This document shows positions 1 through 64,000 of a DNA stretch of 64,000 bases, piece after piece. The position numbers were made by a program, and so were the translations under genes. The number at the start of each line of letters is the position of its first letter. The stretch's first letter is position 1. The DNA is taken from NCBI RefSeq assembly GCF_023015885.1, contig NZ_JALKBE010000004.1, positions 62,001 through 126,000 of the forward strand, in the 5' to 3' direction. The DNA is from Aliiroseovarius sp. S1123 (GTDB lineage Bacteria > Pseudomonadota > Alphaproteobacteria > Rhodobacterales > Rhodobacteraceae). Below the pieces are notes generated by a model. The model was given only the letters and a program-made list of their open reading frames with translations, was not told the DNA's origin and searched no databases.

Positions 1-227
1 CAACCCAACGCAACGATCTGGAAACCCCAGCCATTGCGCGGTCTGGGATCATTCAGGTTGTACTGGACGCCTTGGCAGCCTTGCCCGGTTCACGACTGGC
101 GCGGATGTCGGGGTCCGGGGCGACGTGTTTTGCGTTGTTCGAAACCGAGGACGCGGCGCACGCCGGGGCGGCCGCGCTGGCAAAGGCGCAACCTGACTGG
201 TGGGTCGAAGCTGCGAAACTATCGTAG
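1..227 (+). CDS. ispE: 4-diphosphocytidyl-2-C-methyl-D-erythritol kinase, C-terminal part
   Basis: Reading from base 3, an open frame of 74 codons runs in from the left edge and stops at TAG 225-227. It contains RNDLETPA near its start and the glycine-rich third GHMP-kinase motif LARMSGSGATCFALF about 35 codons in, the combination typical of the IspE C-terminus. IspE phosphorylates CDP-methylerythritol in the cytosolic MEP isoprenoid pathway. The neighbouring polyprenyl diphosphate synthase on the opposite strand fits, since it consumes the pathway's end products. The N-terminal three quarters lie outside the window, so the ATP-binding part cannot be checked. Confidence 0.85.
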   Translation, partial: TQRNDLETPAIARSGIIQVVLDALAALPGSRLARMSGSGATCFALFETEDAAHAGAAALAKAQPDWWVEAAKLS

Positions 228-237
228 GGCTGCCGGT

Positions 238-314
238 GGCTCACTTCGTGAGCCTAGGGGGCTCTGCCCCCACGCCTAAAGGCGTCCCCCCGGGATATTT
301 CTAGCAAGAAAATG
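238..314 (+). repeat. Dispersed palindromic repeat, copy 1 (GGATATTT-tailed)
   Basis: Between the convergent ends of ispE and ispB lie three small hairpins in a row: GGCTCAC-TTC-GTGAGCC (238-254), GGGGGC-TCT-GCCCCC (257-271) and ACGCC-TAAA-GGCGT (272-285). They are followed by CCCCCCGGGATATTT and AGCAAGAAAATG. The same tail recurs at 11471, 18799 (inverted), 36359 and 40382. It looks like a REP-type intergenic element and may also end transcription of the two converging genes. Confidence 0.75.
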
Positions 315-319
315 AGCGC

Positions 320-1321
320 TTAGTTCAGGCGCGCGACCACGTAATCTGCAATGTCGTGCAGCATGTGGCGGATCGGGGCGTCGGGCAGTGCAGTCAGGGC
401 GGATTTGGCTTTGTCCGCCCAAGCGATCGCTTCGGCGCGGGTGTCTTCCAGAGCACCGTGCTTGTTCAGCAGCTCCAAAGCATGCTCAAGATCGCCCTCT
501 TCCTGACGACCTTTTTCGATCGTGCGGGTCCAGAAGGCGCGCTCTTCGTCGTTTGCCTTGGCCACAGCTTTGATCAGCGGAAGCGTCAGTTTGCGTTCGC
601 GGAAATCGTCGCCGATGTTCTTGCCGGTGGCGTCGCCGCCCCAATAATCCAGAAGGTCATCCACGATCTGGAAGGAAATACCCAGCGCGTCGCCGTAGTC
701 GAACAGTGCCTTCACCTGATCTTCGGGTGCACCCGCAATGACACCGCCCACCTCGGTCGCGGCCGAGAACAGCGCAGCGGTCTTGCCGCGGACAACCTGA
801 CGGTAGATCTCTTCATCCGTCGACAGGTCTTGGGCGGCGGTCAGCTGCAGCACTTCGCCTTCAGCGATCGTGGCCGAGGCGTTGGACAGGATGCGCAGCA
901 CGTCCAGCGAACCGGTGTCGGTCATCAGCTGGAACGAGCGCGAGAACAGGTAGTCACCCACCAACACGCTGGACTTGTTGTCCCACAGCAAGTTCGCGGT
1001 CGGGCGACCACGCCGTTGGGCGCTTTCGTCCACCACGTCATCATGCAGAAGGGTTGCGGTGTGAATGAACTCGACCGTCGCCGCCAGATGGATGTGATAG
1101 GGGCCGTCATAGCCACACAGACGCGCGGCCGCCAAGGTCAGCATCGGGCGCAGGCGCTTGCCGCCCGCATCAACCAGATGCGCAGTCACTTCGGGAATAC
1201 GCGGCGCATGTTTCGAGGCCATCCGCTCGCGAATCAGCGTGTTCACGGACTCCATATCCTCGGCCAAATGCTGGCCCAGACGCTCATGCGGTTTATGTGC
1301 AGCTTCGATCAGCATCTTCAC
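320..1321 (-). CDS. ispB: Polyprenyl diphosphate synthase (probably decaprenyl/octaprenyl)
   Basis: A 333-residue trans-prenyltransferase. The first aspartate-rich motif DDVVD is at residues 94-98, the second DDLLD at 221-225, and GGKRLRP at 53-59 binds isopentenyl diphosphate. These bind Mg-diphosphate and drive head-to-tail chain elongation; the product supplies the ubiquinone side chain, which is usually C50 in this bacterial group (family knowledge, not visible here). Length is normal for IspB/DdsA, and the small residues before the first motif fit a long-chain enzyme. It is transcribed towards ispE and divergently from the DUF2007 gene, with only 53 bp between starts. Confidence 0.9.
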   Translation of the reverse strand: MKMLIEAAHKPHERLGQHLAEDMESVNTLIRERMASKHAPRIPEVTAHLVDAGGKRLRPMLTLAAARLCGYDGPYHIHLAATVEFIHTATLLHDDVVDESAQRRGRPTANLLWDNKSSVLVGDYLFSRSFQLMTDTGSLDVLRILSNASATIAEGEVLQLTAAQDLSTDEEIYRQVVRGKTAALFSAATEVGGVIAGAPEDQVKALFDYGDALGISFQIVDDLLDYWGGDATGKNIGDDFRERKLTLPLIKAVAKANDEERAFWTRTIEKGRQEEGDLEHALELLNKHGALEDTRAEAIAWADKAKSALTALPDAPIRHMLHDIADYVVARLN

Positions 1322-1374
1322 CTTCCCGTCAACCGGCTCGACAAATGGGCGGGGATGCCCTTATCTCCGAAAGC

Positions 1375-1590
1375 ATGAAAGAGCTTCTGAGAACCACGGA
1401 TCCAACCATGATCCCCTTCGTCACCGCCCTTCTTACAGGCGAGGATATAGCTTGCTTTGCGATGGACGTCCATATGAGTGCACTGGAAGGATCCATTGGC
1501 ATTTTGCCGCGCCGTCTGATGGTGCGTGACGAGGATCTGTTCATCGCCCGCGCCATCCTGCGCGACCATGACATCGCCTTTGAAAGCTAA
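1375..1590 (+). CDS. DUF2007 family small protein
   Basis: A 71-residue protein beginning MKELLRTTDP, with the pattern L...D...ALL.GE.I.....D.HMS...GSIGILPRRLMV...D...A..IL that is typical of DUF2007 (putative signal-transducing protein family, structurally a ferredoxin-like fold). The ATG at 1375 was chosen because family similarity begins there. The frame stays open further upstream, but that part would overlap the start of ispB. Function is unknown; it lies 9 bp upstream of a methyltransferase gene and is probably co-transcribed with it. Confidence 0.75.
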   Translation: MKELLRTTDPTMIPFVTALLTGEDIACFAMDVHMSALEGSIGILPRRLMVRDEDLFIARAILRDHDIAFES

Positions 1591-1599
1591 AGGGACATG

Positions 1600-2355
1600 A
1601 TGCATCCCGACGATCTGACACAGGACGATTTTCTGGGCGGGCAACTTGTGTTGACGCAGCCCAGAACGGGCTATCGCGCGGGCGTCGATCCGGTGTTTCT
1701 GGCAAGCGCAGTCTCTGCCCAATCCGGTCAGTCGGTGCTGGAATTGGGTTGCGGTGTCGGGGCGGCGTCCTTGTGTCTTGGGCGACGCGTGCCGGGGTTG
1801 GAGCTTCACGGGATTGAGCGTCAGGCAGATCATGCGGAAATGGCGCGCAAGAATGCGGAAGACAACGGAATTTCGCTGACCGTACATGATGGGGATTTGG
1901 CGCAGATGCCCGAGGCTTTGCGTGCCCAAAGCTTTGATCATGTGATTATGAACCCGCCCTATTTCGACCGGACACGGGGCAGCATGTCGCCGCATGATGC
2001 CCGTGAACAGGCAATGGGCGAAGAGACACCATTGGCGGCCTGGATGGATCAGGCCACACGGCGCCTGAAACCGCGCGGGATGCTGACAATGATCAACGCA
2101 GCCGAGCGGCTGCCGGACATTCTGTCGTCGCTAGATGACCGGCTGGGGTCGGTGGTCGTACAACCTTTGTCCCCGCGCTCCGGGCGCGCCGCGAAACTGT
2201 TGCTGCTGCAAGCCCGCAAAGGCGGGCGCGCGGCGTTTCGACTGGCGGCACCGATTGTTCTGCATGAAGGCGCGGCGCATACTTCGGATCGCGAACATTA
2301 TACGCCTGCGATACAGGCCACCTTGCGTGACGGCGCGGCGCTGAACTGGGGATAA
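1600..2355 (+). CDS. TrmN6-like SAM-dependent methyltransferase
   Basis: A class I methyltransferase of 251 residues (252 if the adjacent ATG at 1597 is used; the AGGG at 1591-1594 is better spaced for 1600). It shows the SAM-binding motif VLELGCGVGAAS at about residues 46-57 and the amino-adenine motif NPPYF at about 117-121, the signature of N6-adenine methylases such as tRNA1(Val) A37 methyltransferase (TrmN6/YfiC). The opening DDFLGGQL.L.QP..GYRAG.DPV is also typical of that family. The exact RNA target is inferred from family only. It forms a likely two-gene operon with the DUF2007 gene. Confidence 0.8.
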   Translation: MHPDDLTQDDFLGGQLVLTQPRTGYRAGVDPVFLASAVSAQSGQSVLELGCGVGAASLCLGRRVPGLELHGIERQADHAEMARKNAEDNGISLTVHDGDLAQMPEALRAQSFDHVIMNPPYFDRTRGSMSPHDAREQAMGEETPLAAWMDQATRRLKPRGMLTMINAAERLPDILSSLDDRLGSVVVQPLSPRSGRAAKLLLLQARKGGRAAFRLAAPIVLHEGAAHTSDREHYTPAIQATLRDGAALNWG

Positions 2356-2481
2356 GCCATCCCCGTTAAACCCTGTGCAACCACGTCGGCGATTCCCCGC
2401 AAAGATTTGCAACGTTTTCGTGACAAGCGGGAAAAAGTGTGGTGCACTCGGTACGTTCTATAAACCAACAGGAGGATCGCC

Positions 2482-2649
2482 ATGAGCATGAGTTCGCATC
2501 TTGAAGAGCTGCGCAGGAAACACGAGGTCCTCTCGGATAAAGTCGAAGAGATCCAGCGCGCGCCCGGCACCACAGATGCCGAGATTACCGAACTAAAGAA
2601 GCAAAAACTCCAAATCAAAGAAGAGATTGAACGACTGGCTACGGCCTGA
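2482..2649 (+). CDS. DUF465 / YdcH family small helical protein
   Basis: A 55-residue protein, MSMSSHLEELRRKHEVLSDK onwards, rich in Leu, Glu and Lys, with two predicted amphipathic helices separated by a short APGTTD turn. The pattern HLEEL..KH..L...I...........I..LKK.KL.LKDEI..L is the DUF465 (YdcH) signature. A strong AGGAGG ribosome-binding site at 2470-2475 precedes the ATG. Members are short cytosolic coiled-coil proteins of unknown function, abundant in alphaproteobacteria. It stands alone and runs convergently into the EamA gene. Confidence 0.85.
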   Translation: MSMSSHLEELRRKHEVLSDKVEEIQRAPGTTDAEITELKKQKLQIKEEIERLATA

Positions 2650-2665
2650 CGACTTTAGGCTCGGG

Positions 2666-3541
2666 TCAGGTCTGTTTTGTCGTACCGGCACTGGCCCGTG
2701 CCGCCATCAAGGCGCCCGCAGTAATCAACACCCCGGCGATCAGCAATGATGGGTGTGGTTGGGCAACCCCCGCCAAAATCAACACAAGCGTAGACAGCAA
2801 AGGCGCGCCATAGCTTGCGACGCCCAAAAGCTGAATGTCGCCACGTTTGACCCCCACATCCCAGACATAGAAGGCCAACCCGACAGGCCCCAGTCCAAGC
2901 CCCGCGACGGACGCCCAACCCATTGTGCCGTTGGGCCAAACTGTGTCCTCCCACAGAAGATGCGCGCCGGTCGATAGGATGGCTGTGGCCAGACAGAACA
3001 CTACGACAGACGCGGTGGGTGTGTTTCCAAGCCGCCGCGACAGGACCGAGTATCCCGACCATGTCAGCGCGCACAGGAAGGCCAGCGCAAAGCCCGGCAG
3101 CGCAGCGGTGTCAAATCCGGTGGCACCCCCCAGCACGATCAGCGCCGCACCCGCAAAGGACACCAGTGCGCCGATCACATGCATCGGACGCAGTGTTTCC
3201 CCCGGCAACAGTCCCGAAAACAGCACGATAAAAAGTGGCCACAAATAGGCGATCAACCCAGCCTCGGCCGCAGGGGCCATGCGCAGGGCCGAGAAATACA
3301 GCGCGTGATAACCGAACAGGCCCAAGGTTCCGAATGCGTAGACGCGCCAACTGACCGTGCGCAACACGCCCAGACCTTCGGTTGTGGCGATCCAGATCAC
3401 GCCCAACGTTCCGCCGATCAGAAAGGTCATCGCAGCCAGTTGGAATGGCGGAACTGGATCCGTCCCGACAGTAAACAGCGCCAGAAGCGACCAGAGCAGC
3501 ACGGCGATGAATCCGACGAAAGTGGCAGTTTTCCGCGTCAC
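2666..3541 (-). CDS. DMT superfamily (EamA) permease
   Basis: A 291-residue membrane protein with about ten hydrophobic segments arranged as two EamA repeats, typical of drug/metabolite exporters. The chosen start is GTG 3541-3539, which overlaps the TGA of the upstream LysR gene (TCGTGACG), indicating translational coupling. The longer open frame upstream only reads through the LysR gene out of phase. LysR genes beside EamA genes usually control them; the substrate cannot be deduced. Confidence 0.8.
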   Translation of the reverse strand: MTRKTATFVGFIAVLLWSLLALFTVGTDPVPPFQLAAMTFLIGGTLGVIWIATTEGLGVLRTVSWRVYAFGTLGLFGYHALYFSALRMAPAAEAGLIAYLWPLFIVLFSGLLPGETLRPMHVIGALVSFAGAALIVLGGATGFDTAALPGFALAFLCALTWSGYSVLSRRLGNTPTASVVVFCLATAILSTGAHLLWEDTVWPNGTMGWASVAGLGLGPVGLAFYVWDVGVKRGDIQLLGVASYGAPLLSTLVLILAGVAQPHPSLLIAGVLITAGALMAARASAGTTKQT

Positions 3542-4488
3542 GACAAATCCTCGACCGAAACAATTTTCAAGCTGTCCGTCACATGCGTGTTCTTTGCAAT
3601 CTCGGCAAGCACCCAATCGCGGAACGCCGCGATTGCTGGTCGGTTCTCTTGTCCACGACGGCACAGGAACCGGAATCGAGCCTGGGTGGACAGGGCCAGA
3701 CCATAGGGGGCCACAAGGCGACCCTCGGACAGATATTTCACCACAAAGGCGCGTCGCCCCAACACAATGCCGACCCCTGCCATCGCAGCATCCAGCGCGT
3801 GATCGGGTTGCGAAAATACCGATGAAATGCGGGGCGTCCCTTGAACCCCCGCAGCGCGCAGCCACGCGGGCCAATCACATGGTGGGTTCAGGAAGTCATC
3901 TGATGTGTTGTGGATCAGCGGCGCATTCAACAGGTCCTTCGGCTCGGGATATTTCTCGGCCAAGGCGGGCAGCATCACCGGGGTCAGCCATTCGTTCGCC
4001 AGGGGATGAGAATACAGCCCATCATCCGGCCCGTATCCAAATCGGATGGCAACATCGACCTCGTCCCGGTTCAAATCCACAAACTTCAAACCGGCCGCGA
4101 AGCGCAACTCGATCTCGGGATGGGCCTGGGCAAAAGCATAGAGCCGGGGCGCAAGCCACTTCGACGTGAACGCCGGGCCCGCCGTCACGGTCAGCGTATT
4201 GCTGTCTAAACTGCGCCGCGCATTGCGCCAGGCGCTGGTCAGCATCTCGAACCCATCCGCCGCACCGGGGGCCAAAAGACGGCCCGCTTCGGTCAACTCG
4301 ACTGCGCGATTCAGGCGCAGGAATAGCGGCGCACCGAAATGTTCCTCCAGCGACTTGATCTGAAATGACAGGGCCGCCGGTGTCACGTTCAGCTCGGCCG
4401 CGGCGTTCTGAAACGACATATGGCGGGCAGCGGCATCAAAAGCGCGTAGGGCGGTTAACGGAGGCAGGCGGTCACTCATTTCAGTCAA
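3538..4488 (-). CDS. LysR family transcriptional regulator (GcvA-like)
   Basis: A 316-residue regulator. The N-terminal helix-turn-helix has the GcvA-type opening LPPLTALRAFDAAARHMSF, then AAAELNVTPAALSFQIKSLE at about 27-46, followed by a periplasmic-binding-protein-like effector domain. It is the first gene of a two-gene operon with the EamA permease, to which it is coupled by overlapping stop and start codons. The divergent 98-bp region up to the small gene at 4587 should hold its promoter and an autoregulatory site. The effector is unknown. Confidence 0.88.
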   Translation of the reverse strand: MTEMSDRLPPLTALRAFDAAARHMSFQNAAAELNVTPAALSFQIKSLEEHFGAPLFLRLNRAVELTEAGRLLAPGAADGFEMLTSAWRNARRSLDSNTLTVTAGPAFTSKWLAPRLYAFAQAHPEIELRFAAGLKFVDLNRDEVDVAIRFGYGPDDGLYSHPLANEWLTPVMLPALAEKYPEPKDLLNAPLIHNTSDDFLNPPCDWPAWLRAAGVQGTPRISSVFSQPDHALDAAMAGVGIVLGRRAFVVKYLSEGRLVAPYGLALSTQARFRFLCRRGQENRPAIAAFRDWVLAEIAKNTHVTDSLKIVSVEDLS

Positions 4489-4586
4489 GTATCACTTATC
4501 TGAAACCTTTGAAAGTCTCGTTTGTCGCTGGCATTTCAACGCCCCATATTAGGATCACTCAAAGATGACTTAAGAGGACCAGGACC

Positions 4587-4775
4587 ATGTTGGAGACCGC
4601 GACAAACCAGACCGAGCTTCACGCCGCCTATCAGCGCGCACATGAAGAGCGCGCCTTGGTCTTTCGAAACATTGGCCGTAGGATGCTGGCGCGTTTGGCA
4701 TCGCTGATACCCCAGCTGCCAACAAAAAGGGCCAGCCAAAGCGGCCAGCCCTTAAATTGTGATTGTCCTGCGTGA
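4587..4775 (+). CDS. Small basic protein of unknown function
   Basis: A 62-residue open frame preceded by GAGG and AGGA purine runs at good distance from ATG 4587. The first 40 residues, with THE-type polar start then AAYQRAHEERALVFRNIGRR, form an amphipathic basic helix like many DUF1127-type or other small alphaproteobacterial proteins. The last 15 or so codons are supplied by the phaB terminator hairpin read on the other strand, and its TGA (4773-4775) directly abuts the phaB stop. It is divergent from the LysR gene. I could not name a family; coding status is likely but unproven. Confidence 0.45.
   Translation: MLETATNQTELHAAYQRAHEERALVFRNIGRRMLARLASLIPQLPTKRASQSGQPLNCDCPA
4722..4755 (-). 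terminator. Rho-independent terminator of phaB
   Basis: Read on the minus strand just after the phaB stop: AAGGGC-tg-GCC, loop GCTTT, GGC-tg-GCCCTT, then a run of T. The stem has six outer and three inner base pairs with a 2x2 internal loop. Confidence 0.75.
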
Positions 4776-5498
4776 TTAGACGAAGAACTGTGCACCGTTG
4801 GCCGAGATGGTCGAGCCGTTGATGAAGCCCGCATCGTCCGAGGCCAGGAAGGCCACACAGCGTGCGATTTCTTCCGGTTCGCCCAGACGGCCTGCCGGGA
4901 TGCCCGCAACGATCGAGTCGCGCACTTTTTCCGGGATCGCCATAACCATTTCGGTCGCGATGTAGCCGGGGCAGATAGCGTTGGCAGTGATGCCTGCGCG
5001 TGCACCTTCCTGAGCCAGCGACTTGACGATACCCAGATCGCCCGCCTTGGTCGCAGCATAGTTCACCTGAGCAAACTGACCTTTCTGACCGTTGATCGAG
5101 CTGATCACGATGATGCGGCCGAACTTGCGCTCGCGCATGCCGGGCCAGATCGGGTGAACGGTGTTGAACACGCCGGTCAGGTTGGTGTCGATGACTTCCT
5201 GCCACTGCTGGGGGGTCATCTTGTGGAACGGTGCGTCGCGGGTGATGCCAGCGTTGGCGACAACCACGTCGATCGGGCCAAGGTCAGCTTCGACCTGTGC
5301 GATACCGGCGGCGCTTTCTTCATAGCTGCCGACGTTCCACTTGTAGGTCTTGATGCCGGTCTCGGCAGTGAAGGCGGCAGCTTTCTCTTCGTTGCCAGCA
5401 AAGGTCGCGGCGACCTCGTACCCTTCAGCTTTCAGCGCTTTTGAAATTGATGCGCCAATACCGCGCGAACCACCGGTGACAAGTGCAACTCGGGCCAT
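4776..5498 (-). CDS. phaB: Acetoacetyl-CoA reductase (NADPH-dependent)
   Basis: A 240-residue short-chain dehydrogenase. It has the TGGSRGIG cofactor loop at about 8-15, NAGIT, the catalytic Ser in ISSINGQ and the YAATK dyad. QKGQFGQ-like and FNTVHP segments, with ACPGYIATEM-type and IPAGRLGEPEEIA endings, are close to PhaB/PhbB. It reduces acetoacetyl-CoA to (R)-3-hydroxybutyryl-CoA for polyhydroxybutyrate. ATG 5498 is preceded by GGAG; an in-frame start four codons upstream is less likely. phaA lies upstream on the same strand but is separated by a terminator and a palindromic operator region, so phaB probably has its own promoter. Confidence 0.93.
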   Translation of the reverse strand: MARVALVTGGSRGIGASISKALKAEGYEVAATFAGNEEKAAAFTAETGIKTYKWNVGSYEESAAGIAQVEADLGPIDVVVANAGITRDAPFHKMTPQQWQEVIDTNLTGVFNTVHPIWPGMRERKFGRIIVISSINGQKGQFAQVNYAATKAGDLGIVKSLAQEGARAGITANAICPGYIATEMVMAIPEKVRDSIVAGIPAGRLGEPEEIARCVAFLASDDAGFINGSTISANGAQFFV

Positions 5499-5553
5499 GT
5501 TTTTCTCCACTTCGAATCTTGAGCCTGAAACTCTGTTACATTTTCAATTTAAC

Positions 5554-5611
5554 TTGCGCAATATTATTGCGCAAACATTTTGCCGCAATGCAGAGTTTAT
5601 TTTGCATATGC
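5554..5611 (-). promoter_or_regulatory. Candidate phaB promoter with PhaR-type TGC-rich palindromes
   Basis: A perfect inverted repeat with 10-bp arms TTGCGCAATA around one T spans 5554-5574. Next to it are TTGC-C-GCAA (5580-5588) and GCATATGC (5604-5611). On the minus strand TTGCGC and TAAATT lie 17 bp apart across the large palindrome, a plausible sigma-70 promoter reading into phaB. PhaR, the PHB-responsive repressor, is known to bind TGC-rich palindromes in related bacteria; occupancy here is inference. Confidence 0.55.
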
Positions 5612-5635
5612 GACAAGAGGACGACAAAACGTTTA

Positions 5636-5664
5636 ACAAAAAAGGCGCCCGAAGGCGCCTTTTC
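5636..5664 (-). terminator. Rho-independent terminator of phaA
   Basis: A 9-bp perfect stem AAAGGCGCC / GGCGCCTTT with a CGAA loop (plus-strand sense), followed on the minus strand by a run of T. It lies 18 bases after the phaA stop and separates phaA from phaB. Confidence 0.85.
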
Positions 5665-5681
5665 TATCGTTCATTTCGACC

Positions 5682-6857
5682 TTACGGACGCTCAAGGCAC
5701 ATGGCCACGCCCATACCGCCGCCGATGCAGAGGGTCGCCAGACCCTTCTTGGCGTCGCGGCGCTTCATTTCGAACAGAAGCGTGTTCAGGATACGGCAGC
5801 CCGAGGCGCCAATCGGGTGACCGATGGCGATGGCGCCGCCGTTCACGTTGACCACATCCGGGTTCCAATCCATGTCTTTGTTCACGGCACAGGCCTGAGC
5901 AGCGAAAGCTTCGTTGGCTTCAACCAGATCCAGATCCTGAGCTTTCCAGCCCGCCTTATCCAGCGCCTTGCCCGACGCGTGAATCGGGCCAACGCCCATG
6001 ATCGACGGGTCCAGACCTGCAGTGGCGTAAGACGCGATGCGTGCCAGCGGCTCCAGCCCGCGCTTCTCGGCCTCATCAGCCGACATCAGCAACACGGCAG
6101 CCGCGCCATCGTTGATGCCCGAGGCATTGGCAGCGGTGACCGAACCGTCCCTGGTGAAGGCCGGGCGTAGTTTCTGCATAGCTTCCATGGTGGCGCCGTG
6201 GCGAATGTACTCGTCCTGATCCACGATGATATCGCCCTTGCGTGTTTTCACGGTGAAGGGAACGATTTCGTCTGCGAATTTGCCGGCTTTCTGAGCGGCT
6301 TCCGCCTTGTTTTGCGAGGCGACAGCGAATTCGTCCTGCATTTCGCGGGTGATCTGCCACTGCTCGGCCACGTTTTCAGCGGTCTGGCCCATGTGGTAGC
6401 CGTTGAACGCATCCCACAGACCATCTTTGATCATGCAGTCGATAAATTTCATGTCGCCCATTTTGTGCCCAGCGCGCAGGTGTGCGACGTGGGGGCTGAG
6501 AGTCATGTTTTCTTGGCCACCAGCGGCAACGATGGCGGCGTCGCCAAGCTGCACGTGCTGCGCGCCCAGCGCCACGGTGCGCAGACCCGAGCCACACACC
6601 TGGTTGATGCCCCAAGCCGAAGCCTCTTTCGCGTAACCCGCATTGATATGCGCCTGACGTGCCGGGTTCTGACCCTGACCGGCCTGAAGCACCTGACCCA
6701 GAATGGTCTCGCTGACCTCTGACGGGTCGATCCCAGCGCGGGCCACGATCTCGGCCAGAACGGCAGCGCCGAGGTCATGGGCGGGCGTGTTCGCGAACGA
6801 ACCCGAGAAACTGCCCACGGCGGTGCGCGCGGCCGATACGATTACAACATTGGTCAT
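5682..6857 (-). CDS. phaA: Acetyl-CoA acetyltransferase (beta-ketothiolase)
   Basis: A 391-residue biosynthetic thiolase. The nucleophilic Cys is in NQVCGSGLR at residue 88, GGQENMSLS-type loop follows, the catalytic His is in [14 protein letters not shown], and the second Cys in CIGGGMGVA near the C-terminus. It condenses two acetyl-CoA to acetoacetyl-CoA, the first step of polyhydroxybutyrate synthesis, and length is standard for PhaA/PhbA. It is followed by phaB on the same strand, with a strong terminator between. A CTGC-N3-GCAG palindrome lies 106 bp upstream of its start. Confidence 0.92.
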
Positions 6858-6962
6858 GATGCTTCCTTTTCCTCCAGTCTGACGATCAGCGACACAGCAC
6901 GTATTTCAGAAATTTCCAAAACACGCACCACCCCGCACGATCATTGCTGGGCGCATCCTGTG

Positions 6963-6973
6963 CTGCATTGCAG
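6963..6973 (-). promoter_or_regulatory. Candidate PhaR site upstream of phaA
   Basis: CTGC-ATT-GCAG, an exact match to the CTGC-N3-GCAG pattern reported for Rhodobacter PhaR, in the 159-bp region upstream of phaA. The pattern fixes only eight bases, so about one chance hit per 64 kb is expected; the location is what makes it worth noting. Confidence 0.45.
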
Positions 6974-7016
6974 AGAAAATCAAGCCGCGTAAACATGGTC
7001 GCGCTATCACGCGCGC

Positions 7017-7859
7017 CTAGGCCGCTTTCCGCCAGTAGGGATCCAAAGTCGGCACGCCGAAATAGTACCCCTGCATGCAATCCACACCGATCTGGGTTAG
7101 AAAGGCAGCATCTTCGGCCGTTTCAACACTTTCCGCCACGGTAAACATATCGAAATGCCGCGCGACCGAGACCATGGCCTGCGTGAGGATCTGATTGTCC
7201 GGATCACTGTGGATCCCGCGAATGAATTCACCATCGATCTTGATGATGTCGAAATAGAAATCTTTAAGGTATTTGAACGAGGTATAGCCTGCCCCAAAGT
7301 CATCCAGCGCGAAACTGATGCCGTGGCCCTGCATCTCAGCCATGAAGACCCGCACAAGTTCCGGCATGGTGATTGCAGTGCGTTCCGTGATCTCGAGGAT
7401 CAGCCGTTCGCCCAGATGCGGGTCGTCTTCCAGCCCCCGCTCTAACACCTTCTTCCATCCCGGATAACCGATCGATCGGGCAGACATGTTGATGGCCAGA
7501 CGCAAGCTGGGTTCGGCCTGCAACGCCTCCAACCCTTTTTCAAGCGCCAGCGCATCCAATTGGCGCCCCATCTCTTTATCTTCAACCGAGTCGATAAAGT
7601 CTTTGGCGGGAATCACCCGTCCATTCGAGTCCAACACGCGGATCAGCCCTTCGAAAAATGCGCGGCGATCTGGCTTCGTGGTCTGAACAACAGGCTGAAA
7701 GGCCAGCCGGACACGTTTCTTTCGCAATGCCTCGCGCACAAGGCCGATCGCGTCCTTGTCCCGCATCCCGATGGCCGAGCTAAGCGGGTCACCCATCGGA
7801 CCACCCACAGGGTCTTGCATCTGCGTGTCCCGGGGGGTCTTACTTCCGAAGTTGAACAT
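7017..7859 (-). CDS. Stand-alone EAL domain protein (c-di-GMP phosphodiesterase-like)
   Basis: A 280-residue soluble protein with about 45 unstructured N-terminal residues, then one EAL domain. The signature EALxR reads EGLIR, within FFEGLIRVLDSNG. Other active-site elements are present: AFQPVV, the metal-ligand Asn in LAINMSARS, Glu in LILEITERT, DDFGAGYTSF and the Lys in IIKIDGEF. There is no GGDEF, PAS or membrane segment. It probably hydrolyses c-di-GMP, or acts as a degenerate sensor if the Ala-to-Gly change matters. It lies divergent to tag and downstream of nothing obviously related. Confidence 0.82.
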   Translation of the reverse strand: MFNFGSKTPRDTQMQDPVGGPMGDPLSSAIGMRDKDAIGLVREALRKKRVRLAFQPVVQTTKPDRRAFFEGLIRVLDSNGRVIPAKDFIDSVEDKEMGRQLDALALEKGLEALQAEPSLRLAINMSARSIGYPGWKKVLERGLEDDPHLGERLILEITERTAITMPELVRVFMAEMQGHGISFALDDFGAGYTSFKYLKDFYFDIIKIDGEFIRGIHSDPDNQILTQAMVSVARHFDMFTVAESVETAEDAAFLTQIGVDCMQGYYFGVPTLDPYWRKAA

Positions 7860-7956
7860 GGTGTCACCTGTGCTGCCGTACGACCATAAGTGGCAATTCT
7901 ATGCTAACGAGACGTAAATCCGCTAAGTTGTCTAAAATTGTAACGGACCCAACTGT

Positions 7957-8541
7957 ATGACCTCGAACCTAACGCATTGCCCTGACACACCCCGCTGCCC
8001 GTGGTGTGGGACCGAGCCGATTTATCAGGAATATCATGATCTTGAGTGGGGCGTGCCGGAATGGGACGGGCGCGCGCTTTGGGAAAAATTAATCCTTGAT
8101 GGCTTTCAGGCCGGGCTCAGCTGGATCACGATCCTTAAAAAGCGAGATAATTTTCGCGCAGCGTTCGAGGGGTTTGATCCCGAACGCATCGCCACATGGG
8201 GCGAGCCCGAGATCGATCGTTTATTGCAGGACAAAGGCATCATCCGGCATCGCGGCAAGATCGCGGCGACGATCACCAACGCGCAGGCCTATCTGGACTT
8301 GGGGGGCGAGGACGCGTTTCGGGACATGATGTGGGGCTATGTAGACGGCACCCCATTGAACGGGCGCTACAAGACGTTGGACGAGGTGCCGACCGCGTCG
8401 CCGCTATCCACGCAGATCTCGAAGGACTTGAAAAAGGCCGGGTTCAAGTTCTGCGGCCCGACGATCGTCTATGCGTGGATGGAGGCCTGCGGGCTGTTCA
8501 ACAACCATCTGGTCAGCTGCCACCGGCACGATCAGGTCTAA
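7957..8541 (+). CDS. tag: DNA-3-methyladenine glycosylase I
   Basis: A 194-residue Tag-family enzyme. It begins with the zinc-binding RCPWCG and EYHDLEWGVP segment, followed by DGFQAGLSWITILKKR and, near the C-terminus, KFCGPTIVYAWMEACGLFNNH with the second zinc-ligand set in SCHRHD. Tag removes 3-methyladenine from alkylated DNA as the first step in base excision repair. Its stop codon overlaps that of the convergent transglycosylase gene. Confidence 0.93.
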   Translation: MTSNLTHCPDTPRCPWCGTEPIYQEYHDLEWGVPEWDGRALWEKLILDGFQAGLSWITILKKRDNFRAAFEGFDPERIATWGEPEIDRLLQDKGIIRHRGKIAATITNAQAYLDLGGEDAFRDMMWGYVDGTPLNGRYKTLDEVPTASPLSTQISKDLKKAGFKFCGPTIVYAWMEACGLFNNHLVSCHRHDQV

Positions 8542-9740
8542 CTTAGAATTGCAAGAAGTTGAACAGTGGGCACACCGGTCACGGACATGCCACGCGATGC
8601 CTCAAAGGCACGAATGGCAGCGCGGCCTTTCTCTCCGATCACACCATCAGGACGCCCCGCCTGAAATCCCAGATCGTTCAGGGCTTTCTGAAGCGCCTGC
8701 CGTTCTGTGGTGGTCATCCCCCAGGGGTTCTTGGGATAGCTGGCCTGGATCGCACGACCTCCGGCAAGGCGGTCAGACAGATGACCCACGCCGATCACAT
8801 AGCTATCGGCGTAGTTATACGTCTTCAGCACGTGGAAATTCTGGAAGATCATAAAAATTGGCCCCGTCGGACCCGCGGGCAGAATCAGTGCACCACTTTC
8901 GGCACCGGTCAGCGCACGCCCCTTAACATCGGTGACCCCCATCTTCCCCCAATCGCGCAAACGACGCGAATAGATCCGCCCGGTCAAGGCCAGATCAAAC
9001 CCTTTGGGAAGTCGAACCTCGATCGCCCAAGGTTGTCCTTTGGCCCATCCCTTGGCGCGCAGATAGGCCGCGGTCGACGCCAGCGCATCCGTCGGATCAT
9101 CCGACCAGATATCGCGCACGCCGTCGCGGTTGAAATCCTCGGCATGGGCCAGATACGAACTGGGCATGAATTGGGTATGCCCCATCGCGCCCGCATATGA
9201 GCCTTTCATGCGTGAGGAAGACACATCGCCCGCGGTAAGGATTTGCAAGGCGGCCAACAGCTCGGCCTCGAACAGATCGCGGCGGCGGCCCTCATAGGCC
9301 AGCGTGGCCAGCGTCGACAGAACCGAGGCCGATCCGCGCACCGCGCCAAAGCTGCTTTCCATACCCCAGATCGCGACGACGACTTCTTTCGGGACACCAT
9401 ATTGCCGCTCGATCTTCTTTAAAAGCGTCGGATACCGGGACAGCGCTCGTTGCCCGCCCTTGATCCGCTGGGGCGAAGCGGCTGACCCGATATAGTCCTG
9501 CAAACTGCGCGTGGTTTCCGCCGGGCGGCGGTCTGACTTGATGACGGACGGCAAATACTCCGCCCGCCCAAGCGCCTTCAGCGCCGCGTCGCTGACCCCC
9601 ACCGACCGCGCTTTGACCGCAAACCCCGACAACCAGCCGGAAAACCCAGCATCGGCCAGCACGCGCCCCGGCATCACCACCGCAGCGGCCAGCGTGACCA
9701 TCGCCATGCGGCGGTTGAAGGAAATGGCATGTTGGGGCAT
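8538..9740 (-). CDS. Lytic murein transglycosylase B-like, with peptidoglycan-binding domain
   Basis: About 400 residues. A signal peptide (RRMAMVTLAAAVVMPGRVLA) is followed by an SLT/MltB domain with the catalytic Glu in AIWGMESSFG and the MltB signature GSYAGAMGHTQFMPSSY. The C-terminal 60 residues form a PG_binding_1 domain (ALQKALNDLGFQAGRPDGVIG). It should cleave peptidoglycan glycan strands in the periplasm. ATG 9740 was chosen because AGGA lies eight bases upstream; ATG 9758 and an earlier start are possible. The stop overlaps that of tag, tail to tail. Confidence 0.88.
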   Translation of the reverse strand: MPQHAISFNRRMAMVTLAAAVVMPGRVLADAGFSGWLSGFAVKARSVGVSDAALKALGRAEYLPSVIKSDRRPAETTRSLQDYIGSAASPQRIKGGQRALSRYPTLLKKIERQYGVPKEVVVAIWGMESSFGAVRGSASVLSTLATLAYEGRRRDLFEAELLAALQILTAGDVSSSRMKGSYAGAMGHTQFMPSSYLAHAEDFNRDGVRDIWSDDPTDALASTAAYLRAKGWAKGQPWAIEVRLPKGFDLALTGRIYSRRLRDWGKMGVTDVKGRALTGAESGALILPAGPTGPIFMIFQNFHVLKTYNYADSYVIGVGHLSDRLAGGRAIQASYPKNPWGMTTTERQALQKALNDLGFQAGRPDGVIGEKGRAAIRAFEASRGMSVTGVPTVQLLAILS

Positions 9741-9855
9741 CTGGAGTCCTGTTTGCATCGTGATGTCCAGCCACTCTAGGGACTGCAGGTGGCGACACAA
9801 AGGCAATCCGGCCACATCGGCAAAACCGTGCCATGAACAACTGGAGCTACAGCAA

Positions 9856-9884
9856 TTGCACCCACCCGCCTTGCCGCGTATAGC
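9856..9884 (+). promoter_or_regulatory. Candidate sigma-70 promoter of argH
   Basis: TTGCAC and TATAGC are separated by exactly 17 bp, placing transcription start near 9891, about 30 bases before the argH ATG. Matched by eye only. Confidence 0.45.
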
Positions 9885-9919
9885 ATTGCCCAGCAGAAAT
9901 ATGTCCTGAAAGGCAGATC

Positions 9920-11332
9920 ATGAGCGACGACACGAAATCCGCGAATGAAATGTGGGGCGGCCGGTTCTCGGCGGGTCCCGACGCGATCATGGAGGCGATC
10001 AACGCCTCGATCGGCTATGACCAGCGCATGGCGCGACAGGACATCGAAGGCTCGCGCGCGCATGCTGCAATGCTGGCCGCGACCGGTGTAATCACCGAGG
10101 ACGACTCCAAGGTCATCCGCGATGGTCTGCTGACCGTGCTGGCCGAAATCGAGGGCGGCAATTTCGCCTTCTCGACCGCGCTGGAAGACATTCACATGAA
10201 TGTCGAAGCGCGTTTGAAAGAAATCGTCGGTGAACCGGCTGGCCGTCTGCACACCGCCCGGTCGCGCAACGACCAGGTCGCCACCGATTTCCGCCTGTGG
10301 GTCCGTGACCAGATGGACGCCGCCATTGATGGACTCGAGGCCCTGATCCGCGCGCTGCTGGGTCAGGCCGAAGCGGGTGCTGATTGGGTTATGCCCGGCT
10401 TCACCCACCTGCAAACCGCGCAGCCCGTCACATGGGGCCACCACATGATGGCCTATGTCGAGATGTTCGGCCGCGACATGTCGCGCTTCCGCGACGCCCG
10501 TGCCCGAATGAACGAAAGCCCGCTGGGGTCCGCCGCGCTTGCTGGCACGTCTTTCCCCATTGATCGCCACATGACGGCCGAGGCCCTTGGCTTTGACCGC
10601 CCGACCGCGAACTCGCTGGACGCTGTGGCCGACCGCGACTTCGCGCTGGAGTTCCTGTCGTCCGCAACCATCTGCGCCATGCATCTCAGCCGCTTCGCTG
10701 AAGAGCTGGTGATCTGGTCATCTGCTCAGTTCCGTTTTGTGCGCATGTCGGACAAATGGTCGACCGGCTCGTCGATCATGCCGCAGAAACGCAACCCGGA
10801 TGCCGCCGAGCTGATCCGCGCCAAAATCGGTCGGATCATGGGCGCCAATATCGGTCTGATGACTGTGATGAAGGGCCTGCCGCTGGCCTATTCCAAGGAC
10901 ATGCAGGAAGACAAAGAGCAGGTTTTTGACGCTGCCGACAACCTGATGCTGGCGCTGGCTGCGATGACCGGGATGGTGTCAGACATGACCGCCAACACCG
11001 AGAGCCTTGAAGCCGCGGCGTCCTCCGGGTTCTCGACCGCGACCGATTTGGCCGATTGGTGCGTGCGCGCGCTGAACATGCCGTTCCGCGACGCCCACCA
11101 CGTGACCGGATCGCTGGTGGCCATGGCCGAAGATCGCGGCTGCGACCTGCCCGACCTGTCGCTGGAAGACATGCAAACGGTCAACGCGCAAATCACCGAG
11201 GAAGTCTTCGGCGTCTTGGGCGTCCACAACTCGGTCGCCTCGCGCACCAGCTATGGCGGCACCGCACCCAGCGAAGTGCGCAAGCAGATTGCGCGTTGGA
11301 AAGAAAAACTGGGGAAAGAGGCGCTGGCATGA
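9920..11332 (+). CDS. argH: Argininosuccinate lyase
   Basis: A 470-residue fumarase/aspartase superfamily enzyme. It shows [11 protein letters not shown] at the start, the conserved [13 protein letters not shown], the [14 protein letters not shown] region, and the superfamily signature [12 protein letters not shown] at about 289-300. It splits argininosuccinate into arginine and fumarate in the cytosol, the last step of arginine synthesis. Its stop overlaps the ATG of a mini-lipoprotein gene (ATGA), and lysA follows, an arrangement common in Rhodobacteraceae. Confidence 0.96.
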
Positions 11333-11433
11333 TCCGCGCGCTTCTGATCACCGCCCTTCTGGGGCTGGCAGCCTGTGGTGCGGATGGTGAGCCCATCCGT
11401 CCGGGATCACCCGAGGATACCCAAGCAGAGTAG
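11329..11433 (+). CDS. LptM-like mini-lipoprotein
   Basis: A 34-residue ORF overlapping the argH stop by four bases. [20 protein letters not shown] is a lipoprotein signal peptide with lipobox LAAC; the mature peptide would have only about 19 residues and keeps the G-P-R-P/P-P-D flavour of YifL/LptM proteins. LptM stabilises the LptD/LptE LPS translocon in Enterobacteria; orthologues often sit between argH and lysA or beside dapF/lysA. Function here is by analogy. Too short for most gene finders. Confidence 0.75.
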
Positions 11434-11437
11434 CTTC

Positions 11438-11464
11438 AAACGCCGGTCCAAGTGGCCGGCGTTT
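11438..11464 (+). terminator. Hairpin after the mini-lipoprotein gene
   Basis: AAACGCCGG and CCGGCGTTT form a perfect 9-bp stem around a 9-base loop, starting four bases after the stop codon. The T run after it is weak (GTTTGAATTT), so termination may be partial. Confidence 0.6.
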
Positions 11465-11470
11465 GAATTT

Positions 11471-11514
11471 GCGAGGCTCTGCCTCGCGCTCCGGGATATT
11501 TATGACAAGAAAAA
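11471..11514 (+). repeat. Dispersed palindromic repeat, copy 2
   Basis: GCGAGGC-TCT-GCCTCGC hairpin followed by CTCCGGGATATTTATGACAAGAAAA. The tail matches copies at 238, 18799, 36359 and 40382. It lies between the mini-lipoprotein and lysA. Confidence 0.7.
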
Positions 11515-11590
11515 GAGAAGCCCCAGAGGGTTGAGCGGCAGGCGCAGTTCCGCTAGGGCAGTCAGGAAGCGCAGACAGACGAGGCCCAAG

Positions 11591-12856
11591 ATGGACCATT
11601 TCCTTTACCGCGATGGCGTATTGCACGCCGAAGACGTATCGATTGAAGAGATCGCTGCCGAAGTTGGCACGCCCTTCTATGTCTATTCCGCGGCCACGCT
11701 GAAACGTCATATCGGGCTATTCAACGAAGCGCTGGACTGGGCTGACCATCTTGTCTGTTTCGCGGTCAAGTCGAACTCGAACCTCGCCGTGCTGAAACTG
11801 CTGGGCGAAATGGGTGCGGGCATGGACGTCGTGTCCGGTGGGGAATACCGCCGTGCGATTGCGGCAGGCGTGCCGGGTGACCGGATCGTGTTCTCGGGCG
11901 TTGGCAAAACCCGCGATGAAATGCGTCTGGCGCTGACGAATGGCATTCGCCAGTTCAATCTGGAAAGCGAGCCCGAGATGCGTGTCCTGTCCGAGGTCGC
12001 AAGCGAGCTGGGCGTCGTTGCCCCGGTGACCGTGCGTGTGAACCCGGATGTGGACGCGAAAACCCACGCCAAGATCTCGACCGGGAAGTCGGAAAATAAG
12101 TTCGGCATCCCGATCGCCCGCGCGCGCGAGGTTTATGCCGAAATCGCATCCCTACCCGGTCTGAAAGCGGTTGGCATCGACGTGCATATCGGCTCGCAGC
12201 TGACCGAGTTGGAGCCGTTCCGTCAGGCCTATCAGAAAGTCGCCGAGCTGACCGAAGCACTGCGCGCAGACGGCCACGACATCACGCGACTGGATCTGGG
12301 CGGCGGTCTGGGCATTCCTTACGAGCGTTCGAATGAAGCCCCACCCCTGCCTGTCGAATATGGTCAGATGGTGAAGGAAACCGTCGGCCATCTGGGCTGC
12401 GAGATCGAGATTGAACCGGGGCGCCTTGTGTCCGGCAATGCCGGAATCATGGTCACTTCCGTCATCTACGTGAAAGAGGGCGAAGGGCAGGATTTCCTGA
12501 TCGTCGATGCCGCGATGAACGACCTTGTGCGCCCCGCCATGTACGAAGCGCATCACGACATCATCCCCGTGGTCGAAGCCGCCCCCGGCGAGGACAAGTC
12601 GCGCTATGACATTGTCGGCCCGATTTGCGAGACCGGCGACACCTTCGCCAAGGGCCGTGATCTGGACAGCCTGAAACCCGATGACCTGATCGCCTTCCGC
12701 TCGGCCGGGGCCTATGGCGCGGTGATGGCGTCCGAGTACAACTCGCGCCCTCTGATCCCAGAAGTGCTGGTGATGGACGATCAATATGCCGTCATCCGCG
12801 CACGTCCCACCTATGAAGAAATGCTGGGACGCGATACCATTCCTGAATGGCTGTGA
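11591..12856 (+). CDS. lysA: Diaminopimelate decarboxylase
   Basis: A 421-residue fold-III PLP enzyme. FAVKSN carries the PLP-binding Lys at residue 60; the glycine-rich DLGGGLGIPY loop and HIGSQL follow, then EPGR, and the substrate Cys in GPICETGDTF. It converts meso-diaminopimelate to lysine. ATG 11591 gives the usual N-terminus DHFLYRDGVLHAEDV; upstream in-frame codons run through the repeat element and are not coding. It follows argH and the mini-lipoprotein, and precedes the TIGR02302 gene by 16 bp. Confidence 0.95.
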   Translation: MDHFLYRDGVLHAEDVSIEEIAAEVGTPFYVYSAATLKRHIGLFNEALDWADHLVCFAVKSNSNLAVLKLLGEMGAGMDVVSGGEYRRAIAAGVPGDRIVFSGVGKTRDEMRLALTNGIRQFNLESEPEMRVLSEVASELGVVAPVTVRVNPDVDAKTHAKISTGKSENKFGIPIARAREVYAEIASLPGLKAVGIDVHIGSQLTELEPFRQAYQKVAELTEALRADGHDITRLDLGGGLGIPYERSNEAPPLPVEYGQMVKETVGHLGCEIEIEPGRLVSGNAGIMVTSVIYVKEGEGQDFLIVDAAMNDLVRPAMYEAHHDIIPVVEAAPGEDKSRYDIVGPICETGDTFAKGRDLDSLKPDDLIAFRSAGAYGAVMASEYNSRPLIPEVLVMDDQYAVIRARPTYEEMLGRDTIPEWL

Positions 12857-12872
12857 TGACCCCACGGGTTAG

Positions 12873-15425
12873 GTGACCCGGCCCGACCTTCCCCAGAAGG
12901 TGCAAAAGCGCCTTCGTTGGCCCTTGGCATTGACAAGGGGCGGGATGGTTTTGGAGCGGATCTGGCAGGTTGGATGGCCGCTTGCGACCGTGGGTCTAAC
13001 CGCGATTGCGCTGGCGGGTTTCGGTGGTTTGCGGGGCTGGGCGGTGCCTATGGTGCTTGCTGTCGCCGCGCTGGTATTCCTTACACTCGCCGCGCGCCGC
13101 TTTGTCTGGCCCACATCCGGGCACGCCATTCGACGTCTTGATGACAGCCTGACGGGCCACCCGATTGCCGCGCTTCAGGATGATCAGGCAACCGGCGTGG
13201 ATGACGCCGCCTCGGCCCAGTTGTGGCTGGCGCATCAGGACCGGATGCTGGCGCGGTTGGACAATGTGCAGGCGGCCCGGCCTGATTTGCGGGTTGCGCG
13301 GAAAGACCCCTATGCGTTGCGGCTGATTGCGGCGACCGGAGCGATCATGGCGATTGCCTTTGGCCCGTGGAACAGCACGGTGCCCACGGGTACGCCCGGC
13401 GCGGCAGCGCAAGTGGCCGCCAGTTGGGAAGGCTGGATCGAACCGCCGCCCTATATTGGCCTACCCAGCCTGTATCTTGACGATCAACCTGATGGCGCCT
13501 TGTCGATCCAGAAGGGCAGCCGCCTGACCCTGCGCCGGTACGGCGATCCAAAGGCCCTTACCTTCCAAGGATCGGTTCTGGACACAGATGTCGGTGCTGC
13601 CCCAAGCCTCAGCCAGCGGATCACGCGCAGCGGCACGCTGTCTGTCGACGGGCCAAAGGCGCGCAGTTGGACGCTGACCGCACTTCAGGACACGCCCCCT
13701 ACCATCCGCCCGATTGGGCCGCTGACCCGGCAACTGAACGGAAATTTTGCGCTCGGCTTTGTCGCCACCGACGATTACGGCGTCACCGGTGGCGCCGTAA
13801 TCATCACCCTGTCGCTGGCCGATGTCACACGCGCGCATGGGCTGACCATCGACCCGGAGCCTCGGCCCGAGGTGGCGGTGGACCTCCCCCTGCCCTATCG
13901 CGGGGCGCGCAAATTGATCGAAGGCGCGCTTCAGGAAAATCTGGTCGAACACCCCTATGCCGGTCTGCCCGTCACACTCACATTCGTTGCGCAGGACGGG
14001 GTGGGTCAGGAAGGCGACAGCCAGCCCTACCCGATGATCCTGCCCGCCCGCCGTTTCCTGAACCCGATGGCCAAGGCGCTGATCGAGCAACGTCGAGACC
14101 TATTGTGGAACCGCGCCAATGCCCGTCGCGTCGCGCAAGTGCTGCGTGCGACGCTGTTCCACCCCGAAGACCTGTCCCTGCCCGAAGGCATCTATCTGCA
14201 ACTGCGCGGAGCGATCCGGCGGCTTGAGGCGGGTCTGGCGTTTACCGATGTGGCCGATGGTGTCCCCGGCGATCTGCGGGACGAGGTGGCGCAGGTCCTG
14301 TGGGATGTGGCGGTCGAATTGGAAGACGGTCAGTTGGACGACGCCCGCGCCCGCATGGAAGAGGCGCAGCGGCGTCTGGAACAGGCCATGCGCGACGGGG
14401 CCACGCCGGAAGAGTTGGCCGAGCTGATGGACGAATACCGCGAGGCGATGCGCGATTATATGGACCAACTGGCGCAGCAAGCCCCGGAAGGCGACCCGAA
14501 CGCGCCACAGCCTGACAATGCGATCGAGCTAAGCCAATCCGATCTGGACGCGATGATGGACCGGATCGAAGAGCTGATGCGCGAAGGCCGCACCGATGAA
14601 GCGATGGAGCTGCTCGATCAAATGCGCCGGATGATGGAGAACATGCAGGCCCAGCGCGGCGGAGAAAGCCAGCGCCCCGGCGAAGCGGCGCGAGACGAGC
14701 TGCGCGAGACCATGCGCCAGCAGCAGGGCTTGTCAGACCGGGCCTTCCGCGATCTTCAGGAACAGGGGCAAGGATCCACTGCCGGTGAAAGCCAAGAGAA
14801 TGAAGGGCGCGATGGCGGTCAGGGACGTGGGCAGAGCCACGAAGGCTCTGGCGGCGAACAGGGCCAGAATGGCGAAGGCGGCGCGCAAGAGGGACAAGAC
14901 AGCCAAGGCCGCGGCGGCGACCCCGGCACCAGCCTTGCGGACCAGCAACGTGCCTTACAAAACGAATTAGATGCCCAACGCCGCAACTTGCCCGGGGCCG
15001 GCGATCCTGCGGGACAGGCCGCACGTGACGCGCTGGACGAGGCTGGCCGCGCGATGGGTCAGGCCGCCGATGCGCTTGATCAGGGCGACATCCCCGAGGC
15101 GCTGAACCAGCAGGCCGACGCAATGGAAGCCATGCGCGAAGGTCTGCGCCAGTTTGATCAGGCGATGGCAAATCAACAAGCCCGCGAAAACGGCCAGCAA
15201 GGTGAAAACCCGGGCGAAAGCAATCAGGACTCGGATCAGGATCCGTTGGGGCGTAGCGCGTCGGGACGCGGCGGCGCGGCCTCGACCGACAGTCCTTTGG
15301 GGGACACGGACGAGACCTATCGCCGGGCTGAAGAATTGATGCAGGAATTGCGAAAACGCTCGGGCGAGTCAGACCGCCCGCAATTGGAACGCGATTATTT
15401 GGAACGTCTGCTGGATCAGTTCTAA
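12873..15425 (+). CDS. TIGR02302 / DUF4175 family membrane protein
   Basis: An 850-residue protein starting at GTG 12873. Two transmembrane helices lie at about 33-74 and a third near 143-160, followed by a large beta-rich extracytoplasmic region. The last 350 residues are rich in Glu, Gln, Met and Arg, forming long charged helices, then an almost unstructured Gly/Gln/Glu stretch (about 625-690) and again at 760-815. The WEGWIEPPPYIGLPSLYL and LPARRFLNPMAKAL segments match the family. Its role is not established; it is nearly always beside lysA in alphaproteobacteria. It is probably translated with lysA, 16 bp away. Confidence 0.85.
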   Translation: MTRPDLPQKVQKRLRWPLALTRGGMVLERIWQVGWPLATVGLTAIALAGFGGLRGWAVPMVLAVAALVFLTLAARRFVWPTSGHAIRRLDDSLTGHPIAALQDDQATGVDDAASAQLWLAHQDRMLARLDNVQAARPDLRVARKDPYALRLIAATGAIMAIAFGPWNSTVPTGTPGAAAQVAASWEGWIEPPPYIGLPSLYLDDQPDGALSIQKGSRLTLRRYGDPKALTFQGSVLDTDVGAAPSLSQRITRSGTLSVDGPKARSWTLTALQDTPPTIRPIGPLTRQLNGNFALGFVATDDYGVTGGAVIITLSLADVTRAHGLTIDPEPRPEVAVDLPLPYRGARKLIEGALQENLVEHPYAGLPVTLTFVAQDGVGQEGDSQPYPMILPARRFLNPMAKALIEQRRDLLWNRANARRVAQVLRATLFHPEDLSLPEGIYLQLRGAIRRLEAGLAFTDVADGVPGDLRDEVAQVLWDVAVELEDGQLDDARARMEEAQRRLEQAMRDGATPEELAELMDEYREAMRDYMDQLAQQAPEGDPNAPQPDNAIELSQSDLDAMMDRIEELMREGRTDEAMELLDQMRRMMENMQAQRGGESQRPGEAARDELRETMRQQQGLSDRAFRDLQEQGQGSTAGESQENEGRDGGQGRGQSHEGSGGEQGQNGEGGAQEGQDSQGRGGDPGTSLADQQRALQNELDAQRRNLPGAGDPAGQAARDALDEAGRAMGQAADALDQGDIPEALNQQADAMEAMREGLRQFDQAMANQQARENGQQGENPGESNQDSDQDPLGRSASGRGGAASTDSPLGDTDETYRRAEELMQELRKRSGESDRPQLERDYLERLLDQF

Positions 15426-15433
15426 TCCGTGCC

Positions 15434-16030
15434 TTACATCCGCTTGCGCGCGGATAGAGCCGCCGAGATCGTACCCTCGTCCAGATAATCAAGCTCGCCC
15501 CCGATAGGGACGCCTTGCGCCAGCGAAGACACCACGCAGCGACCTTCAAGTTCGTCCGCGATATAGTGCGCGGTGGTCTGGCCATCGACAGTGGCGTTCA
15601 GGGCCAAGATGACCTCGCTGATATTGTCATCAACGACCCGCTGCACCAGACGCGGAATGCCCAGATCTTCGGGGCCGACCGCATCCAGCGCGGACAGCGT
15701 TCCGCCCAGCACATGATAACGGCCCTTGAACAGACCCGCGCGCTCCATCGCCCACAAATCGGCCACATCTTCGACCACGCAGATCTCGCCCGTTGAGCGT
15801 TTTTCGGACACGCAGATGTCGCAGCGATCCGAGGTCGAAACATTGCCGCAGGTCACACATTCCCGCGCGGTTTCCGCCACCGCCTGCATCGCATCCGCCA
15901 AGGGCGTCAGCACCAGCGCGCGTTTACGGATCAGGTATAGCACCGCCCGACGGGCCGAACGCGGACCCAGCCCCGGCAGCTTCGCCATCAGCTCGATCAG
16001 GTTCTCGATATCGCGCGGTGCTTCTGACAT
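15434..16030 (-). CDS. recR: Recombination mediator protein RecR
   Basis: A 198-residue protein in the usual domain order: helix-hairpin-helix ([16 protein letters not shown], about 14-29), C4 zinc finger (C..C..........C..C around 57-73), Toprim domain with [10 protein letters not shown] and [17 protein letters not shown], and a C-terminal Walker-like segment. RecR works with RecO/RecF to load RecA at gaps. Its ATG directly follows the ybaB stop (16031), and the ybaB-recR pair downstream of dnaX is a classic bacterial cluster, here on one strand. Confidence 0.96.
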
Positions 16031-16375
16031 TTAGAACGGCAGGTTCATGTCTTTGGGCAGGCCCAGCTCTTCCGTCAGGCGCGACATTTCGCTTTCCGAA
16101 CGCTGTGCAGCTTTGGCCTGCGCATCCTTGATCGCGGCCAAGATCAGATCTTCGACCACTTCTTTTTCATCCGGATTGAAGATGGTGGGATCAATGTCCA
16201 GACCGGTCAGAACGCCCTTGGCCGTGGCGGTCGCCTTGACCAGCCCTGCGCCGCTTTCGCCCACGACGGTCATGGTTTCGAGGTTTTCCTGAAGCTCGGC
16301 CATCTTGGCCTGCATTTCCTGTGCTTTTTTCATCATCCCGGCCATATCGCCGAGGCCGCCCAGTCCTTTGAACAT
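16031..16375 (-). CDS. ybaB: YbaB/EbfC nucleoid-associated protein
   Basis: A 114-residue protein, FKGLGGLGDMAGMMKKAQEM onwards, with the YbaB pattern of helix-rich N-terminus, SGAGLVKATATAKG beta segment and DPTIFNPDEKEVVEDLILAAIKDA. It forms dimers that bind DNA without strong sequence specificity. It lies 66 bp downstream of dnaX and its stop abuts the recR start, so the three are likely one operon. Confidence 0.95.
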   Translation of the reverse strand: MFKGLGGLGDMAGMMKKAQEMQAKMAELQENLETMTVVGESGAGLVKATATAKGVLTGLDIDPTIFNPDEKEVVEDLILAAIKDAQAKAAQRSESEMSRLTEELGLPKDMNLPF

Positions 16376-16441
16376 GTGATGCTCCTGTCAATTCACTTGA
16401 GTTTTAGATACGAGGCGCAGGCACCGGTTACAAGGCAGAGC

Positions 16442-18202
16442 CTAGTCTTCCTCGAACGGATCCCATTCGTCTTCGACCTCGGCCAGACCTTCTTCGGCAG
16501 CTTCCTGAACCATATCCTCAGCAGATCGGATTTCGGTGATGCGCGCCTTGGGAAAGGCGGCGATCACGGCCTGCACCAAGGGATGCGCCTTGGCCTCTTC
16601 CTCTAACGCCAGCTTCTCGCCATCGCGGGTTTCTGTGATGGTCGGCGCCTCGCAGCCATTCACCAGCGTCACGCCCCAGCGCACACCTGTCCAGCCATGC
16701 AGACGCTGCGCCAGACGCGCGGCCAGATCCTGGGGGGCGTTGTCAGACGGGGTAAATTCAATCCGGCCTGGTTGGTATGCGGCCAAACGCACTCCGCCTT
16801 CAACCTCGACCAACAGCTTCACATCGCGGTTGGTGCGGATCAACTCAACCACATCCTCGAACCGCGCATAACGGGCCAGAGAGGTTTCGGCATCCGCGGC
16901 AACAGCCAAGGCAGTCGCCCCTCCCCCCGGCCCCGAGGGCATAGATTGCGTCGACATGGCGGGCGCTCCCATTGGCGCGCCATTCCCTGATGGCATGCCG
17001 CCACCACCACCCGGCCCTGCAGGCGGCGTAGGGCTATCCTTCAACTTGCGTACCAGTTCTTCGGGCGACGGCAGGTCGGCCACATGGGTCAGACGGATCA
17101 CGGCCATCTCGGCCGCCATCATCGCATTGGGCGCACGCCCGACTTCCTCGATCGAGGTCAGAAGCATCTGCCACATACGGGCAAGGACGCGCATCGGCAA
17201 GGCCTGCGCCATCTGCTGCCCGCGCGTGCGTTCGTCTGGCGAGACCGTCGGATCCTCGACCGCTTCCGGTGTGATTTTGATGACGCTGACCCAGTGCGAG
17301 ACCTCGGCCAAATCGCGCAGCACCGCCATCGGGTCAGCCCCGTCCGCATATTGCGCGCCAAGCTCGGTCAGCGCACCCGCCGCGTCGCCTTTCAGGATCA
17401 TGTCAAACAGATCCAGAACGCGCCCACGGTCGGCCAGGCCCAGCATCGCGCGCACCTGATCTGCGGTGGTTTCACCGGCCCCGTGGGAGATCGCCTGATC
17501 CAACAGCGACTGCGCATCACGGGCAGACCCTTCAGCGGCTCGCGTGATCAGCGCCAGCGCATCATCCGCAATCTCGGCCTTCTCGGCATCGGCGATCCGG
17601 CGCAACATGGCCAGCATGTCTTCGGGTTCAATCCGGCGCAGGTCAAAGCGCTGGCAGCGGGACAGGACCGTCACCGGAACCTTGCGAATTTCAGTCGTCG
17701 CAAAGATGAATTTCACATGCGCGGGCGGTTCCTCAAGCGTCTTGAGCAGCGCGTTGAACGCACTGGTCGACAGCATGTGCACCTCATCGATGATGTAGAT
17801 CTTGTAGCGCGCCGAAGCCGCCCGGTAATGCACGCTTTCAATGATCTCGCGAATATCGCCCACACCTGTGCGTGATGCCGCGTCCATCTCCATCACATCC
17901 ACGTGCCGCCCTTCGGCAATCGCAACACAATGCTCGCACTCGCCACAGGGTTCGACCGTCGGACCACCCTGCCCGTCTGGGCCGATGCAGTTCATCCCCT
18001 TGGCAATGATCCGTGCCGTGGTGGTTTTGCCGACCCCACGAATGCCGGTCATCACGAAAGCTTGCGCAATCCGGTCCGCCTCGAACGCGTTTTTCAGCGT
18101 GCGCACCATCGCCTCTTGCCCGACAAGATCGGCGAAGGTTTCAGGGCGATATTTGCGCGCCAGAACCTGATAGGCTGGGGCGTCAGATTGCGTGTCGGTC
18201 AT
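16442..18202 (-). CDS. dnaX: DNA polymerase III subunit gamma/tau
   Basis: A 586-residue clamp-loader ATPase. The P-loop GIRGVGKTTT has its Lys at 59; zinc ligands are C72, C86, C89 and C92; the DEVHMLS Walker B and the SRC sensor (VLSRCQRFDLRR) follow. A Gly/Pro/Met-rich linker (about 400-435) separates domain III from a C-terminal tau-type region ending in an acidic tail, EVEDEWDPFEED. It loads the beta clamp and organises the replisome. No obvious programmed-frameshift slippery run was noticed. It heads the dnaX-ybaB-recR operon. Confidence 0.96.
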   Translation of the reverse strand: MTDTQSDAPAYQVLARKYRPETFADLVGQEAMVRTLKNAFEADRIAQAFVMTGIRGVGKTTTARIIAKGMNCIGPDGQGGPTVEPCGECEHCVAIAEGRHVDVMEMDAASRTGVGDIREIIESVHYRAASARYKIYIIDEVHMLSTSAFNALLKTLEEPPAHVKFIFATTEIRKVPVTVLSRCQRFDLRRIEPEDMLAMLRRIADAEKAEIADDALALITRAAEGSARDAQSLLDQAISHGAGETTADQVRAMLGLADRGRVLDLFDMILKGDAAGALTELGAQYADGADPMAVLRDLAEVSHWVSVIKITPEAVEDPTVSPDERTRGQQMAQALPMRVLARMWQMLLTSIEEVGRAPNAMMAAEMAVIRLTHVADLPSPEELVRKLKDSPTPPAGPGGGGGMPSGNGAPMGAPAMSTQSMPSGPGGGATALAVAADAETSLARYARFEDVVELIRTNRDVKLLVEVEGGVRLAAYQPGRIEFTPSDNAPQDLAARLAQRLHGWTGVRWGVTLVNGCEAPTITETRDGEKLALEEEAKAHPLVQAVIAAFPKARITEIRSAEDMVQEAAEEGLAEVEDEWDPFEED

Positions 18203-18310
18203 GGAATGCCTTCGGGCCGGATTCGTATCCGGGCCAGACTATGCGGCCAAAGCCGCGCCGTCCACCGAAAGCCAATTGGCGGATGTCATTCCACATGCTA
18301 CGCCAAGCGC

Positions 18311-18796
18311 ATGGAACCGCTTTTCCCCATCGCACAACTGCCTGCGGGCAATGGCACCCTTGGCATCTGTCCCCTGCCCGGCCGCAGCGGAGACTATCGC
18401 GAAGACCTTGAGACATTGCTTGAGTGGTCGCCCGACATGGTGCTGACCATGACCACCACGCGCGAGATGGACAGCTTTGGTGCCTCAGATCTGGGCCACG
18501 ACCTGACACAAGCAGGCGTCATCTGGCATCACCTACCCATTCAGGATTTCGGCGCCCCGACAACCAAAATCATCGCCGGCTGGGACGTCATATCCCCCAC
18601 CGCCCACCGCATCCTCGCCCAAGGCGGAAAAGTACTGGCCCATTGCAAAGGCGGCTGTGGGCGGTCCGGCATGTTGCTCCTACGCATCCTCTGCGAAACC
18701 GGGGAAGAGCCAGTCGCGGCACTGGCACGCCTGCGCGCCGCCCGCCCTTGCGCGGTCGAAACCGACGCGCAGAAGGACTGGGCCAACCAGCTATAG
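18311..18796 (+). CDS. Dual-specificity / tyrosine phosphatase-like protein
   Basis: A 161-residue protein starting at ATG 18311. The phosphatase loop is VLAHCKGGCGRSG, with catalytic Cys at 112 and Arg at 118 (CX5R), preceded by a WPD-like region around DLGHDL and HLPIQDFG, where an Asp may act as general acid. It resembles small cytosolic cyclin-dependent-kinase-inhibitor-3-like phosphatases found in alphaproteobacteria. Substrate unknown. It is divergent from dnaX and convergent with rsgA, with a palindromic repeat between. Confidence 0.8.
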   Translation: MEPLFPIAQLPAGNGTLGICPLPGRSGDYREDLETLLEWSPDMVLTMTTTREMDSFGASDLGHDLTQAGVIWHHLPIQDFGAPTTKIIAGWDVISPTAHRILAQGGKVLAHCKGGCGRSGMLLLRILCETGEEPVAALARLRAARPCAVETDAQKDWANQL

Positions 18797-18798
18797 CT

Positions 18799-18884
18799 CT
18801 TTTTCTTGTCAAAATATCCTGGGGGAATGCGAAAGCCCGCGGGGCTTTCGCAGGGGGCAACGCCCCTCAGGCTCGCGAAGCGAG
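18799..18884 (-). repeat. Dispersed palindromic repeat, copy 3 (inverted)
   Basis: On the minus strand: GCTCGCTTCGCGAGC hairpin, GGGGCGTTGCCCC hairpin, GCGAAAGCCC / GGGCTTTCGC hairpin, then CCCCCAGGATATTTTGACAAGAAAAAG. It fills the space between the convergent phosphatase and rsgA genes. Confidence 0.75.
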
Positions 18885-19916
18885 CTACCGACCCTTGCGG
18901 TGCTTCGTGCCCTTCACGACACCTTTCACCATCTTCGAGAACTTCTTTTCCCGCGATCGCGACTGCGCCACGGTTTCCGAGTTCTTCTTCTCGCCCTTGC
19001 GCAACTTCAGCCAGCGATCCAGACGCTCCAGATCCAGATCCCCCGCTGCAATCGCAGCCTGAACAGCACAGCCCGGCTCGGTTTCGTGAGCGCAGTCTGT
19101 AAAACGGCACTGCGTTTCCAGCTCGGCCAGATCGTCGAACACGTTGTCGATGCCCTCGCGCGTGTCGATCAAACGCAGCGCACGCATGCCCGGCATGTCA
19201 ATGATCCACCCGCCCTGCAACATCGGCCGCATCGAGCGTGCCGTGGTCACGTGACGGCCCTTGGCGTCATCTTCGCGGATCGCGCCGGTGGCGGCGTCCC
19301 CGCCCGTCAGCGCGTTGGTCAGCGTTGTCTTCCCTACACCAGACGATCCGATGAAGGCGGCGGTTTGCGGCGCTTTGCACCACGCCGCGACCGCAGCCGC
19401 ACTTTCGGGGTCACGGGCATTCACCGTCAGGATCGTCAGCATCGGGTCCAATACCTGCGCCTCGCGCTCGTATTCGCGCGGGTCATCGCAAAGGTCGGCC
19501 TTGGTCAACACCAGAACCGGATAGCATCCGGCCTCGTGCGCCAAGGCCAGAAACCGTTCCAACCGCGCGACGTTGAAGTCGTCGTTGCACGAGGTGACGA
19601 TGAACAGCGTATCCACGTTCGCTGCGATCAGCTGCACATGTGCATCTGTCCCCGCGCCGCGCCGTTGCAACAACGAGCGACGATCGAGGATTTCCTGTAT
19701 GCGCATTTCGGGATCCGCCAAAACCCAATCGCCCACCGCCAACTCGCCTGCCGAGAATTTCGGCGTGGTCAGGATTACGGCGCCACCCTCGCCCAGTGCA
19801 TTCATCTGCGCGCGGTGGATTTCGGTCAGTCGGTAGGGGGTCAGCGTGTCCGGGTGTTCGGCGCGCGCCTGTTCGAAGGATGCGGACCATCCAAGGTCCA
19901 TAAGTGTCAATGTCAT
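18885..19916 (-). CDS. rsgA: Ribosome small-subunit-dependent GTPase A
   Basis: A 343-residue circularly permuted GTPase. The motif order is G4 LTKADL, then G1 GSSGVGKTTL, then G3 DMPGM, which is diagnostic for RsgA/YjeQ. An OB-fold precedes them and a zinc-binding C..C......C segment (RFTDCAHETEPGC) follows. The last 40 residues are very basic. It matures the 30S subunit in the cytosol. ATG 19916 gives the normal N-terminus; a GTG ten codons upstream is possible. Two tiny ORFs and the SRP RNA lie upstream on the same strand. Confidence 0.93.
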   Translation of the reverse strand: MTLTLMDLGWSASFEQARAEHPDTLTPYRLTEIHRAQMNALGEGGAVILTTPKFSAGELAVGDWVLADPEMRIQEILDRRSLLQRRGAGTDAHVQLIAANVDTLFIVTSCNDDFNVARLERFLALAHEAGCYPVLVLTKADLCDDPREYEREAQVLDPMLTILTVNARDPESAAAVAAWCKAPQTAAFIGSSGVGKTTLTNALTGGDAATGAIREDDAKGRHVTTARSMRPMLQGGWIIDMPGMRALRLIDTREGIDNVFDDLAELETQCRFTDCAHETEPGCAVQAAIAAGDLDLERLDRWLKLRKGEKKNSETVAQSRSREKKFSKMVKGVVKGTKHRKGR

Positions 19917-19977
19917 TGATCTGCCTGATTTAGCACAAAGGATCACCCATCGCGCAGGCGCGGCGTAGGGTGTACGG

Positions 19978-20024
19978 TTTCAGGCAGGGCCGGATCACTC
20001 CGACGGGCGACAACCTGCCTGAAA
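19978..20024 (-). repeat. 11-bp inverted repeat overlapping a leader ORF
   Basis: TTTCAGGCAGG (19978-19988) and its exact complement CCTGCCTGAAA (20014-20024) flank a 25-base loop. On the minus strand the first arm lies inside the 15-codon ORF at 20042-19995 and the second after its stop, about 60 bases before the rsgA ATG. There is no T run. Confidence 0.7.
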
Positions 20025-20042
20025 GGCGGTGACGACACTCAT
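19995..20042 (-). CDS. Putative 15-residue leader peptide upstream of rsgA
   Basis: ATG 20042 is preceded by GGAGGG at 20054-20049, six bases away, a very strong ribosome-binding site. It encodes MSVVTAFQAGCRPSE and then TGA. The middle codons form one arm of the 11-bp hairpin and the stop lies in its loop, so translation would control hairpin formation. I see no known leader family; coding is inferred from the ribosome-binding site and position. Confidence 0.4.
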   Translation of the reverse strand: MSVVTAFQAGCRPSE

Positions 20043-20055
20043 AAAATCCCTCCGT

Positions 20056-20139
20056 TCAATTGCGGGCGAATGTAGGGGATCGCCGCGCGGGCCTTGGTCC
20101 GACATTGTGAAACAGCGTTTCGTGCGTCGGGAAATTCAT
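20056..20139 (-). CDS. Putative 27-residue small ORF between SRP RNA and rsgA
   Basis: ATG 20139 is preceded by GAGAGGGAC, a plausible ribosome-binding site. The frame MNFPTHETLFHNVG continues for 27 codons and stops at 20056, just before the ribosome-binding site of the 15-codon ORF, so the two could be translationally coupled. The C-terminus is basic (RPARRSPTFARN). Function unknown; it could be a leader or chance. Confidence 0.35.
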   Translation of the reverse strand: MNFPTHETLFHNVGPRPARRSPTFARN

Positions 20140-20174
20140 TGTCCCTCTCGGCGAAACACGTTTCCCCTGTCGGG

Positions 20175-20199
20175 GCATCAAATCCGCAGGATTTGATGC
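20175..20199 (-). terminator. Hairpin directly after the SRP RNA
   Basis: An 11-bp perfect stem, GCATCAAATCC around a GCA loop (plus-strand sense), begins three bases past the RNA 3' end. A CCCC-TGT(C)-GGGG mini-hairpin follows at 20164-20175. There is no T run, so it may be a processing or Rho-type signal, not an intrinsic terminator. Confidence 0.45.
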
Positions 20200-20201
20200 T
20201 A

Positions 20202-20300
20202 GGTGAGAGGCTGAACACGACCCAGACGGGGCTCGTTGTGGCTGCTTCCTTCCGGACCTGACCAGATTGGCGAGGCGCCTACCCGCGCCAACCTCTCGCC
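20202..20300 (-). ncRNA. ffs: Signal recognition particle RNA (4.5S type)
   Basis: About 99 nt. The apical core GGTCAGGTCCGGAAGGAAGC plus AGCC, the universally conserved Ffh-binding loop, is exact on the minus strand. The 5' end GGCGAGAGG pairs with the 3' end CCTCTCACC, giving one long hairpin without an Alu domain. With Ffh it targets membrane proteins to FtsY and SecYEG. Ends are set from the terminal helix and could be off by a few bases. It lies between the cpdB-like gene and the small ORFs before rsgA. Confidence 0.93.
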
Positions 20301-20303
20301 CCT

Positions 20304-20332
20304 CATATATGAGGCTGCGTTGAGGGATGCAA
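20304..20332 (-). promoter_or_regulatory. Sigma-70 promoter of the SRP RNA gene
   Basis: On the minus strand TTGCAT (20332-20327) and TATATG (20309-20304) are spaced by exactly 17 bp, with the RNA 5' end four to seven bases downstream. Its upstream edge touches the convergent-side end of the cpdB-like gene, whose stop is at 20336. Confidence 0.6.
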
Positions 20333-20335
20333 GCC

Positions 20336-22165
20336 TCAGAGCGGCAGCTCGTAGCAGGTAAATCCACGCGCATCACGCGCGGTCAGTTCGTTCAACCTCA
20401 ACCACGGGTACTCTTGGGCAACCTCGCGCCCCTGTGGCGAGGATCGAAACCAGACCGATGCGCCCTCAATCGGCTGGAACTTCCAGATCGGTGTCGCATC
20501 AAGCGCGATGCGGTCCTGATTGGCAACATAGTCGGTCAGAAGCTCGCGAATCTCGATCGGGACGACAGGAAAAATGTCTTCAGGAGCAGGAAGCGGATAG
20601 TTCCCCCCACCCAATACGCGGTAATCCGTCGTGGCCAACAAAAACTGGTCGTCATCCCGAACAGCGCGCCCATCGTGGCACAGCGACCTGATGCGCCCCC
20701 CCTCCGCCGCACGCTGGATCCCCGCAGGCGTAAACCGCGCCGGTTGGGACAGATCGACCTGATAGGTCAGTCCCAAGATGCTCTCGTGAATGTAACCCGG
20801 CACGCCGTCATCTTTCAGTTGCACCTCTGTTTGCCCCGGCAAAACCTGATTAAAGATGCTGCAAGACCGCTCCAGCCAGTTGCGCAGGAACGCACCCGTC
20901 ACCTGCACCAGCGCAAAGCTGTTGGGGAACATATAGAGATCCGCCAGCGATCGTAGCGTCATCGTTCCCGCACTCAGGGCCGTATAGTAATCCGGCCCAC
21001 CAAAGCCGCCCGACTTGAAGGCCGCGCTGGCGGCCAGAAGCGGTAGATCGGGCAGGCCCAGCGCATCTTTGCACAGGTGGGCATGGTCCAGCATGGCGTA
21101 CTGAACCAACCGCGTGGCGCTGTCCGCCCCCACCAGCGTAAAATAGTTATTCAGCGGGCGCTCCGTTTCCCCGACTCGCGCCTGCATTGCCGCGCGTGTC
21201 GCGTTGTGGAGATCCTCAAAAAGCGTCTCGATTGAGCTTTTCTTGGGCGTATCCGTGCAAAGATCTTCCGACACCGCCCGCAAGCCAGCGGACCGATGAC
21301 ACACACTCCATTGCCCATCGCGGCGCACCAGCGACAGGTCAATCACCCCCAAATGGGACCCCCAGAATCCCGGCATGACCGTGGGAACTCCGTTTAGAAG
21401 GCCGTCAGCCTCGGCCTCCTCGGCGGGGAATGCCTGATGCGTATGCCCTCCGACCAAAGCGTCGATCCCCGGAATGGATGAAAGCGGATGCAGCACGTTT
21501 TCCATATCCGTGCTGTGCGCCTTATCCCCCAACCCGCTATGGGCCAGCGCGATGATCACATCCGCGCCTTCCGCTTTCATCTGCGGAACATAGCGACGTG
21601 CAGCATCTAGAATATCGGTCGTGCCGATCTGCGCCTGATGTAACGAGTTCGGCGGCAGGAAGCCAATGACGCCAATCGTCAGCGTCTGCACACCGCCCTG
21701 ATCGTCTTCAACCTGCCTGCGCAGCAAAGCATAGGGGGCAATTCCCGTGCCCTTTGGCAGTTCGGCATTCGCCGTTAGCACAGGAAAGGCAGCCCCGCGA
21801 ATGGCCCGACAGACTGCCTCCTGTCCTTGGTCGAAATCATGGTTGCCAAGGTTCATGGCATCATAGCTCAGGTGGTTCAGCGCGCGGATCATGGGATGCA
21901 CCGGATCGTTGCCCGCATTGGGCTGGCGTTCCCCCAGAGCCGAACCATAAAGGCTATCCCCGTTATCCACCAAAATCACATTTGCGGCTTCACTGCGGGC
22001 CTTGTCTATCAACTGTGCCGTGCGTGACAGCCCCCACCCGCTGACAGACCGGTCCGCATGATAGTCATAGGGCAGGATGTTCATGTGCAAATCGGTTGTG
22101 GCCAGGATCCTTAGGCGCACGCGAACCCCTTGATCCGCAACTGGATTCTGAATGAAATGCCTCAT
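20336..22165 (-). CDS. 2',3'-cyclic-nucleotide 2'-phosphodiesterase / 3'-nucleotidase-like (CpdB family)
   Basis: A 609-residue member of the 5'-nucleotidase superfamily. The N-terminal metallophosphatase domain has LRILATTDLHMNI, DNGDSLYGSALGE, LGNHDFDQG and the GGHTHQAF metal site; the C-terminal domain has NYFTLVGADSATRL and a substrate-stacking segment with TTDYRVLGGGNYP. It removes phosphate from cyclic and 3'-nucleotides. Unlike periplasmic CpdB it shows no signal peptide: the frame begins MRHFIQNPVADQG and goes straight into the catalytic domain. A TTGACA box lies upstream at 22257-22252 on the minus strand. Confidence 0.85.
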   Translation of the reverse strand: MRHFIQNPVADQGVRVRLRILATTDLHMNILPYDYHADRSVSGWGLSRTAQLIDKARSEAANVILVDNGDSLYGSALGERQPNAGNDPVHPMIRALNHLSYDAMNLGNHDFDQGQEAVCRAIRGAAFPVLTANAELPKGTGIAPYALLRRQVEDDQGGVQTLTIGVIGFLPPNSLHQAQIGTTDILDAARRYVPQMKAEGADVIIALAHSGLGDKAHSTDMENVLHPLSSIPGIDALVGGHTHQAFPAEEAEADGLLNGVPTVMPGFWGSHLGVIDLSLVRRDGQWSVCHRSAGLRAVSEDLCTDTPKKSSIETLFEDLHNATRAAMQARVGETERPLNNYFTLVGADSATRLVQYAMLDHAHLCKDALGLPDLPLLAASAAFKSGGFGGPDYYTALSAGTMTLRSLADLYMFPNSFALVQVTGAFLRNWLERSCSIFNQVLPGQTEVQLKDDGVPGYIHESILGLTYQVDLSQPARFTPAGIQRAAEGGRIRSLCHDGRAVRDDDQFLLATTDYRVLGGGNYPLPAPEDIFPVVPIEIRELLTDYVANQDRIALDATPIWKFQPIEGASVWFRSSPQGREVAQEYPWLRLNELTARDARGFTCYELPL

Positions 22166-22349
22166 CCCCTTACCAATTCATTTCCCCGGTCACTTTCCCC
22201 ACTCACCTCTTGGGTGATTGTGTCGACATAATTCTCGCTAATGTTGCATAATGTCAATTTAATGACCCGATAACGGCAAGATTCAAAACTGGACAGCCGG
22301 GTCGTCTCTGTTAGCGTGCGCCAGATTGAACCAACGCAGGACCGCCCCC

Positions 22350-23312
22350 ATGAAAATCGCTGAGCAGGTCACATTTGCAGCAGGTAGCCTAAACCGGGAT
22401 GCCGAAAGCCGCGGAAACCCGGACAAGCTTGAGGCCTTGGCGCAGACGGCGAAGCTGTTGCCCCTGTGGCGCGGGAAGATCCTGCTGACACCCGAAGGGG
22501 ACGGCTGGGATCTGGCCTATCTGACCCAAACCACGCTTCCCGCCGAATTCAAAGCTGCCCCACAGGTCTACCTTGGTCTTCAGATTGACGTGCCACTGTT
22601 CGCGTTGGACGTTTCGCGCTGGGAGCCCGAGGATGATCTACCAGATGCAACGCAGTTCGTGGATCGCAGCATTCAGACGCATCCAGATCTGCCCGCCGAT
22701 TTCGGCTTTGCCGAGCTGCGCGCGACCATGGCGGGCCTGACCCCGGACGAAGCCGAGGTCGCCGCCACCGCGCGGTCAATCCTTGAATGGCATCGTATCC
22801 ACCGGTTCTGCGCCAATTGCGGCGCGAAGACACGCGTCGCTATGGCGGGTTGGCAACGCGATTGTGACGCCTGTGGCCGCGCGCATTTCCCGCGCACGGA
22901 TCCCGTCGTGATCATGCTGATCACCCACGGCAACTCGGTTCTGGTTGGGCGCGGGATCGGATGGCCTGAAGACATGTATTCCCTGTTGGCAGGCTTCGTC
23001 GAGCCCGGCGAAACCATCGAAGCGGCTACGCGGCGTGAAGTTTTCGAAGAATCAGGCGTGCGCGTCGGACCGGTTGGTTATCTGGCGTCGCAGCCCTGGC
23101 CCTATCCGTCGTCCTTGATGGTCGGCACCTGGGGGCATGCAACAACAACCGAGATAAAATTGGATCCCGCAGAACTGGCCGATGCGATTTGGGTCACGCG
23201 CGAGGACATGTTGGACATTTTCGCCGGCCGCAATCCCGCGATCAAACCCGCTAGAAAAGGTGCAATTGCACATTTTCTAATGCAGAACTGGCTTGCAGAT
23301 CGGTTGGACTAG
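22350..23312 (+). CDS. nudC: NAD(+)/NADH pyrophosphatase NudC
   Basis: A 320-residue Nudix enzyme. A four-Cys zinc ribbon (CANCG...CDACG) is followed by the Nudix box GFVEPGETIEAATRREVFEE and the NudC-specific SQPWPYPSSLM motif. It hydrolyses NADH and removes NAD caps from RNA 5' ends in the cytosol. ATG 22350 follows a GCAGGA; a TTG eight codons upstream is less likely. Next gene on the strand, 39 bp later, is an SRPBCC protein, probably co-transcribed. Confidence 0.93.
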   Translation: MKIAEQVTFAAGSLNRDAESRGNPDKLEALAQTAKLLPLWRGKILLTPEGDGWDLAYLTQTTLPAEFKAAPQVYLGLQIDVPLFALDVSRWEPEDDLPDATQFVDRSIQTHPDLPADFGFAELRATMAGLTPDEAEVAATARSILEWHRIHRFCANCGAKTRVAMAGWQRDCDACGRAHFPRTDPVVIMLITHGNSVLVGRGIGWPEDMYSLLAGFVEPGETIEAATRREVFEESGVRVGPVGYLASQPWPYPSSLMVGTWGHATTTEIKLDPAELADAIWVTREDMLDIFAGRNPAIKPARKGAIAHFLMQNWLADRLD

Positions 23313-23351
23313 TCCCATTTTCACGAGCGACGTAGACGGTAGGAGCGGCTG

Positions 23352-23813
23352 ATGAAGATTAAGACCCATGAAGACATCGAGGCCACAATCGATCAGGTAT
23401 TCGACGCCGTGACCGATTTCGAAAGCTTCGAACTTGCCGCGTTGCGTCGCGGGGCCGAGGTCCGTCGCGTTGATACGCTGACCCAGCCTGGTCAGGGCAT
23501 GAGCTGGCAGGCCAAGTTTGCCCATCGTGGCCGTCAGCGGGTTGCCGACATCAATCTTGAAGGGTTTGAGCGCCCGAACCAATTGCGCATCTGGTCGAAG
23601 ATCTCGGGCATGACTGCGGACGTGGATGTAGAGCTGATGGCCCTGTCACGCACCCGCACGCGCATGACTCTGAGCGTCGACATGCGCCCCAAGACCATTC
23701 CGGCACGGCTGTTGATTCAGTCCCTGAAACTGGCGCGCACAACGATGCTGCGCCGCTTCCGCAAACGCGTTGCTGAATACGCCGCAACGATCGAAGCGCG
23801 GTATCGAGCCTAA
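23352..23813 (+). CDS. SRPBCC family protein
   Basis: A 153-residue START/Bet v1-like protein: MKIKTHEDIEATIDQVFDAV at the start, a beta-rich middle and a C-terminal amphipathic helix (LARTTMLRRFRKRVAEYAATI). The pattern of a short N-terminal strand, V(F/W)..V.D...YE and long last helix is that of polyketide-cyclase/SRPBCC folds that hold a hydrophobic ligand. Ligand unknown. A TAGGAGCGG ribosome-binding site precedes the ATG. It lies downstream of nudC and convergent with pheA. Confidence 0.8.
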   Translation: MKIKTHEDIEATIDQVFDAVTDFESFELAALRRGAEVRRVDTLTQPGQGMSWQAKFAHRGRQRVADINLEGFERPNQLRIWSKISGMTADVDVELMALSRTRTRMTLSVDMRPKTIPARLLIQSLKLARTTMLRRFRKRVAEYAATIEARYRA

Positions 23814-23831
23814 ACAGGCCCGTAAATTGCG

Positions 23832-24665
23832 TTAGTCGCGTGCAGGATCGCGGGGGTAAACGCCCAGAATGTCCAGCGTTGAGGTGAAATAGGCCAGCTC
23901 TTCCAGGGCCAGCTGAACGCCTCGATCATCTGGGTGACCGTCGATGTCGGCATAAAACCGCGTCGCGTTGAACGATCCGTCCACCATATAGCTTTCAAGC
24001 TTGGTCATGTTCACGCCGTTGGTCGCAAACCCGCCCATCGCCTTGTACAGCGCGGCGGGTATGTTGCGCACTTCGAAGACGAAGGTGGTGATCATGCCAT
24101 GCTCGCCGCGGCGCTCCAGATTGGGTTCGCGGCCCATGATGACAAAGCGCGTGGTGTTGTGGCCGTGATCCTCGACGTCCTCGGCCAGCAAATCCAACCC
24201 ATAGATCTCGGCCGCCAGCGCCGAGGCAAGCACGCCTTCGCCCGGTGACTTGGTTTTTGCCAGATGCGCAGCTGCGCCAGCGCTGTCTGCCGCACCAACA
24301 CCGCGTATGCCGTGCATTTTCAGGAAGTTCGCCGACTGTGGCAGCAGCACGGGATGGGCGCGCACCAGCTTGATGTCGTCGATCTTGGCGCCTGGCAGGC
24401 CCATCAGACTGATCCGAACCCGCACGAAGGCCTCGTCCAGAATGTGCAGCCCGCTTTCTGGCAGCAGCCGGTGAATGTCCGCAACCCGGCCATAAGTCGT
24501 GTTCTCGATCGGCAGCATGGCCTGATCCGCCTTGCCCGAACGCACCGCGGCGATCACCTCGTCAAAGGATTCGCAGGGCATGGCTTCCATATACGGTCTG
24601 GCGGCCTGACATGCCTCGTGGGAATAGGCGCCCGGCTCTCCTTGAAAGGCGATTCGGCTGGTCAT
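23832..24665 (-). CDS. pheA: Prephenate dehydratase
   Basis: A 277-residue monofunctional dehydratase: IAFQGEPGAYSHEA at the start, ENTTYGRVADIHRLL, the TRF motif in NTTRFVIMG at about 170-178, then an ACT domain with NIPAALYKAMGGFATNGVNM and KLESYM, the position of the allosteric ESRP motif. It turns prephenate into phenylpyruvate; feedback by phenylalanine through the ACT domain is usual, though the ESRP sequence is altered here to ESYM. There is no chorismate mutase domain. It is divergent from cycM. Confidence 0.93.
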   Translation of the reverse strand: MTSRIAFQGEPGAYSHEACQAARPYMEAMPCESFDEVIAAVRSGKADQAMLPIENTTYGRVADIHRLLPESGLHILDEAFVRVRISLMGLPGAKIDDIKLVRAHPVLLPQSANFLKMHGIRGVGAADSAGAAAHLAKTKSPGEGVLASALAAEIYGLDLLAEDVEDHGHNTTRFVIMGREPNLERRGEHGMITTFVFEVRNIPAALYKAMGGFATNGVNMTKLESYMVDGSFNATRFYADIDGHPDDRGVQLALEELAYFTSTLDILGVYPRDPARD

Positions 24666-24784
24666 TTTGCGGACCCTTCCTGCGGGTTAGCGTTAAAGGA
24701 CTATAAGTTGGGCGTCATATCGCTTGAAAAGACACAAGGGAAGCGGCTAGAAGGCTTCTGACTTTGGATGAGACGGATCGCGAC

Positions 24785-25318
24785 ATGTTCGACACAATGA
24801 CCTTTACAAAAGCGAGCGCCGCCGTGATTGGCACGCTCTTGGTATTCTTGCTGGGCAACTGGGCCGGCAGCGCCCTGTACAACACCAGCAGCGGCGGCCA
24901 CGGGGGCGAAGCACACGCCTCTACCGGATTTGTCATCGCGACTGAAAGCGAAGACCACGGTGCCGCGGAAGCGGAAGAAGCAGTTCCCTTCGCAGAACTG
25001 GTGGCTGCGGCTGACCCCGCCAAAGGCGAAAAGGTCTGGGGCAAGTGTAAAGCCTGCCACAAGCTGGAAGACGGCGCCAACGGCACCGGCCCGCACCTGT
25101 ACGGTCTGGTTGACCGCCCGATCGCTGGCGTTGCCGGCTTCGGCTACTCGGACGCACTTGCTGGCCTGAGCGCCGACGCTTGGACTGTCGAAGCGCTGGA
25201 CGCATGGCTGGCCAGCCCGAAAGCTTTCGCTCCGGGCAACAAGATGACCTTCTCGGGCCTGAAGAAAGACAGCGATCGCGCCAACCTGGTTGCGTATCTG
25301 GCCACTATCGGCGGCTAA
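24785..25318 (+). CDS. cycM: Membrane-anchored c-type cytochrome (CycM / c552-like)
   Basis: A 177-residue protein with an uncleaved N-terminal transmembrane anchor (about 11-30), an acidic alanine-rich tether (about 50-72) and a class I cytochrome c domain. Heme attachment is CKACH at 88-92, and the axial Met lies in PGNKMTFSG. It carries electrons from the bc1 complex to an oxidase at the periplasmic membrane face. ATG 24785 is chosen for its position before the anchor. A strong terminator follows. Similar genes often flank pheA in this group. Confidence 0.9.
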   Translation: MFDTMTFTKASAAVIGTLLVFLLGNWAGSALYNTSSGGHGGEAHASTGFVIATESEDHGAAEAEEAVPFAELVAAADPAKGEKVWGKCKACHKLEDGANGTGPHLYGLVDRPIAGVAGFGYSDALAGLSADAWTVEALDAWLASPKAFAPGNKMTFSGLKKDSDRANLVAYLATIGG

Positions 25319-25341
25319 GCGCCCCTTCGGTGAAGAAATTT

Positions 25342-25372
25342 AAAGGCCGTCCGATTCCGGGCGGCCTTTTTC
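25342..25372 (+). terminator. Rho-independent terminator of cycM
   Basis: AAAGGCCG and CGGCCTTT pair around a 12-base loop that itself contains TCCG/CGG complementarity, followed by TTTTTCG. Confidence 0.85.
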
Positions 25373-25429
25373 GTTGCGCTGTTTCGGGCGGCGTACGGCG
25401 GATTAACACCCAGCTCACCAATTCGCGCC

Positions 25430-25458
25430 TTGAATGTTACCGGGCAGCGCTCTTTACT
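25430..25458 (+). promoter_or_regulatory. Weak candidate promoter of yejA
   Basis: TTGAAT and TTTACT are 17 bp apart, four of six matches each, placing the start about 30 bases before the yejA ribosome-binding site GGAGG. Confidence 0.3.
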
Positions 25459-25496
25459 CGGTTCAACACATTCCGAGGATGAACGGAGGTACCGCC

Positions 25497-27395
25497 ATGC
25501 GCGACGCACAGACCAAGACGATGACCCGACCCGACTCCCGCGCCCTGACATTTGGGTTCGGACTGGCCGCGGGGGCCTTGCTGGCGCTGGCACCATTGGC
25601 CGCCAAGGCCGAGACCACCGTCAGCCACGGCTACTCGAATTTTGGCGAGCTGAAATACGGCCCCGATTTCAAACATCTGGATTACGTAAACCCAAACGCC
25701 CCGAAAGGCGGAGAAATCTCGATCTGGGCTCAGGGTACGTTTGACAGCTTCAACCAGTTCACCCGCAAGGGGACGACGGCCTCGATGGCGACGATCGGGT
25801 ATGAAAGCATCCTGACCTCGACCGCCGACGACCCCTATGGCACCTACTGCTTCCTGTGCACCACGATGGAGTATCCAGACGACCTGTCTTGGGTGATCTT
25901 CAACCTGCGCGACGATGTGACCTTCTGGGACGGCACCAAGATGACGGCCGAGGACATCGCCTTCAGCCACAACCTGTTTGTCGAACAAGGCATCGCCGAA
26001 TACCGCGCCATCATCACCGAGATCGTTGCGGGCGTCGAAGTCACCGGCCCGCTTCAAGTCAAATACACCTTCACCGAGGACGCCCCGAAACGCGACCGGA
26101 TCAGCTTTGCTGGCAGCAGCATGGCCCTGTCGAAGGCGTGGTTCGAAGAAACTGGCGCACGCGTGGACGAACGCTCGGACGCGCCGTTCATGGCGACCGG
26201 CGCCTATAAGCTGGGCAGCTTCGACTATGGCCGCCACGTGACCTACGAACGTGACCCGAACTATTGGGGCGAGAACCATCCGCTGTCGGTCGGACAGAAC
26301 AATTTCGACGAGATTACCGCGATCTACTTTGCCGATGGCACCGCCGCGATGGAAGGGTTCAAAGCAGGCACCTATACCTTCCGCACCGAGAATTCCTCGC
26401 AGATTTGGGCCGAGGATTATGACTTCCCCAATCTGCGCAACGGCCATGCGATCAAGGCCGAATTTGCTGACGGATCGGTCGGCACCGCGCAAAGCTTCAT
26501 CTTCAATCTGGACAATCCCACGTGGCAGGACCCCAAAGTGCGCGAGGCCCTGCGCCTGATGTTCAACTTCGAGTGGTCTAACGAGGCCCTGTTCCGCGGC
26601 CTTTACAGCCGTGTCGACAGCTTCTGGCCCGGCATTGATCTGGGTGCCAAAGGTGCCCCCAGCGCAGGAGAGGTCGAGATCCTTCAGCCGTTGGTCGATC
26701 AGGGACTTCTGCCCGAAAGCATCCTGACCGCCGACGCCGTGATGCCTCCGGTCCACGATGCCGACGAAAACCAGCCCTCGCGCAAATTCTATCGGCAGGC
26801 CAACAAGCTGCTGGAAGATGCCGGGTGGCAGATCGGATCAAGCGGGTTCCTCGAAAAAAATGGCCAGCGCATGACGGCGACCTTTGTCACCTACAGCCCG
26901 GCCTTCGACCGCGTGATCAACCCTCTGGTTGAGAACCTGAAACAGCTGGGCGTGGATGCGAAACTCGACCGTGTGGACATCCCGCAGTATATCGAGCGCA
27001 CCCGTTCGGGCGATTTCGACCTTGTGACCCACTCGATCGGCATGGGGTTTGAGCCCGGCACGGGGCTGGAGCAGTGGTTCCACTCGAAAACCGCCGAAGA
27101 CAGCTCGCGCAACCTGATGCGTCTGCGCGATCCCGCCGTGGATGCCCTTCTGCCTATCGTGGCGCAGTCGGAATCGCTGGATCAGCTGCGCACGACCACA
27201 AACGCGCTGGACCGCGTGCTACGCCATATCGGCTTTACCATTCCGCAATGGTATAAGAACAAGCACACCGTGGCCTTCTATGACATCTTCGGCTACCCGG
27301 AAAACCTGCCGCCGTTGTCTCTGGGCGAACTGTCCTTCTGGTGGTACGACGCGGACAAAGCCGCCAAGTTGGAAGCGGCGGGCGTGTTGAAATAA
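25497..27395 (+). CDS. yejA: Extracellular solute-binding protein of a peptide ABC transporter (YejA-like)
   Basis: A 632-residue periplasmic binding protein of the SBP_bac_5 family. A signal peptide (GFGLAAGALLALAPLAAKA) follows a polar N-terminus; the mature protein starts ETTVSHGYSNFGELKYG, and HLDYVNPNAPKGG is the YejA hallmark. FWDGTKMTAEDIAFSHN marks the family. It delivers oligopeptides (and in E. coli microcin C) to YejB/YejE. GGAGG precedes ATG 25497. It leads the yejABEF operon. Confidence 0.92.
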   Translation: MRDAQTKTMTRPDSRALTFGFGLAAGALLALAPLAAKAETTVSHGYSNFGELKYGPDFKHLDYVNPNAPKGGEISIWAQGTFDSFNQFTRKGTTASMATIGYESILTSTADDPYGTYCFLCTTMEYPDDLSWVIFNLRDDVTFWDGTKMTAEDIAFSHNLFVEQGIAEYRAIITEIVAGVEVTGPLQVKYTFTEDAPKRDRISFAGSSMALSKAWFEETGARVDERSDAPFMATGAYKLGSFDYGRHVTYERDPNYWGENHPLSVGQNNFDEITAIYFADGTAAMEGFKAGTYTFRTENSSQIWAEDYDFPNLRNGHAIKAEFADGSVGTAQSFIFNLDNPTWQDPKVREALRLMFNFEWSNEALFRGLYSRVDSFWPGIDLGAKGAPSAGEVEILQPLVDQGLLPESILTADAVMPPVHDADENQPSRKFYRQANKLLEDAGWQIGSSGFLEKNGQRMTATFVTYSPAFDRVINPLVENLKQLGVDAKLDRVDIPQYIERTRSGDFDLVTHSIGMGFEPGTGLEQWFHSKTAEDSSRNLMRLRDPAVDALLPIVAQSESLDQLRTTTNALDRVLRHIGFTIPQWYKNKHTVAFYDIFGYPENLPPLSLGELSFWWYDADKAAKLEAAGVLK

Positions 27396-27433
27396 CTCAC
27401 GCCGCATAACCGAGCACAAACCAAGGACCGCAT

Positions 27434-28516
27434 ATGGGCGCCTATATTCTGCGAAGACTGCTTTTGATCATCCCGACGCTGTTCGGGATCATGGTGATCA
27501 ATTTCACGCTGACGCAATTCGTGCCCGGGGGTCCGATTGAACAGATCATCGCCCAGATGGAAGGCGGCGGGGACGTGTTCGAAACGATCTCGGGTGGCGG
27601 GGACGCTGGGATCGAGGCGGCCAGCAGCGATGAAAGCTATTTGGGTGCGCGTGGTCTGCCCGCCGAGTTCATTGCCGAGCTCGAGAAAGAGTTCGGTTTC
27701 GACAAGCCCCCGCTTGAGCGCTTCTTCTCGATGATCTGGAACTATATGCGGCTGGATTTCGGCGAGAGCTACTTCCGCTCGATCGGCGTTTTTGAACTGG
27801 TGGCCGAAAAGATGCCGGTGTCGATCACGCTGGGCCTTTGGTCGACGGTGATTGCCTATATGATCTCGATCCCGCTGGGCATTCAGAAAGCGGTGCGAGA
27901 CGGGTCGAAATTCGACACTTGGACCTCGGGCATGATCATCGTGGCCTACGCCATTCCCGGCTTCCTGTTCGCGATCCTGCTGCTGGTGCTGTTTGCAGGC
28001 GGGTCATACCTGCAATGGTTCCCGCTGCGCGGCCTGACCTCGGACAACTGGGAAGAGCTGTCACTGTGGGGCAAGGTTGTGGACTACTTCTGGCACATCA
28101 CCCTGCCGGTGCTCGCCTCGACCATTGCCAGTTTCGCGACCCTGACGCTTCTGACCAAGAACAGCTTTCTGGATGAGATCAAGAAGCAATACGTGGTCAC
28201 CGCCCGTGCCAAGGGTCTGGCTGAAAACCGCGTGCTTTACGGTCATGTCTTCCGCAACGCGATGCTGATCGTGATCGCCGGTTTTCCTTCGGTCTTTCTG
28301 GGCGTGTTCTTCGGCGGCTCGGTGATTATCGAAACCCTCTTCTCACTCGATGGGCTTGGACGTCTGGGATACGAGGCCGCGCTGGCCCGCGACTATCCGG
28401 TCATCTTCGGAACGCTTTTCGTCTTCGGCCTGCTGGGCCTGCTGATCGGCATCCTGTCGGACCTCATGTATGTCTTCGTCGATCCCCGCATCGACTTTGA
28501 AGGGCGCGAGGTCTGA
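27434..28516 (+). CDS. yejB: Microcin C/oligopeptide ABC transporter permease YejB
   Basis: A 360-residue DppB-type permease with an N-terminal transmembrane helix ([21 protein letters not shown]), a long extracytoplasmic loop and five further helices. FVPGGP near the start is a family mark. The EAA loop reads [20 protein letters not shown], contacting the ATPase. The loop between helix 1 and 2 (about 35-90) with [18 protein letters not shown] is the YejB insert. It pairs with YejE in the inner membrane. Confidence 0.93.
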
Positions 28517-28518
28517 AC

Positions 28519-29625
28519 ATGGCGCTTTCCCCCCTGAACCAACGCCGCTGGCGCAACTTCCGCCGCAATGGTCGCGCCTTCTGGTCGCTGATCCTGTTCA
28601 CGATCCTGTTTGGCCTGTCCCTGTTCGCCGAGCTTCTGGCCAACGACAAACCGATCTTGGTGAGATATGACGGCGGCTTCTATGCGCCCGTCTTCAAATT
28701 CTACCCGGAAACCGCGTTCGGAGGCGATTTCAGGACCGAGGCCGTCTATGGCGACATCGAAGTGCAATGCCTGATCATCGCCCAAGGAAGCGAGGCTTGC
28801 TGGGACGACCCCGAAGGCGTGATTGCCGAAGCCAAGACCGGCACAGTCGAGGGTGAACCGATCAGCAAAGGGTGGCTGATCTGGCCGCCAATCCCCTACA
28901 GCTATACGACCATCAACGACATCGACGGCGCCGCCCCCAGTGCGCCGGACGCCCAGCATCTTCTGGGCACAGACGACACCGCGCGCGACGTACTGGCCCG
29001 TGTGATCTATGGCTTCCGGCTGTCAGTCTTCTTCACCATAGTTGTGACGGTCCTGACCTCGGTCATCGGGATCGCCGCAGGGGCCATTCAGGGCTATTTC
29101 GGTGGCTGGATTGACCTGATCTTCCAAAGGATCCTCGAAATTTGGTCATCGACCCCGTCACTTTACGTGATCATCATTCTCTTCGCGATCCTCGGGCGAA
29201 GCTTCTGGCTGCTGGTCTTCGTGACGGTGCTGTTCGGCTGGCCCGCTTTGGTGGGCGTAGTCCGGGCTGAATTCCTGCGCGCCCGCAATTTCGAATACGT
29301 CCGCGCCGCCCGCGCGCTTGGCGTGTCCAACCGCGTGATCATGTTCCGCCACGTGCTGCCCAACGCGATGGTCGCCACGCTGACCATGCTGCCCTTCATC
29401 ATCACCGGCACGATCTCGACCCTCGCCACGCTGGACTTCCTTGGCTTCGGCCTTCCGTCCTCGGCCCCATCACTGGGCGAGCTGACCCGTCAGGCGAAAC
29501 AGAACCTACAAGCCCCGTGGCTGGCCTTTACGGCCTTCATGACCTTCTCGATCCTTCTGTCGCTGCTCGTCTTCATCTTTGAAGGCGTGCGGGACGCGTT
29601 TGACCCAAGAAAGACCTTCCAATGA
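28519..29625 (+). CDS. yejE: Microcin C/oligopeptide ABC transporter permease YejE
   Basis: A 368-residue DppC-type permease. The N-terminus LSPLNQRRWRNFRRNGRAFW is typical of YejE, followed by one helix, a large periplasmic domain (about 45-140) containing LGTDDTARDVLARVIYGFR, and five helices. The EAA loop is EYVRAARALGVSN. It starts two bases after yejB stops and its own stop overlaps the yejF start (ATGA), so the genes are translationally coupled. Confidence 0.93.
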   Translation: MALSPLNQRRWRNFRRNGRAFWSLILFTILFGLSLFAELLANDKPILVRYDGGFYAPVFKFYPETAFGGDFRTEAVYGDIEVQCLIIAQGSEACWDDPEGVIAEAKTGTVEGEPISKGWLIWPPIPYSYTTINDIDGAAPSAPDAQHLLGTDDTARDVLARVIYGFRLSVFFTIVVTVLTSVIGIAAGAIQGYFGGWIDLIFQRILEIWSSTPSLYVIIILFAILGRSFWLLVFVTVLFGWPALVGVVRAEFLRARNFEYVRAARALGVSNRVIMFRHVLPNAMVATLTMLPFIITGTISTLATLDFLGFGLPSSAPSLGELTRQAKQNLQAPWLAFTAFMTFSILLSLLVFIFEGVRDAFDPRKTFQ

Positions 29626-31229
29626 GCCTTCTGACCGTCAACAACCTAAGCGTCAGCTTCCGACAGGACGGAAAAAGCCACCCGGCCGTACGTGGGATCA
29701 GCTTTTACGTGGAGCAGGGCGAAACTGTCGCGCTGGTCGGCGAAAGCGGATCGGGCAAATCCGTGTCTGCCCTGTCGACCGTATCGCTTCTGCCGGACAG
29801 TGCTGAAGTCACCGGGTCGATCACCTATGAAGGACGCGAGATGATCGGCGCGTCCAAGTCTGACCTGCGCGACGTGCGCGGCAACGACATCAGCTTCATT
29901 TTCCAAGAGCCGATGACATCCCTGAACCCACTCCACACCATCGAAAAGCAGATGGCAGAGTCGATCCAGCTGCATCAAGGCCTGACAGGGGACGCCGTGC
30001 GCACCCGCATTCTGGAGCTTCTGGACAAGGTCGGCATACGTGACGCGGAAACGCGGCTGGCGCATTATCCGCACCAGCTGTCCGGCGGGCAGCGTCAGCG
30101 TGTGATGATCGCAATGGCGCTGGCCAACGGGCCAGAACTTCTGATCGCGGACGAACCCACTACGGCGCTCGATGTGACCATTCAGGCCCAAATCCTCGAC
30201 CTGCTGGCGGATCTGAAGGAAAGCGAGGGGATGAGTCTTCTGTTCATCACCCACGACCTTGGCATCGTGCGCAAAATCGCGGACCGCGTCTGCGTCATGA
30301 AAGACGGCGAGATCGTCGAGGCTGGCCCGACCGCCGAGGTCTTCGAGAACCCGCAGCACGACTATACGAAAATGCTGCTGGGGGCCGAGGCGCATGGCCG
30401 CCCCGACCCGGTCCCCGCAGACGCACCCGAAATCGCATCCGCCAAAGATCTGCGCATCTGGTTTCCGATCCAACGCGGCCTGATGCGTCGTACCGTTGGC
30501 CACATCAAGGCCGTGAACGCCGCCACCTTCAACGTGCGCGCAGGTGAAACCATCGGCATCGTCGGCGAAAGCGGGTCGGGCAAGACCACGCTGGCGTTGG
30601 CCGTCATGCGGCTGATCAGCTCGGACGGGCCGATTGTCTTCATGGGCGACGGCATTCAAGGACTGAAATCGCGCCAACTGCAGCCCCTGCGCCGCGACAT
30701 GCAGATCGTGTTCCAAGACCCCTATGGGTCGCTGTCCCCCCGCATGACCGCCGAGGAAATCATCGCCGAGGGCCTATCGGTGCACGGGCTGGAACCCGGC
30801 CGCAATCGGCGCGAGATGGTGGCGGAAATCATGGAGGAAGTGGGCCTCGACCCCAACACCATGCACCGCTATCCGCATGAATTCTCGGGCGGGCAACGGC
30901 AGCGCATCGCCATTGCACGCGCCATGATCCTGCGCCCGAAACTAGTGGTGCTGGACGAACCGACCTCGGCCCTGGACATGACCGTACAGGTGCAGATCGT
31001 CGAGCTTCTGCGCAGTCTGCAGAAAAAGCACGGGTTGGCTTATCTGTTCATCAGCCATGACCTGCGCGTCGTGCGTGCGCTAAGCCATAAGGTACTGGTG
31101 ATGCGGGCGGGCGACGTGGTGGAAAGCGGTGACGCAGACCAGATCTTTGACGCGCCCGCGACCGATTACACCCGCGCGCTGATGGCCGCGGCCTTCGACA
31201 TGAAGGCCAGCGACGCTGTTTCTCAGTAG
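29622..31229 (+). CDS. yejF: Microcin C/oligopeptide ABC transporter ATPase YejF (double cassette)
   Basis: A 535-residue protein with two complete ABC domains. Walker A motifs are GESGSGKS (about 43-50) and GESGSGKT (about 313-320); signature motifs are LSGGQRQR and FSGGQRQR; Walker B are LLIADEPTTALD and LVVLDEPTSALD. Each domain carries an oligopeptide-transporter C-terminal segment. It powers peptide uptake through YejBE from the cytosolic face. It ends seven bases from the stop of the convergent carboxypeptidase gene. Confidence 0.95.
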   Translation: MSLLTVNNLSVSFRQDGKSHPAVRGISFYVEQGETVALVGESGSGKSVSALSTVSLLPDSAEVTGSITYEGREMIGASKSDLRDVRGNDISFIFQEPMTSLNPLHTIEKQMAESIQLHQGLTGDAVRTRILELLDKVGIRDAETRLAHYPHQLSGGQRQRVMIAMALANGPELLIADEPTTALDVTIQAQILDLLADLKESEGMSLLFITHDLGIVRKIADRVCVMKDGEIVEAGPTAEVFENPQHDYTKMLLGAEAHGRPDPVPADAPEIASAKDLRIWFPIQRGLMRRTVGHIKAVNAATFNVRAGETIGIVGESGSGKTTLALAVMRLISSDGPIVFMGDGIQGLKSRQLQPLRRDMQIVFQDPYGSLSPRMTAEEIIAEGLSVHGLEPGRNRREMVAEIMEEVGLDPNTMHRYPHEFSGGQRQRIAIARAMILRPKLVVLDEPTSALDMTVQVQIVELLRSLQKKHGLAYLFISHDLRVVRALSHKVLVMRAGDVVESGDADQIFDAPATDYTRALMAAAFDMKASDAVSQ

Positions 31230-31235
31230 ATCAGA

Positions 31236-32750
31236 TTAGGACGGCCCAATTACCTTGCACCGGGTGTTGCGGGCGTTCAGGCGACGGCAGGCCAGATCGG
31301 CTTGCTCTTGTGTCATGCTGACGAAATTTGCATGCCACCCGTCCGAGCGCTTAACCACTTTGCGCAGGGCTTCATCCAGCGTGTCAATTTCACGCAATGC
31401 GGTTTTCAACAGGCGGCGTTCGGCCTGATAGCGTGACCCCAGAACCCCCACGTTGATCGCATAATGCCGCCCACCCGAGGTAGACATGCGTGTGACGATC
31501 TCGGGCGCGGCGGGGGCGGGCTGCGCAGTGGTCTCAAGCGAGGTCAGGATGATCGCTGCCGGACGCGGCGGAGGTGACGACATGGCCGCAGGGATGACAG
31601 TCGCTTCGCCACCAAAAGGTTGGATCGCCGTCGGCACCGGCGACGTTTCGATGGCCGGAGCCAAGGCGACGGCCTCGGCCTCGGGCGGCACCGAAGCGTC
31701 TTCCGTCACCGCAACCACAGCGTCTTTGATGCTGTCGGTCAGGCTCGCCAGTTGGGTGTCGATGACCGGTTCTTGCGCCGCACCGGGACGGGGTGCCGGG
31801 CGTGGGCTGCGTTTGACGGCTGTGATCAGGCGAATGGTCTTGCCCGCGGCACCAGGCTCGGCCGGGATGTCCCCTCCGACATTGCCCGCATACACAGGTA
31901 GCGCAGGTTTACGAACGGCGGCATGGCTGGGCGCGCGGCGGAAACCAAGGTCCATCAGCTCGGCCACTTTGGCATTACGCGACGCGGTTGAACGCCCGCC
32001 GAAAACGGTCGTGATGATCCGCTCTTGCCCACGTTCAGCCGAGGCTACCAGGTTAAAACCGGCGGCATTGGTATAGCCCGTCTTGATGCCGTCAGCACCC
32101 TTATAGCTGTTCAGAAAACGACGGTTGGTGTTGTTGACCGCTTTCACACCAGCATCGGTCGAGCGACGCGAAAACAGGTTGTAGTAATCCGGGTGGTCAT
32201 AAAAAATGTGACGGCCCAGCGTGGTCATATCCCGCGCGGTGGACAGGTGACCGCTTTCGGTCAGCCCATGCGCGTTCTTGAAATGCGTACGCGTCATGCC
32301 CAGCGCCTTGGCAGTGCGGTTCATACGACGCGCAAAAGCGGCTTCCGAGCCCGAGATCGCCTCGCCGATTGCGGTGGCGGCATCGTTGGCGGATTTCACG
32401 GCAGCAGCGCGGATCAGATAGCGCAGCTTGATCTTCTGGCCTGCACGAAGCCCCAGCTTCGACGGCGGCTCAGAAGCCGCCTTGGCCGAGATGGTCACGA
32501 CCGTGTCGGCCGAAATCTCGCCATGCTTGATCGCCTCAAACGCCACATAAAGCGTCATCATTTTGGTCAGGGATGCAGGATGCAACCGGGTGTCTGCGTT
32601 TCGGGCGTGCAGCACTTTGCCGGTACGCGCATCAATCACCATCGCCGCATAGGGGGCGGCGTGTGCACGCATGGGGGCAAGCGCCACCAAACAGCCAATA
32701 ACTGCGAGAAATAGCCCGAAACGGGCCAACTGCTTAAAACGCGTCATCAC
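31236..32750 (-). CDS. D-alanyl-D-alanine carboxypeptidase (PBP5/6 class) with C-terminal SPOR domain
   Basis: A 504-residue periplasmic protein. A signal peptide ends near MRAHAAPYA; the acyl-enzyme motif is SLTK (Ser60, Lys63), SxN is KSANDA and the third motif KTG is in GIKTGYTN. A Pro/Ala-rich linker (about 290-420) leads to an SPOR domain (YAINVGVLGSRYQAERRL) that binds denuded glycan at the division septum. It trims pentapeptide stems. SPOR fusion replaces the usual C-terminal amphipathic anchor, as is common in alphaproteobacteria. Confidence 0.92.
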   Translation of the reverse strand: MMTRFKQLARFGLFLAVIGCLVALAPMRAHAAPYAAMVIDARTGKVLHARNADTRLHPASLTKMMTLYVAFEAIKHGEISADTVVTISAKAASEPPSKLGLRAGQKIKLRYLIRAAAVKSANDAATAIGEAISGSEAAFARRMNRTAKALGMTRTHFKNAHGLTESGHLSTARDMTTLGRHIFYDHPDYYNLFSRRSTDAGVKAVNNTNRRFLNSYKGADGIKTGYTNAAGFNLVASAERGQERIITTVFGGRSTASRNAKVAELMDLGFRRAPSHAAVRKPALPVYAGNVGGDIPAEPGAAGKTIRLITAVKRSPRPAPRPGAAQEPVIDTQLASLTDSIKDAVVAVTEDASVPPEAEAVALAPAIETSPVPTAIQPFGGEATVIPAAMSSPPPRPAAIILTSLETTAQPAPAAPEIVTRMSTSGGRHYAINVGVLGSRYQAERRLLKTALREIDTLDEALRKVVKRSDGWHANFVSMTQEQADLACRRLNARNTRCKVIGPS

Positions 32751-33144
32751 GACGGTTACCTTTTCTGCCTCAATCGCCGGATCTTTTTTTGCCCAGCTGA
32801 TTTGTTTTTTTCAGGCTAGCACGCGGAAATCGTTTGGGAAACCGCTTAATTACTTAGCCCGCTTGCGTGTCCTGAGCGCCACGGCACCCCGCCAACCGCT
32901 AGATATTGAGAGTCTGACCATTGCACTTACTAGATCTGCGCAGGCGCTGCTGCTCCGCCTGGCTGCTCGACCCGCGAATTTGCCGCATCCCGGCGGGTCT
33001 GCGAAACCAAATGTTGAGACTTTCGCCCTCTTTTTGTATGAGCGGTTCCGGACGCACATGGCCCAGCCCCTTTTCTAACAACGGGCAAGCCTTATATTGA
33101 GTGTCCCGGATGCCTTTGACTGCAACCCACGGAGCGATGTCGAC
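32751..33144 (+). other. 394-bp intergenic region, no gene recognised
   Basis: Divergent promoter region between the carboxypeptidase and clpS genes. A/T-rich near 32770-32850; a TTATAT box at 33092-33097 could be the -10 of clpS, with start near 33103. Open frames here have no convincing start or codon pattern on either strand. A TTG at 33097 in frame with clpS would fall inside the promoter. Confidence 0.4.
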
Positions 33145-33483
33145 ATGACAACATCCCCCCTTCTGTCCTCGGGCCGTCCCGATGATGACGGTGACACCGG
33201 CCTTGCGGTTGCAACCAAGCCCAAGACCAAGCGCCCGCCGATGTACAAGGTGTTGCTGTTGAACGACGATTTCACCCCGATGGAATTTGTCGTCATGGTG
33301 CTGGAGCGTTTCTTCGGCCTGAACCATTCGCAAGCGTTCGAGCTGATGCTGACCGTGCACAAGAAGGGGCTGGCCGTGGCGGGCGTCTTCTCGTACGAGA
33401 TTGCCGAAACCAAGGTCACTCAGGTGATGCAGCTGGCACGCGAACACCAGCATCCGCTGCAATGCACCATGGAAAAGGAATGA
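33145..33483 (+). CDS. clpS: ATP-dependent Clp protease adaptor ClpS
   Basis: A 112-residue adaptor. After a disordered acidic N-terminal extension, the core reads [20 protein letters not shown], then VLERFFGL and [12 protein letters not shown], with the substrate pocket residues N, D and D of LNDD. It delivers N-degron substrates to ClpAP. ATG 33145 follows GGAGCG and fits the family N-terminus; the TTG 16 codons upstream is unlikely. clpA is not in the window. Confidence 0.95.
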
Positions 33484-33504
33484 CCGCCGCGCGCGGGGTC
33501 TGAG

Positions 33505-34494
33505 ATGCTTCAAACACGTTTGTCCATTGCCCTTGAAGAGGGGCTGATTACGCTGCCGGACGATGGCGGCATTCTGGTGATTGGCCCGACGCCGGATCAC
33601 GACATCTTTGCGCTGCCGAAGGATCGCGTGACGATCTACAGCCATTTCTATCCCGATGTGCAATTCTGGATCGCGCGCGGATACGAGGTCGTCAGCGACC
33701 TGCCCGACGCAGGCTTTGCCGCCGCGCTGGTCTGTGCGCCCCGCTCGAAAGCGCTGGCACAGGCGTGGCTTCATGCCGCCAATCGCGCCACGGATGGTGG
33801 TTTGGTCATTCTGGACGGTCAAAAGACGGATGGTATGGACAGCCATCTGAAAGCGCTCAAGAAACGCGCGAACCTGCTGGGCAACCTATCCAAGGCACAT
33901 GGCAAGATCGTCTGGTTCCAAGGTCTGGATGCGCCGGAATGGGAAGCCCAAGACATCACCCTGCCCGACGGCTTCATCACCCGCCCCGGCGTTTTCTCGG
34001 CCGAGAAGATCGATAAGGGATCCGAGGTGCTGGCCGCCGTCATGCCCGATGCCATCAATGGCCGCGTGGCCGATCTGGGTGCGGGCTGGGGATACCTGTC
34101 GCGCCACATCCTGTCGCGCGAGGGCGTCGAGACGCTGGAGCTGATCGAAGCCGACAAGGTCGCGCTGGACTGCGCGCGGCGCAACATCGACGATCCGCGC
34201 GTGCGGTTCCTGTGGGATGACGCCACCGCGTTCACCCCGGATCAGCCCTATGACGTTGTGATCTCGAACCCGCCATTTCACACCAGCCGCGCGGGTCGTC
34301 CCGAACTGGGTCAGGCCTTTATCCAGTCGGCGGCACGTATCCTGAAGCCTTCGGGCCGCTTTGTCATGGTGGCCAACCGCCATCTTCCTTACGAAGACAC
34401 GTTGGCCAAATATTTCCGCGTGGTCGAGGATCTGGGCGGCACCCCCGGCTTCAAGCTGTTGGCGGGGCTGAAACCTCATCGCGTGACGCGGTAA
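33505..34494 (+). CDS. RsmC-like class I SAM methyltransferase (16S rRNA G1207 type)
   Basis: A 329-residue two-domain protein. The N-terminal half resembles the inactive RsmC/RsmD-type methylase copy; the C-terminal half has the MTS domain with VADLGAGWGYLSRHIL and the catalytic VISNPPFHTSR, then QAFIQSAARILKPSGRFVMVANRHLPYE, which is the RsmC signature. It should N2-methylate guanine in 16S rRNA; the exact nucleotide is by analogy. It starts 22 bp after clpS, likely co-transcribed. Confidence 0.85.
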   Translation: MLQTRLSIALEEGLITLPDDGGILVIGPTPDHDIFALPKDRVTIYSHFYPDVQFWIARGYEVVSDLPDAGFAAALVCAPRSKALAQAWLHAANRATDGGLVILDGQKTDGMDSHLKALKKRANLLGNLSKAHGKIVWFQGLDAPEWEAQDITLPDGFITRPGVFSAEKIDKGSEVLAAVMPDAINGRVADLGAGWGYLSRHILSREGVETLELIEADKVALDCARRNIDDPRVRFLWDDATAFTPDQPYDVVISNPPFHTSRAGRPELGQAFIQSAARILKPSGRFVMVANRHLPYEDTLAKYFRVVEDLGGTPGFKLLAGLKPHRVTR

Positions 34495-34540
34495 CTTCCG
34501 CTAGTCTGGCGCGGGGAATCGCCCCGAGATAGGAGACATC

Positions 34541-35368
34541 ATGTCCTTCAACATCGCAGGCAAGACCGCCATCATCACCGGTGCCGCCAACGGTATCGGC
34601 CTGTCCATCGCCCGCCATTTTGCCGATCACGGCGCCAATGTTGTGTGCGCTGATATGGACGAGGCTGGACTTTTGGACGAATGGGGCCCGAACCCCGACG
34701 AGAACAGCGACGAGGCCGGAAGCACCCGCATTTTCGCAGGCGACCTACGCGAGAAACTGACCATCGCCAACCTGCTGTCGGCCACGATCGATGCGTTCGA
34801 GCGGGTGGACATTCTGATCAACGCCTCGCGTCAGGTGACGCTGGCGGACCCTTTAGACGTGGATGACAAATCCGTCGCGTCTTTGCTGGATCAGAACCTG
34901 ATGACCAGCCTGCGCCTTAGCCAACTGGTGGCCAAGCGCATGATCCTGCAAGGCCAGGAGCTGGACGAGGACGACACCGAAACCCCGCTGGGGGCCATCG
35001 TGAACCTGTCCTCGATCGCGTCGACCCGCACGCAACCAGGGTTGATGGCCTATTCGATCGCCTCGGCGGCGGTGGATCAGATGACCCGGTCCTTGGCCGT
35101 GGCGCTTGCCCCCAACCGCATCCGCGTGAACGCCGTGTCATTTGGATCGTTGATGAGCGCAAGCCTGCGCAACACCATCCGCGCAAACCCCGAGACCCGC
35201 GGAGACATCATCGGGGGCACGCCTCTTGGGCGGATCGCCTCGGCGTCGGAAATCGCAAACGCTGTACAGTTCTTGGCCTCGGAAGGGTCAAGCTTTATGA
35301 CCGGCCATATTTTGCAGGTCGATGGCGGGCGCAGCCTGTTGGACGTGGTGGGCAACCCGGCGCACTAA
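34541..35368 (+). CDS. Atypical short-chain dehydrogenase (catalytic Lys missing)
   Basis: A 275-residue SDR fold. The cofactor loop GAANGIG is at 16-22 and an Asp (ADMDE) at the end of strand 2 suggests NAD(H). The catalytic Ser is in NLSSIAST and the Tyr in MAYSIAS, but the expected YxxxK is Y-S-I-A-S, so the Lys is replaced by Ser. The C-terminal HILQVDGGRSLLD is normal. It may be inactive as a dehydrogenase, or use a different proton relay. It lies 46 bp after the methyltransferase and 93 bp before hemF. Confidence 0.85.
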   Translation: MSFNIAGKTAIITGAANGIGLSIARHFADHGANVVCADMDEAGLLDEWGPNPDENSDEAGSTRIFAGDLREKLTIANLLSATIDAFERVDILINASRQVTLADPLDVDDKSVASLLDQNLMTSLRLSQLVAKRMILQGQELDEDDTETPLGAIVNLSSIASTRTQPGLMAYSIASAAVDQMTRSLAVALAPNRIRVNAVSFGSLMSASLRNTIRANPETRGDIIGGTPLGRIASASEIANAVQFLASEGSSFMTGHILQVDGGRSLLDVVGNPAH

Positions 35369-35461
35369 CGACGCGACCCACGCGACATCCTGCCTTTTGC
35401 CAAACCCGCCCAGCTTTGATAGCTGATCGGAAAGCCGTAATCTTTGACACCCGGAGCCCCA

Positions 35462-36352
35462 ATGACCGACCAGATGACCGATCAAAAAGCACGCGCCAGC
35501 CAGTGGTTCCACGAGCTGCGCGACCAGATCGTAGCCGCCTTCGAAGCCCTCGAAGACAGCCAGACGAACGGCCCCCTGTCAGATCAACCTGCCGGACGCT
35601 TCGAGGTCACGAAAACCACCCGCCAGTCGGATGACGAATCAGATGCCGGGGGCGGCTTGATGAGCGTCATGCGCGGCGGGCGCGTGTTTGAAAAAGTGGG
35701 CGTCAACATCTCGACCGTTTACGGCACGCTGGGCAAACCCGCCCAGCAGGCAATGGCGGCGCGTGGTGTCCCGGGGATCGAAGATGATCCGCGTTTCTGG
35801 GCCTCGGGCATTTCGCTGGTGGCGCATATGCAGAACCCGCACTGCCCGGCGGTACACATGAACACCCGCATGTTCTGGACCCCCGGCGCGTGGTGGTTCG
35901 GCGGTGGCTCGGACCTGAACCCCTGCATTGAGTATGACGAGGACACCGCGCATTTCCACAACGTTCAGAAAGAGCATCTGGATCCCCATGATCCCACGCT
36001 CTACGGCAAGCTGAAGGAATGGGCGGACGAGTATTTCTTTGTCCCGCACCGTGGCCGCGCGCGTGGTGTTGGCGGGATTTTCATGGATGACCGTAACACC
36101 GGAGATTGGGAGGTCGACTTCGCCCTGACCCAAGACATCGGCCGCGCCTTTCTGCCCGCGTTCCTGCCGGTGACAGAAAAACGTCGCAACACACCGTGGG
36201 ACGAGGCCGACAAGGACACGCAGCTGGTGCATCGCGGGCTCTATGCCGAATACAACTTGGTTTATGACCGAGGCACCAAGTTTGGCTTGGCCACCGGGCA
36301 TGACGCCAATGCGGTTCTGATGAGCTTGCCGCCGATGGCCAAGTGGGTTTAA
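35462..36352 (+). CDS. hemF: Oxygen-dependent coproporphyrinogen III oxidase
   Basis: A 296-residue enzyme with the HemF hallmarks: GGGLMSVMRGG-type region, the HMNTRMFW segment, WWFGGGSDLNP, the C-terminal GRARGVGGIFMDD and YAEYNLVYDRGTKFGL. It uses O2 to decarboxylate two propionates of coproporphyrinogen. ATG 35462 is chosen, six codons inside a longer frame. hemC and hemE lie 2 and 3 kb away, making a loose heme cluster. A palindromic repeat follows the stop. Confidence 0.96.
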   Translation: MTDQMTDQKARASQWFHELRDQIVAAFEALEDSQTNGPLSDQPAGRFEVTKTTRQSDDESDAGGGLMSVMRGGRVFEKVGVNISTVYGTLGKPAQQAMAARGVPGIEDDPRFWASGISLVAHMQNPHCPAVHMNTRMFWTPGAWWFGGGSDLNPCIEYDEDTAHFHNVQKEHLDPHDPTLYGKLKEWADEYFFVPHRGRARGVGGIFMDDRNTGDWEVDFALTQDIGRAFLPAFLPVTEKRRNTPWDEADKDTQLVHRGLYAEYNLVYDRGTKFGLATGHDANAVLMSLPPMAKWV

Positions 36353-36358
36353 CGGCGT

Positions 36359-36439
36359 CGGTGGCAAGCTACCGCGAGCCTGAGGGGCTTTGCCCCTCGC
36401 CCTAGCGGGCTCACCCCAGGATATTTGTGGCAAGAAAAT
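36359..36439 (+). repeat. Dispersed palindromic repeat, copy 4
   Basis: GAGGGGC-TTT-GCCCCTC hairpin, then CCCTAGCGGG, CTCACCCCAGGATATTTG and GGCAAGAAAATGCG. Nearly identical over its last 50 bases to the copy at 40382. It lies between hemF and the MarR gene. Confidence 0.75.
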
Positions 36440-36511
36440 GCGCAAATGGGCTTTGGCTTGCCTTGGCGCACGTGTCGGGGCAATCTGTGGAAAAACCCGA
36501 AAGGCTCAGGC

Positions 36512-36961
36512 GTGACCAGCTTTAAACTTGACGATTTTCTACCGTATCAGCTTGCTGTTCTGTCCAGCCGTGTCAGCGCGGAGTTTGCCAAACACTACCG
36601 CGAGGCCTATGGGATTTCGGTGTCCGAATGGCGGGTCGTGGCGCATCTGAGCCAAGCCGACAGCGTTAGCGTGCGCGAGATCCACAAGCGGGTGGACATG
36701 GACAAGCCCAAGGTTAGCCGGGCGGCGTCTCGGCTTGAGGCAGCGGGCTATGTCACCAAGACCATCAACCCCACGGACCGCCGTCTGGTCGAGCTGAGCC
36801 TGACGGACAAGGGGCGCGCGATGATCGAGGCCTTGGCCCCCATTGCCGACGATTATGAGGCGCAGCTGTCGACGCTTTTGGGTGCGGAAGATGCCAGTTT
36901 TCGCGAGGCACTGACCGGTCTGCTGCACAGACTGGACCCCGGCACCACCGTCGAAAGCTGA
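36512..36961 (+). CDS. MarR family transcriptional regulator
   Basis: A 149-residue winged-helix regulator starting at GTG 36512 (preceded by AAAGG). FLPYQLAVLSSRVSAEFAKHY starts the dimerisation helix; the recognition region is VREIHKRVDMDKPKVSRAAS, and the wing has TINPTDRRLVELSLTDKGR. MarR proteins sense small phenolics or stress. It is 86 bp upstream of a thiolase gene on the same strand, which it may control. Confidence 0.88.
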   Translation: MTSFKLDDFLPYQLAVLSSRVSAEFAKHYREAYGISVSEWRVVAHLSQADSVSVREIHKRVDMDKPKVSRAASRLEAAGYVTKTINPTDRRLVELSLTDKGRAMIEALAPIADDYEAQLSTLLGAEDASFREALTGLLHRLDPGTTVES

Positions 36962-37047
36962 TCTCGCTCCCTCTGACGGAGCGTTACACAAGACAGGCCT
37001 TCTGCTTTGCGGCACAGTGCTGCCAACCTAAAACAGGAGATCCAGAC

Positions 37048-38223
37048 ATGTCCGATATCGTCATCCTCGACGGCGTGCGCACCGCGATTGGTGGATTTGG
37101 CGGCAGCCTTGCCCAAACCCCGCCCAGCGCGCTTGGCGCCACCGTCACCCGCGAGGCAATGGCCCGCGCCGGTATTTCCCCGGAACAGATCGGACATGTA
37201 GTGTTCGGTCACGTGATCAACACCGAACCGCGCGACATGTACCTGTCGCGTGTCGCAATGATAGAGGCCGGCATCCCCGACACCACCCCCGCGATGAACG
37301 TGAACCGCCTGTGCGGCTCGGGCCTGCAGGCGATTGTTTCGGCCACCCAGAACCTGATGCAGGGCGACGCTGATTTCGCCGTGGCAGGCGGGGCAGAGAA
37401 CATGAGCCGCTCGCCCTATATCCTGCCGCAGGCACGCTGGGGTCAGAAGATGGGTGACACGGGTGCGCAGGATATGATGCTGGGCGCACTGAATTGCCCG
37501 TTTGGCACCGGCCACATGGGCATCACCGCTGAAAACGTCGCATCTGAACACAGCGTGACCCGCGAGGATCAAGATGCGTTCGCTCTGGAAAGCCAGCGCC
37601 GCGCCGCTGCTGCGATCGAGGCCGGGTATTTCGACAGCCAGATCGTGCCCGTTGACGTGAAGAAGCGCCGCGAAACGGTCGCCTTCGCCCGCGACGAGCA
37701 TCCCAAGCCGACGACCGCCGAAGCGCTCGCCGGGCTGCGGCCCGCGTTCCAGAAAGATGGCAGCGTCACGGCAGGCAATGCGTCAGGCATCAATGATGGT
37801 GCGGCGGCGCTGGTTCTGGCCCGCGCAGATGCCGCCGAAGCGGCAGGCCTGAAACCCAAAGCGCGCATCATCGGCTATGGCCACGCAGGCGTACGGCCCG
37901 AGGTCATGGGCATCGGCCCTGTCCCGGCGGTCGAGAACCTGCTGGCGCGCACCGGGCTGTCGGTCGGCGATTTCGACGTGATCGAATCGAACGAGGCCTT
38001 CGCCTCTCAGGCCATTGCGGTGAACAAAGGGCTGGGTCTGGACACGGCCAAGGTGAACCCGAACGGCGGCGCGATTGCGCTTGGTCACCCGGTCGGCGCG
38101 ACGGGCGCGATTATCACCGTGAAAGCGCTTTATGAATTGGAGCGCATCGGTGGCTCGAAGGCGCTGATCACCATGTGCATCGGCGGCGGTCAGGGGATCG
38201 CACTGGCCATCGAGCGCCTGTAA
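37048..38223 (+). CDS. Acetyl-CoA C-acyltransferase (thiolase, BktB/PhaA type)
   Basis: A 391-residue thiolase, with nucleophilic Cys89 in NRLCGSGLQ, the QDAFALESQRR segment, GGAIALGHPVGATGA with the catalytic His, and CIGGGQGIALAIE with the second Cys. It is the second thiolase in this window after phaA. Possible roles are beta-ketothiolase for C4/C5 substrates or fatty-acid oxidation; it is not next to a fadB-like gene. A MarR gene precedes it and a strong terminator follows. Confidence 0.9.
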   Translation: MSDIVILDGVRTAIGGFGGSLAQTPPSALGATVTREAMARAGISPEQIGHVVFGHVINTEPRDMYLSRVAMIEAGIPDTTPAMNVNRLCGSGLQAIVSATQNLMQGDADFAVAGGAENMSRSPYILPQARWGQKMGDTGAQDMMLGALNCPFGTGHMGITAENVASEHSVTREDQDAFALESQRRAAAAIEAGYFDSQIVPVDVKKRRETVAFARDEHPKPTTAEALAGLRPAFQKDGSVTAGNASGINDGAAALVLARADAAEAAGLKPKARIIGYGHAGVRPEVMGIGPVPAVENLLARTGLSVGDFDVIESNEAFASQAIAVNKGLGLDTAKVNPNGGAIALGHPVGATGAIITVKALYELERIGGSKALITMCIGGGQGIALAIERL

Positions 38224-38241
38224 GCACGCGTCAAAAAGAAG

Positions 38242-38271
38242 AAAGGCCCAGCTGCTTTGCCGGGCCTTTTC
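38242..38271 (+). terminator. Bidirectional terminator between the thiolase and hemC
   Basis: AAAGGCCC and GGGCCTTT around a 12-base loop, with TTTTCTTA on one side and A-rich AAAAAGAAG on the other, so it can serve both convergent genes. It ends at the hemC stop codon. Confidence 0.85.
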
Positions 38272-39228
38272 TTATTTCCAATCGAAGAAGTCGTCGTCCA
38301 CTTGCGACAGGAGCGTCTTCGCAAGCCTGCGTCCCAACTCCGGCCCATCTGCAATCGGGCCCGAGACCTGATCAGCCACGCTTTCCGATCCATCCGTTCG
38401 CAGGATCTCGCCCTTCAGGGTCAGGGTGTCGCCGTTCAACGTCGCAAGCCCTGCAATCGGGGTTTCACACGATCCATCCAGCGCGCCAAGGAAGGCACGT
38501 TCGGCGGCCAGACGCTGGCCGGTTTCCAGATCATGGATTGCATCCAGCATGTCTTTGGCGCGGGCATCATCGGCGCGGCGTTCGATGCCGATGGCGCCTT
38601 GGGCGACGGCATTCAGCATATCAGTCGTCTCGATCGCCGTGGCGGGGACGTCGTCCATCCCCAGACGGTTCAGGCCTGCCATGGCAAGAAAGGTTGCTTC
38701 GGCCACATTGTCACCCAGCTTTTTCAGGCGAGTTTGAACATTGCCGCGAAACTCGACCACGCTCAGGTCGGGACGGCGGTTCAAAAGCTGCGATTTGCGG
38801 CGCAGGGACGAGGTGCCGACGACGGCGCCCTCCGGCAGCTCTGCAATCGATTTGTACTTGATCGAGACGAACGCATCGCGCGTGTCTTCACGCGGCAAAT
38901 AGCACTCCAGCACCAGCCCGTCAGGCTGCTCCACCGGCATGTCCTTCATCGAGTGCACGGCAATGTCGATGCGGCCATCCAGCATCGCCTCTTCGATTTC
39001 TTTGGTGAACAGGCCCTTATTGCCGATCTCTTTCAGCGGGCGATCCGCGTCGATCATCGAGCGGTTATCGCCGGTGGTATGAATCACCTCGATCTTAAAC
39101 GCCTGTTCCGGCAGATCAAACGCAGCCATCAGGCGGCGGCGCGTTTCATAGGCCTGCGCCAGCGCCAAGGGGCTGCCACGGGTGCCGATGTTCAGGGGGG
39201 CGTCGGGGGTCGGAAGCGTGTAAGTCAT
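38272..39228 (-). CDS. hemC: Hydroxymethylbilane synthase (porphobilinogen deaminase)
   Basis: A 318-residue enzyme: NIGTRGSPLALAQAYE at the start, HSMKDMP, TSSLRRKSQL with basic substrate-binding residues, RGNVQTRL, and the dipyrromethane cofactor Cys in GSCETPIAG at about 243. It polymerises four porphobilinogen units. ATG 39228 begins MTYTLPTPDAP; the longer upstream frame overlaps the hemE promoter region. It is divergent from hemE with 115 bp between them. Confidence 0.95.
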   Translation of the reverse strand: MTYTLPTPDAPLNIGTRGSPLALAQAYETRRRLMAAFDLPEQAFKIEVIHTTGDNRSMIDADRPLKEIGNKGLFTKEIEEAMLDGRIDIAVHSMKDMPVEQPDGLVLECYLPREDTRDAFVSIKYKSIAELPEGAVVGTSSLRRKSQLLNRRPDLSVVEFRGNVQTRLKKLGDNVAEATFLAMAGLNRLGMDDVPATAIETTDMLNAVAQGAIGIERRADDARAKDMLDAIHDLETGQRLAAERAFLGALDGSCETPIAGLATLNGDTLTLKGEILRTDGSESVADQVSGPIADGPELGRRLAKTLLSQVDDDFFDWK

Positions 39229-39343
39229 GGCGGTTGGTTTACGCGCGAAGCCCCCCTCTGTCCATGCCTGCGACACACCCGGCGCTTGACATCTTGCCGC
39301 TGCTTTGGGACGAGGCTTGGACCCGAACAGGAAAGGCCACCTT

Positions 39344-40381
39344 ATGACCCAGCAAAAGACCATTCTGCGCGCACTTGCAGGCGAGACCCTTCCGACCCCT
39401 CCGATTTGGATGATGCGTCAAGCTGGGCGTTACCTGCCCGAGTATCGTGCGACGCGCGCCGAGGCTGGGGACTTTCTGAAGCTGTGCTATAACTCGGAAC
39501 TGGCCGCCGAGGTCACGCTGCAGCCCATCCGCCGTTACGGCTTTGACGCGGCGATCCTGTTTGCCGACATCCTGCTTCTGCCACAAGCGCTAGGGGCTGA
39601 TCTGTGGTTTGTCACTGGGGAAGGCCCGCGCCTGTCGACGATCACAAGCCAAGCTGACTTCGACAAACTGTCGGGCAAGGATGACATCCACGAGACGCTG
39701 AACCCGATCTATGAAACCGTCCGCATTCTGCGTCGCGAATTGCCGGAAGAGACCACTCTGATTGGGTTCGCCGGGATGCCGTGGACCGTGGCGACCTATA
39801 TGATCGCCGGTCAGGGCACCAAGGATCAGGGTCCCGCACACGCGCTGAAGGCTGAGAACCGCCCGCTGTTTGAAGCCGTGATGGATCGTCTGACCGAAGG
39901 CACCATTGAATATCTGTCCAAACAGATCGAGGCCGGTGCCGAAGTGGTGAAGCTGTTTGACAGCTGGGCGGGATCGTTGAAGGGCGAAGATTTTCAGAAA
40001 TACGCGGTCGAACCCGCCCGCGTGATCACGTCCGAGCTGAAAAAACGTCACCCCGGCATTCCCATCATCGGCTTCCCACGCGAAGCAGGCGAGGGCTATA
40101 TCGGCTTTGCCAAGGCGACCGGCGTGGATTGTGTGGCGCTGGACAACTCGGTCAGCCCGGAATGGGCCGCGGCCAATGTGCAGGTCGATGGCTGCGTGCA
40201 GGGCAACCTGAAGTCCAGCCACATGGTCACCGGCGGCCAGGCCTTGGTCGACGAGACCCGCGCCATTGTTGAGGCGTTCAAGAACGGCCCGCATATTTTC
40301 AACCTTGGCCACGGGATCACCCCGGACGCCGATCCAGAAAATGTGCAGCTGATGATTGATACCGTGCGCAACGGCGGCTGA
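39344..40381 (+). CDS. hemE: Uroporphyrinogen decarboxylase
   Basis: A 345-residue TIM-barrel enzyme with the signature [17 protein letters not shown] at about 18-34, [26 protein letters not shown] with the second motif, and a C-terminal FNLGHGI. It decarboxylates the four acetates of uroporphyrinogen III. AGGAAAGG precedes ATG 39344. A palindromic repeat immediately follows the stop. Confidence 0.96.
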
Positions 40382-40441
40382 GGGGCGTTGCCCCTCGCCC
40401 TGACGGGCTCACCCCAGGATATTTGAGGCAAGAAAATGCGG
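40382..40441 (+). repeat. Dispersed palindromic repeat, copy 5
   Basis: AGGGGCGTTGCCCCT hairpin, then CGCCCTGACGGGCTCACCCC and AGGATATTTGAGGCAAGAAAATGCG. It starts at the hemE stop and matches copy 4 closely. Confidence 0.75.
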
Positions 40442-40498
40442 GCTTGCCAAAGGCAGATCCCCCGTGTCTTCTGCGCGGGTTGAGAATGGGAGGTCCGC

Positions 40499-41686
40499 AT
40501 GCGGGTTGGTATCATCACATTGATCGTGGCTTACGTCCTAAGCCAATTTTATCGCGCCTTTCTGGCGGTGATGACCCCTGCGCTGAAGGCAGATCTTGGC
40601 GCCACGCCCGAGGATCTGGCGCAAGCGTCGGGCGCGTGGTTCTTGGTCTTTGCCTTGATGCAGATCCCGGTGGGCTGGGCCTTGGACAACATCGGTCCGC
40701 GCAAAGTGGCCGCCGGATTGCTGGCGCTTGGCGGGGCCGGAGGGGCTGCGATGTTCGCCATGGCCTCAAGCCCGGATCATATCCTTTATGCGATGGTGCT
40801 GATCGGAATCGGGTGCTCTCCGGTGTTGATGGCCAGCTATTTCATCTTTGCGCGGCTCTATTCCCCCGCCGTTTTCGGCACGTTGGCCGGGATGGTGATC
40901 GGCTTTGGATCGTTGGGAAATATCGCGGGCGCCCTGCCCTTGGCGCTGGCGGTCGAACAGTTTGGCTGGCGCGCCTGCCTGTGGGCTTTGGCGGCTGTGA
41001 CGCTGGTGGTGGCCGCGCTGATCATGGTGACGGTCGACAATCCGCCAAAGGTCGAGGTCGAGGAAGGGCAATCGAAGGGGTCCGTTCTGGACCTGCTGAA
41101 AATGCCCGCGCTGTGGGCGCTGTTCCCGCTGATGTTCGTGCAATACGCCCCCGCTGCGGGCCTACGCGGCAGTTGGGCGGGACCGTTTCTGCGTGACGTG
41201 CACGGGTTAGACACGACCGGGATCGGCTGGGCCACCATGGCGATTGCACTGGCGATGGTTATCGGCAGCTTTGCCTATGGCCCGATGGACCGCATCTTTG
41301 GCACCCGCAAATGGGTAATTTTCACCGGCAATATGCTGGCCGTGGCAATGGTCTTTGTGCTTTGGGCCGCACCCGAGGCCGGAGTCTGGCGCATTGCCCT
41401 GACCATGGCCGCCATTGGCCTTTTCGGCGCAAGCTTCCCGCTTTTGATGGCGCATGGACGCAGCTTCTATCCGCCCCACCTTGTGGGACGGGGCGTGACG
41501 CTGATGAATATGTTCGGGATTGGCGGCGTGGGTGTGTTCCAATACGCCTCGGCCAGCGTGTATCGCTCGGCCCAGGGTCCGGATGTGGCGGTCACGGCCC
41601 CCTATCAGGCCGTGTTCCTGTTCTTTGCTGTGCCGGGTCTAATCGGCTGCCTGCTGTATCTGTTCAGTCAGGACCGCACGGATTAA
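40499..41686 (+). CDS. Major facilitator superfamily transporter
   Basis: A 395-residue protein with about 12 hydrophobic helices and the MFS loop motifs PVGWALDNIGPRKV (between helices 2 and 3) and YGPMDRIFGTRK in the second half. It begins MRVGIITLIVAYVLSQFYRA. The family resembles nitrate/nitrite and organic-anion exporters of NarK type, but substrate cannot be assigned. It follows hemE by 117 bp and its end faces the helicase gene. Confidence 0.85.
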   Translation: MRVGIITLIVAYVLSQFYRAFLAVMTPALKADLGATPEDLAQASGAWFLVFALMQIPVGWALDNIGPRKVAAGLLALGGAGGAAMFAMASSPDHILYAMVLIGIGCSPVLMASYFIFARLYSPAVFGTLAGMVIGFGSLGNIAGALPLALAVEQFGWRACLWALAAVTLVVAALIMVTVDNPPKVEVEEGQSKGSVLDLLKMPALWALFPLMFVQYAPAAGLRGSWAGPFLRDVHGLDTTGIGWATMAIALAMVIGSFAYGPMDRIFGTRKWVIFTGNMLAVAMVFVLWAAPEAGVWRIALTMAAIGLFGASFPLLMAHGRSFYPPHLVGRGVTLMNMFGIGGVGVFQYASASVYRSAQGPDVAVTAPYQAVFLFFAVPGLIGCLLYLFSQDRTD

Positions 41687-41731
41687 AGAGTTTCGCGACA
41701 AACTTGTGCCCCAAGTTTATTCGGACACGCT

Positions 41732-43045
41732 TTAGGCGGACTTGCGGGGTTTGCGGCGACGCTGCTTCGATGCGCCACCGGGGTTGCCGGCAGGTTTCTG
41801 CCCCTGTGCACCGCGCGGCCTGCGTCCGCCGCCCGCTCCTGCGCCAGCGCCTCCGCCGCGACGGCCACCGCCACCGCCGCCACCTTGGCCGCGCTGAGGG
41901 CGTTTTTCCTCGGCCGGGCGTTTGCCGCCCAGCACCGGGATCTCGATCTTCATGACCTTTTCGATGTCACGCAGCAGGCCCAGTTCGACACCCGACACGA
42001 AGGAGATCGCGTCCCCATCAGCACCGGCACGCGCCGTGCGGCCGATGCGGTGGACATAGTTGTCGGCGACCTCGGGCAGGTCAAAGTTATAGACATGGCT
42101 GACGCCGGGAATGTCGATGCCACGTGCGGCGACATCGGTGGCCACCAGAATACGTGCCTCGCCCGCGCGGAACGCGGCAAGGGCGCGGTCACGCTGGCCT
42201 TGGCTTTTGTTGCCGTGGATTGAGACAGCCTTGAAGCCTTCATGTACCAGATGCTTCATCAGCTTCTCGGCACCATGCTTGGTGCGCGAGAAAACGAGCG
42301 ACAGCGCCTGATCGTCATGGCGCAGAAGGTCGATCAATCTGTTGATCTTCGCATTGCGATCGGGGCAGAAGTATAGGCCCTGTGTCACCTTGTCCGCGGC
42401 TTTGCCCGGAGGTGAAACCTGCACGCGGGCCGGGTCTTTCAGGTAGGCTTGTGACAGCTCTGCCATCAGTTTGGGCATGGTCGCGGAAAACAGCATGGTC
42501 TGGCGCGGCTCGCCCAGCGCCGGGGCAATTTTGCGCAATGCATGAATGAACCCCATGTCGAGCATCTGGTCGGCCTCGTCCAAAACAAGGAAGGTTGCCG
42601 TATCCAAGCGGATCGAGCCGCGGTCCATCAGGTCGATCAGTCGACCCGGCGTGGCGACAAGAATGTCGATCCCGTTCGCCAACATGCTGATCTGTTTGTT
42701 GATCGATACGCCTCCGACCACGGTACGTACTTTCAGGTGAGTGCCCTGCACATAAAGGCGCAGGTTGTCGGCGATCTGGTTCACTAGCTCGCGCGTTGGC
42801 GCCAGCACCAGTGCTTTCACCGATTTCGGCTGACGTTTGTCATGGTTGCTTAGCAGCTGGTGGATCAGCGGCAGGCCAAACGCAGCGGTCTTGCCGGTGC
42901 CGGTTTGGGCCAGGCCCATTACGTCACGGCCTTCCAGCACCAAGGGAATGGCCTGAACTTGAATGGGGGTGGGGGTCTCGTAACCAGCTTCTGTTACGGC
43001 CGAGACCAGTTTCGGGTCCAGCCCGAGATCTGCAAATTTTGTCAT
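41732..43045 (-). CDS. rhlE: DEAD-box RNA helicase (RhlE-like)
   Basis: A 437-residue helicase with the full motif set: PTPIQVQAIP (Q), AQTGTGKT (I), PTRELV (Ia), DEAD in VLDEADQMLD (II), SATMP (III) and HRIGRTAR (VI). The C-terminal 70 residues are a Gly/Arg-rich, basic tail (GGGGGGRRGGG and RRRKPRK) that binds RNA. RhlE-type helicases remodel ribosomal precursors and mRNA in the cold. The 355-bp gap upstream may include a long 5' leader. Confidence 0.93.
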   Translation of the reverse strand: MTKFADLGLDPKLVSAVTEAGYETPTPIQVQAIPLVLEGRDVMGLAQTGTGKTAAFGLPLIHQLLSNHDKRQPKSVKALVLAPTRELVNQIADNLRLYVQGTHLKVRTVVGGVSINKQISMLANGIDILVATPGRLIDLMDRGSIRLDTATFLVLDEADQMLDMGFIHALRKIAPALGEPRQTMLFSATMPKLMAELSQAYLKDPARVQVSPPGKAADKVTQGLYFCPDRNAKINRLIDLLRHDDQALSLVFSRTKHGAEKLMKHLVHEGFKAVSIHGNKSQGQRDRALAAFRAGEARILVATDVAARGIDIPGVSHVYNFDLPEVADNYVHRIGRTARAGADGDAISFVSGVELGLLRDIEKVMKIEIPVLGGKRPAEEKRPQRGQGGGGGGGRRGGGAGAGAGGGRRPRGAQGQKPAGNPGGASKQRRRKPRKSA

Positions 43046-43400
43046 CTTCGTCTTTCTGGCACACGCGATGGTGCACCGCTGTCACGCGGGTGGGGCTGTT
43101 GCGCCCGTCGCTTAGGTTTGCAGCAAATGCTCGCGCGCGGGCCGAATGCCCATGCGCCGATTTGGCCGCTAGAACCCCGCGTGATTTGGGAACTTGTGGA
43201 AAAGACTGTCTGCCTCACATCTGGGGCGGGTCGCTCACGCGTCGACCGGACAGTTACCCCGCGTATCACAGCCAAAAGCACACAAGTCAACGGAAATGAT
43301 GCCGCTGCATTGGGAAAAGCCTTTTCTGCAAGGCAGAATTGCTCTAAGGAACCCTCCGTCTTTGGGTGGTTCAAAGACAGATTCATTATAGGAGGCCGTA
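43046..43400 (+). other. 355-bp intergenic region with one palindrome, no gene recognised
   Basis: Divergent region between the helicase and asd. It contains TTCTGC-AAG-GCAGAA at 43324-43338, which includes CTGC-N3-GCAG as seen before phaA, 62 bp upstream of the asd start, and an AGGAGG ribosome-binding site for asd at 43391-43396. A long helicase leader is likely. Open frames here lack good starts. Confidence 0.45.
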
Positions 43401-44423
43401 ATGGGCTATAAAGTCGCCGTCGTAGGCGCCACGGGCAACGTGGGCCGCGAAATGCTGAACATCCTGGCAGAACGCCAGTTTCCTGTAGACGAGATCGCAG
43501 CGCTTGCATCGCGCCGTTCGCTCGGTACTGAAGTCAGCTTTGGTGACAAGACCCTGACCACCCAGGATCTGGACACCTTCGACTTCACCGGCTGGGACAT
43601 GGCGCTGTTCGCCGTGGGTTCGGATGCCACCAAAACCTACGCACCCAAAGCGGCTGCGGCTGGCTGTGTGGTGATCGATAACTCGTCGCTGTACCGTTAC
43701 GACCCCGACATCCCGCTGATTGTTCCGGAAGTAAACCCGGACGCGATCCACGGCTATAAAAACAAGAACATCATCGCGAACCCCAACTGCTCGACCGCGC
43801 AGATGGTTGTGGCGCTGAAGCCTCTGCATGACCGCGCCAAAATCAAGCGCGTTGTCGTGTCGACCTATCAGTCGGTGTCGGGCTCGGGCAAAGACGCGAT
43901 TGACGAACTGTGGAACCAGACCAAGGGCATGTATGTCCCCGGTCAGGAAGTCGCGCCGAAGGTTTACCCAAAGCAGATCGCCTTCAACGTGATCCCGCAT
44001 ATCGACGTCTTCATGGACTCGGGCGACACGAAAGAAGAATGGAAGATGGTGGCCGAGACGAAGAAAATCGTCGACCCCTCGATCAAAGTCACCGCGACCT
44101 GCGTGCGCGTGCCGGTCTTCGTGGGCCACTCGGAATCGATCAACATCGAAACCGAAGAGTTCCTGGACGAAGATGAAGCCCGCGACATCCTGCGGACAGC
44201 CCCCGGCATTCTGGTCGTGGATAAGCGCGAGAACGGCGGCTACGTGACCCCGGTTGAATGCGTCGGCGACTTCGCCACCTTCATCAGCCGTATCCGTCAG
44301 GACGTCACGGTCGAGAACGGCCTGAACATGTGGTGTGTCTCGGACAACCTGCGTAAGGGCGCAGCCCTGAACGCCGTCCAGATCGCCGAACTGCTGGGCC
44401 GTGAGGTTCTGAAGAAGGGCTGA
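43401..44423 (+). CDS. asd: Aspartate-semialdehyde dehydrogenase
   Basis: A 340-residue enzyme with the NADP loop VGATGNVG at 8-15, the catalytic Cys130 in NPNCSTAQM, and RVPVFVGHSESINIE near the phosphate/substrate His. It reduces aspartyl phosphate in the pathway to lysine, methionine and threonine, which also feeds diaminopimelate used by lysA. ATG follows AGGAGG. A terminator follows at 44445. Confidence 0.96.
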   Translation: MGYKVAVVGATGNVGREMLNILAERQFPVDEIAALASRRSLGTEVSFGDKTLTTQDLDTFDFTGWDMALFAVGSDATKTYAPKAAAAGCVVIDNSSLYRYDPDIPLIVPEVNPDAIHGYKNKNIIANPNCSTAQMVVALKPLHDRAKIKRVVVSTYQSVSGSGKDAIDELWNQTKGMYVPGQEVAPKVYPKQIAFNVIPHIDVFMDSGDTKEEWKMVAETKKIVDPSIKVTATCVRVPVFVGHSESINIETEEFLDEDEARDILRTAPGILVVDKRENGGYVTPVECVGDFATFISRIRQDVTVENGLNMWCVSDNLRKGAALNAVQIAELLGREVLKKG

Positions 44424-44444
44424 TTGACCCTCGATAGATTAAGA

Positions 44445-44475
44445 GAAAGCCCTGCCATTTGGCGGGGCTTTTTTA
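44445..44475 (+). terminator. Rho-independent terminator of asd
   Basis: GAAAGCCCTGCC, loop ATTT, GGCGGGGCTTTTTT: a stem of about ten pairs with one G-T, followed by six T. Confidence 0.85.
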
Positions 44476-44549
44476 TTGAGTTGCCCTTCAGCATGTGCCC
44501 ACATACTACTTAAAAGAGTTTACAGCACAGGCACTACAGGCACCCAATA

Positions 44550-46160
44550 ATGAAAAGACTTCTTCCTCTTGTGGCACTTGCCGCATCGCCCGCCTTCGCA
44601 GACGAGTTTCGCATTAATCCCACCGTGGTCGCGGCAACTGTCTATCCGGGCATGGCGCGAGAAACGCTTCAATTCACACAGCAACTTTCCAAAGGGCATC
44701 ATACCCTTCTGATCCCAGCGTCAGAGTATTTCGACGGGATTTCACCGGACATTCAGCCCGTCACCGAAGGTGTGTCTATCAAACGAATCAAATATCTTCG
44801 TGACCGTTTGGCTGATCCGGACGCGTTCCTGACTCCAGTTCAGGCTGCCGCCAAAGCACGGCTTGAAGCCGCCGAAGACAAGCTTGCAGAACATTCGCGA
44901 GAAACTGCCGCGATCTCGGGTCGGGTGACCGCCCTCACCGCGCAATTTGATTTTCTGAAGTCGTTGCGTACGCCTGACGAGAAACTGTCGATCGAAGATC
45001 TGCAGAATCTGTCGGATCTTGTGCTGAACGGAAGCGAAAAGGTTCTGTCTCAGATCGCACAGGCCAAGGCAAAGTTGGACGAAGCACGTGACGTCCAAGA
45101 GGTCCTTGAGAAAGAGCGCGCCGCCGCCGAAGGCGCGTGGGAGCGTTCGCTTCCGCCTCTGGCGGGCGGCTCTGTTTGGGCCATTGAGGTCGAGGTTCAG
45201 GCTGATACCGAAGCACAGTTCACTCAGGAAATTCTGCGCGATGGGCTTGAGTGGGGCTCTTACTACGAAGCGCATCTCACAAGTGGATCCCACACTGTAC
45301 GGCTGGAACGAAAAGCCCTGTTGATCGTGCCGGAAGACACCAACTGGCAGGACATCTCGCTGACACTTGCGACCAACAGACCCGGCGACCAGACCGAGCC
45401 TTCGCGCACGTATGGTCGCAGGGCGTCGGTGTTTGCGCCGGTCGAGCATGACTTGAAAGCAGGCGGATACAGCACGCCGCTTGTGGAAGATGTCATTGTG
45501 GTTGAAGAGGCTGCCAGCGCATTCCACCCGTCTACTGACGGTTTCTCGGTCACCTATAAGCTTAGCGATCCCATCAGCGCTGGCCCTGACGAAGTGGCCA
45601 TATTGGATTTGGGTGCTATCGAGCTTCCTGCCACATTGGAAAACTGGGCGGCTCCCCGGTATGACGAAACGGCCTTCTTGATGGCCGAGGTGGTCAACTC
45701 CACGAAAGAGCCGCTTATTAACGGTGGGCTGCTGAGTTATCGCGATGGTCTGCTGGTTGGTACGGGGGACTTTGACGGTGCTGTGCCCAATCAATCGCTC
45801 TTGTTGCCTTTTGGGCCGATCGAACATTTGCGTCTGGAATATGTTCAGAAGGACAACCAGACAGGCGAACGGGGTATCCTCTCCAGCGACACAACGCGCG
45901 AGCATACATCAGTTGTCCGCATAGAAAACCTGTCTGGAACGCCCGAGAGCATTCGTGTCTTCTTCCCCACGACCTATTCCGAACAGGAAGAGCTAAGAGT
46001 GACCGTGAACGCCACCCCTGCGCCTACGGAAACCGATTTTGAGGATCGGCGCGGGGTGTCCGTCTGGCATCTAAACGTCCCCGCCAACGGCCAGTCCGAA
46101 ATCAGCATCGAAACCACTCTGCGCTGGCCCGAGGGCAAGACCCTCTCGTGGGCGCCGTAA
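44550..46160 (+). CDS. Secreted DUF4139 (MuiA-like) protein
   Basis: A 536-residue protein with a signal peptide (MKRLLPLVALAASPAFA) at the start. It is built like mucoidy-inhibitor MuiA: an N-terminal DUF4140 beta-sandwich, a coiled-coil stalk (about 90-210), then a DUF4139 beta-barrel domain with WGSYYEAHL, RRASVFAPVEHDL, LPATLENWAAP and a C-terminal WPEGKTLSW. It is predicted periplasmic or surface-attached. Codon use is slightly less GC-rich than neighbours. Function is unknown; the family name comes from a screen for effects on mucoidy. Confidence 0.82.
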   Translation: MKRLLPLVALAASPAFADEFRINPTVVAATVYPGMARETLQFTQQLSKGHHTLLIPASEYFDGISPDIQPVTEGVSIKRIKYLRDRLADPDAFLTPVQAAAKARLEAAEDKLAEHSRETAAISGRVTALTAQFDFLKSLRTPDEKLSIEDLQNLSDLVLNGSEKVLSQIAQAKAKLDEARDVQEVLEKERAAAEGAWERSLPPLAGGSVWAIEVEVQADTEAQFTQEILRDGLEWGSYYEAHLTSGSHTVRLERKALLIVPEDTNWQDISLTLATNRPGDQTEPSRTYGRRASVFAPVEHDLKAGGYSTPLVEDVIVVEEAASAFHPSTDGFSVTYKLSDPISAGPDEVAILDLGAIELPATLENWAAPRYDETAFLMAEVVNSTKEPLINGGLLSYRDGLLVGTGDFDGAVPNQSLLLPFGPIEHLRLEYVQKDNQTGERGILSSDTTREHTSVVRIENLSGTPESIRVFFPTTYSEQEELRVTVNATPAPTETDFEDRRGVSVWHLNVPANGQSEISIETTLRWPEGKTLSWAP

Positions 46161-46187
46161 GCCGAACGAGTGACGGTCTCGAAGGTA

Positions 46188-46214
46188 GGGGCAGCGGTAA
46201 CGGGCCGCTGTCCC
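46188..46214 (+). terminator. Hairpin between convergent DUF4139 and HemG-like genes
   Basis: GGGGCAGCGG and CCGCTGTCCC form a 10-bp stem with one G-T pair and a 7-base loop. There is no T run on either side, so its effect on transcription is uncertain. Confidence 0.45.
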
Positions 46215-46229
46215 AACAGTGAGCTATGA

Positions 46230-46766
46230 CTACGCCTCGGCCTCAGCCAGCCAGCTGTCCAGCTCGCGGCGCAGCGCGCTCCAATCGGTATAGTCGTGAT
46301 CCGTGTCCAGATCGGCCTCGGGGTCTTTTTCCGCAATAATGCGCCGCATGACGAAACGGCTTAGGACGCCGTATTCGGACGGCATATAGGCACCCGCCAC
46401 TTGGACGACACGATCGGGTGTCCAACTGGTGGCCTCTGTGAACTCACTTAAAATCCGCTCCAGCCCGCGCCAGTCGTCTGCATCATGCCCCGCCGCGGCA
46501 AGCGATACGGACAAAAACAACGTAGGCATCTGCCCCAGCTGCGTGGCGTGCGCGCTGGCGAACTCGGCCACGTCGGGCTGGTAGTGCCCAACATGCACAG
46601 ACCCTGCCATGACCGCGGCGTCATACCGGCCAAGGTCGACATCTTTTGCATCGGCAAGCGGCAGCAACTCGACCGAGTGGTCCAGTTCATGGATCCGGTC
46701 AGCGACCCACCGGGCAACCTTGCGCGTGTGGCCCTCGCTTGTGGCATAAGAAACAAGAATTTTCAT
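46230..46766 (-). CDS. hemG: HemG-like flavodoxin-domain protein (menaquinone/ubiquinone-dependent protoporphyrinogen dehydrogenase-type)
   Basis: A 178-residue flavodoxin-fold protein with MKILVSYATSEGHTRKVARW at the start, where SYATSEGHT is the FMN phosphate loop; AGSVHVGHYQPDVAEF is the second FMN loop. HemG-type proteins have this length and fold and oxidise protoporphyrinogen IX; the long insert typical of HemG is visible near FMRRIIAEKDPEADLDTDHDY. Flavodoxins of other function look alike. An FNR-type site lies upstream, and AAGGAGA precedes ATG 46766. Confidence 0.75.
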   Translation of the reverse strand: MKILVSYATSEGHTRKVARWVADRIHELDHSVELLPLADAKDVDLGRYDAAVMAGSVHVGHYQPDVAEFASAHATQLGQMPTLFLSVSLAAAGHDADDWRGLERILSEFTEATSWTPDRVVQVAGAYMPSEYGVLSRFVMRRIIAEKDPEADLDTDHDYTDWSALRRELDSWLAEAEA

Positions 46767-46834
46767 GGGAATCTCCTTCGGCATGGCAGGCCGATCAAAC
46801 CGCGCTCAGTCTGGCACGTTTTCAGGAGGGTTTC

Positions 46835-46850
46835 ATTGACTGGCGTCAAT
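46835..46850 (-). promoter_or_regulatory. Candidate FnrL-type site upstream of the HemG-like gene
   Basis: ATTGAC-TGGC-GTCAAT, a perfect 6-bp-arm palindrome matching TTGAY-N4-RTCAA, the FNR/FnrL consensus. It is 69-84 bp upstream of the ATG at 46766, and no other gene start lies near (the next gene, the carbonic anhydrase, reads towards it and ends at 46892). Confidence 0.6.
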
Positions 46851-46891
46851 TGCGGGGCGCAGGCGGCAATCGCCGCGCCCCGCCAAAAAAC

Positions 46892-47539
46892 TTACAGCGC
46901 TTCGAAGGCGCCGGTTTCGGCGTTGAAGAATTCCAACCCGCCTGCACCGATGTCCGTCCACAATCCGTGCAGCGTCAGTTGTTCTGATTCAACTGCATCC
47001 TGGATGAAGGGGAAGGTCATCAGGTTTTCCAGCGACACCAACACGCCTTCTTTCTCAAGCGTGTCGTCGTCGATCTCGGCGTCGTTTCCACCAAGACGCT
47101 CGTAACCCGGCTTAAGAATGTCGATCCAGCGACCCACGAACGATGTATTCTCGGCCAGCTCGGGCGCATTGCCCAAACACTTCTCGTGGAAGCCCTTGAC
47201 GCCACCGCATTTCGAATGACCCAACACGATCAGGTGTGACACTTTAAGGGCGGTGACCGCGTATTCCACAGCCGCCGAGGTGCCATGATAATCCCCATCC
47301 GGCGCGAACGGGGGAACAAGGTTGGCGATGTTACGATGCAGGAAGATCTCGCCCTGATCAGCGCCAAACATTTGAGTCACATGAACACGGCTGTCGCAGC
47401 ACGAAATAATCATGCTACGCGGGCGCTGGCCTTCGTCTGCCAGACGGCGATACCAAGATTTATTCTCGGAGAATGTCGTGGCGTTCCAACCGTGATAACG
47501 CTGCACAAGGTAGCTAGGAAGTGGGCGAGCTTTGTTCAT
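46892..47539 (-). CDS. Beta-class carbonic anhydrase
   Basis: A 215-residue enzyme. Zinc ligands are Cys47 in SCCDSRVH with the catalytic Asp/Arg dyad, and His and Cys in VLGHSKCGGV. The order is that of plant/bacterial type beta-carbonic anhydrases. It interconverts CO2 and bicarbonate in the cytosol. ATG 47539 begins NKARPLPSYLVQRY. It runs divergent to the small helical gene at 47679. Confidence 0.94.
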   Translation of the reverse strand: MNKARPLPSYLVQRYHGWNATTFSENKSWYRRLADEGQRPRSMIISCCDSRVHVTQMFGADQGEIFLHRNIANLVPPFAPDGDYHGTSAAVEYAVTALKVSHLIVLGHSKCGGVKGFHEKCLGNAPELAENTSFVGRWIDILKPGYERLGGNDAEIDDDTLEKEGVLVSLENLMTFPFIQDAVESEQLTLHGLWTDIGAGGLEFFNAETGAFEAL

Positions 47540-47678
47540 GTTCGTCTCCTGTCTGCATCGAAAAGTTTCTACGCTGTAAACCCGCCAAATTCGAGCAATT
47601 TTTAGACACAGGTATACGATTTCTTGAGGCCCTGCGGTCATTCTACCCCCGAGGGATAGATACAACCGGGGTGCTGGG

Positions 47679-48059
47679 ATGACTGACATAGCGAAATTGA
47701 CTTACTTCGAAGATATCCAACTGGATCGGGATCAACTGCGCGCGCTGTATGTGCGGTTTGGCCCGATTCAGGCGGACCGCAATCTAAACCAATCGCTTGA
47801 GGATCTGGCTCTGTGGCTGGGGCGGCTGCAGCATGCCCAGAAATCCCGAAGGTATGGGGACCTGCGGCAAGGGGCCCAAGATCTGAAGCGCATCGCGCAA
47901 CGGCTGGGCATGACAACCTTGGCCCGCGTGGCCCGCGATGTGGCAGAACAATGCGTCGCACAGGATCCAGCAGCACTGCCCGCTACGCTTGCCCGTCTGA
48001 ACCGTGTAGGGGAGCGCAGCCTGATTGCCGTGTGGGATCATCAGGACATGTCGCTTTAG
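47679..48059 (+). CDS. Uncharacterised helical protein upstream of pepA
   Basis: A 126-residue protein, MTDIAKLTYFEDIQLDRDQL onwards, predicted nearly all alpha-helical and rich in Leu, Arg, Ala and Gln. The helix pairs and length are reminiscent of histidine-phosphotransfer bundles, but the phospho-accepting HxxKG signature is absent. I could not name a family. It is 84 bp upstream of pepA on the same strand and could be part of that transcription unit. Confidence 0.65.
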   Translation: MTDIAKLTYFEDIQLDRDQLRALYVRFGPIQADRNLNQSLEDLALWLGRLQHAQKSRRYGDLRQGAQDLKRIAQRLGMTTLARVARDVAEQCVAQDPAALPATLARLNRVGERSLIAVWDHQDMSL

Positions 48060-48143
48060 TCAGGTGCATATCGGGGATTGCCCTTGTGCCGGGGCGCGCT
48101 ACTCTGCCAGTCAGAACCGGCACAGATAAGGACCGAAGCCCCG

Positions 48144-49520
48144 ATGACCCTGACTTTCGCCAGCCAAACTGACGCGACTATCCCGCTTTATCTGATCGAG
48201 AAAAGCGACACGCTGTCCACGCTTCCGAAATCAGCCCAGACATGGGCGGATGCCAATGGATTTGATGGGGGGCTGGGGAAATGTTTGGTCGTGCCGTCGA
48301 CCGCTGGCGGGATCGAGATGGCTTTGATTGGTCTTGGCACCGCGGCAGCACGCAAACGCAAGCGGTTTGGCGCTGTTGCAGCGCGGGGCGCGCTGCCTGA
48401 AGGCGTGTATCAACTGGCCAGCGCACATTCGGATCAGATCACGCAGGAATTTGCCCTTGGCTGGCTGCTGGAAGGCTATCGCTTCGACCGCTACGCCAAG
48501 CAATCCATCCCGAAAGCGCAGCTTGTCGCCCCCGACGGCGTGAACGCCGCGCAACTGGAAGCCATCGCCGCGGGCGAGCTTACGACACGCGACCTGATCA
48601 ATACCCCGGCCGAAGATATGGGCCCGGACGAGCTGGAACTGGCGGCAAACAAATTGGCCAAGACGCATGGGGCGACGATCACGACCATCTCGGGCAAAGC
48701 GCTACTGGATCAGAATTTCCCGATGGTCCACGCGGTTGGTCGCGCCGCCGCGCGTGCGCCGCGTCTGATTGACATGCGCTGGGGCGACGAAGGACCGACG
48801 CTGACCTTGGTCGGCAAGGGTGTGTGCTTTGACACGGGCGGGCTGAACCTGAAGCCCGGCGCCTCGATGGGTTTGATGAAGAAAGACATGGGCGGGGCGG
48901 CCACGGTGCTGGGGCTGGCGCAAATGATCATGACGCTTGGCCTGAAGCTGCGCCTGCGGGTTCTGATCCCAGCGGTGGAAAACGCCGTTGCTGGCAATGC
49001 GTTCCGCCCGGGCGACATCCTGACGTCCCGCAAGGGTCTAACGGTCGAGATCAATAATACGGATGCCGAGGGCCGCCTTGTACTGGCCGACGCGCTGGCG
49101 CTGGCGGATGAGGACAAACCGGACCTGATCGTCTCGATGGCGACGCTGACCGGGGCGGCTCGGGTGGCGGTCGGGCCGGACCTGTCGCCGTTCTATGCCA
49201 CTGAGACAGCTGACGCCGGCGCCCTACGCAAAGGCGCAGAATCCAGCGCCGACCCAGTGTGGGAGATGCCGTTCTGGGATCCGTATGAGGCAATGATCGA
49301 ACCCGGCATCGCTGACCTAGACAACGCGCCGAAGGGCGGGTTCGCTGGTTCGATCACCGCGGCCCTGTTCCTGAAACGCTTCGTCACAGACACGCCGCGC
49401 TATGTGCATTTCGACATTTACGGTTGGAACCCGACCGCCGCGCCGGGCCGGCCGAAGGGCGGCGTCGGCATGGGTGCCCGTGCGTTGTTGGATGCACTGC
49501 CTGACATGTTGGGCCTGTGA
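48144..49520 (+). CDS. pepA: Leucyl aminopeptidase family (M17) peptidase
   Basis: A 458-residue enzyme with the M17 metal motifs: VGKGVCFDTGGLNLKPG (Asp and Lys ligands), KKDMGGAATVLGL, and the signature NTDAEGRLVLADAL at about 297-310. It removes N-terminal residues from peptides in the cytosol, using two zinc/manganese ions. ATG 48144 is used; the longer upstream frame is non-coding. The stop overlaps the next start (TGATG). Confidence 0.94.
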   Translation: MTLTFASQTDATIPLYLIEKSDTLSTLPKSAQTWADANGFDGGLGKCLVVPSTAGGIEMALIGLGTAAARKRKRFGAVAARGALPEGVYQLASAHSDQITQEFALGWLLEGYRFDRYAKQSIPKAQLVAPDGVNAAQLEAIAAGELTTRDLINTPAEDMGPDELELAANKLAKTHGATITTISGKALLDQNFPMVHAVGRAAARAPRLIDMRWGDEGPTLTLVGKGVCFDTGGLNLKPGASMGLMKKDMGGAATVLGLAQMIMTLGLKLRLRVLIPAVENAVAGNAFRPGDILTSRKGLTVEINNTDAEGRLVLADALALADEDKPDLIVSMATLTGAARVAVGPDLSPFYATETADAGALRKGAESSADPVWEMPFWDPYEAMIEPGIADLDNAPKGGFAGSITAALFLKRFVTDTPRYVHFDIYGWNPTAAPGRPKGGVGMGARALLDALPDMLGL

Positions 49521-50368
49521 TGGACCGCCGCCTGACCCCTGCCAACGCTCAGGTCGCGCATGAAAGCTTGCGCGGGAAGGTTGATGCCCCGCGTTTCACG
49601 GACGGCACTCTGAAACAGGTCGTCGGCGACAGTTTTCTGCTGGATGCGCCCAGCGGCAACCGAGACCGGCAGGTCTTGTCCGGCGATCAGGTCAACATTC
49701 TGGACGGCGACGACCACATGGTCTTCGGGCAGTCTCTGAAAGACGGTTATGTTGGGTACCTTGAAGCGTGGAGCCTTGGCGATCCGCAGCCCCTGACCCA
49801 CCGCGTGATCCGGCGCACGACGCATATGTATCGCGAGCCCGATTTCAAAACGCCGCATAGTCGTGTGTTCCACATGAATAGCCGGGTGCAAGTGATCTCC
49901 ACGAACGACAAATGGGCCGAGGTCACCCTGCCCAAGACCCCCATGTCCGCCCCGAAACACGGCTTCATCCCGGCGTCGCATCTGTGCCCGGTCGACACGT
50001 TCGCGACGGACCCGGTCGCGATTGCCGAGCAGTTTCTGGATACGCCCTATGTCTGGGCCGGCAACTCGGGCTTTGGCATCGACTGTTCGGGGCTGGTGCA
50101 GGCTGCCCTTCTGGCCTGCGGCATCCCCTGCCCCGGCGATAGCGATCTGCAAGAGGCCGCCTTGGGTCACGACATCCCCGAGGGCACGCAGCTACAACGT
50201 GGAGACATTCTGTTTTGGAAAGGCCATGTGGCGATGGTGGTGGACGCTGACCGGATCATTCATGCCAACGCGCATCACATGTCGGTGGTCTATGAGAACA
50301 CAGCGGACGCCATCGCACGGATTGAAGCACAGGGCGATGGCCCCGTCACCGCGCGTAAGCGGTTGTAG
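49520..50368 (+). CDS. NlpC/P60 family peptidoglycan hydrolase
   Basis: A 282-residue protein starting at ATG 49520, overlapping the pepA stop by one base. The N-terminal half is beta-rich (SH3-like, about 20-150). The C-terminal catalytic domain has the Cys in GIDCSGLVQAAL, the His in FWKGHVAMVVD and a third residue in IIHANAHH. No signal peptide is visible, unusual for a cell-wall enzyme. It is translationally coupled to pepA, which suggests peptide (murein peptide) turnover. Confidence 0.88.
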   Translation: MDRRLTPANAQVAHESLRGKVDAPRFTDGTLKQVVGDSFLLDAPSGNRDRQVLSGDQVNILDGDDHMVFGQSLKDGYVGYLEAWSLGDPQPLTHRVIRRTTHMYREPDFKTPHSRVFHMNSRVQVISTNDKWAEVTLPKTPMSAPKHGFIPASHLCPVDTFATDPVAIAEQFLDTPYVWAGNSGFGIDCSGLVQAALLACGIPCPGDSDLQEAALGHDIPEGTQLQRGDILFWKGHVAMVVDADRIIHANAHHMSVVYENTADAIARIEAQGDGPVTARKRL

Positions 50369-50370
50369 GT

Positions 50371-50739
50371 TTATTCGACCGCGCGGATCAGCTTGCGTTC
50401 CAGCACTCGCAGCACGGTGCGCAGGTCGCTACCGCGCTTTAAAATGCGCCCATCCATACCAATGACCGAGTACTGCCCCTGCTTGCCACGCAGCTTGGGT
50501 CGCTTCTCGATTCGGTAAATGGGGTGCTCTGCGGTGCGCCGGAAGATCGAAAAGATCGCGACGTCACTGAGAAAGCTCATCCCATAATCGCGCCATTCAC
50601 CAGCGGCAACCATGCGTCCATACAGCCCCATGATGGCGCCAAGTTCGATGCGATTAAAGGCGACCTGCTCGGCCGGTTTGCCTGCCCCTTGGAAGGGCGT
50701 CGTTGTCTGCCAGTTCATAAATTCAGAGTGGACCGACAT
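50371..50739 (-). CDS. DUF2794 domain protein
   Basis: A 122-residue cytosolic protein with the DUF2794 signature FNRIELGAIMGLYGRMVAAG followed by EWRDYGMSFLSDVAIFSIFRRTAEHPIYRIEKRP and KLRGKQGQYSVIGMDGRILKRG. ATG 50739 is the most upstream ATG with family context; TTG or another ATG seven codons in remains possible. The domain is widespread in alphaproteobacteria, function unknown. Its stop lies two bases past the end of the convergent NlpC/P60 gene. Confidence 0.9.
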   Translation of the reverse strand: MSVHSEFMNWQTTTPFQGAGKPAEQVAFNRIELGAIMGLYGRMVAAGEWRDYGMSFLSDVAIFSIFRRTAEHPIYRIEKRPKLRGKQGQYSVIGMDGRILKRGSDLRTVLRVLERKLIRAVE

Positions 50740-50833
50740 GGTAAACAAATCAATACCTGCCCCAGTTTTGCCCAAAAATGACCGGTAAGTTACCTTTCAG
50801 CGACCGCGTTAACGCCCCCTTGGAAGGGAAATA

Positions 50834-50989
50834 TTAATACGTCACGAGCGAGGGCTCTTCCGGCGCCGCGAGAACAGCCCCCATCCAGTAAGCGGCGCCG
50901 GAATCGACAACGTTCCCCAAACTCCAGTCCTCTTGCGCGCCCTCATTCGTGACGCATTGCGCGCAGTTTTTGTGAAATGCAAAACGCAT
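50834..50989 (-). CDS. Doubtful 51-residue ORF
   Basis: ATG 50989 to TAA 50834, MRFAFHKNCAQC onwards with two Cys (CAQC). No ribosome-binding site is visible. It overlaps a long perfect inverted repeat, and its start lies in the paa control region. It may not be coding; listed because nothing else explains the stretch. Confidence 0.2.
   Translation of the reverse strand: MRFAFHKNCAQCVTNEGAQEDWSLGNVVDSGAAYWMGAVLAAPEEPSLVTY
50858..50903 (+). repeat. Perfect 12-bp inverted repeat with 22-base loop
   Basis: TTCCGGCGCCGC at 50858-50869 and its complement at 50892-50903. No known terminator partner or T run. Lies 190 bp upstream of paaI and within the doubtful ORF. Confidence 0.7.
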
Positions 50990-50990
50990 T

Positions 50991-51009
50991 ATTGACCGCT
51001 CGGTCGGTT
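50991..51009 (-). promoter_or_regulatory. PaaR (TetR-type) operator upstream of paaIK-paaR
   Basis: On the minus strand AACCGACCGAGCGGTCAAT, with GACCG-CT-CGGTC as its perfect core. It matches the ACCGACCGNNCGGT-like motif known for TetR-type PaaR regulators of phenylacetate genes, and the operon encodes such a regulator. It lies 40-58 bp before the paaI ATG. Confidence 0.65.
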
Positions 51010-51048
51010 TTGTGCATCCTGTAACAGAGTGATCTTGGGGGAGGCCAC

Positions 51049-51483
51049 ATGACGCCGCAGGAAATCGCAGAGAAAAGTGCCGACGCAATGTGGGCCGACG
51101 ATCCGGCCAGTCAGGAACTGGGCATGCGGATCGATTCCGTTGCGCCAGGCTGCGCTGTCCTGTCGATGGAAATCCGCAAGGATATGGTGAACGGGCACGG
51201 ATCCTGCCATGGCGGGTTCTCTTTCACGCTGGCCGACAGCGCCTTTGCCTTCGCCTGCAACAGCTACAACAACCGCGTGGTCGGGCAGCACTGCTCGATC
51301 ACCTATCTTAGCCCGGGCAAACTGGGCGAACGCCTGACCGCCACCGCGACCGAAACCAGCCGCTCCGGCCGCTCCGGCATTTATGACGTTACCGTCACTG
51401 GGGAAGACGGGCGCACGGTGGTTCTGTTTCGCGGTCATTCGCGACAGGTCAGCGGCACACATTTTGACGAACAAGACGGATAG
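51049..51483 (+). CDS. paaI: Hydroxyphenylacetyl-CoA thioesterase PaaI
   Basis: A 144-residue hotdog thioesterase: NGHGSCHGGFSFTLADSAFA holds the catalytic Asp, and SITYLSPGKLGERL plus ATATE complete the fold. It hydrolyses dead-end ring-hydroxylated phenylacetyl-CoA to free CoA. GGGGGAGG is the ribosome-binding site. It is first gene of the paaI-paaK-paaR operon; the epoxidase paaABCDE genes are not in the window. Confidence 0.93.
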   Translation: MTPQEIAEKSADAMWADDPASQELGMRIDSVAPGCAVLSMEIRKDMVNGHGSCHGGFSFTLADSAFAFACNSYNNRVVGQHCSITYLSPGKLGERLTATATETSRSGRSGIYDVTVTGEDGRTVVLFRGHSRQVSGTHFDEQDG

Positions 51484-51519
51484 AAGCACCGGAGCACGCG
51501 CTCTGGTCGGAGGAGAGAC

Positions 51520-52827
51520 ATGAAAGACCTGACACCTCGCAAGGAAGACCTTGACCCGATTGAAATCGCATCGCGCGATGAGATTGCCGCCACGCAGCTT
51601 GAGCGTATGAAATGGTCGTTGAAACACGCCTATGAAAACGTGCCGTTCTATCGCAAAAGCTTCGACGACGCGGGTGTGCATCCTGACGACCTGAAGACGC
51701 TGGCGGATCTGGCCAAGTTCCCCTTCACTGTCAAACAGGATCTGCGCGACAACTATCCGTTCGGTCTGTTTGCCGTCCCGCGCGAGCAGATTTCGCGCAT
51801 CCACGCCAGCTCGGGCACCACGGGTCAGCCGACCGTTGTAGGCTATACCAAGAATGACCTGACAATGTGGGCCAGCGTCGTTGCCCGCTGCATGCGCGCC
51901 TCGGGTCTGCGTCCGGGTGACGTGCTGCACAACGCCTATGGTTATGGCCTGTTTACCGGTGGTCTGGGTGTCCATGGCGGCGCCGAAGCTGCTGGCCTGA
52001 CCGTGGTTCCGGTCTCGGGCGGGATGACCCAGCGTCAGGTGCGCCTGATCGAAGATTTCCGCGCTGACGGTATTACCGTGACGCCCTCTTACGCGCTGTC
52101 CATTCTGGACGAATACGCCAAGCAAGGTCTGGACCCGCGCAAAAGCCCGCTGAAGGTTGGCATCTTCGGCGCCGAGCCGTGGACCAACAACATGCGTCGC
52201 GAAATCGAAGAGGCCTTCGACATGCACGCGGTCGACATTTACGGCCTGTCGGAAGTGATCGGACCGGGCGTGGCCAACGAATGTGTAGAAACCAAAGACG
52301 GCCTGCACATCTGGGAAGATCACTTCTATCCCGAGATCATCAACCCCGAGACCGGCGAGGTCTGCGAAGATGGTGAGCTGGGCGAGCTGGTGTTCACCTC
52401 GTTGACCAAGGAAGGTTTCCCGATCATCCGCTACCGCACCCGCGACCTGACGCGTTTGTTGCCGGGCACTGCGCGCTCGATGCGCCGGATGGAGAAGATC
52501 ACGGGCCGCTCGGACGACATGATCATCCTGCGCGGCGTGAACGTCTTCCCGACCCAGATCGAAGAACAGCTGATGGACGTGCCCGCCCTAAGTCCGCACT
52601 TCCAGATCGAACTGGTACGTCCGGGCCGCATGGATGAAATGCATATTCATGTGGAAATGGCCGAAGGTCAGTCGCAGGAAGGCGCAGAAGCCGCCGCCCG
52701 CGCTCTGTCTGGCAAGATCAAATCCAATGTGGGCGTCAGTGCTAAAGTGCATGTTGCCGACGGTGGTAAGGTTGCACGAAGCGAGGGTAAGGCTGTAAGG
52801 GTCGTTGATAACCGCCCGAAGGAGTAA
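51520..52827 (+). CDS. paaK: Phenylacetate-CoA ligase
   Basis: A 435-residue AMP-forming ligase. The P-loop SSGTTGQPT is at about 90-98, FGAEPWTNNMR and YGLSEVIGPGVA with the A5 motif follow, and the A8 region FPIIRYRTRDLT, then a C-terminal lid with GRSDDMIILRGVNVFP. It activates phenylacetate with CoA and ATP. The gene follows paaI by 36 bp and is four bases before paaR, so all three are co-transcribed. Confidence 0.96.
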   Translation: MKDLTPRKEDLDPIEIASRDEIAATQLERMKWSLKHAYENVPFYRKSFDDAGVHPDDLKTLADLAKFPFTVKQDLRDNYPFGLFAVPREQISRIHASSGTTGQPTVVGYTKNDLTMWASVVARCMRASGLRPGDVLHNAYGYGLFTGGLGVHGGAEAAGLTVVPVSGGMTQRQVRLIEDFRADGITVTPSYALSILDEYAKQGLDPRKSPLKVGIFGAEPWTNNMRREIEEAFDMHAVDIYGLSEVIGPGVANECVETKDGLHIWEDHFYPEIINPETGEVCEDGELGELVFTSLTKEGFPIIRYRTRDLTRLLPGTARSMRRMEKITGRSDDMIILRGVNVFPTQIEEQLMDVPALSPHFQIELVRPGRMDEMHIHVEMAEGQSQEGAEAAARALSGKIKSNVGVSAKVHVADGGKVARSEGKAVRVVDNRPKE

Positions 52828-52830
52828 TCC

Positions 52831-53409
52831 ATGCCACGTGGGATCGCCCGTGATCACGAAGAAAAACGCGCTGCCATCCGTAAGGGGGCAGCGGCCTATT
52901 TCGCGGAACACGGGTTTGACCGCGCGTCAATGACGGCTGCAGCCAAGCATTGTGGGGTCTCAAAAGCGCTTATCTATCATTACTATGACAGCAAAGAGGC
53001 CCTGCTTTACGACATTCTGGACCACCACCTGTCCAAGCTGGTGGCCGACGTTGAAGCGGCCCCCGAAACCGACGGGCTGCGGGGTTTAGTGCGGGCCATT
53101 CTGCTTGCCTATAAGGGCGCGGATGCCGAGCACAAATTACAGCTGGACAGCCTGACCGTGCTTGAACCGGACCAGCAGGCGCCTCTGGTGGAACTGCAGC
53201 GCCGCCTGATCGACATGATGGGTTCTGCATTGAAAGCCGAAGCCCCTGAACGGTTCGAAAATGGCGCGAACCTGCGCGCCGTGACCATGTCGGTCTTTGG
53301 CATCTTGAACTGGTACTATATGTGGAACCGTCCCGGCAAAGGGCTGAACCGCGAAGACTATGCCGATCTGGTGACAGATCTGGTGGTTGGTGGCGTCCAC
53401 GCGCTTTAG
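52831..53409 (+). CDS. paaR: TetR family regulator of phenylacetate genes
   Basis: A 192-residue TetR protein with the HTH segment FDRASMTAAAKHCGVSKALI plus YHYYDSKEALLYDIL, and a helical C-terminal domain with an aromatic cap (NWYYMWNRPGKGLNREDYADL). It sits at the end of the paaIK operon, and an ACCGACCG palindrome lies at the operon start, so it is very likely the PaaR repressor that responds to phenylacetyl-CoA. Confidence 0.88.
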   Translation: MPRGIARDHEEKRAAIRKGAAAYFAEHGFDRASMTAAAKHCGVSKALIYHYYDSKEALLYDILDHHLSKLVADVEAAPETDGLRGLVRAILLAYKGADAEHKLQLDSLTVLEPDQQAPLVELQRRLIDMMGSALKAEAPERFENGANLRAVTMSVFGILNWYYMWNRPGKGLNREDYADLVTDLVVGGVHAL

Positions 53410-53535
53410 TCGCCTCCCTGCCGGTCACACGCATCGCGCGCCCCTCACGGTTTCCGGTTGGGGCCAAAACAACGGCGCCTTCGGCGAACTTCCCCCAAAA
53501 TTTGGCTGATCACGATCCTGTGATTTCGAAAATAG

Positions 53536-53552
53536 ATGCATATGCATACAAT
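53536..53552 (+). promoter_or_regulatory. 12-bp palindrome and TACAAT box before cytochrome c'
   Basis: ATGCATATGCAT (53536-53547) is an exact palindrome overlapping TACAAT (53547-53552), a possible -10 box, about 40 bp before the ATG at 53590. No clear -35 box. A regulator could bind there. Confidence 0.35.
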
Positions 53553-53589
53553 TAGGCAAACGAGTCACCATTTCCTGAAAGGACTAATT

Positions 53590-54036
53590 ATGAAAACTGC
53601 ACGCATTTTCGCTTTTGCATCTCTTGCAAGCCTCACGATTGCAGGAGGCCTTGCGGCTCAATCAGAGCCCACCAATCCCACCGTGATTAAACGGTCGGAG
53701 ACCATGAAGGCCATAGGTGGATCCATGAAGACTCTGGCGGGTATGGCCAAAGGCGAAATGGCATTTGATGCCGACAAGGCTAATGCTGCCGTCGCCACCA
53801 TCGTCGAAAAGGGCATGACGGTCCCTGCTGTTTTCGAAGCCAACGAAACCGACCCCGCGACCGAAGCCCTGCCCGCGATCTGGGAAAACTGGGATGACTT
53901 TGCCAAGAAAGCCGACGACTTGGTCATGGCAGCCAAAGGCGTTGCCGAGATCACCGAGCAAGGCGCGATTGGCGCCGCTTTGGGTCAGATCGGCGGCACC
54001 TGCAAAGCCTGCCACGACGATTATCGCAAGAAGTAA
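53590..54036 (+). CDS. Cytochrome c' / c556-type periplasmic protein
   Basis: A 148-residue protein with a cleavable signal peptide (FAFASLASLTIAGGLAAQ). The mature part is a four-helix bundle of class II cytochrome c type, with heme motif CKACH near the C-terminus in GGTCKACHDDYRKK. It binds NO or CO or shuttles electrons in the periplasm. ATG 53590 follows GAAAGGA. It ends 14 bases before an inverted repeat that brackets the low-GC transporter gene. Confidence 0.9.
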   Translation: MKTARIFAFASLASLTIAGGLAAQSEPTNPTVIKRSETMKAIGGSMKTLAGMAKGEMAFDADKANAAVATIVEKGMTVPAVFEANETDPATEALPAIWENWDDFAKKADDLVMAAKGVAEITEQGAIGAALGQIGGTCKACHDDYRKK

Positions 54037-54050
54037 CGCTTGAACCGACC

Positions 54051-54092
54051 AAGGGCGCACCCGGCAGGGCAAGCCTCATGCCAGAAGTGTTG
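54051..54092 (+). repeat. Left 42-bp imperfect inverted repeat flanking the EamA gene
   Basis: AAGGGCGC-ACCCGGC-AGGG-CAAGCCTC-ATG-CCAGAAGTGTTG. The reverse complement of 55245-55285 matches it at 36 of 42 columns: three substitutions in the first half, one gap, two substitutions in ATG/TTA. Both copies start 10-15 bases after the stop of the gene outside them. Confidence 0.8.
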
Positions 54093-54128
54093 CTGATCAT
54101 GTGTGAACGGTAGTGCGATCAGCAACAC
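54087..54128 (+). repeat. 12-bp perfect hairpin at the inner edge of the left repeat
   Basis: GTGTTGCTGATC and GATCAGCAACAC around an 18-base loop. Its first six bases belong to the 42-bp repeat. A smaller hairpin (GTGTT / AACAC, 55233-55250) occupies the matching place at the right end. Confidence 0.7.
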
Positions 54129-54176
54129 CCTAATGACTGGTTTGGGCCCATCGTGGCAGTCAAACCGAGACAAGCC

Positions 54177-55100
54177 TTAAGGAGTTCGAGCGATATTTGT
54201 CGTTACGTTTCGTGTGACGCGGCTTCGTGTAACTATAATTGCTATGACGACCAGCGCACAGGCAATGAGTTGAGAGAAGGTTAGGGTTTCTCCGAATGCA
54301 AACATGCCAACGAAGAACATCGTCGGAAGTTCGACACTCCCGAAAACTGCAGTGCGCGACGCGCCGATGATTGGCGAGCTTATGGTGTAAATCAACTGTG
54401 GGACGAGAGCGGACAAGACCGCAATTCCCAAAATCAACATCCATGTGTCAAAATCTTTGGGCAGAATTTCGGCCGATGTTGAGCTTGCCACAAGGGGTGC
54501 CAGCGCCAATACGGATCCCAATGAAACTGAAGCGATCCTTGCAAGCGGGGGTATTCGCGAAAGGCGATGAACAAGCACGCATATGCCAAACCCGAACCCT
54601 AAAGGGGCCGCTAGGGAAGTAGCAAGCGTAGCCCACTGGTTAGACGGCACCGCAGAAGGATTACCCGCAATAACGGCAGCCAAAATGATCAAACTAGAAG
54701 CAATCAAAGCTCTGCGTGATGGCGTATCAGCAAATAGTGTCCACGCGATAACAACGGTGAAAACGGGGTAGGTCATGTAGAGCACACCAACGGTTGACGC
54801 TGGAATCGTCTCGACTGCTGTCACATATCCGATCCAGCCCAATCCCATTGCAGCGCCCGCACATAAGCCCCAGACGAGTTCACGCCACGCTTTCAGCTGG
54901 CTTAGAAACGCAGGGAATAGGATCACTGCGGCAATGACATATCGGTAAAAAGCGACTGCATGTGGGACAAGTCCTTGGTCGGTCAAATTTCTGCTGAAAT
55001 ACGGAACGATACCAAAACAGACCGACGCAAATAGCACGCCAAGTGCTGCCATTGCTTGTCTGGAGTTCAGTGTTCTCACATCTGAAAGTGAATCTGTCAT
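54177..55100 (-). CDS. DMT superfamily (EamA) transporter, low-GC
   Basis: A 307-residue membrane protein with ten predicted helices in two EamA repeats; AALGVLFASVCFGIVPYFSR opens it and the second repeat ends FFVGMFAFGETLTFSQLIAC. Its base composition is close to 50 % GC by eye, well below its neighbours, and many codons end in A or T, which points to acquisition from elsewhere. It is enclosed by the 42-bp inverted repeats at 54051 and 55245. Substrate unknown. Confidence 0.82.
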   Translation of the reverse strand: MTDSLSDVRTLNSRQAMAALGVLFASVCFGIVPYFSRNLTDQGLVPHAVAFYRYVIAAVILFPAFLSQLKAWRELVWGLCAGAAMGLGWIGYVTAVETIPASTVGVLYMTYPVFTVVIAWTLFADTPSRRALIASSLIILAAVIAGNPSAVPSNQWATLATSLAAPLGFGFGICVLVHRLSRIPPLARIASVSLGSVLALAPLVASSTSAEILPKDFDTWMLILGIAVLSALVPQLIYTISSPIIGASRTAVFGSVELPTMFFVGMFAFGETLTFSQLIACALVVIAIIVTRSRVTRNVTTNIARTP

Positions 55101-55120
55101 ATCAGAGAGGTATCACAGAC

Positions 55121-55240
55121 CTAGCATCTGCCAAGGACCGTTTTGTCCGCGATGCCACCGTTCCGAATTACAGCGTCCTTGTAGAAATCAGCGAGGGTGT
55201 CGTTGTTGAAAGAGCCTGTCGCGCCATGCGATGTGTTAGA
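55121..55240. other. Remnant-like stretch between the EamA gene and the right repeat
   Basis: The 140 bp between the EamA start and the right repeat are not explained by a gene. The minus strand has an open frame ending at TAG 55123-55121 with protein-like sequence GSFNNDTLADFYKDAVI, but no start inside the segment; the plus strand is also open. It may be a truncated gene that came with the cassette. I could not name it. Confidence 0.3.
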
Positions 55241-55244
55241 CGCA

Positions 55245-55285
55245 CAACACTTCTGGTAAGAGGCTTGCCGGCAGGGCGCGCCCTT
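55245..55285 (-). repeat. Right imperfect inverted repeat flanking the EamA gene
   Basis: 41 bp, partner of 54051-54092 in opposite orientation. On the minus strand it starts AAGGGCGCGCCCTGCCGG and ends CCAGAAGTGTTG. It lies 10 bases after the stop of the I78 inhibitor gene. No target-site duplication is apparent outside the pair. Confidence 0.8.
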
Positions 55286-55294
55286 TTTTCAGGA

Positions 55295-55558
55295 TCAACT
55301 GCACCAGATGCGGTCGATTAATCCATTCTCATCAATGCTGATGTTCAGCCGGTCTGGCCGATAGTCCTGCGTATAGGCCATGCCCGGCTGCAGCACGCGC
55401 CGGTTTTCGGGAAGATCAAGATCCGTCAACACCTCGGCGTTTTGCCCGATAAGATACATCAGGTCACCGGCCCCACAATCGCCAAGTGGCTCTTGACCGC
55501 TATGGGCGACACAGCCGCTTAGCGTGGCGAAAATCGCACCCAGAAAATACTGTTTCAT
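55295..55558 (-). CDS. I78 family peptidase inhibitor lipoprotein
   Basis: An 87-residue protein with a lipoprotein signal peptide, lipobox LSGC at 13-16. The mature domain has LGDCGAGDLMYLIGQ, then VLQPGMAYTQDYRPDRLNIS and IDRIWC; the two Cys can pair and the DYRPDRLN motif is the I78 (elastase-type) inhibitor signature. It would guard the cell envelope from serine proteases. It is convergent with the cytochrome c'/EamA region and divergent from frmA. Confidence 0.85.
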   Translation of the reverse strand: MKQYFLGAIFATLSGCVAHSGQEPLGDCGAGDLMYLIGQNAEVLTDLDLPENRRVLQPGMAYTQDYRPDRLNISIDENGLIDRIWCS

Positions 55559-55669
55559 AAGCTTATTTTCCTGCCAATGTCGCCATGAGACAAGCCAAGG
55601 TCGCTGTGCTGTTGAAAAACGGGCGGGTTTCCCCCACCCTACGGACAACACACGAACAGGAGGACCCCC

Positions 55670-56782
<1,113 letters not shown>

Positions 56783-56806
56783 TCCACGCGATCATCAAAC
56801 ACAATT

Positions 56807-56829
56807 GGGGGCTTCGGCCCCCTTTTTTT
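56807..56829 (+). terminator. Rho-independent terminator of frmA
   Basis: GGGGGC-TTCG-GCCCCC with a 6-bp all-G/C stem and a stable UUCG loop, followed by seven T. Confidence 0.93.
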
Positions 56830-56855
56830 CTTTCCGGGCGCGACAGAATGTGGAC

Positions 56856-56883
56856 TTGCCTTCCTTTTGCAAACCCCTAAATT
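56856..56883 (+). promoter_or_regulatory. Candidate promoter of mbfA
   Basis: TTGCCT and TAAATT, 16 bp apart, with start near 56890. The -10 box overlaps the Irr-type palindrome that follows, so a bound repressor would block it. Confidence 0.45.
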
Positions 56884-56898
56884 AGAACCATTCTAATT
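56880..56898 (+). promoter_or_regulatory. Irr-box (ICE) operator of mbfA
   Basis: AATTAGAA-CCA-TTCTAATT, perfect 8-bp arms, matching the iron-control element TTAGAA-N3-TTCTAA bound by Irr in alphaproteobacteria. It lies 12 bases before the mbfA ATG, over the likely start of transcription. Confidence 0.8.
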
Positions 56899-56910
56899 CA
56901 GGAGCTTTCC

Positions 56911-57888
56911 ATGCTGTCCGCCACCCTGCAACGTCGCCGCTTTTCAGATCTGTCCGAACAGGAAATCCTCGCCCTGGCCATCTCGAACGAGGAAGACGAC
57001 GCGCGGATCTATCGGCAGTATGCCGAGCATTTGCGCGAGGAATTTCCCTCGTCCGCAAAAGTGTTCGACGGCATGGCCGCGGAAGAAGACGAACATCGCC
57101 GCCTGCTGATCGAGGCGCATCAGGCGCGGTTTGGCGATGTGATCCCCCTGATCCGGCGCGAACATGTGGCTGGCTTCTATGCCCGCCGTCCCATTTGGCT
57201 TGTCGAAAACTTGGGCCTTGAAACCATCCGGGGCGAAGCCCGCGAGATGGAACGACAGGCAGAGCAGTTCTATCGCAAGGCCGCCGACCTTACGTCGGAT
57301 GCAAACACGCGCAAGCTTCTGGGCGATCTGGCCGCGGCCGAAGCCGATCACGCCCATGCCGCCGTTGATCTGGAAACCAAGCATCTGGACGAAACTGCGC
57401 GCGAGAGCGAAGACGAGGCCGCCCATCGTCAGTTCATCCTGACATGGGTGCAGCCGGGGCTGGCAGGATTGATGGACGGCTCGGTCTCGACCCTCGCGCC
57501 GATTTTCGCAACCGCATTTGCCACGCAGGACACGCACACCACCTTCCTTGTGGGCTTGGCGGCCAGCGTCGGCGCCGGGATCTCGATGGGCTTCACCGAA
57601 GCGGCCTCGGATGATGGCGAACTGTCGGGGCGCGGCAGCCCCGTGAAGCGCGGCTTTGCCTCGGGCATCATGACCACGCTGGGCGGGCTGGGCCACGCGC
57701 TACCCTATCTGATCACCGATTTCTGGACCGCCACGACCATCGCGATCATCGTCGTCTTCATCGAGCTTTGGGCCATCGTCTGGATCCAGAACCGCTTCAT
57801 GCAAACCCCGTTCATGCGGGCCACGCTGCAGGTTGTCGTGGGCGGCGCGCTGGTCTTCGCGGCAGGGGCGATCATCGGCGGCGGCTAG
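56911..57888 (+). CDS. mbfA: Membrane-bound ferritin / VIT-family iron exporter
   Basis: A 325-residue fusion. The N-terminal 165 residues are a ferritin-like (erythrin) four-helix domain with di-iron ligands in SNEEDDARIYRQYAEHL, MAAEEDEHRRL and a second E..H set near AAAEADHAHA. The rest is a VIT1/CCC1 transporter with FILTWVQPGLAGLMDGSVST and GISMGFTEAASDDGE and about five helices. In Bradyrhizobium and Agrobacterium the homologue exports iron and peroxide-protects the cell under Irr control, which fits the upstream box. A very clear case. Confidence 0.93.
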   Translation: MLSATLQRRRFSDLSEQEILALAISNEEDDARIYRQYAEHLREEFPSSAKVFDGMAAEEDEHRRLLIEAHQARFGDVIPLIRREHVAGFYARRPIWLVENLGLETIRGEAREMERQAEQFYRKAADLTSDANTRKLLGDLAAAEADHAHAAVDLETKHLDETARESEDEAAHRQFILTWVQPGLAGLMDGSVSTLAPIFATAFATQDTHTTFLVGLAASVGAGISMGFTEAASDDGELSGRGSPVKRGFASGIMTTLGGLGHALPYLITDFWTATTIAIIVVFIELWAIVWIQNRFMQTPFMRATLQVVVGGALVFAAGAIIGGG

Positions 57889-57969
57889 GCTGGCCTGACA
57901 TATCTCGGCGACTGGCGATAGCCGAAGCAACGGCCCGAACGCAGGATTGTCACCAAATAGGAGGCGGCT

Positions 57970-58284
57970 ATGTGCGACGCAAAAGGAACTGCCGTAGGAA
58001 CGGTGTTGCTAGAAAATGACCGGATGCGCGTCACCGAATGGCGGTTTGCCAAGAAGGGTGACAACACCGGCTGGCATCGGCACGCCTACGACTACCTCGT
58101 CATCCCGATGTTCGACGGAACCCTCGACATTGATCTGCCAGACGGAACCCGCGTTCAGGCACATCTTAAGAACGGTGTGCCCTATGACCGCAAGGCGGGT
58201 GTCGAGCATGACGTCATCAGCGGAAATGACTTCGAATGCGCCTTTATCGAGGTCGAGTTGCTTGAGGATCCCCGGCCTGCCTAA
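57970..58284 (+). CDS. Cupin domain protein
   Basis: A 104-residue single-cupin protein. GWHRHAYDYLVIPMFDGTLD holds the metal-binding H.H and the conserved strand; the second His is in AGVEHDV. AGGAGG is a clear ribosome-binding site (57960-57965). Single cupins of this size often bind small acids or act as enzymes on them; ligand unknown. It lies between mbfA and the AEC transporter on the same strand. Confidence 0.78.
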   Translation: MCDAKGTAVGTVLLENDRMRVTEWRFAKKGDNTGWHRHAYDYLVIPMFDGTLDIDLPDGTRVQAHLKNGVPYDRKAGVEHDVISGNDFECAFIEVELLEDPRPA

Positions 58285-58328
58285 GCGCCGCATGGTCAAG
58301 TGAAATACTCCGTGCTAGGGCTTGGCAC

Positions 58329-59255
58329 ATGATCGACGTGCTTTTGCAGACCCTTCCGTTTTTTGCCCTGATCGGGCTGGGCTTTGGCGCCGCTGCGCGG
58401 GGGTTTTTCCCACCGGAAGCCACAGCCTATTTGACCCGCTTCGTGTTCTATTTCGCGCTGTCGGCCATGTTGTTTCGCTTTTCCGCCAACCTGTCGCTGG
58501 CCGAGGTGATCAGTTGGCCCTTCATCTGGGCCTACGCGCTGGGGGGATTGGGCGTCTACATCCTTGCCACCGTGGTGGCACTGGTCCGCAAGCGCGGCGC
58601 GCAAGAGGCTGCCATAGAAGCGCAATGCGCGGTGATCGGCAACACCGGGTTTCTGGGCGTGCCGATGCTGGCGCTGCTCTTGGGCGAGGCCGCAATCCCC
58701 GCTGTCATGCTGGTTTTGGCCGTCGATCTGTTCCTGTTCAGCAGCCTGATCGTGATCATCATCACCGGCACGCGCGACGGGCGGGTCAGCCCCGCGGTAC
58801 TGGGGACTGTCGGCAAAGGGCTGGTGTCGAACCCGATGATCGTCTCGATGGCGCTTGGGTTCGCGTGGTCCTCGACCGGATGGGATTTGGCCGAGCCTGT
58901 TCAACGGTTTCTCGACCTGCTCGCCGGCGCCTCGACCCCCGGCGCGCTGTTTGCCATCGGAGCGTCCTTGGCCTCGAAATCCGCGGAACGCCTGTCCGTC
59001 GCGGGCTGGCTGAGCTTCGCCAAGTTAATCCTGCATCCGCTAGCCGTGGGTGTCTTGGCCTTCATGGTCTTCGATGTCGAGCCCTTCATGGCAGGTGTCA
59101 TGGTGGCTGCCGCGGGCCTACCGGTGGCGGGCAACGTCTATATTCTGGCGCAACACTATGGGGTGGCCCCGCAACGAGTGTCCTCGGCTATTTTGCTGTC
59201 GACGCTGGTCTCGGTCCTGACCGTATCCGCCATCATCGCATGGGTAACATCATGA
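58329..59255 (+). CDS. AEC family transporter (auxin efflux carrier type)
   Basis: A 308-residue membrane protein with ten predicted helices in two halves and the family segments FFALIGLGFGAA, AQCAVIGNTGFLGVPM and AAAGLPVAGNVYILAQHYG. Members export malate or similar anions. Its TGA overlaps the ATG of nnrS (ATGA), so the two are translated together. Confidence 0.85.
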   Translation: MIDVLLQTLPFFALIGLGFGAAARGFFPPEATAYLTRFVFYFALSAMLFRFSANLSLAEVISWPFIWAYALGGLGVYILATVVALVRKRGAQEAAIEAQCAVIGNTGFLGVPMLALLLGEAAIPAVMLVLAVDLFLFSSLIVIIITGTRDGRVSPAVLGTVGKGLVSNPMIVSMALGFAWSSTGWDLAEPVQRFLDLLAGASTPGALFAIGASLASKSAERLSVAGWLSFAKLILHPLAVGVLAFMVFDVEPFMAGVMVAAAGLPVAGNVYILAQHYGVAPQRVSSAILLSTLVSVLTVSAIIAWVTS

Positions 59256-60364
59256 TCCTTCTGACCGGAGCCTATCGCCCGTTCTTCCCCGCTGCAGCTC
59301 TGTTCGCCGGGCTGTCGATCCCCTTGTGGCTGATCGCCCATTCCGGAGCCGCGACCCCCGTCACCGACGCTTACCTGTGGCACCAGCACGAGATGCTGTG
59401 GGGATATTTGCCCGCCGCGCTCGCCGGTTTTCTGTTCACCGCGATCCCCAATTGGACGGGCCGCCCTGCCCTGTCCCCGATGGCTTTGCTGGCGTTGTTC
59501 ATCTTGTGGCTTGCGGGGCGTGCGGCGATGTTCGCCGCCCCAGACGCGGCAACCTCGCAGCTACTGACCGCCAGCTTCCTGCCCGTTGCGGCAGCTCTGG
59601 CCCTGCGCGAGATCGTGGCCGCGGGCAACACACGCAATATCGTCGTGGTCGCCATGATTGCTGGCTTCTGGGCCGCGCAGATTGTGTTCTTGTGGTTCGA
59701 CACACAGATCGGCGTAACAGCTGGTTTTGCCGTATCATTGGTCTTGATGACCCTGATCGGCGGCCGCGTCACCCCCGCCTTCAGCCGCAATTGGTTGAAG
59801 AAACGCGGCGCGACACGTCTACCACCCGAGTTCGGCACGGTCGACAAATCCGCCCTGCTCCTGACTGTCGCAACGGCGCTTCTGTGGATCGTAACCGACA
59901 CCAGCATGCTGACGGGCATCGCTGCGGTCCTCGCCGCCTTTGCGCAAGCCCTACGCCTGTCGCGCTGGCGCGGGCTGGCGGTCTGGAAAGAGCCGCTTCT
60001 GTTTGCCCAACACGCAGCCTATGCGTGGCTTGTGATCGGGCTGGGCCTTCTGGCAGCGACCAGTCTTGGCGATTGGGACAGCAGTGATCAGGCCCATCAC
60101 GCGCTGGGGGCTGGCGCCATCGGCACCATGACCGCCATCGTCATGTTACGCGCTTTGCTGGGCCACTCTGGCCGTCCGATCGAGGCGACACGCGCCGATA
60201 CGCTCTTGTTCAGCGTGCTTCATCTGGGGGCCGCGCTGCGCGTCTGCGCAGGCTGGGTGGACGACCCAACCCTTCTCTACCACGCAGGCGGCACGCTATG
60301 GGCCGTTGGCATGATCGCGCTGGCGCTGCGTGCATTCCCCATTGCCATTGCGCCGCGCCTCTAG
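59252..60364 (+). CDS. nnrS: NnrS family heme-copper membrane protein
   Basis: A 370-residue protein with twelve predicted helices. TGAYRPFFPAAALFAGLSIP opens it, WHQHEMLWGYLPAALAGFLF contains the conserved metal-binding HxHE, and TAIPNWTGRP follows; further His are in LLFAQHAAYAW and SDQAHHALG. NnrS counters nitrosative stress by limiting damage from nitric oxide. ATG 59252 gives the ATGA overlap; an ATG four codons earlier is possible. There is no nor or nnrR gene nearby. Confidence 0.9.
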   Translation: MILLTGAYRPFFPAAALFAGLSIPLWLIAHSGAATPVTDAYLWHQHEMLWGYLPAALAGFLFTAIPNWTGRPALSPMALLALFILWLAGRAAMFAAPDAATSQLLTASFLPVAAALALREIVAAGNTRNIVVVAMIAGFWAAQIVFLWFDTQIGVTAGFAVSLVLMTLIGGRVTPAFSRNWLKKRGATRLPPEFGTVDKSALLLTVATALLWIVTDTSMLTGIAAVLAAFAQALRLSRWRGLAVWKEPLLFAQHAAYAWLVIGLGLLAATSLGDWDSSDQAHHALGAGAIGTMTAIVMLRALLGHSGRPIEATRADTLLFSVLHLGAALRVCAGWVDDPTLLYHAGGTLWAVGMIALALRAFPIAIAPRL

Positions 60365-60400
60365 TTAGGTCGGGACAACATCTTTCGAAAGGAACGCGCC

Positions 60401-61231
60401 ATGGAAACGATTTCGGAGAACGCCTGTTTCGGCGGCACGCAAGGGGTCTATAAACACGCCTCGGACGCCACGGGGACGGACATGACCTTTGGCCTGTTCC
60501 AACCGGCCGAAGCACAGGACGGCCCCGTGCCCGTGCTGTGGTATCTGTCGGGTCTGACGTGCACCCATGAAAACGCCATGACCAAGGCAGGCGCGCAGGC
60601 ATGGGCAGCCGAACAAGGCATCGCGTTGATCTTCCCCGACACCAGCCCCCGCGGGGAAGGTGTAGCGGATGACGACGCCTATGATCTGGGCCAAGGCGCC
60701 GGGTTCTATGTGAACGCCACACAGGATCCGTGGGCGCCGCATTTCCAGATGTGGGATTACATCACCGAGGATCTGCCTGATCTGGTCTTCAACAACTTCG
60801 CGCTGGATGCGGAACGCCAAGGCATCACTGGCCATTCAATGGGTGGCCACGGCGCGCTGACCATCGCCATGACTCTGCCTGAACGCTTCCGCTCGGTGTC
60901 GGCCTTTTCGCCGATCTGCAATCCGACCGCATCGGACTGGGGCAAGAAGCAGCTAGGCGCTTATCTTGGCGACGACACCACCAAGTGGGTTGCGCATGAT
61001 GCCAGCCTTCTGATGAAGAACGTGGGCTTCGATGGGCCGATGCTGATCGACACAGGCACCAAGGACCAGTTCATCGATCTTCTGAAGCCCGAAACACTGG
61101 CCAATGCCATCGCCACCCGCCGGCAAGAGGCCGTGTTCCGCATGCAGCCGGGCTATGACCACAGCTATTTCTTCGTCTCGACCTTCATGGAAGACCACGT
61201 CAGCTTCCATGCCGAGGCCCTGTGGGCGTAA
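60401..61231 (+). CDS. fghA: S-formylglutathione hydrolase
   Basis: A 276-residue esterase D family enzyme. It shows [14 protein letters not shown] at 47-60 (oxyanion hole), the nucleophile in GHSMGGHGA (Ser146), and Asp and His from DTGTKDQF and GYDHSYFF. It completes glutathione-dependent formaldehyde oxidation by releasing formate. frmA is upstream, separated by four unrelated genes, so the two are under different promoters. Confidence 0.95.
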
Positions 61232-61235
61232 CCTG

Positions 61236-61688
61236 ATGGCCCTGTATATCGACGCAGATGCCTGCCCGGTCAAAGCCGAGGCCGAGGCCGTCGCGACCCG
61301 CTATAAAACCCAGATGTTTCTGGTGTCGAATGGCGGGCTGCGACCGTCGCCGAACCCGCTGGTCGAAATGATTTATGTGCCCGATGGCCCTGATATCGCG
61401 GATATGTGGATCGCTGATCGCGCGGGACCCGGCGATGTGGTGGTCACCGGGGACATCCCGCTCGCTGCCAAATGCGTCGAAGCTGGCGCCGAAGTGCTGC
61501 GCCACAATGGCGAGCGCTTCACTCAGGCCAACGTGCGCGAACAGCTTGCCATGCGCGACCTGATGGCAGACCTGCGCGCGGCAGATCCGTTCCGCCAAGG
61601 CGGCGGCAAAGCGTTTTCCAAAACCGATCGCGCCCGCTTCCGGCAAGCTCTGGACACCGCTCTGCGCCGCTGCGCCACGTCTGGTTAA
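61236..61688 (+). CDS. DUF188 / YaiI-YqxD family protein
   Basis: A 150-residue protein with the family opening [20 protein letters not shown], then [26 protein letters not shown] and a basic C-terminus [15 protein letters not shown]. The conserved acidic residues and length resemble PIN-like nucleases; function is unproven. It starts four bases after fghA stops and is likely co-transcribed with it. Confidence 0.9.
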
Positions 61689-61806
61689 CCTAGACGTAAG
61701 CGTCTGTTCACAACACGCTTTCCCCTTAATTCGACTATCTGTCCGTGGTTCGCTTTGGACAAGATCCAATTGGGGCATCGCCCTGAACTGAACTAAGAGG
61801 CATATC

Positions 61807-62097
61807 GTGGAAGCTCTTCTCATCAATCTTGTTTCGGGCGCAATCGGCGGCAACGTCGCTGGCGGCCTTCTGAAAAATCTTAACCAAGGCACGCTGATCA
61901 ACTCGATCGCTGGGATCGCCGGGGGTGGCCTTGGAGGCTCGATCCTGTCGATGCTGGGCGCGGGCGGCATTGCAGACACCGCAGGCGCGGGTGGCTTGGA
62001 CATTGCGTCCATCCTTGGCCAAGTGGCTACGGGTGGTGTTGGCGGAGGTGTGTTGCTTGCTGTGGTAGGCGTTGTGCGCAACATGCTGGCGAAATAA
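61807..62097 (+). CDS. Small Gly-rich membrane protein
   Basis: A 96-residue protein from GTG 61807 with AAGAGG upstream. It has hydrophobic, glycine-zipper-like segments: GAIGGNVAGGLL, IAGIAGGGLGGSILSMLGAGG, VATGGVGGGVLLAVVGVV. It could pack into the inner membrane or form oligomers. I could not name a family. A strong terminator 26 bases later shows it ends a transcription unit. Confidence 0.6.
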   Translation: MEALLINLVSGAIGGNVAGGLLKNLNQGTLINSIAGIAGGGLGGSILSMLGAGGIADTAGAGGLDIASILGQVATGGVGGGVLLAVVGVVRNMLAK

Positions 62098-62122
62098 GCA
62101 CCAAAGTTATTTAGCGAGTGGT

Positions 62123-62148
62123 GGGGAGGCTTCGGTCTCCCCTTTTTT
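62123..62148 (+). terminator. Rho-independent terminator after the Gly-rich gene
   Basis: GGGGAGGC-TTCG-GTCTCCCC, 8-bp stem with one G-T pair and a TTCG loop, followed by six T. Confidence 0.92.
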
Positions 62149-62228
62149 CGTGGGCAGCTCGACGCAATTACTTGCCTATCGGTGCGTCCGGGACTAGGCA
62201 GTAATGAACACTGACCGGAGGGAAAGCC

Positions 62229-63083
62229 ATGCCGCATAGCGACCCGAAAACGCTGGTCTCGACCGACTGGCTGGCGAAACATTTGAAAGACCCGGATCTG
62301 CGCATCCTTGATGCCAGTTGGTACATGCCGGATATGAACCGGGACGCGAAGGCGGAATATGACGCCGCGCACATCCCCGGCGCGCGCTATTTCGACATCG
62401 ATGAAATTGCCGACCTGCGCTCGGACCTGCCACACACGATGCCTCCGGTGGAAAAGTTCATGTCCCGCGTGCGCGCGTTGGGCGTGGGCGACGGCCATCA
62501 GATCGTTGTTTATGACGGTATGGGCCTGTTTTCTGCCGCCCGCGTCTGGTGGATGTTCCGCCTGATGGGTCACAAGGACATTGCCGTTCTGGATGGCGGT
62601 CTGCCGAAATGGCAAGCCGAGGGCCACCCGACCGAAGACATGCCTCCCGTCATCCGTGACCGCCACATGACCGTCACCCGTCAGGCGCACATGATCAAGG
62701 ACGTGACACAGGTTGCGGCTGCCTCGAAGCTTGGCGACTACGAGATCATTGACGCCCGTGGCGCAGAACGCTTCCGCGGCGAGGTTCCGGAACCCCGTGA
62801 GGGTTTGCGCGCCGGGCACATCCCGAACTCGAAAAACGTACCTTTTGCCACGCTTCTGAACGCGGACGGCACGATGAAATCCCCCGAAGACACCCGCGCA
62901 ATTTTTGAAGCCGCGAATGTCAATCTGGACAAACCCGCCATCCTCAGCTGCGGCTCGGGCGTGACGGCCGCGATCCTTGCGCTTGCGCTTGAGCGTCAGG
63001 GCCATGACCGCCACGCGGTCTATGACGGCAGCTGGTCCGAATGGGGCATGTATTCCGACCTGAAAGTCGAAACCGGAGAGTAG
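62229..63083 (+). CDS. sseA: 3-mercaptopyruvate sulfurtransferase
   Basis: A 284-residue double rhodanese. The first (inactive) domain starts STDWLAKHLKDPDLRILDAS, the second ends with the catalytic Cys in SCGSGVTAAI (CGSGVT is the MST active-site loop). It moves sulfur from 3-mercaptopyruvate to acceptors such as cyanide or thiols in the cytosol. It is three bases from the aminotransferase gene, which could supply the keto acid. Confidence 0.94.
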   Translation: MPHSDPKTLVSTDWLAKHLKDPDLRILDASWYMPDMNRDAKAEYDAAHIPGARYFDIDEIADLRSDLPHTMPPVEKFMSRVRALGVGDGHQIVVYDGMGLFSAARVWWMFRLMGHKDIAVLDGGLPKWQAEGHPTEDMPPVIRDRHMTVTRQAHMIKDVTQVAAASKLGDYEIIDARGAERFRGEVPEPREGLRAGHIPNSKNVPFATLLNADGTMKSPEDTRAIFEAANVNLDKPAILSCGSGVTAAILALALERQGHDRHAVYDGSWSEWGMYSDLKVETGE

Positions 63084-63086
63084 ACG

Positions 63087-64000
63087 ATGTTCACCAACCT
63101 GAAAGCCCAGCCCAAAGACAAGATCATGGCGCTGATGCAGCAGTACCGCGAAGACCCGCGCGAAGGCAAAATCGACCTTGGCGTTGGCGTTTATAAGAAC
63201 GCGCAGGGTGTCACCCCTGTGATGCGCGCTGTCAAAGCCGCCGAGAAGGTTCTGTGGGACGTTGAAAGCACCAAATCCTATACCGGTCTGGCCGGCGATC
63301 CGGCCTATGGCAACGCGCTGACCAAGCTGGTTCTGGGCGACGTGATCCCGTCCGAGCGCCTGTCGATGGCTGCCCAACCCGGCGGCACCGGCGCGATCCA
63401 CCAAGCGGTCGAGCTGATCAAGATGGCCTCGCCCGACGCCACGATCTGGCTGTCGGCACCCACCTGGCCGAACCACCCCTCGATCATCAAGCATCTTGGC
63501 ATGAACATGGCCGAGTACCGCTATTTCGACAACGAAAGTCGCGCGGTTGATTTCGACGGGATGATGGAAGACCTGAAGGGCATCAAGGCGGGCGACGCTG
63601 TGCTGCTGCACGGTTGCTGCCACAACCCGACCGGCGCAAACCTGACCCTGCCCCAGTGGAAAGAGGTCGCGGACCTGATCGTTGAAAAAGGCGCGACCCC
63701 GCTGATCGACATCGCCTATCAGGGCTTTGGCGACGGTCTGGAGGAAGACGCGGCTGGCGTGCGCCTGATCGCACAAGCCGTGCCGGAAGCGATGATCGCG
63801 GCCAGCTGCTCGAAAAACTTCGGCATCTATCGCGAGCGTACCGGTCTTCTGACCTGCATCTCGGAGAACGCCGAGCAAGCAGGCGTGACCCAGCAGAACC
63901 TGACCCACCTGAACCGTCAGAACTTCAGCTTCCCGCCCGATCACGGCGCCCGTCTGGTGACCATGATCCTTGAGGATGAAGGTCTGAAAGCCGACTGGAT
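63087..64000 (+). CDS. tyrB: Aromatic amino acid / aspartate aminotransferase (class I), 5' part
   Basis: The first 304 codons and two bases of a PLP enzyme; the rest runs off the window. MFTNLKAQPKDKIMALMQQY is typical of the AspC/TyrB group; the substrate loop GVGVYKNAQG, GCCHNPTGANL and the PLP-binding Lys in SCSKNFGIYRERTG are present. It is co-transcribed with sseA (three-base gap), suiting cysteine or aromatic transamination. Aspartate versus aromatic preference cannot be told from this part. Confidence 0.85.
   Translation, partial: MFTNLKAQPKDKIMALMQQYREDPREGKIDLGVGVYKNAQGVTPVMRAVKAAEKVLWDVESTKSYTGLAGDPAYGNALTKLVLGDVIPSERLSMAAQPGGTGAIHQAVELIKMASPDATIWLSAPTWPNHPSIIKHLGMNMAEYRYFDNESRAVDFDGMMEDLKGIKAGDAVLLHGCCHNPTGANLTLPQWKEVADLIVEKGATPLIDIAYQGFGDGLEEDAAGVRLIAQAVPEAMIAASCSKNFGIYRERTGLLTCISENAEQAGVTQQNLTHLNRQNFSFPPDHGARLVTMILEDEGLKADW

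Follow-up and report, generated by a model that had tools for sequence, protein, structure and literature searches.

Integron gene cassettes carry a single attC site each and come without a target duplication, while TIMEs and MITEs are mostly without coding capacity. In the parts of the literature drawn upon here, TIMEs and MITEs are described as small non-autonomous elements with inverted ends (PMC4133298, PMC10969869). Mobile insertion cassettes (MICs), such as MIC231 of Bacillus cereus and mic-qnrD of the Proteeae, bear a passenger gene in the place of the transposase and, according to the excerpts of their account used, are moved in trans or believed to be so (PMC3913671). Concerning the choice of target, IS1272 of Staphylococcus (IS1182 family) recognises an inverted repeat or potential stem-loop and not a sequence; in the consulted sections of its description it takes the place of the target hairpin without a duplication, and it has a transposase gene of its own (PMC5678879). 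Additionally, ISRm22, ISPsy8 and ISPpu9/10 split REP palindromes, ISRm22 and ISPsy8 at the symmetry axis, and REPs often lie between convergent genes; within the portion of that report referred to, these insertion sequences have their own transposases, one target repeat family and duplications of 6, 3 or 2 bp (PMC1525189).

The element described in this work occupies positions 54070..55267 (1198 bp) of the window, which is the whole 64,000-nucleotide stretch of Aliiroseovarius sp. S1123 that was analysed (NZ_JALKBE010000004.1, 62,001 to 126,000), and in the way it appears to work it would be nearest, by analogy, to the MICs. Like these, as far as the excerpts of their account go, it has inverted repeats (21/23 bp), a target duplication and only an EamA transporter gene inside, with no transposase (PMC3913671). 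However, the ends of its family are long, asymmetric and hairpin-bearing and the target is mostly a terminator-like hairpin, with a duplication of 9 bp, against the 2 bp given for mic-qnrD in the same excerpts, and with a cargo that differs in each of 19 candidate pairs. Unlike IS1182/IS1272, the window element keeps the hairpin as two halves, with a 9-bp duplication, and unlike the targets of the REP-splitting insertion sequences the 16 targets of its family differ in sequence, again with a 9-bp duplication. TIMEs and MITEs differ from this family in that it encloses reading frames of 0.4-1.5 kb, and integron cassettes differ from the window element in that it has two inverted ends and a 9-bp duplication. 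Set apart by the parts of their descriptions at hand, neither the MICs nor IS1272 nor the REP-splitting insertion sequences bring gene cargo together with long asymmetric ends and terminator targets, and no account of these ends was recognised among the titles and abstract beginnings of the open-licence literature.

Two relatives of the same genus preserve the site as it was before the insertion. The 430 bases after the stop codon of the cytochrome c' gene, in gene direction, were compared among 18 same-genus relatives and the window, and the segment was absent from all 18. In the relatives G004 and G003, one hairpin with a T tract comes after the cytochrome c' stop, and next to it lies the I78 gene in convergent orientation; the corresponding window genes are cytochrome c' at 53590..54036 (plus strand; PF01322) and the I78 peptidase inhibitor at 55295..55558 (minus strand; PF11720). 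When aligned on the G004 and G003 sites, the window flanks overlap by exactly nine columns, CCGGCAGGG, which places the two copies of the target site duplication at 54061..54069 and 55268..55276 (both plus strand), and the terminator is rebuilt once the segment and one 9-base copy are removed. Its left half, including the left duplication, lies at 54051..54069 (plus) and its right half with the T tract at 55277..55290 (plus). Folding of the G004 empty site gave a z of -5.5, and the terminator scan of the window did not list the split hairpin among its predictions. The empty site and the nine-column overlap therefore show that the segment entered a terminator hairpin and duplicated 9 bp of target: the element is inserted at the apex of the hairpin between two convergent genes, it lies between both 9-bp copies, and its ends match the family models R2 and R3 (see below). 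Because the target is the common terminator of two convergent genes, the spacing of the ends, each starting 10-15 bases after the stop of the gene outside it, is also accounted for, a feature which the sequence-only reading had held not to be predicted by a plain insertion. That reading had offered, besides a non-autonomous mobile cassette, a dispersed 3'-end repeat that trapped a gene; the cassette, and not the dispersed repeat, is what the two empty sites, the 9-bp duplication and the recurrence of the same ends around other genes sustain, and the part of the repeat that seemed tied to the neighbouring stops is the split terminator itself. G015, the closest relative by the cytochrome gene (93% aa), is also without the segment, and its DNA after cytochrome c' reaches the next gene without I78, leaving no clean empty site. 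By eye, I78 is missing between cytochrome c' and the next gene in G015, G010, G018 and G002 (L023, L024, L025 and L026, respectively), so that this intergenic spot shows a second kind of variation.

The repeat had been drawn from the letters as 42 bp long, with 36 of 42 columns identical, one gap included, between 54051-54092 and the reverse complement of 55245-55285, and on realignment this count was exact. The inverted ends stand, but only 54070..54092 (plus, CAAGCCTCATGCCAGAAGTGTTG) and 55245..55267 (minus, CAAGCCTCTTACCAGAAGTGTTG) make up the 23-bp terminal inverted repeat, identical at 21/23 positions and also delimited by the family alignments, the outer columns being target duplication and terminator. 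A repeat search of the window returned 54068-54092 and 55245-55269 as an inverted pair, 92% complementary, and the 22-base core of the repeat was met in only two places of the window at up to 3 mismatches (0.01 expected in shuffles). Within its own genome of 3.23 Mb, a 91-base left-end query matched itself and the right end only, and a 25-base end pattern (up to 3 mismatches) matched the two window places only. The terminal repeats are set within two different conserved modules, the left end (LE; about 80 bp, 54070..54149, plus) and the right end (RE; about 123 bp, 55146..55267, minus), which in the window score 67.2 bits with model R2 (E-value = 6e-20) and 76.1 bits with model R3 (E-value = 1e-22); the window copy is itself a seed of both models, so the scores attest to membership and not to discovery. 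As a pattern, the ends can be written CAAGCC[CT]CTTACCAGA[AT]GTGTTG. The stretch at about 55146-55245, which had been put down as an unexplained remnant, corresponds to the right end conserved across the element family.

Hairpins had also been seen at both inner edges of the repeat. The left one is strong, GTGTTGCTGATC ... GATCAGCAACAC at 54087..54128 (plus), a 12-bp stem with 12/12 pairs and a z of -4.3, whereas on the right GTGTT..AACAC pairs over only 5 bp, and the right-end hairpin of the family lies deeper, at 55174..55200 (minus; GCCCTCGCAGA..TCTGCGAGGGC in the alignment), where it has decayed in the window copy, which has no fold (z 0.59). Among 10 left ends, 82.8% of the hairpin cells are paired and four pairs are changed on both sides; the covariation score was reached by 0/500 shuffles, with slid controls far below. 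Covariation of the RE hairpin is weak (26/500 shuffles reach the score). The folds vary from copy to copy, the RE hairpin having a z of -6.4 in L088 and -0.6 in L163 and the LE hairpin one of -1.2 in L095. Rfam gave no match at the element site, and the sigma-70 promoter scan none in the region.

The sole gene within the element is an intact frame of 307 aa encoding an EamA/DMT-family transporter (54177..55100, minus); no transposase is inside, and the identities proposed for the transporter and both neighbours hold in Pfam. The lower GC and A/T-rich codons that had caught the eye are also borne out by measurement: the GC content of the segment is 51.3% against 60.4% for the window and lies below that of all 629 same-length windows sampled every 100 bases, and the transporter, with a GC3 of 0.49, stays under the 0.63 and 0.78 of two neighbouring genes. 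Of 100 other genomes, only G001, another species of the genus, has a near relative of this transporter (92% aa; the next best has 51%). This copy (L053, G001:C31, 10-2725) is established at an unrelated site, between a phage-type integrase and tRNA-Ala, and has 88% nucleotide identity with the window over 977 bp; the DNA in common ends short of both element ends, and no family ends were detected in 3.9 kb around it at up to 5 mismatches. The cargo was therefore probably acquired, from another lineage, and the presence of this EamA gene in both settings suggests that it spreads by several routes. With the whole segment as query, plasmids gave only distant transporter matches (2 records, 64-67%) and phages gave none.

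The sequence-only reading had proposed a search for the repeat in the genome and its relatives, and such ends do flank different genes in further genomes. A 25-position end pattern with up to 3 mismatches had 10 matches in 8 of the 394 genomes of the same bacterial family (two of them the window's own), against one match for the reversed control, and a 23-position pattern, likewise with up to 3 mismatches, had 19 matches, those of the window among them, in 15 of these genomes, against none for the reversed control. Several matches of the latter (G355, G348, G212 and one in G134) are without an LE or RE module and may be due to chance. An exact degenerate scan of the species-genome collection led to four stretches, from Jhaorihella thermophila, Roseovarius, Pseudophaeobacter leonis and Falsiruegeria mediterranea. 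Profile searches covered the 394 family genomes with R1 and the 25 genomes with matches with R2 and R3; the genome searches used one genome per species, and the profile searches scored at most 8, 150 and 142 candidates per genome. Among the matches listed, LE and RE pair in inverted orientation, facing each other, in at least 19 candidate pairs (18 and that of the window) of 0.6 to 5.9 kb. Most of the stronger ends of these pairs are seeds of the profile models, and the weaker end is below 20 bits in 6/19 pairs (G397, G311, G216, G134a, G339b and G103), G103 being the least certain of all. Many RE-profile matches consist of the inner hairpin without the terminal repeat and were left out of the pair count, and orphan ends (G008, G249, G230, G448, G454, L255 and G321_C22) were not counted as elements. 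In a sample of the class (289 genomes, up to 2 mismatches), a pair was found besides the window only in G471, which belongs to another family; the last search in the family of G471 covered one genome, G471 itself. The segment being present in 0/18 relatives and the end pair being found elsewhere too, neither of the outcomes that had been named as speaking against a mobile cassette is what we observe. A 14-mer of the LE consensus, looked for with the idea that the inner LE and RE are common roseobacter intergenic sequence, is absent from the window. Element copies are few per genome and mutually dissimilar, unlike those of most active insertion sequences.

Two orphan left ends deserve mention. 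That of Pseudophaeobacter leonis (L094, 1391-6717) has large serine recombinase genes in its vicinity, and by eye one of these genes looks split into two frames. The other (L245, G321:C22, 781-1760) has a broken terminator outside it and a near-identical intact terminator about 940 bp further, and may be a remnant whose right end was lost.

The 27 cargo frames of the 19 pairs, with the window included and IS110 left out, have no two alike at an E-value of 0.01. Pfam assigned EamA and LysE transporters, a TPR protein and two alpha/beta hydrolases; a GST together with a pyridine nucleotide oxidoreductase and an Rrf2 regulator; a LysR regulator together with a sulfotransferase; and proteins of the metallo-beta-lactamase fold, nitroreductase, 2'-5' RNA ligase type, GNAT, GFA and amidohydrolase families. 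The pair G029b carries HxlR, methyltransferase, outer membrane beta-barrel and OsmC frames. Frames of G471, G327, G332, G397, G339b and G339a, as well as one of G029b, had no Pfam match, and some of these may not be genes. No transposase was detected among the scanned cargo frames of the 19 pairs, except for an IS110 inside G029b, which we have taken as a later insertion.

Concerning the target sites, the flanks of the 16 elements with both boundaries placed were rejoined and the best hairpin at the insertion point was scored; the outer boundary could not be placed in G332, G216 and G103, which were left out of this set. A hairpin score of at least 20 was reached in 12/16 rejoined sites, with four below the threshold, compared to 80/2000 ORF-free positions (4.0%) and 7.3% of 1500 random positions. 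Against the ORF-free control the binomial probability is 2.6e-14, with positions treated as independent. Elements were masked in 16/26 loci for the ORF-free control and unmasked for the random one, which would if anything raise the control values. A hairpin plus an A or T run of at least 3 was present in 11/16 sites and in 2.3% of ORF-free positions. The enrichment does not stem from the search, because the elements were found by their ends and not by their sites. By eye, the 16 rejoined sites differ in sequence and mostly share the hairpin form. The 9-bp duplication, as first placed, matches at 9/9 positions in the window, G453 and G029a and at 8/9 in G170, G160, G455 and G471. To obtain a better duplication, the right boundary was shifted in five elements, namely by 1 bp in G029b, G339b and G311, by 11 bp in G321a, and in G134a by 1 bp for hairpin scoring and 2 bp for the neighbour-frame analysis; with these moves the matches out of 9 rose from 2 to 9 in G029b, from 1 to 7 in G339b, from 2 to 7 in G311, from 4 to 5 in G134a and from 3 to 8 in G321a. 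Elsewhere, 7/9 positions match in G339a and G327, 5/9 in G243 and 4/9 in G397.

We consider it very likely that these elements are non-autonomous, gene-carrying transposable cassettes, aimed at terminator hairpins and joined with a 9-bp stagger, which would be moved in trans by a transposase encoded elsewhere. We infer the movement from the anatomy, since the searches brought up neither a transposase for the ends nor a further copy of the window element elsewhere. A DDE-type transposase supplied in trans would bind LE and RE, cut out or copy the DNA between them and join the cassette with a 9-bp stagger to hairpin-forming DNA, usually a terminator; with such targeting, insertion would rarely harm a gene. 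Genes could come between the ends by capture during transposition or by recombination between ends, and the family would act as a shuttle of single genes or small gene groups.

Such a helper was searched for in several ways. Among the matches listed, no autonomous copy with these ends was detected (394 family and 289 class genomes with the patterns; 25 genomes with the R2 and R3 profiles), and the searches of genomes, plasmids and viral contigs brought up no related autonomous element. Two RE queries had no match in plasmids at an E-value of 0.1, and four short end queries gave mostly chance matches there; matches in Variovorax and Sulfitobacter dubius plasmids showed at most one end. In viral contigs, 12 stretches match a 16-mer with the terminal repeat only, without an LE or RE module, and two longer patterns had no match. 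A match in the plasmid of Sulfitobacter sp. SK025 (L255, NZ_CP025809.1) suggested an autonomous copy, with IS66 genes next to the repeat; these genes belong to an IS66 (L255 6001-8931), with its own ends and an 8-bp duplication by eye, that is inserted into the RE of a copy. Beyond this interrupted RE, a ParD/ParE pair is annotated at 9372-9969 of the plasmid. An IS1595-type transposase beside the terminal repeat of G134 (L098) lies outside the repeat, and that pair, by eye without a duplication, was not counted. The Tn5 type (IS50/Tn5, IS4 family), the only transposase family searched by its model, was considered because of 9-bp duplications and palindromic targets mentioned in the portion of PMC1525189 referred to; PF14706 was present in 1/21 genomes, in an element whose 20-bp ends, GCTTGCAGTTACCCACAAGT, are unrelated.

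These results bear directly on the strongest competing view, that the window carries a decayed ordinary transposon whose own transposase was replaced by the transporter, and which is a member of a described insertion-sequence family that we failed to recognise. We give this view a little less than an even chance. The 9-bp duplication and the inverted ends are traces such as a DDE transposase leaves, and MIC231A1, in the excerpts of its description used, contains a peptidase gene where a transposase gene would be and relies on the transposase of IS231A for its movement (PMC3913671); against it stand the scanned cargo of 19 pairs, with no transposase other than the IS110 of G029b, and the Tn5-type transposase confined to 1/21 genomes and having unrelated ends. 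That a site-specific recombinase, tyrosine or serine, moves the cassettes by way of hairpins, as with integron cassettes, is in our opinion very improbable. The hairpins in both ends and the target and the different gene in each cassette do resemble integron cassettes, and there are serine recombinase genes close to the L094 orphan LE and a phage-type integrase next to the transporter of G001, but inverted ends with a 9-bp duplication of varying sequence fit staggered DDE joining better than conservative recombination, and no recombinase family appeared in the scanned cargo frames of the pairs.

Selection has to be weighed as well, since a terminator between convergent genes is a harmless place and elements inserted at random could have survived mainly there. 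The neighbours are convergent, with the left gene on the plus and the right gene on the minus strand, at 8/16 sites in a coarse reading of the frames (G000, G170, G160, G029b, G339b, G243, G471 and G397), the choice of neighbouring frame being ambiguous at the other 8/16. However, hairpins of this kind are met at only 4.0% of ORF-free positions compared to 12/16 insertion points, and selection alone does not explain why the insertion points fall within the hairpins rather than elsewhere in the gaps; we regard random insertion as unlikely. As for two independent terminators that resemble each other by chance with a low-GC gene merely between them, each repeat is indeed placed just past a stop codon and has terminator-like sequence, but G004 and G003 have one terminator there, rebuilt from both window halves, and further genomes have the inner 23 bp next to different genes. 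The empty site refutes this reading, to which we leave practically no probability.

A wider form of the cassette interpretation is put forward more tentatively, as one we find possible and would not call probable. The elements may constitute a previously unnamed cassette family, spread in the family of the Rhodobacterales to which the window belongs and in at least one other alphaproteobacterial family, for which terminator hairpins would serve as safe harbours defined by structure. Its helper, perhaps on another replicon or a transfer particle, would recognise hairpins in both the ends and the target, and the system would be a transposon counterpart of integron cassettes, exchanging single metabolic and transport genes between distant genera without gene disruption. 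Differences of a single gene between related bacteria, otherwise put down to unspecified horizontal transfer, are thereby given a definite mechanism and, in LE, RE, the 9-bp duplication and the split terminator, a signature that can be searched for. The elements also raise the question of which transposase picks hairpins by their shape and moves a cargo that does not include itself; such a helper, if found, might serve as a tool for placing DNA in terminators while leaving genes intact. Apart from the element, Rfam matched the window just once at its gathering threshold, with a bacterial small SRP RNA at 20201-20298 on the minus strand.
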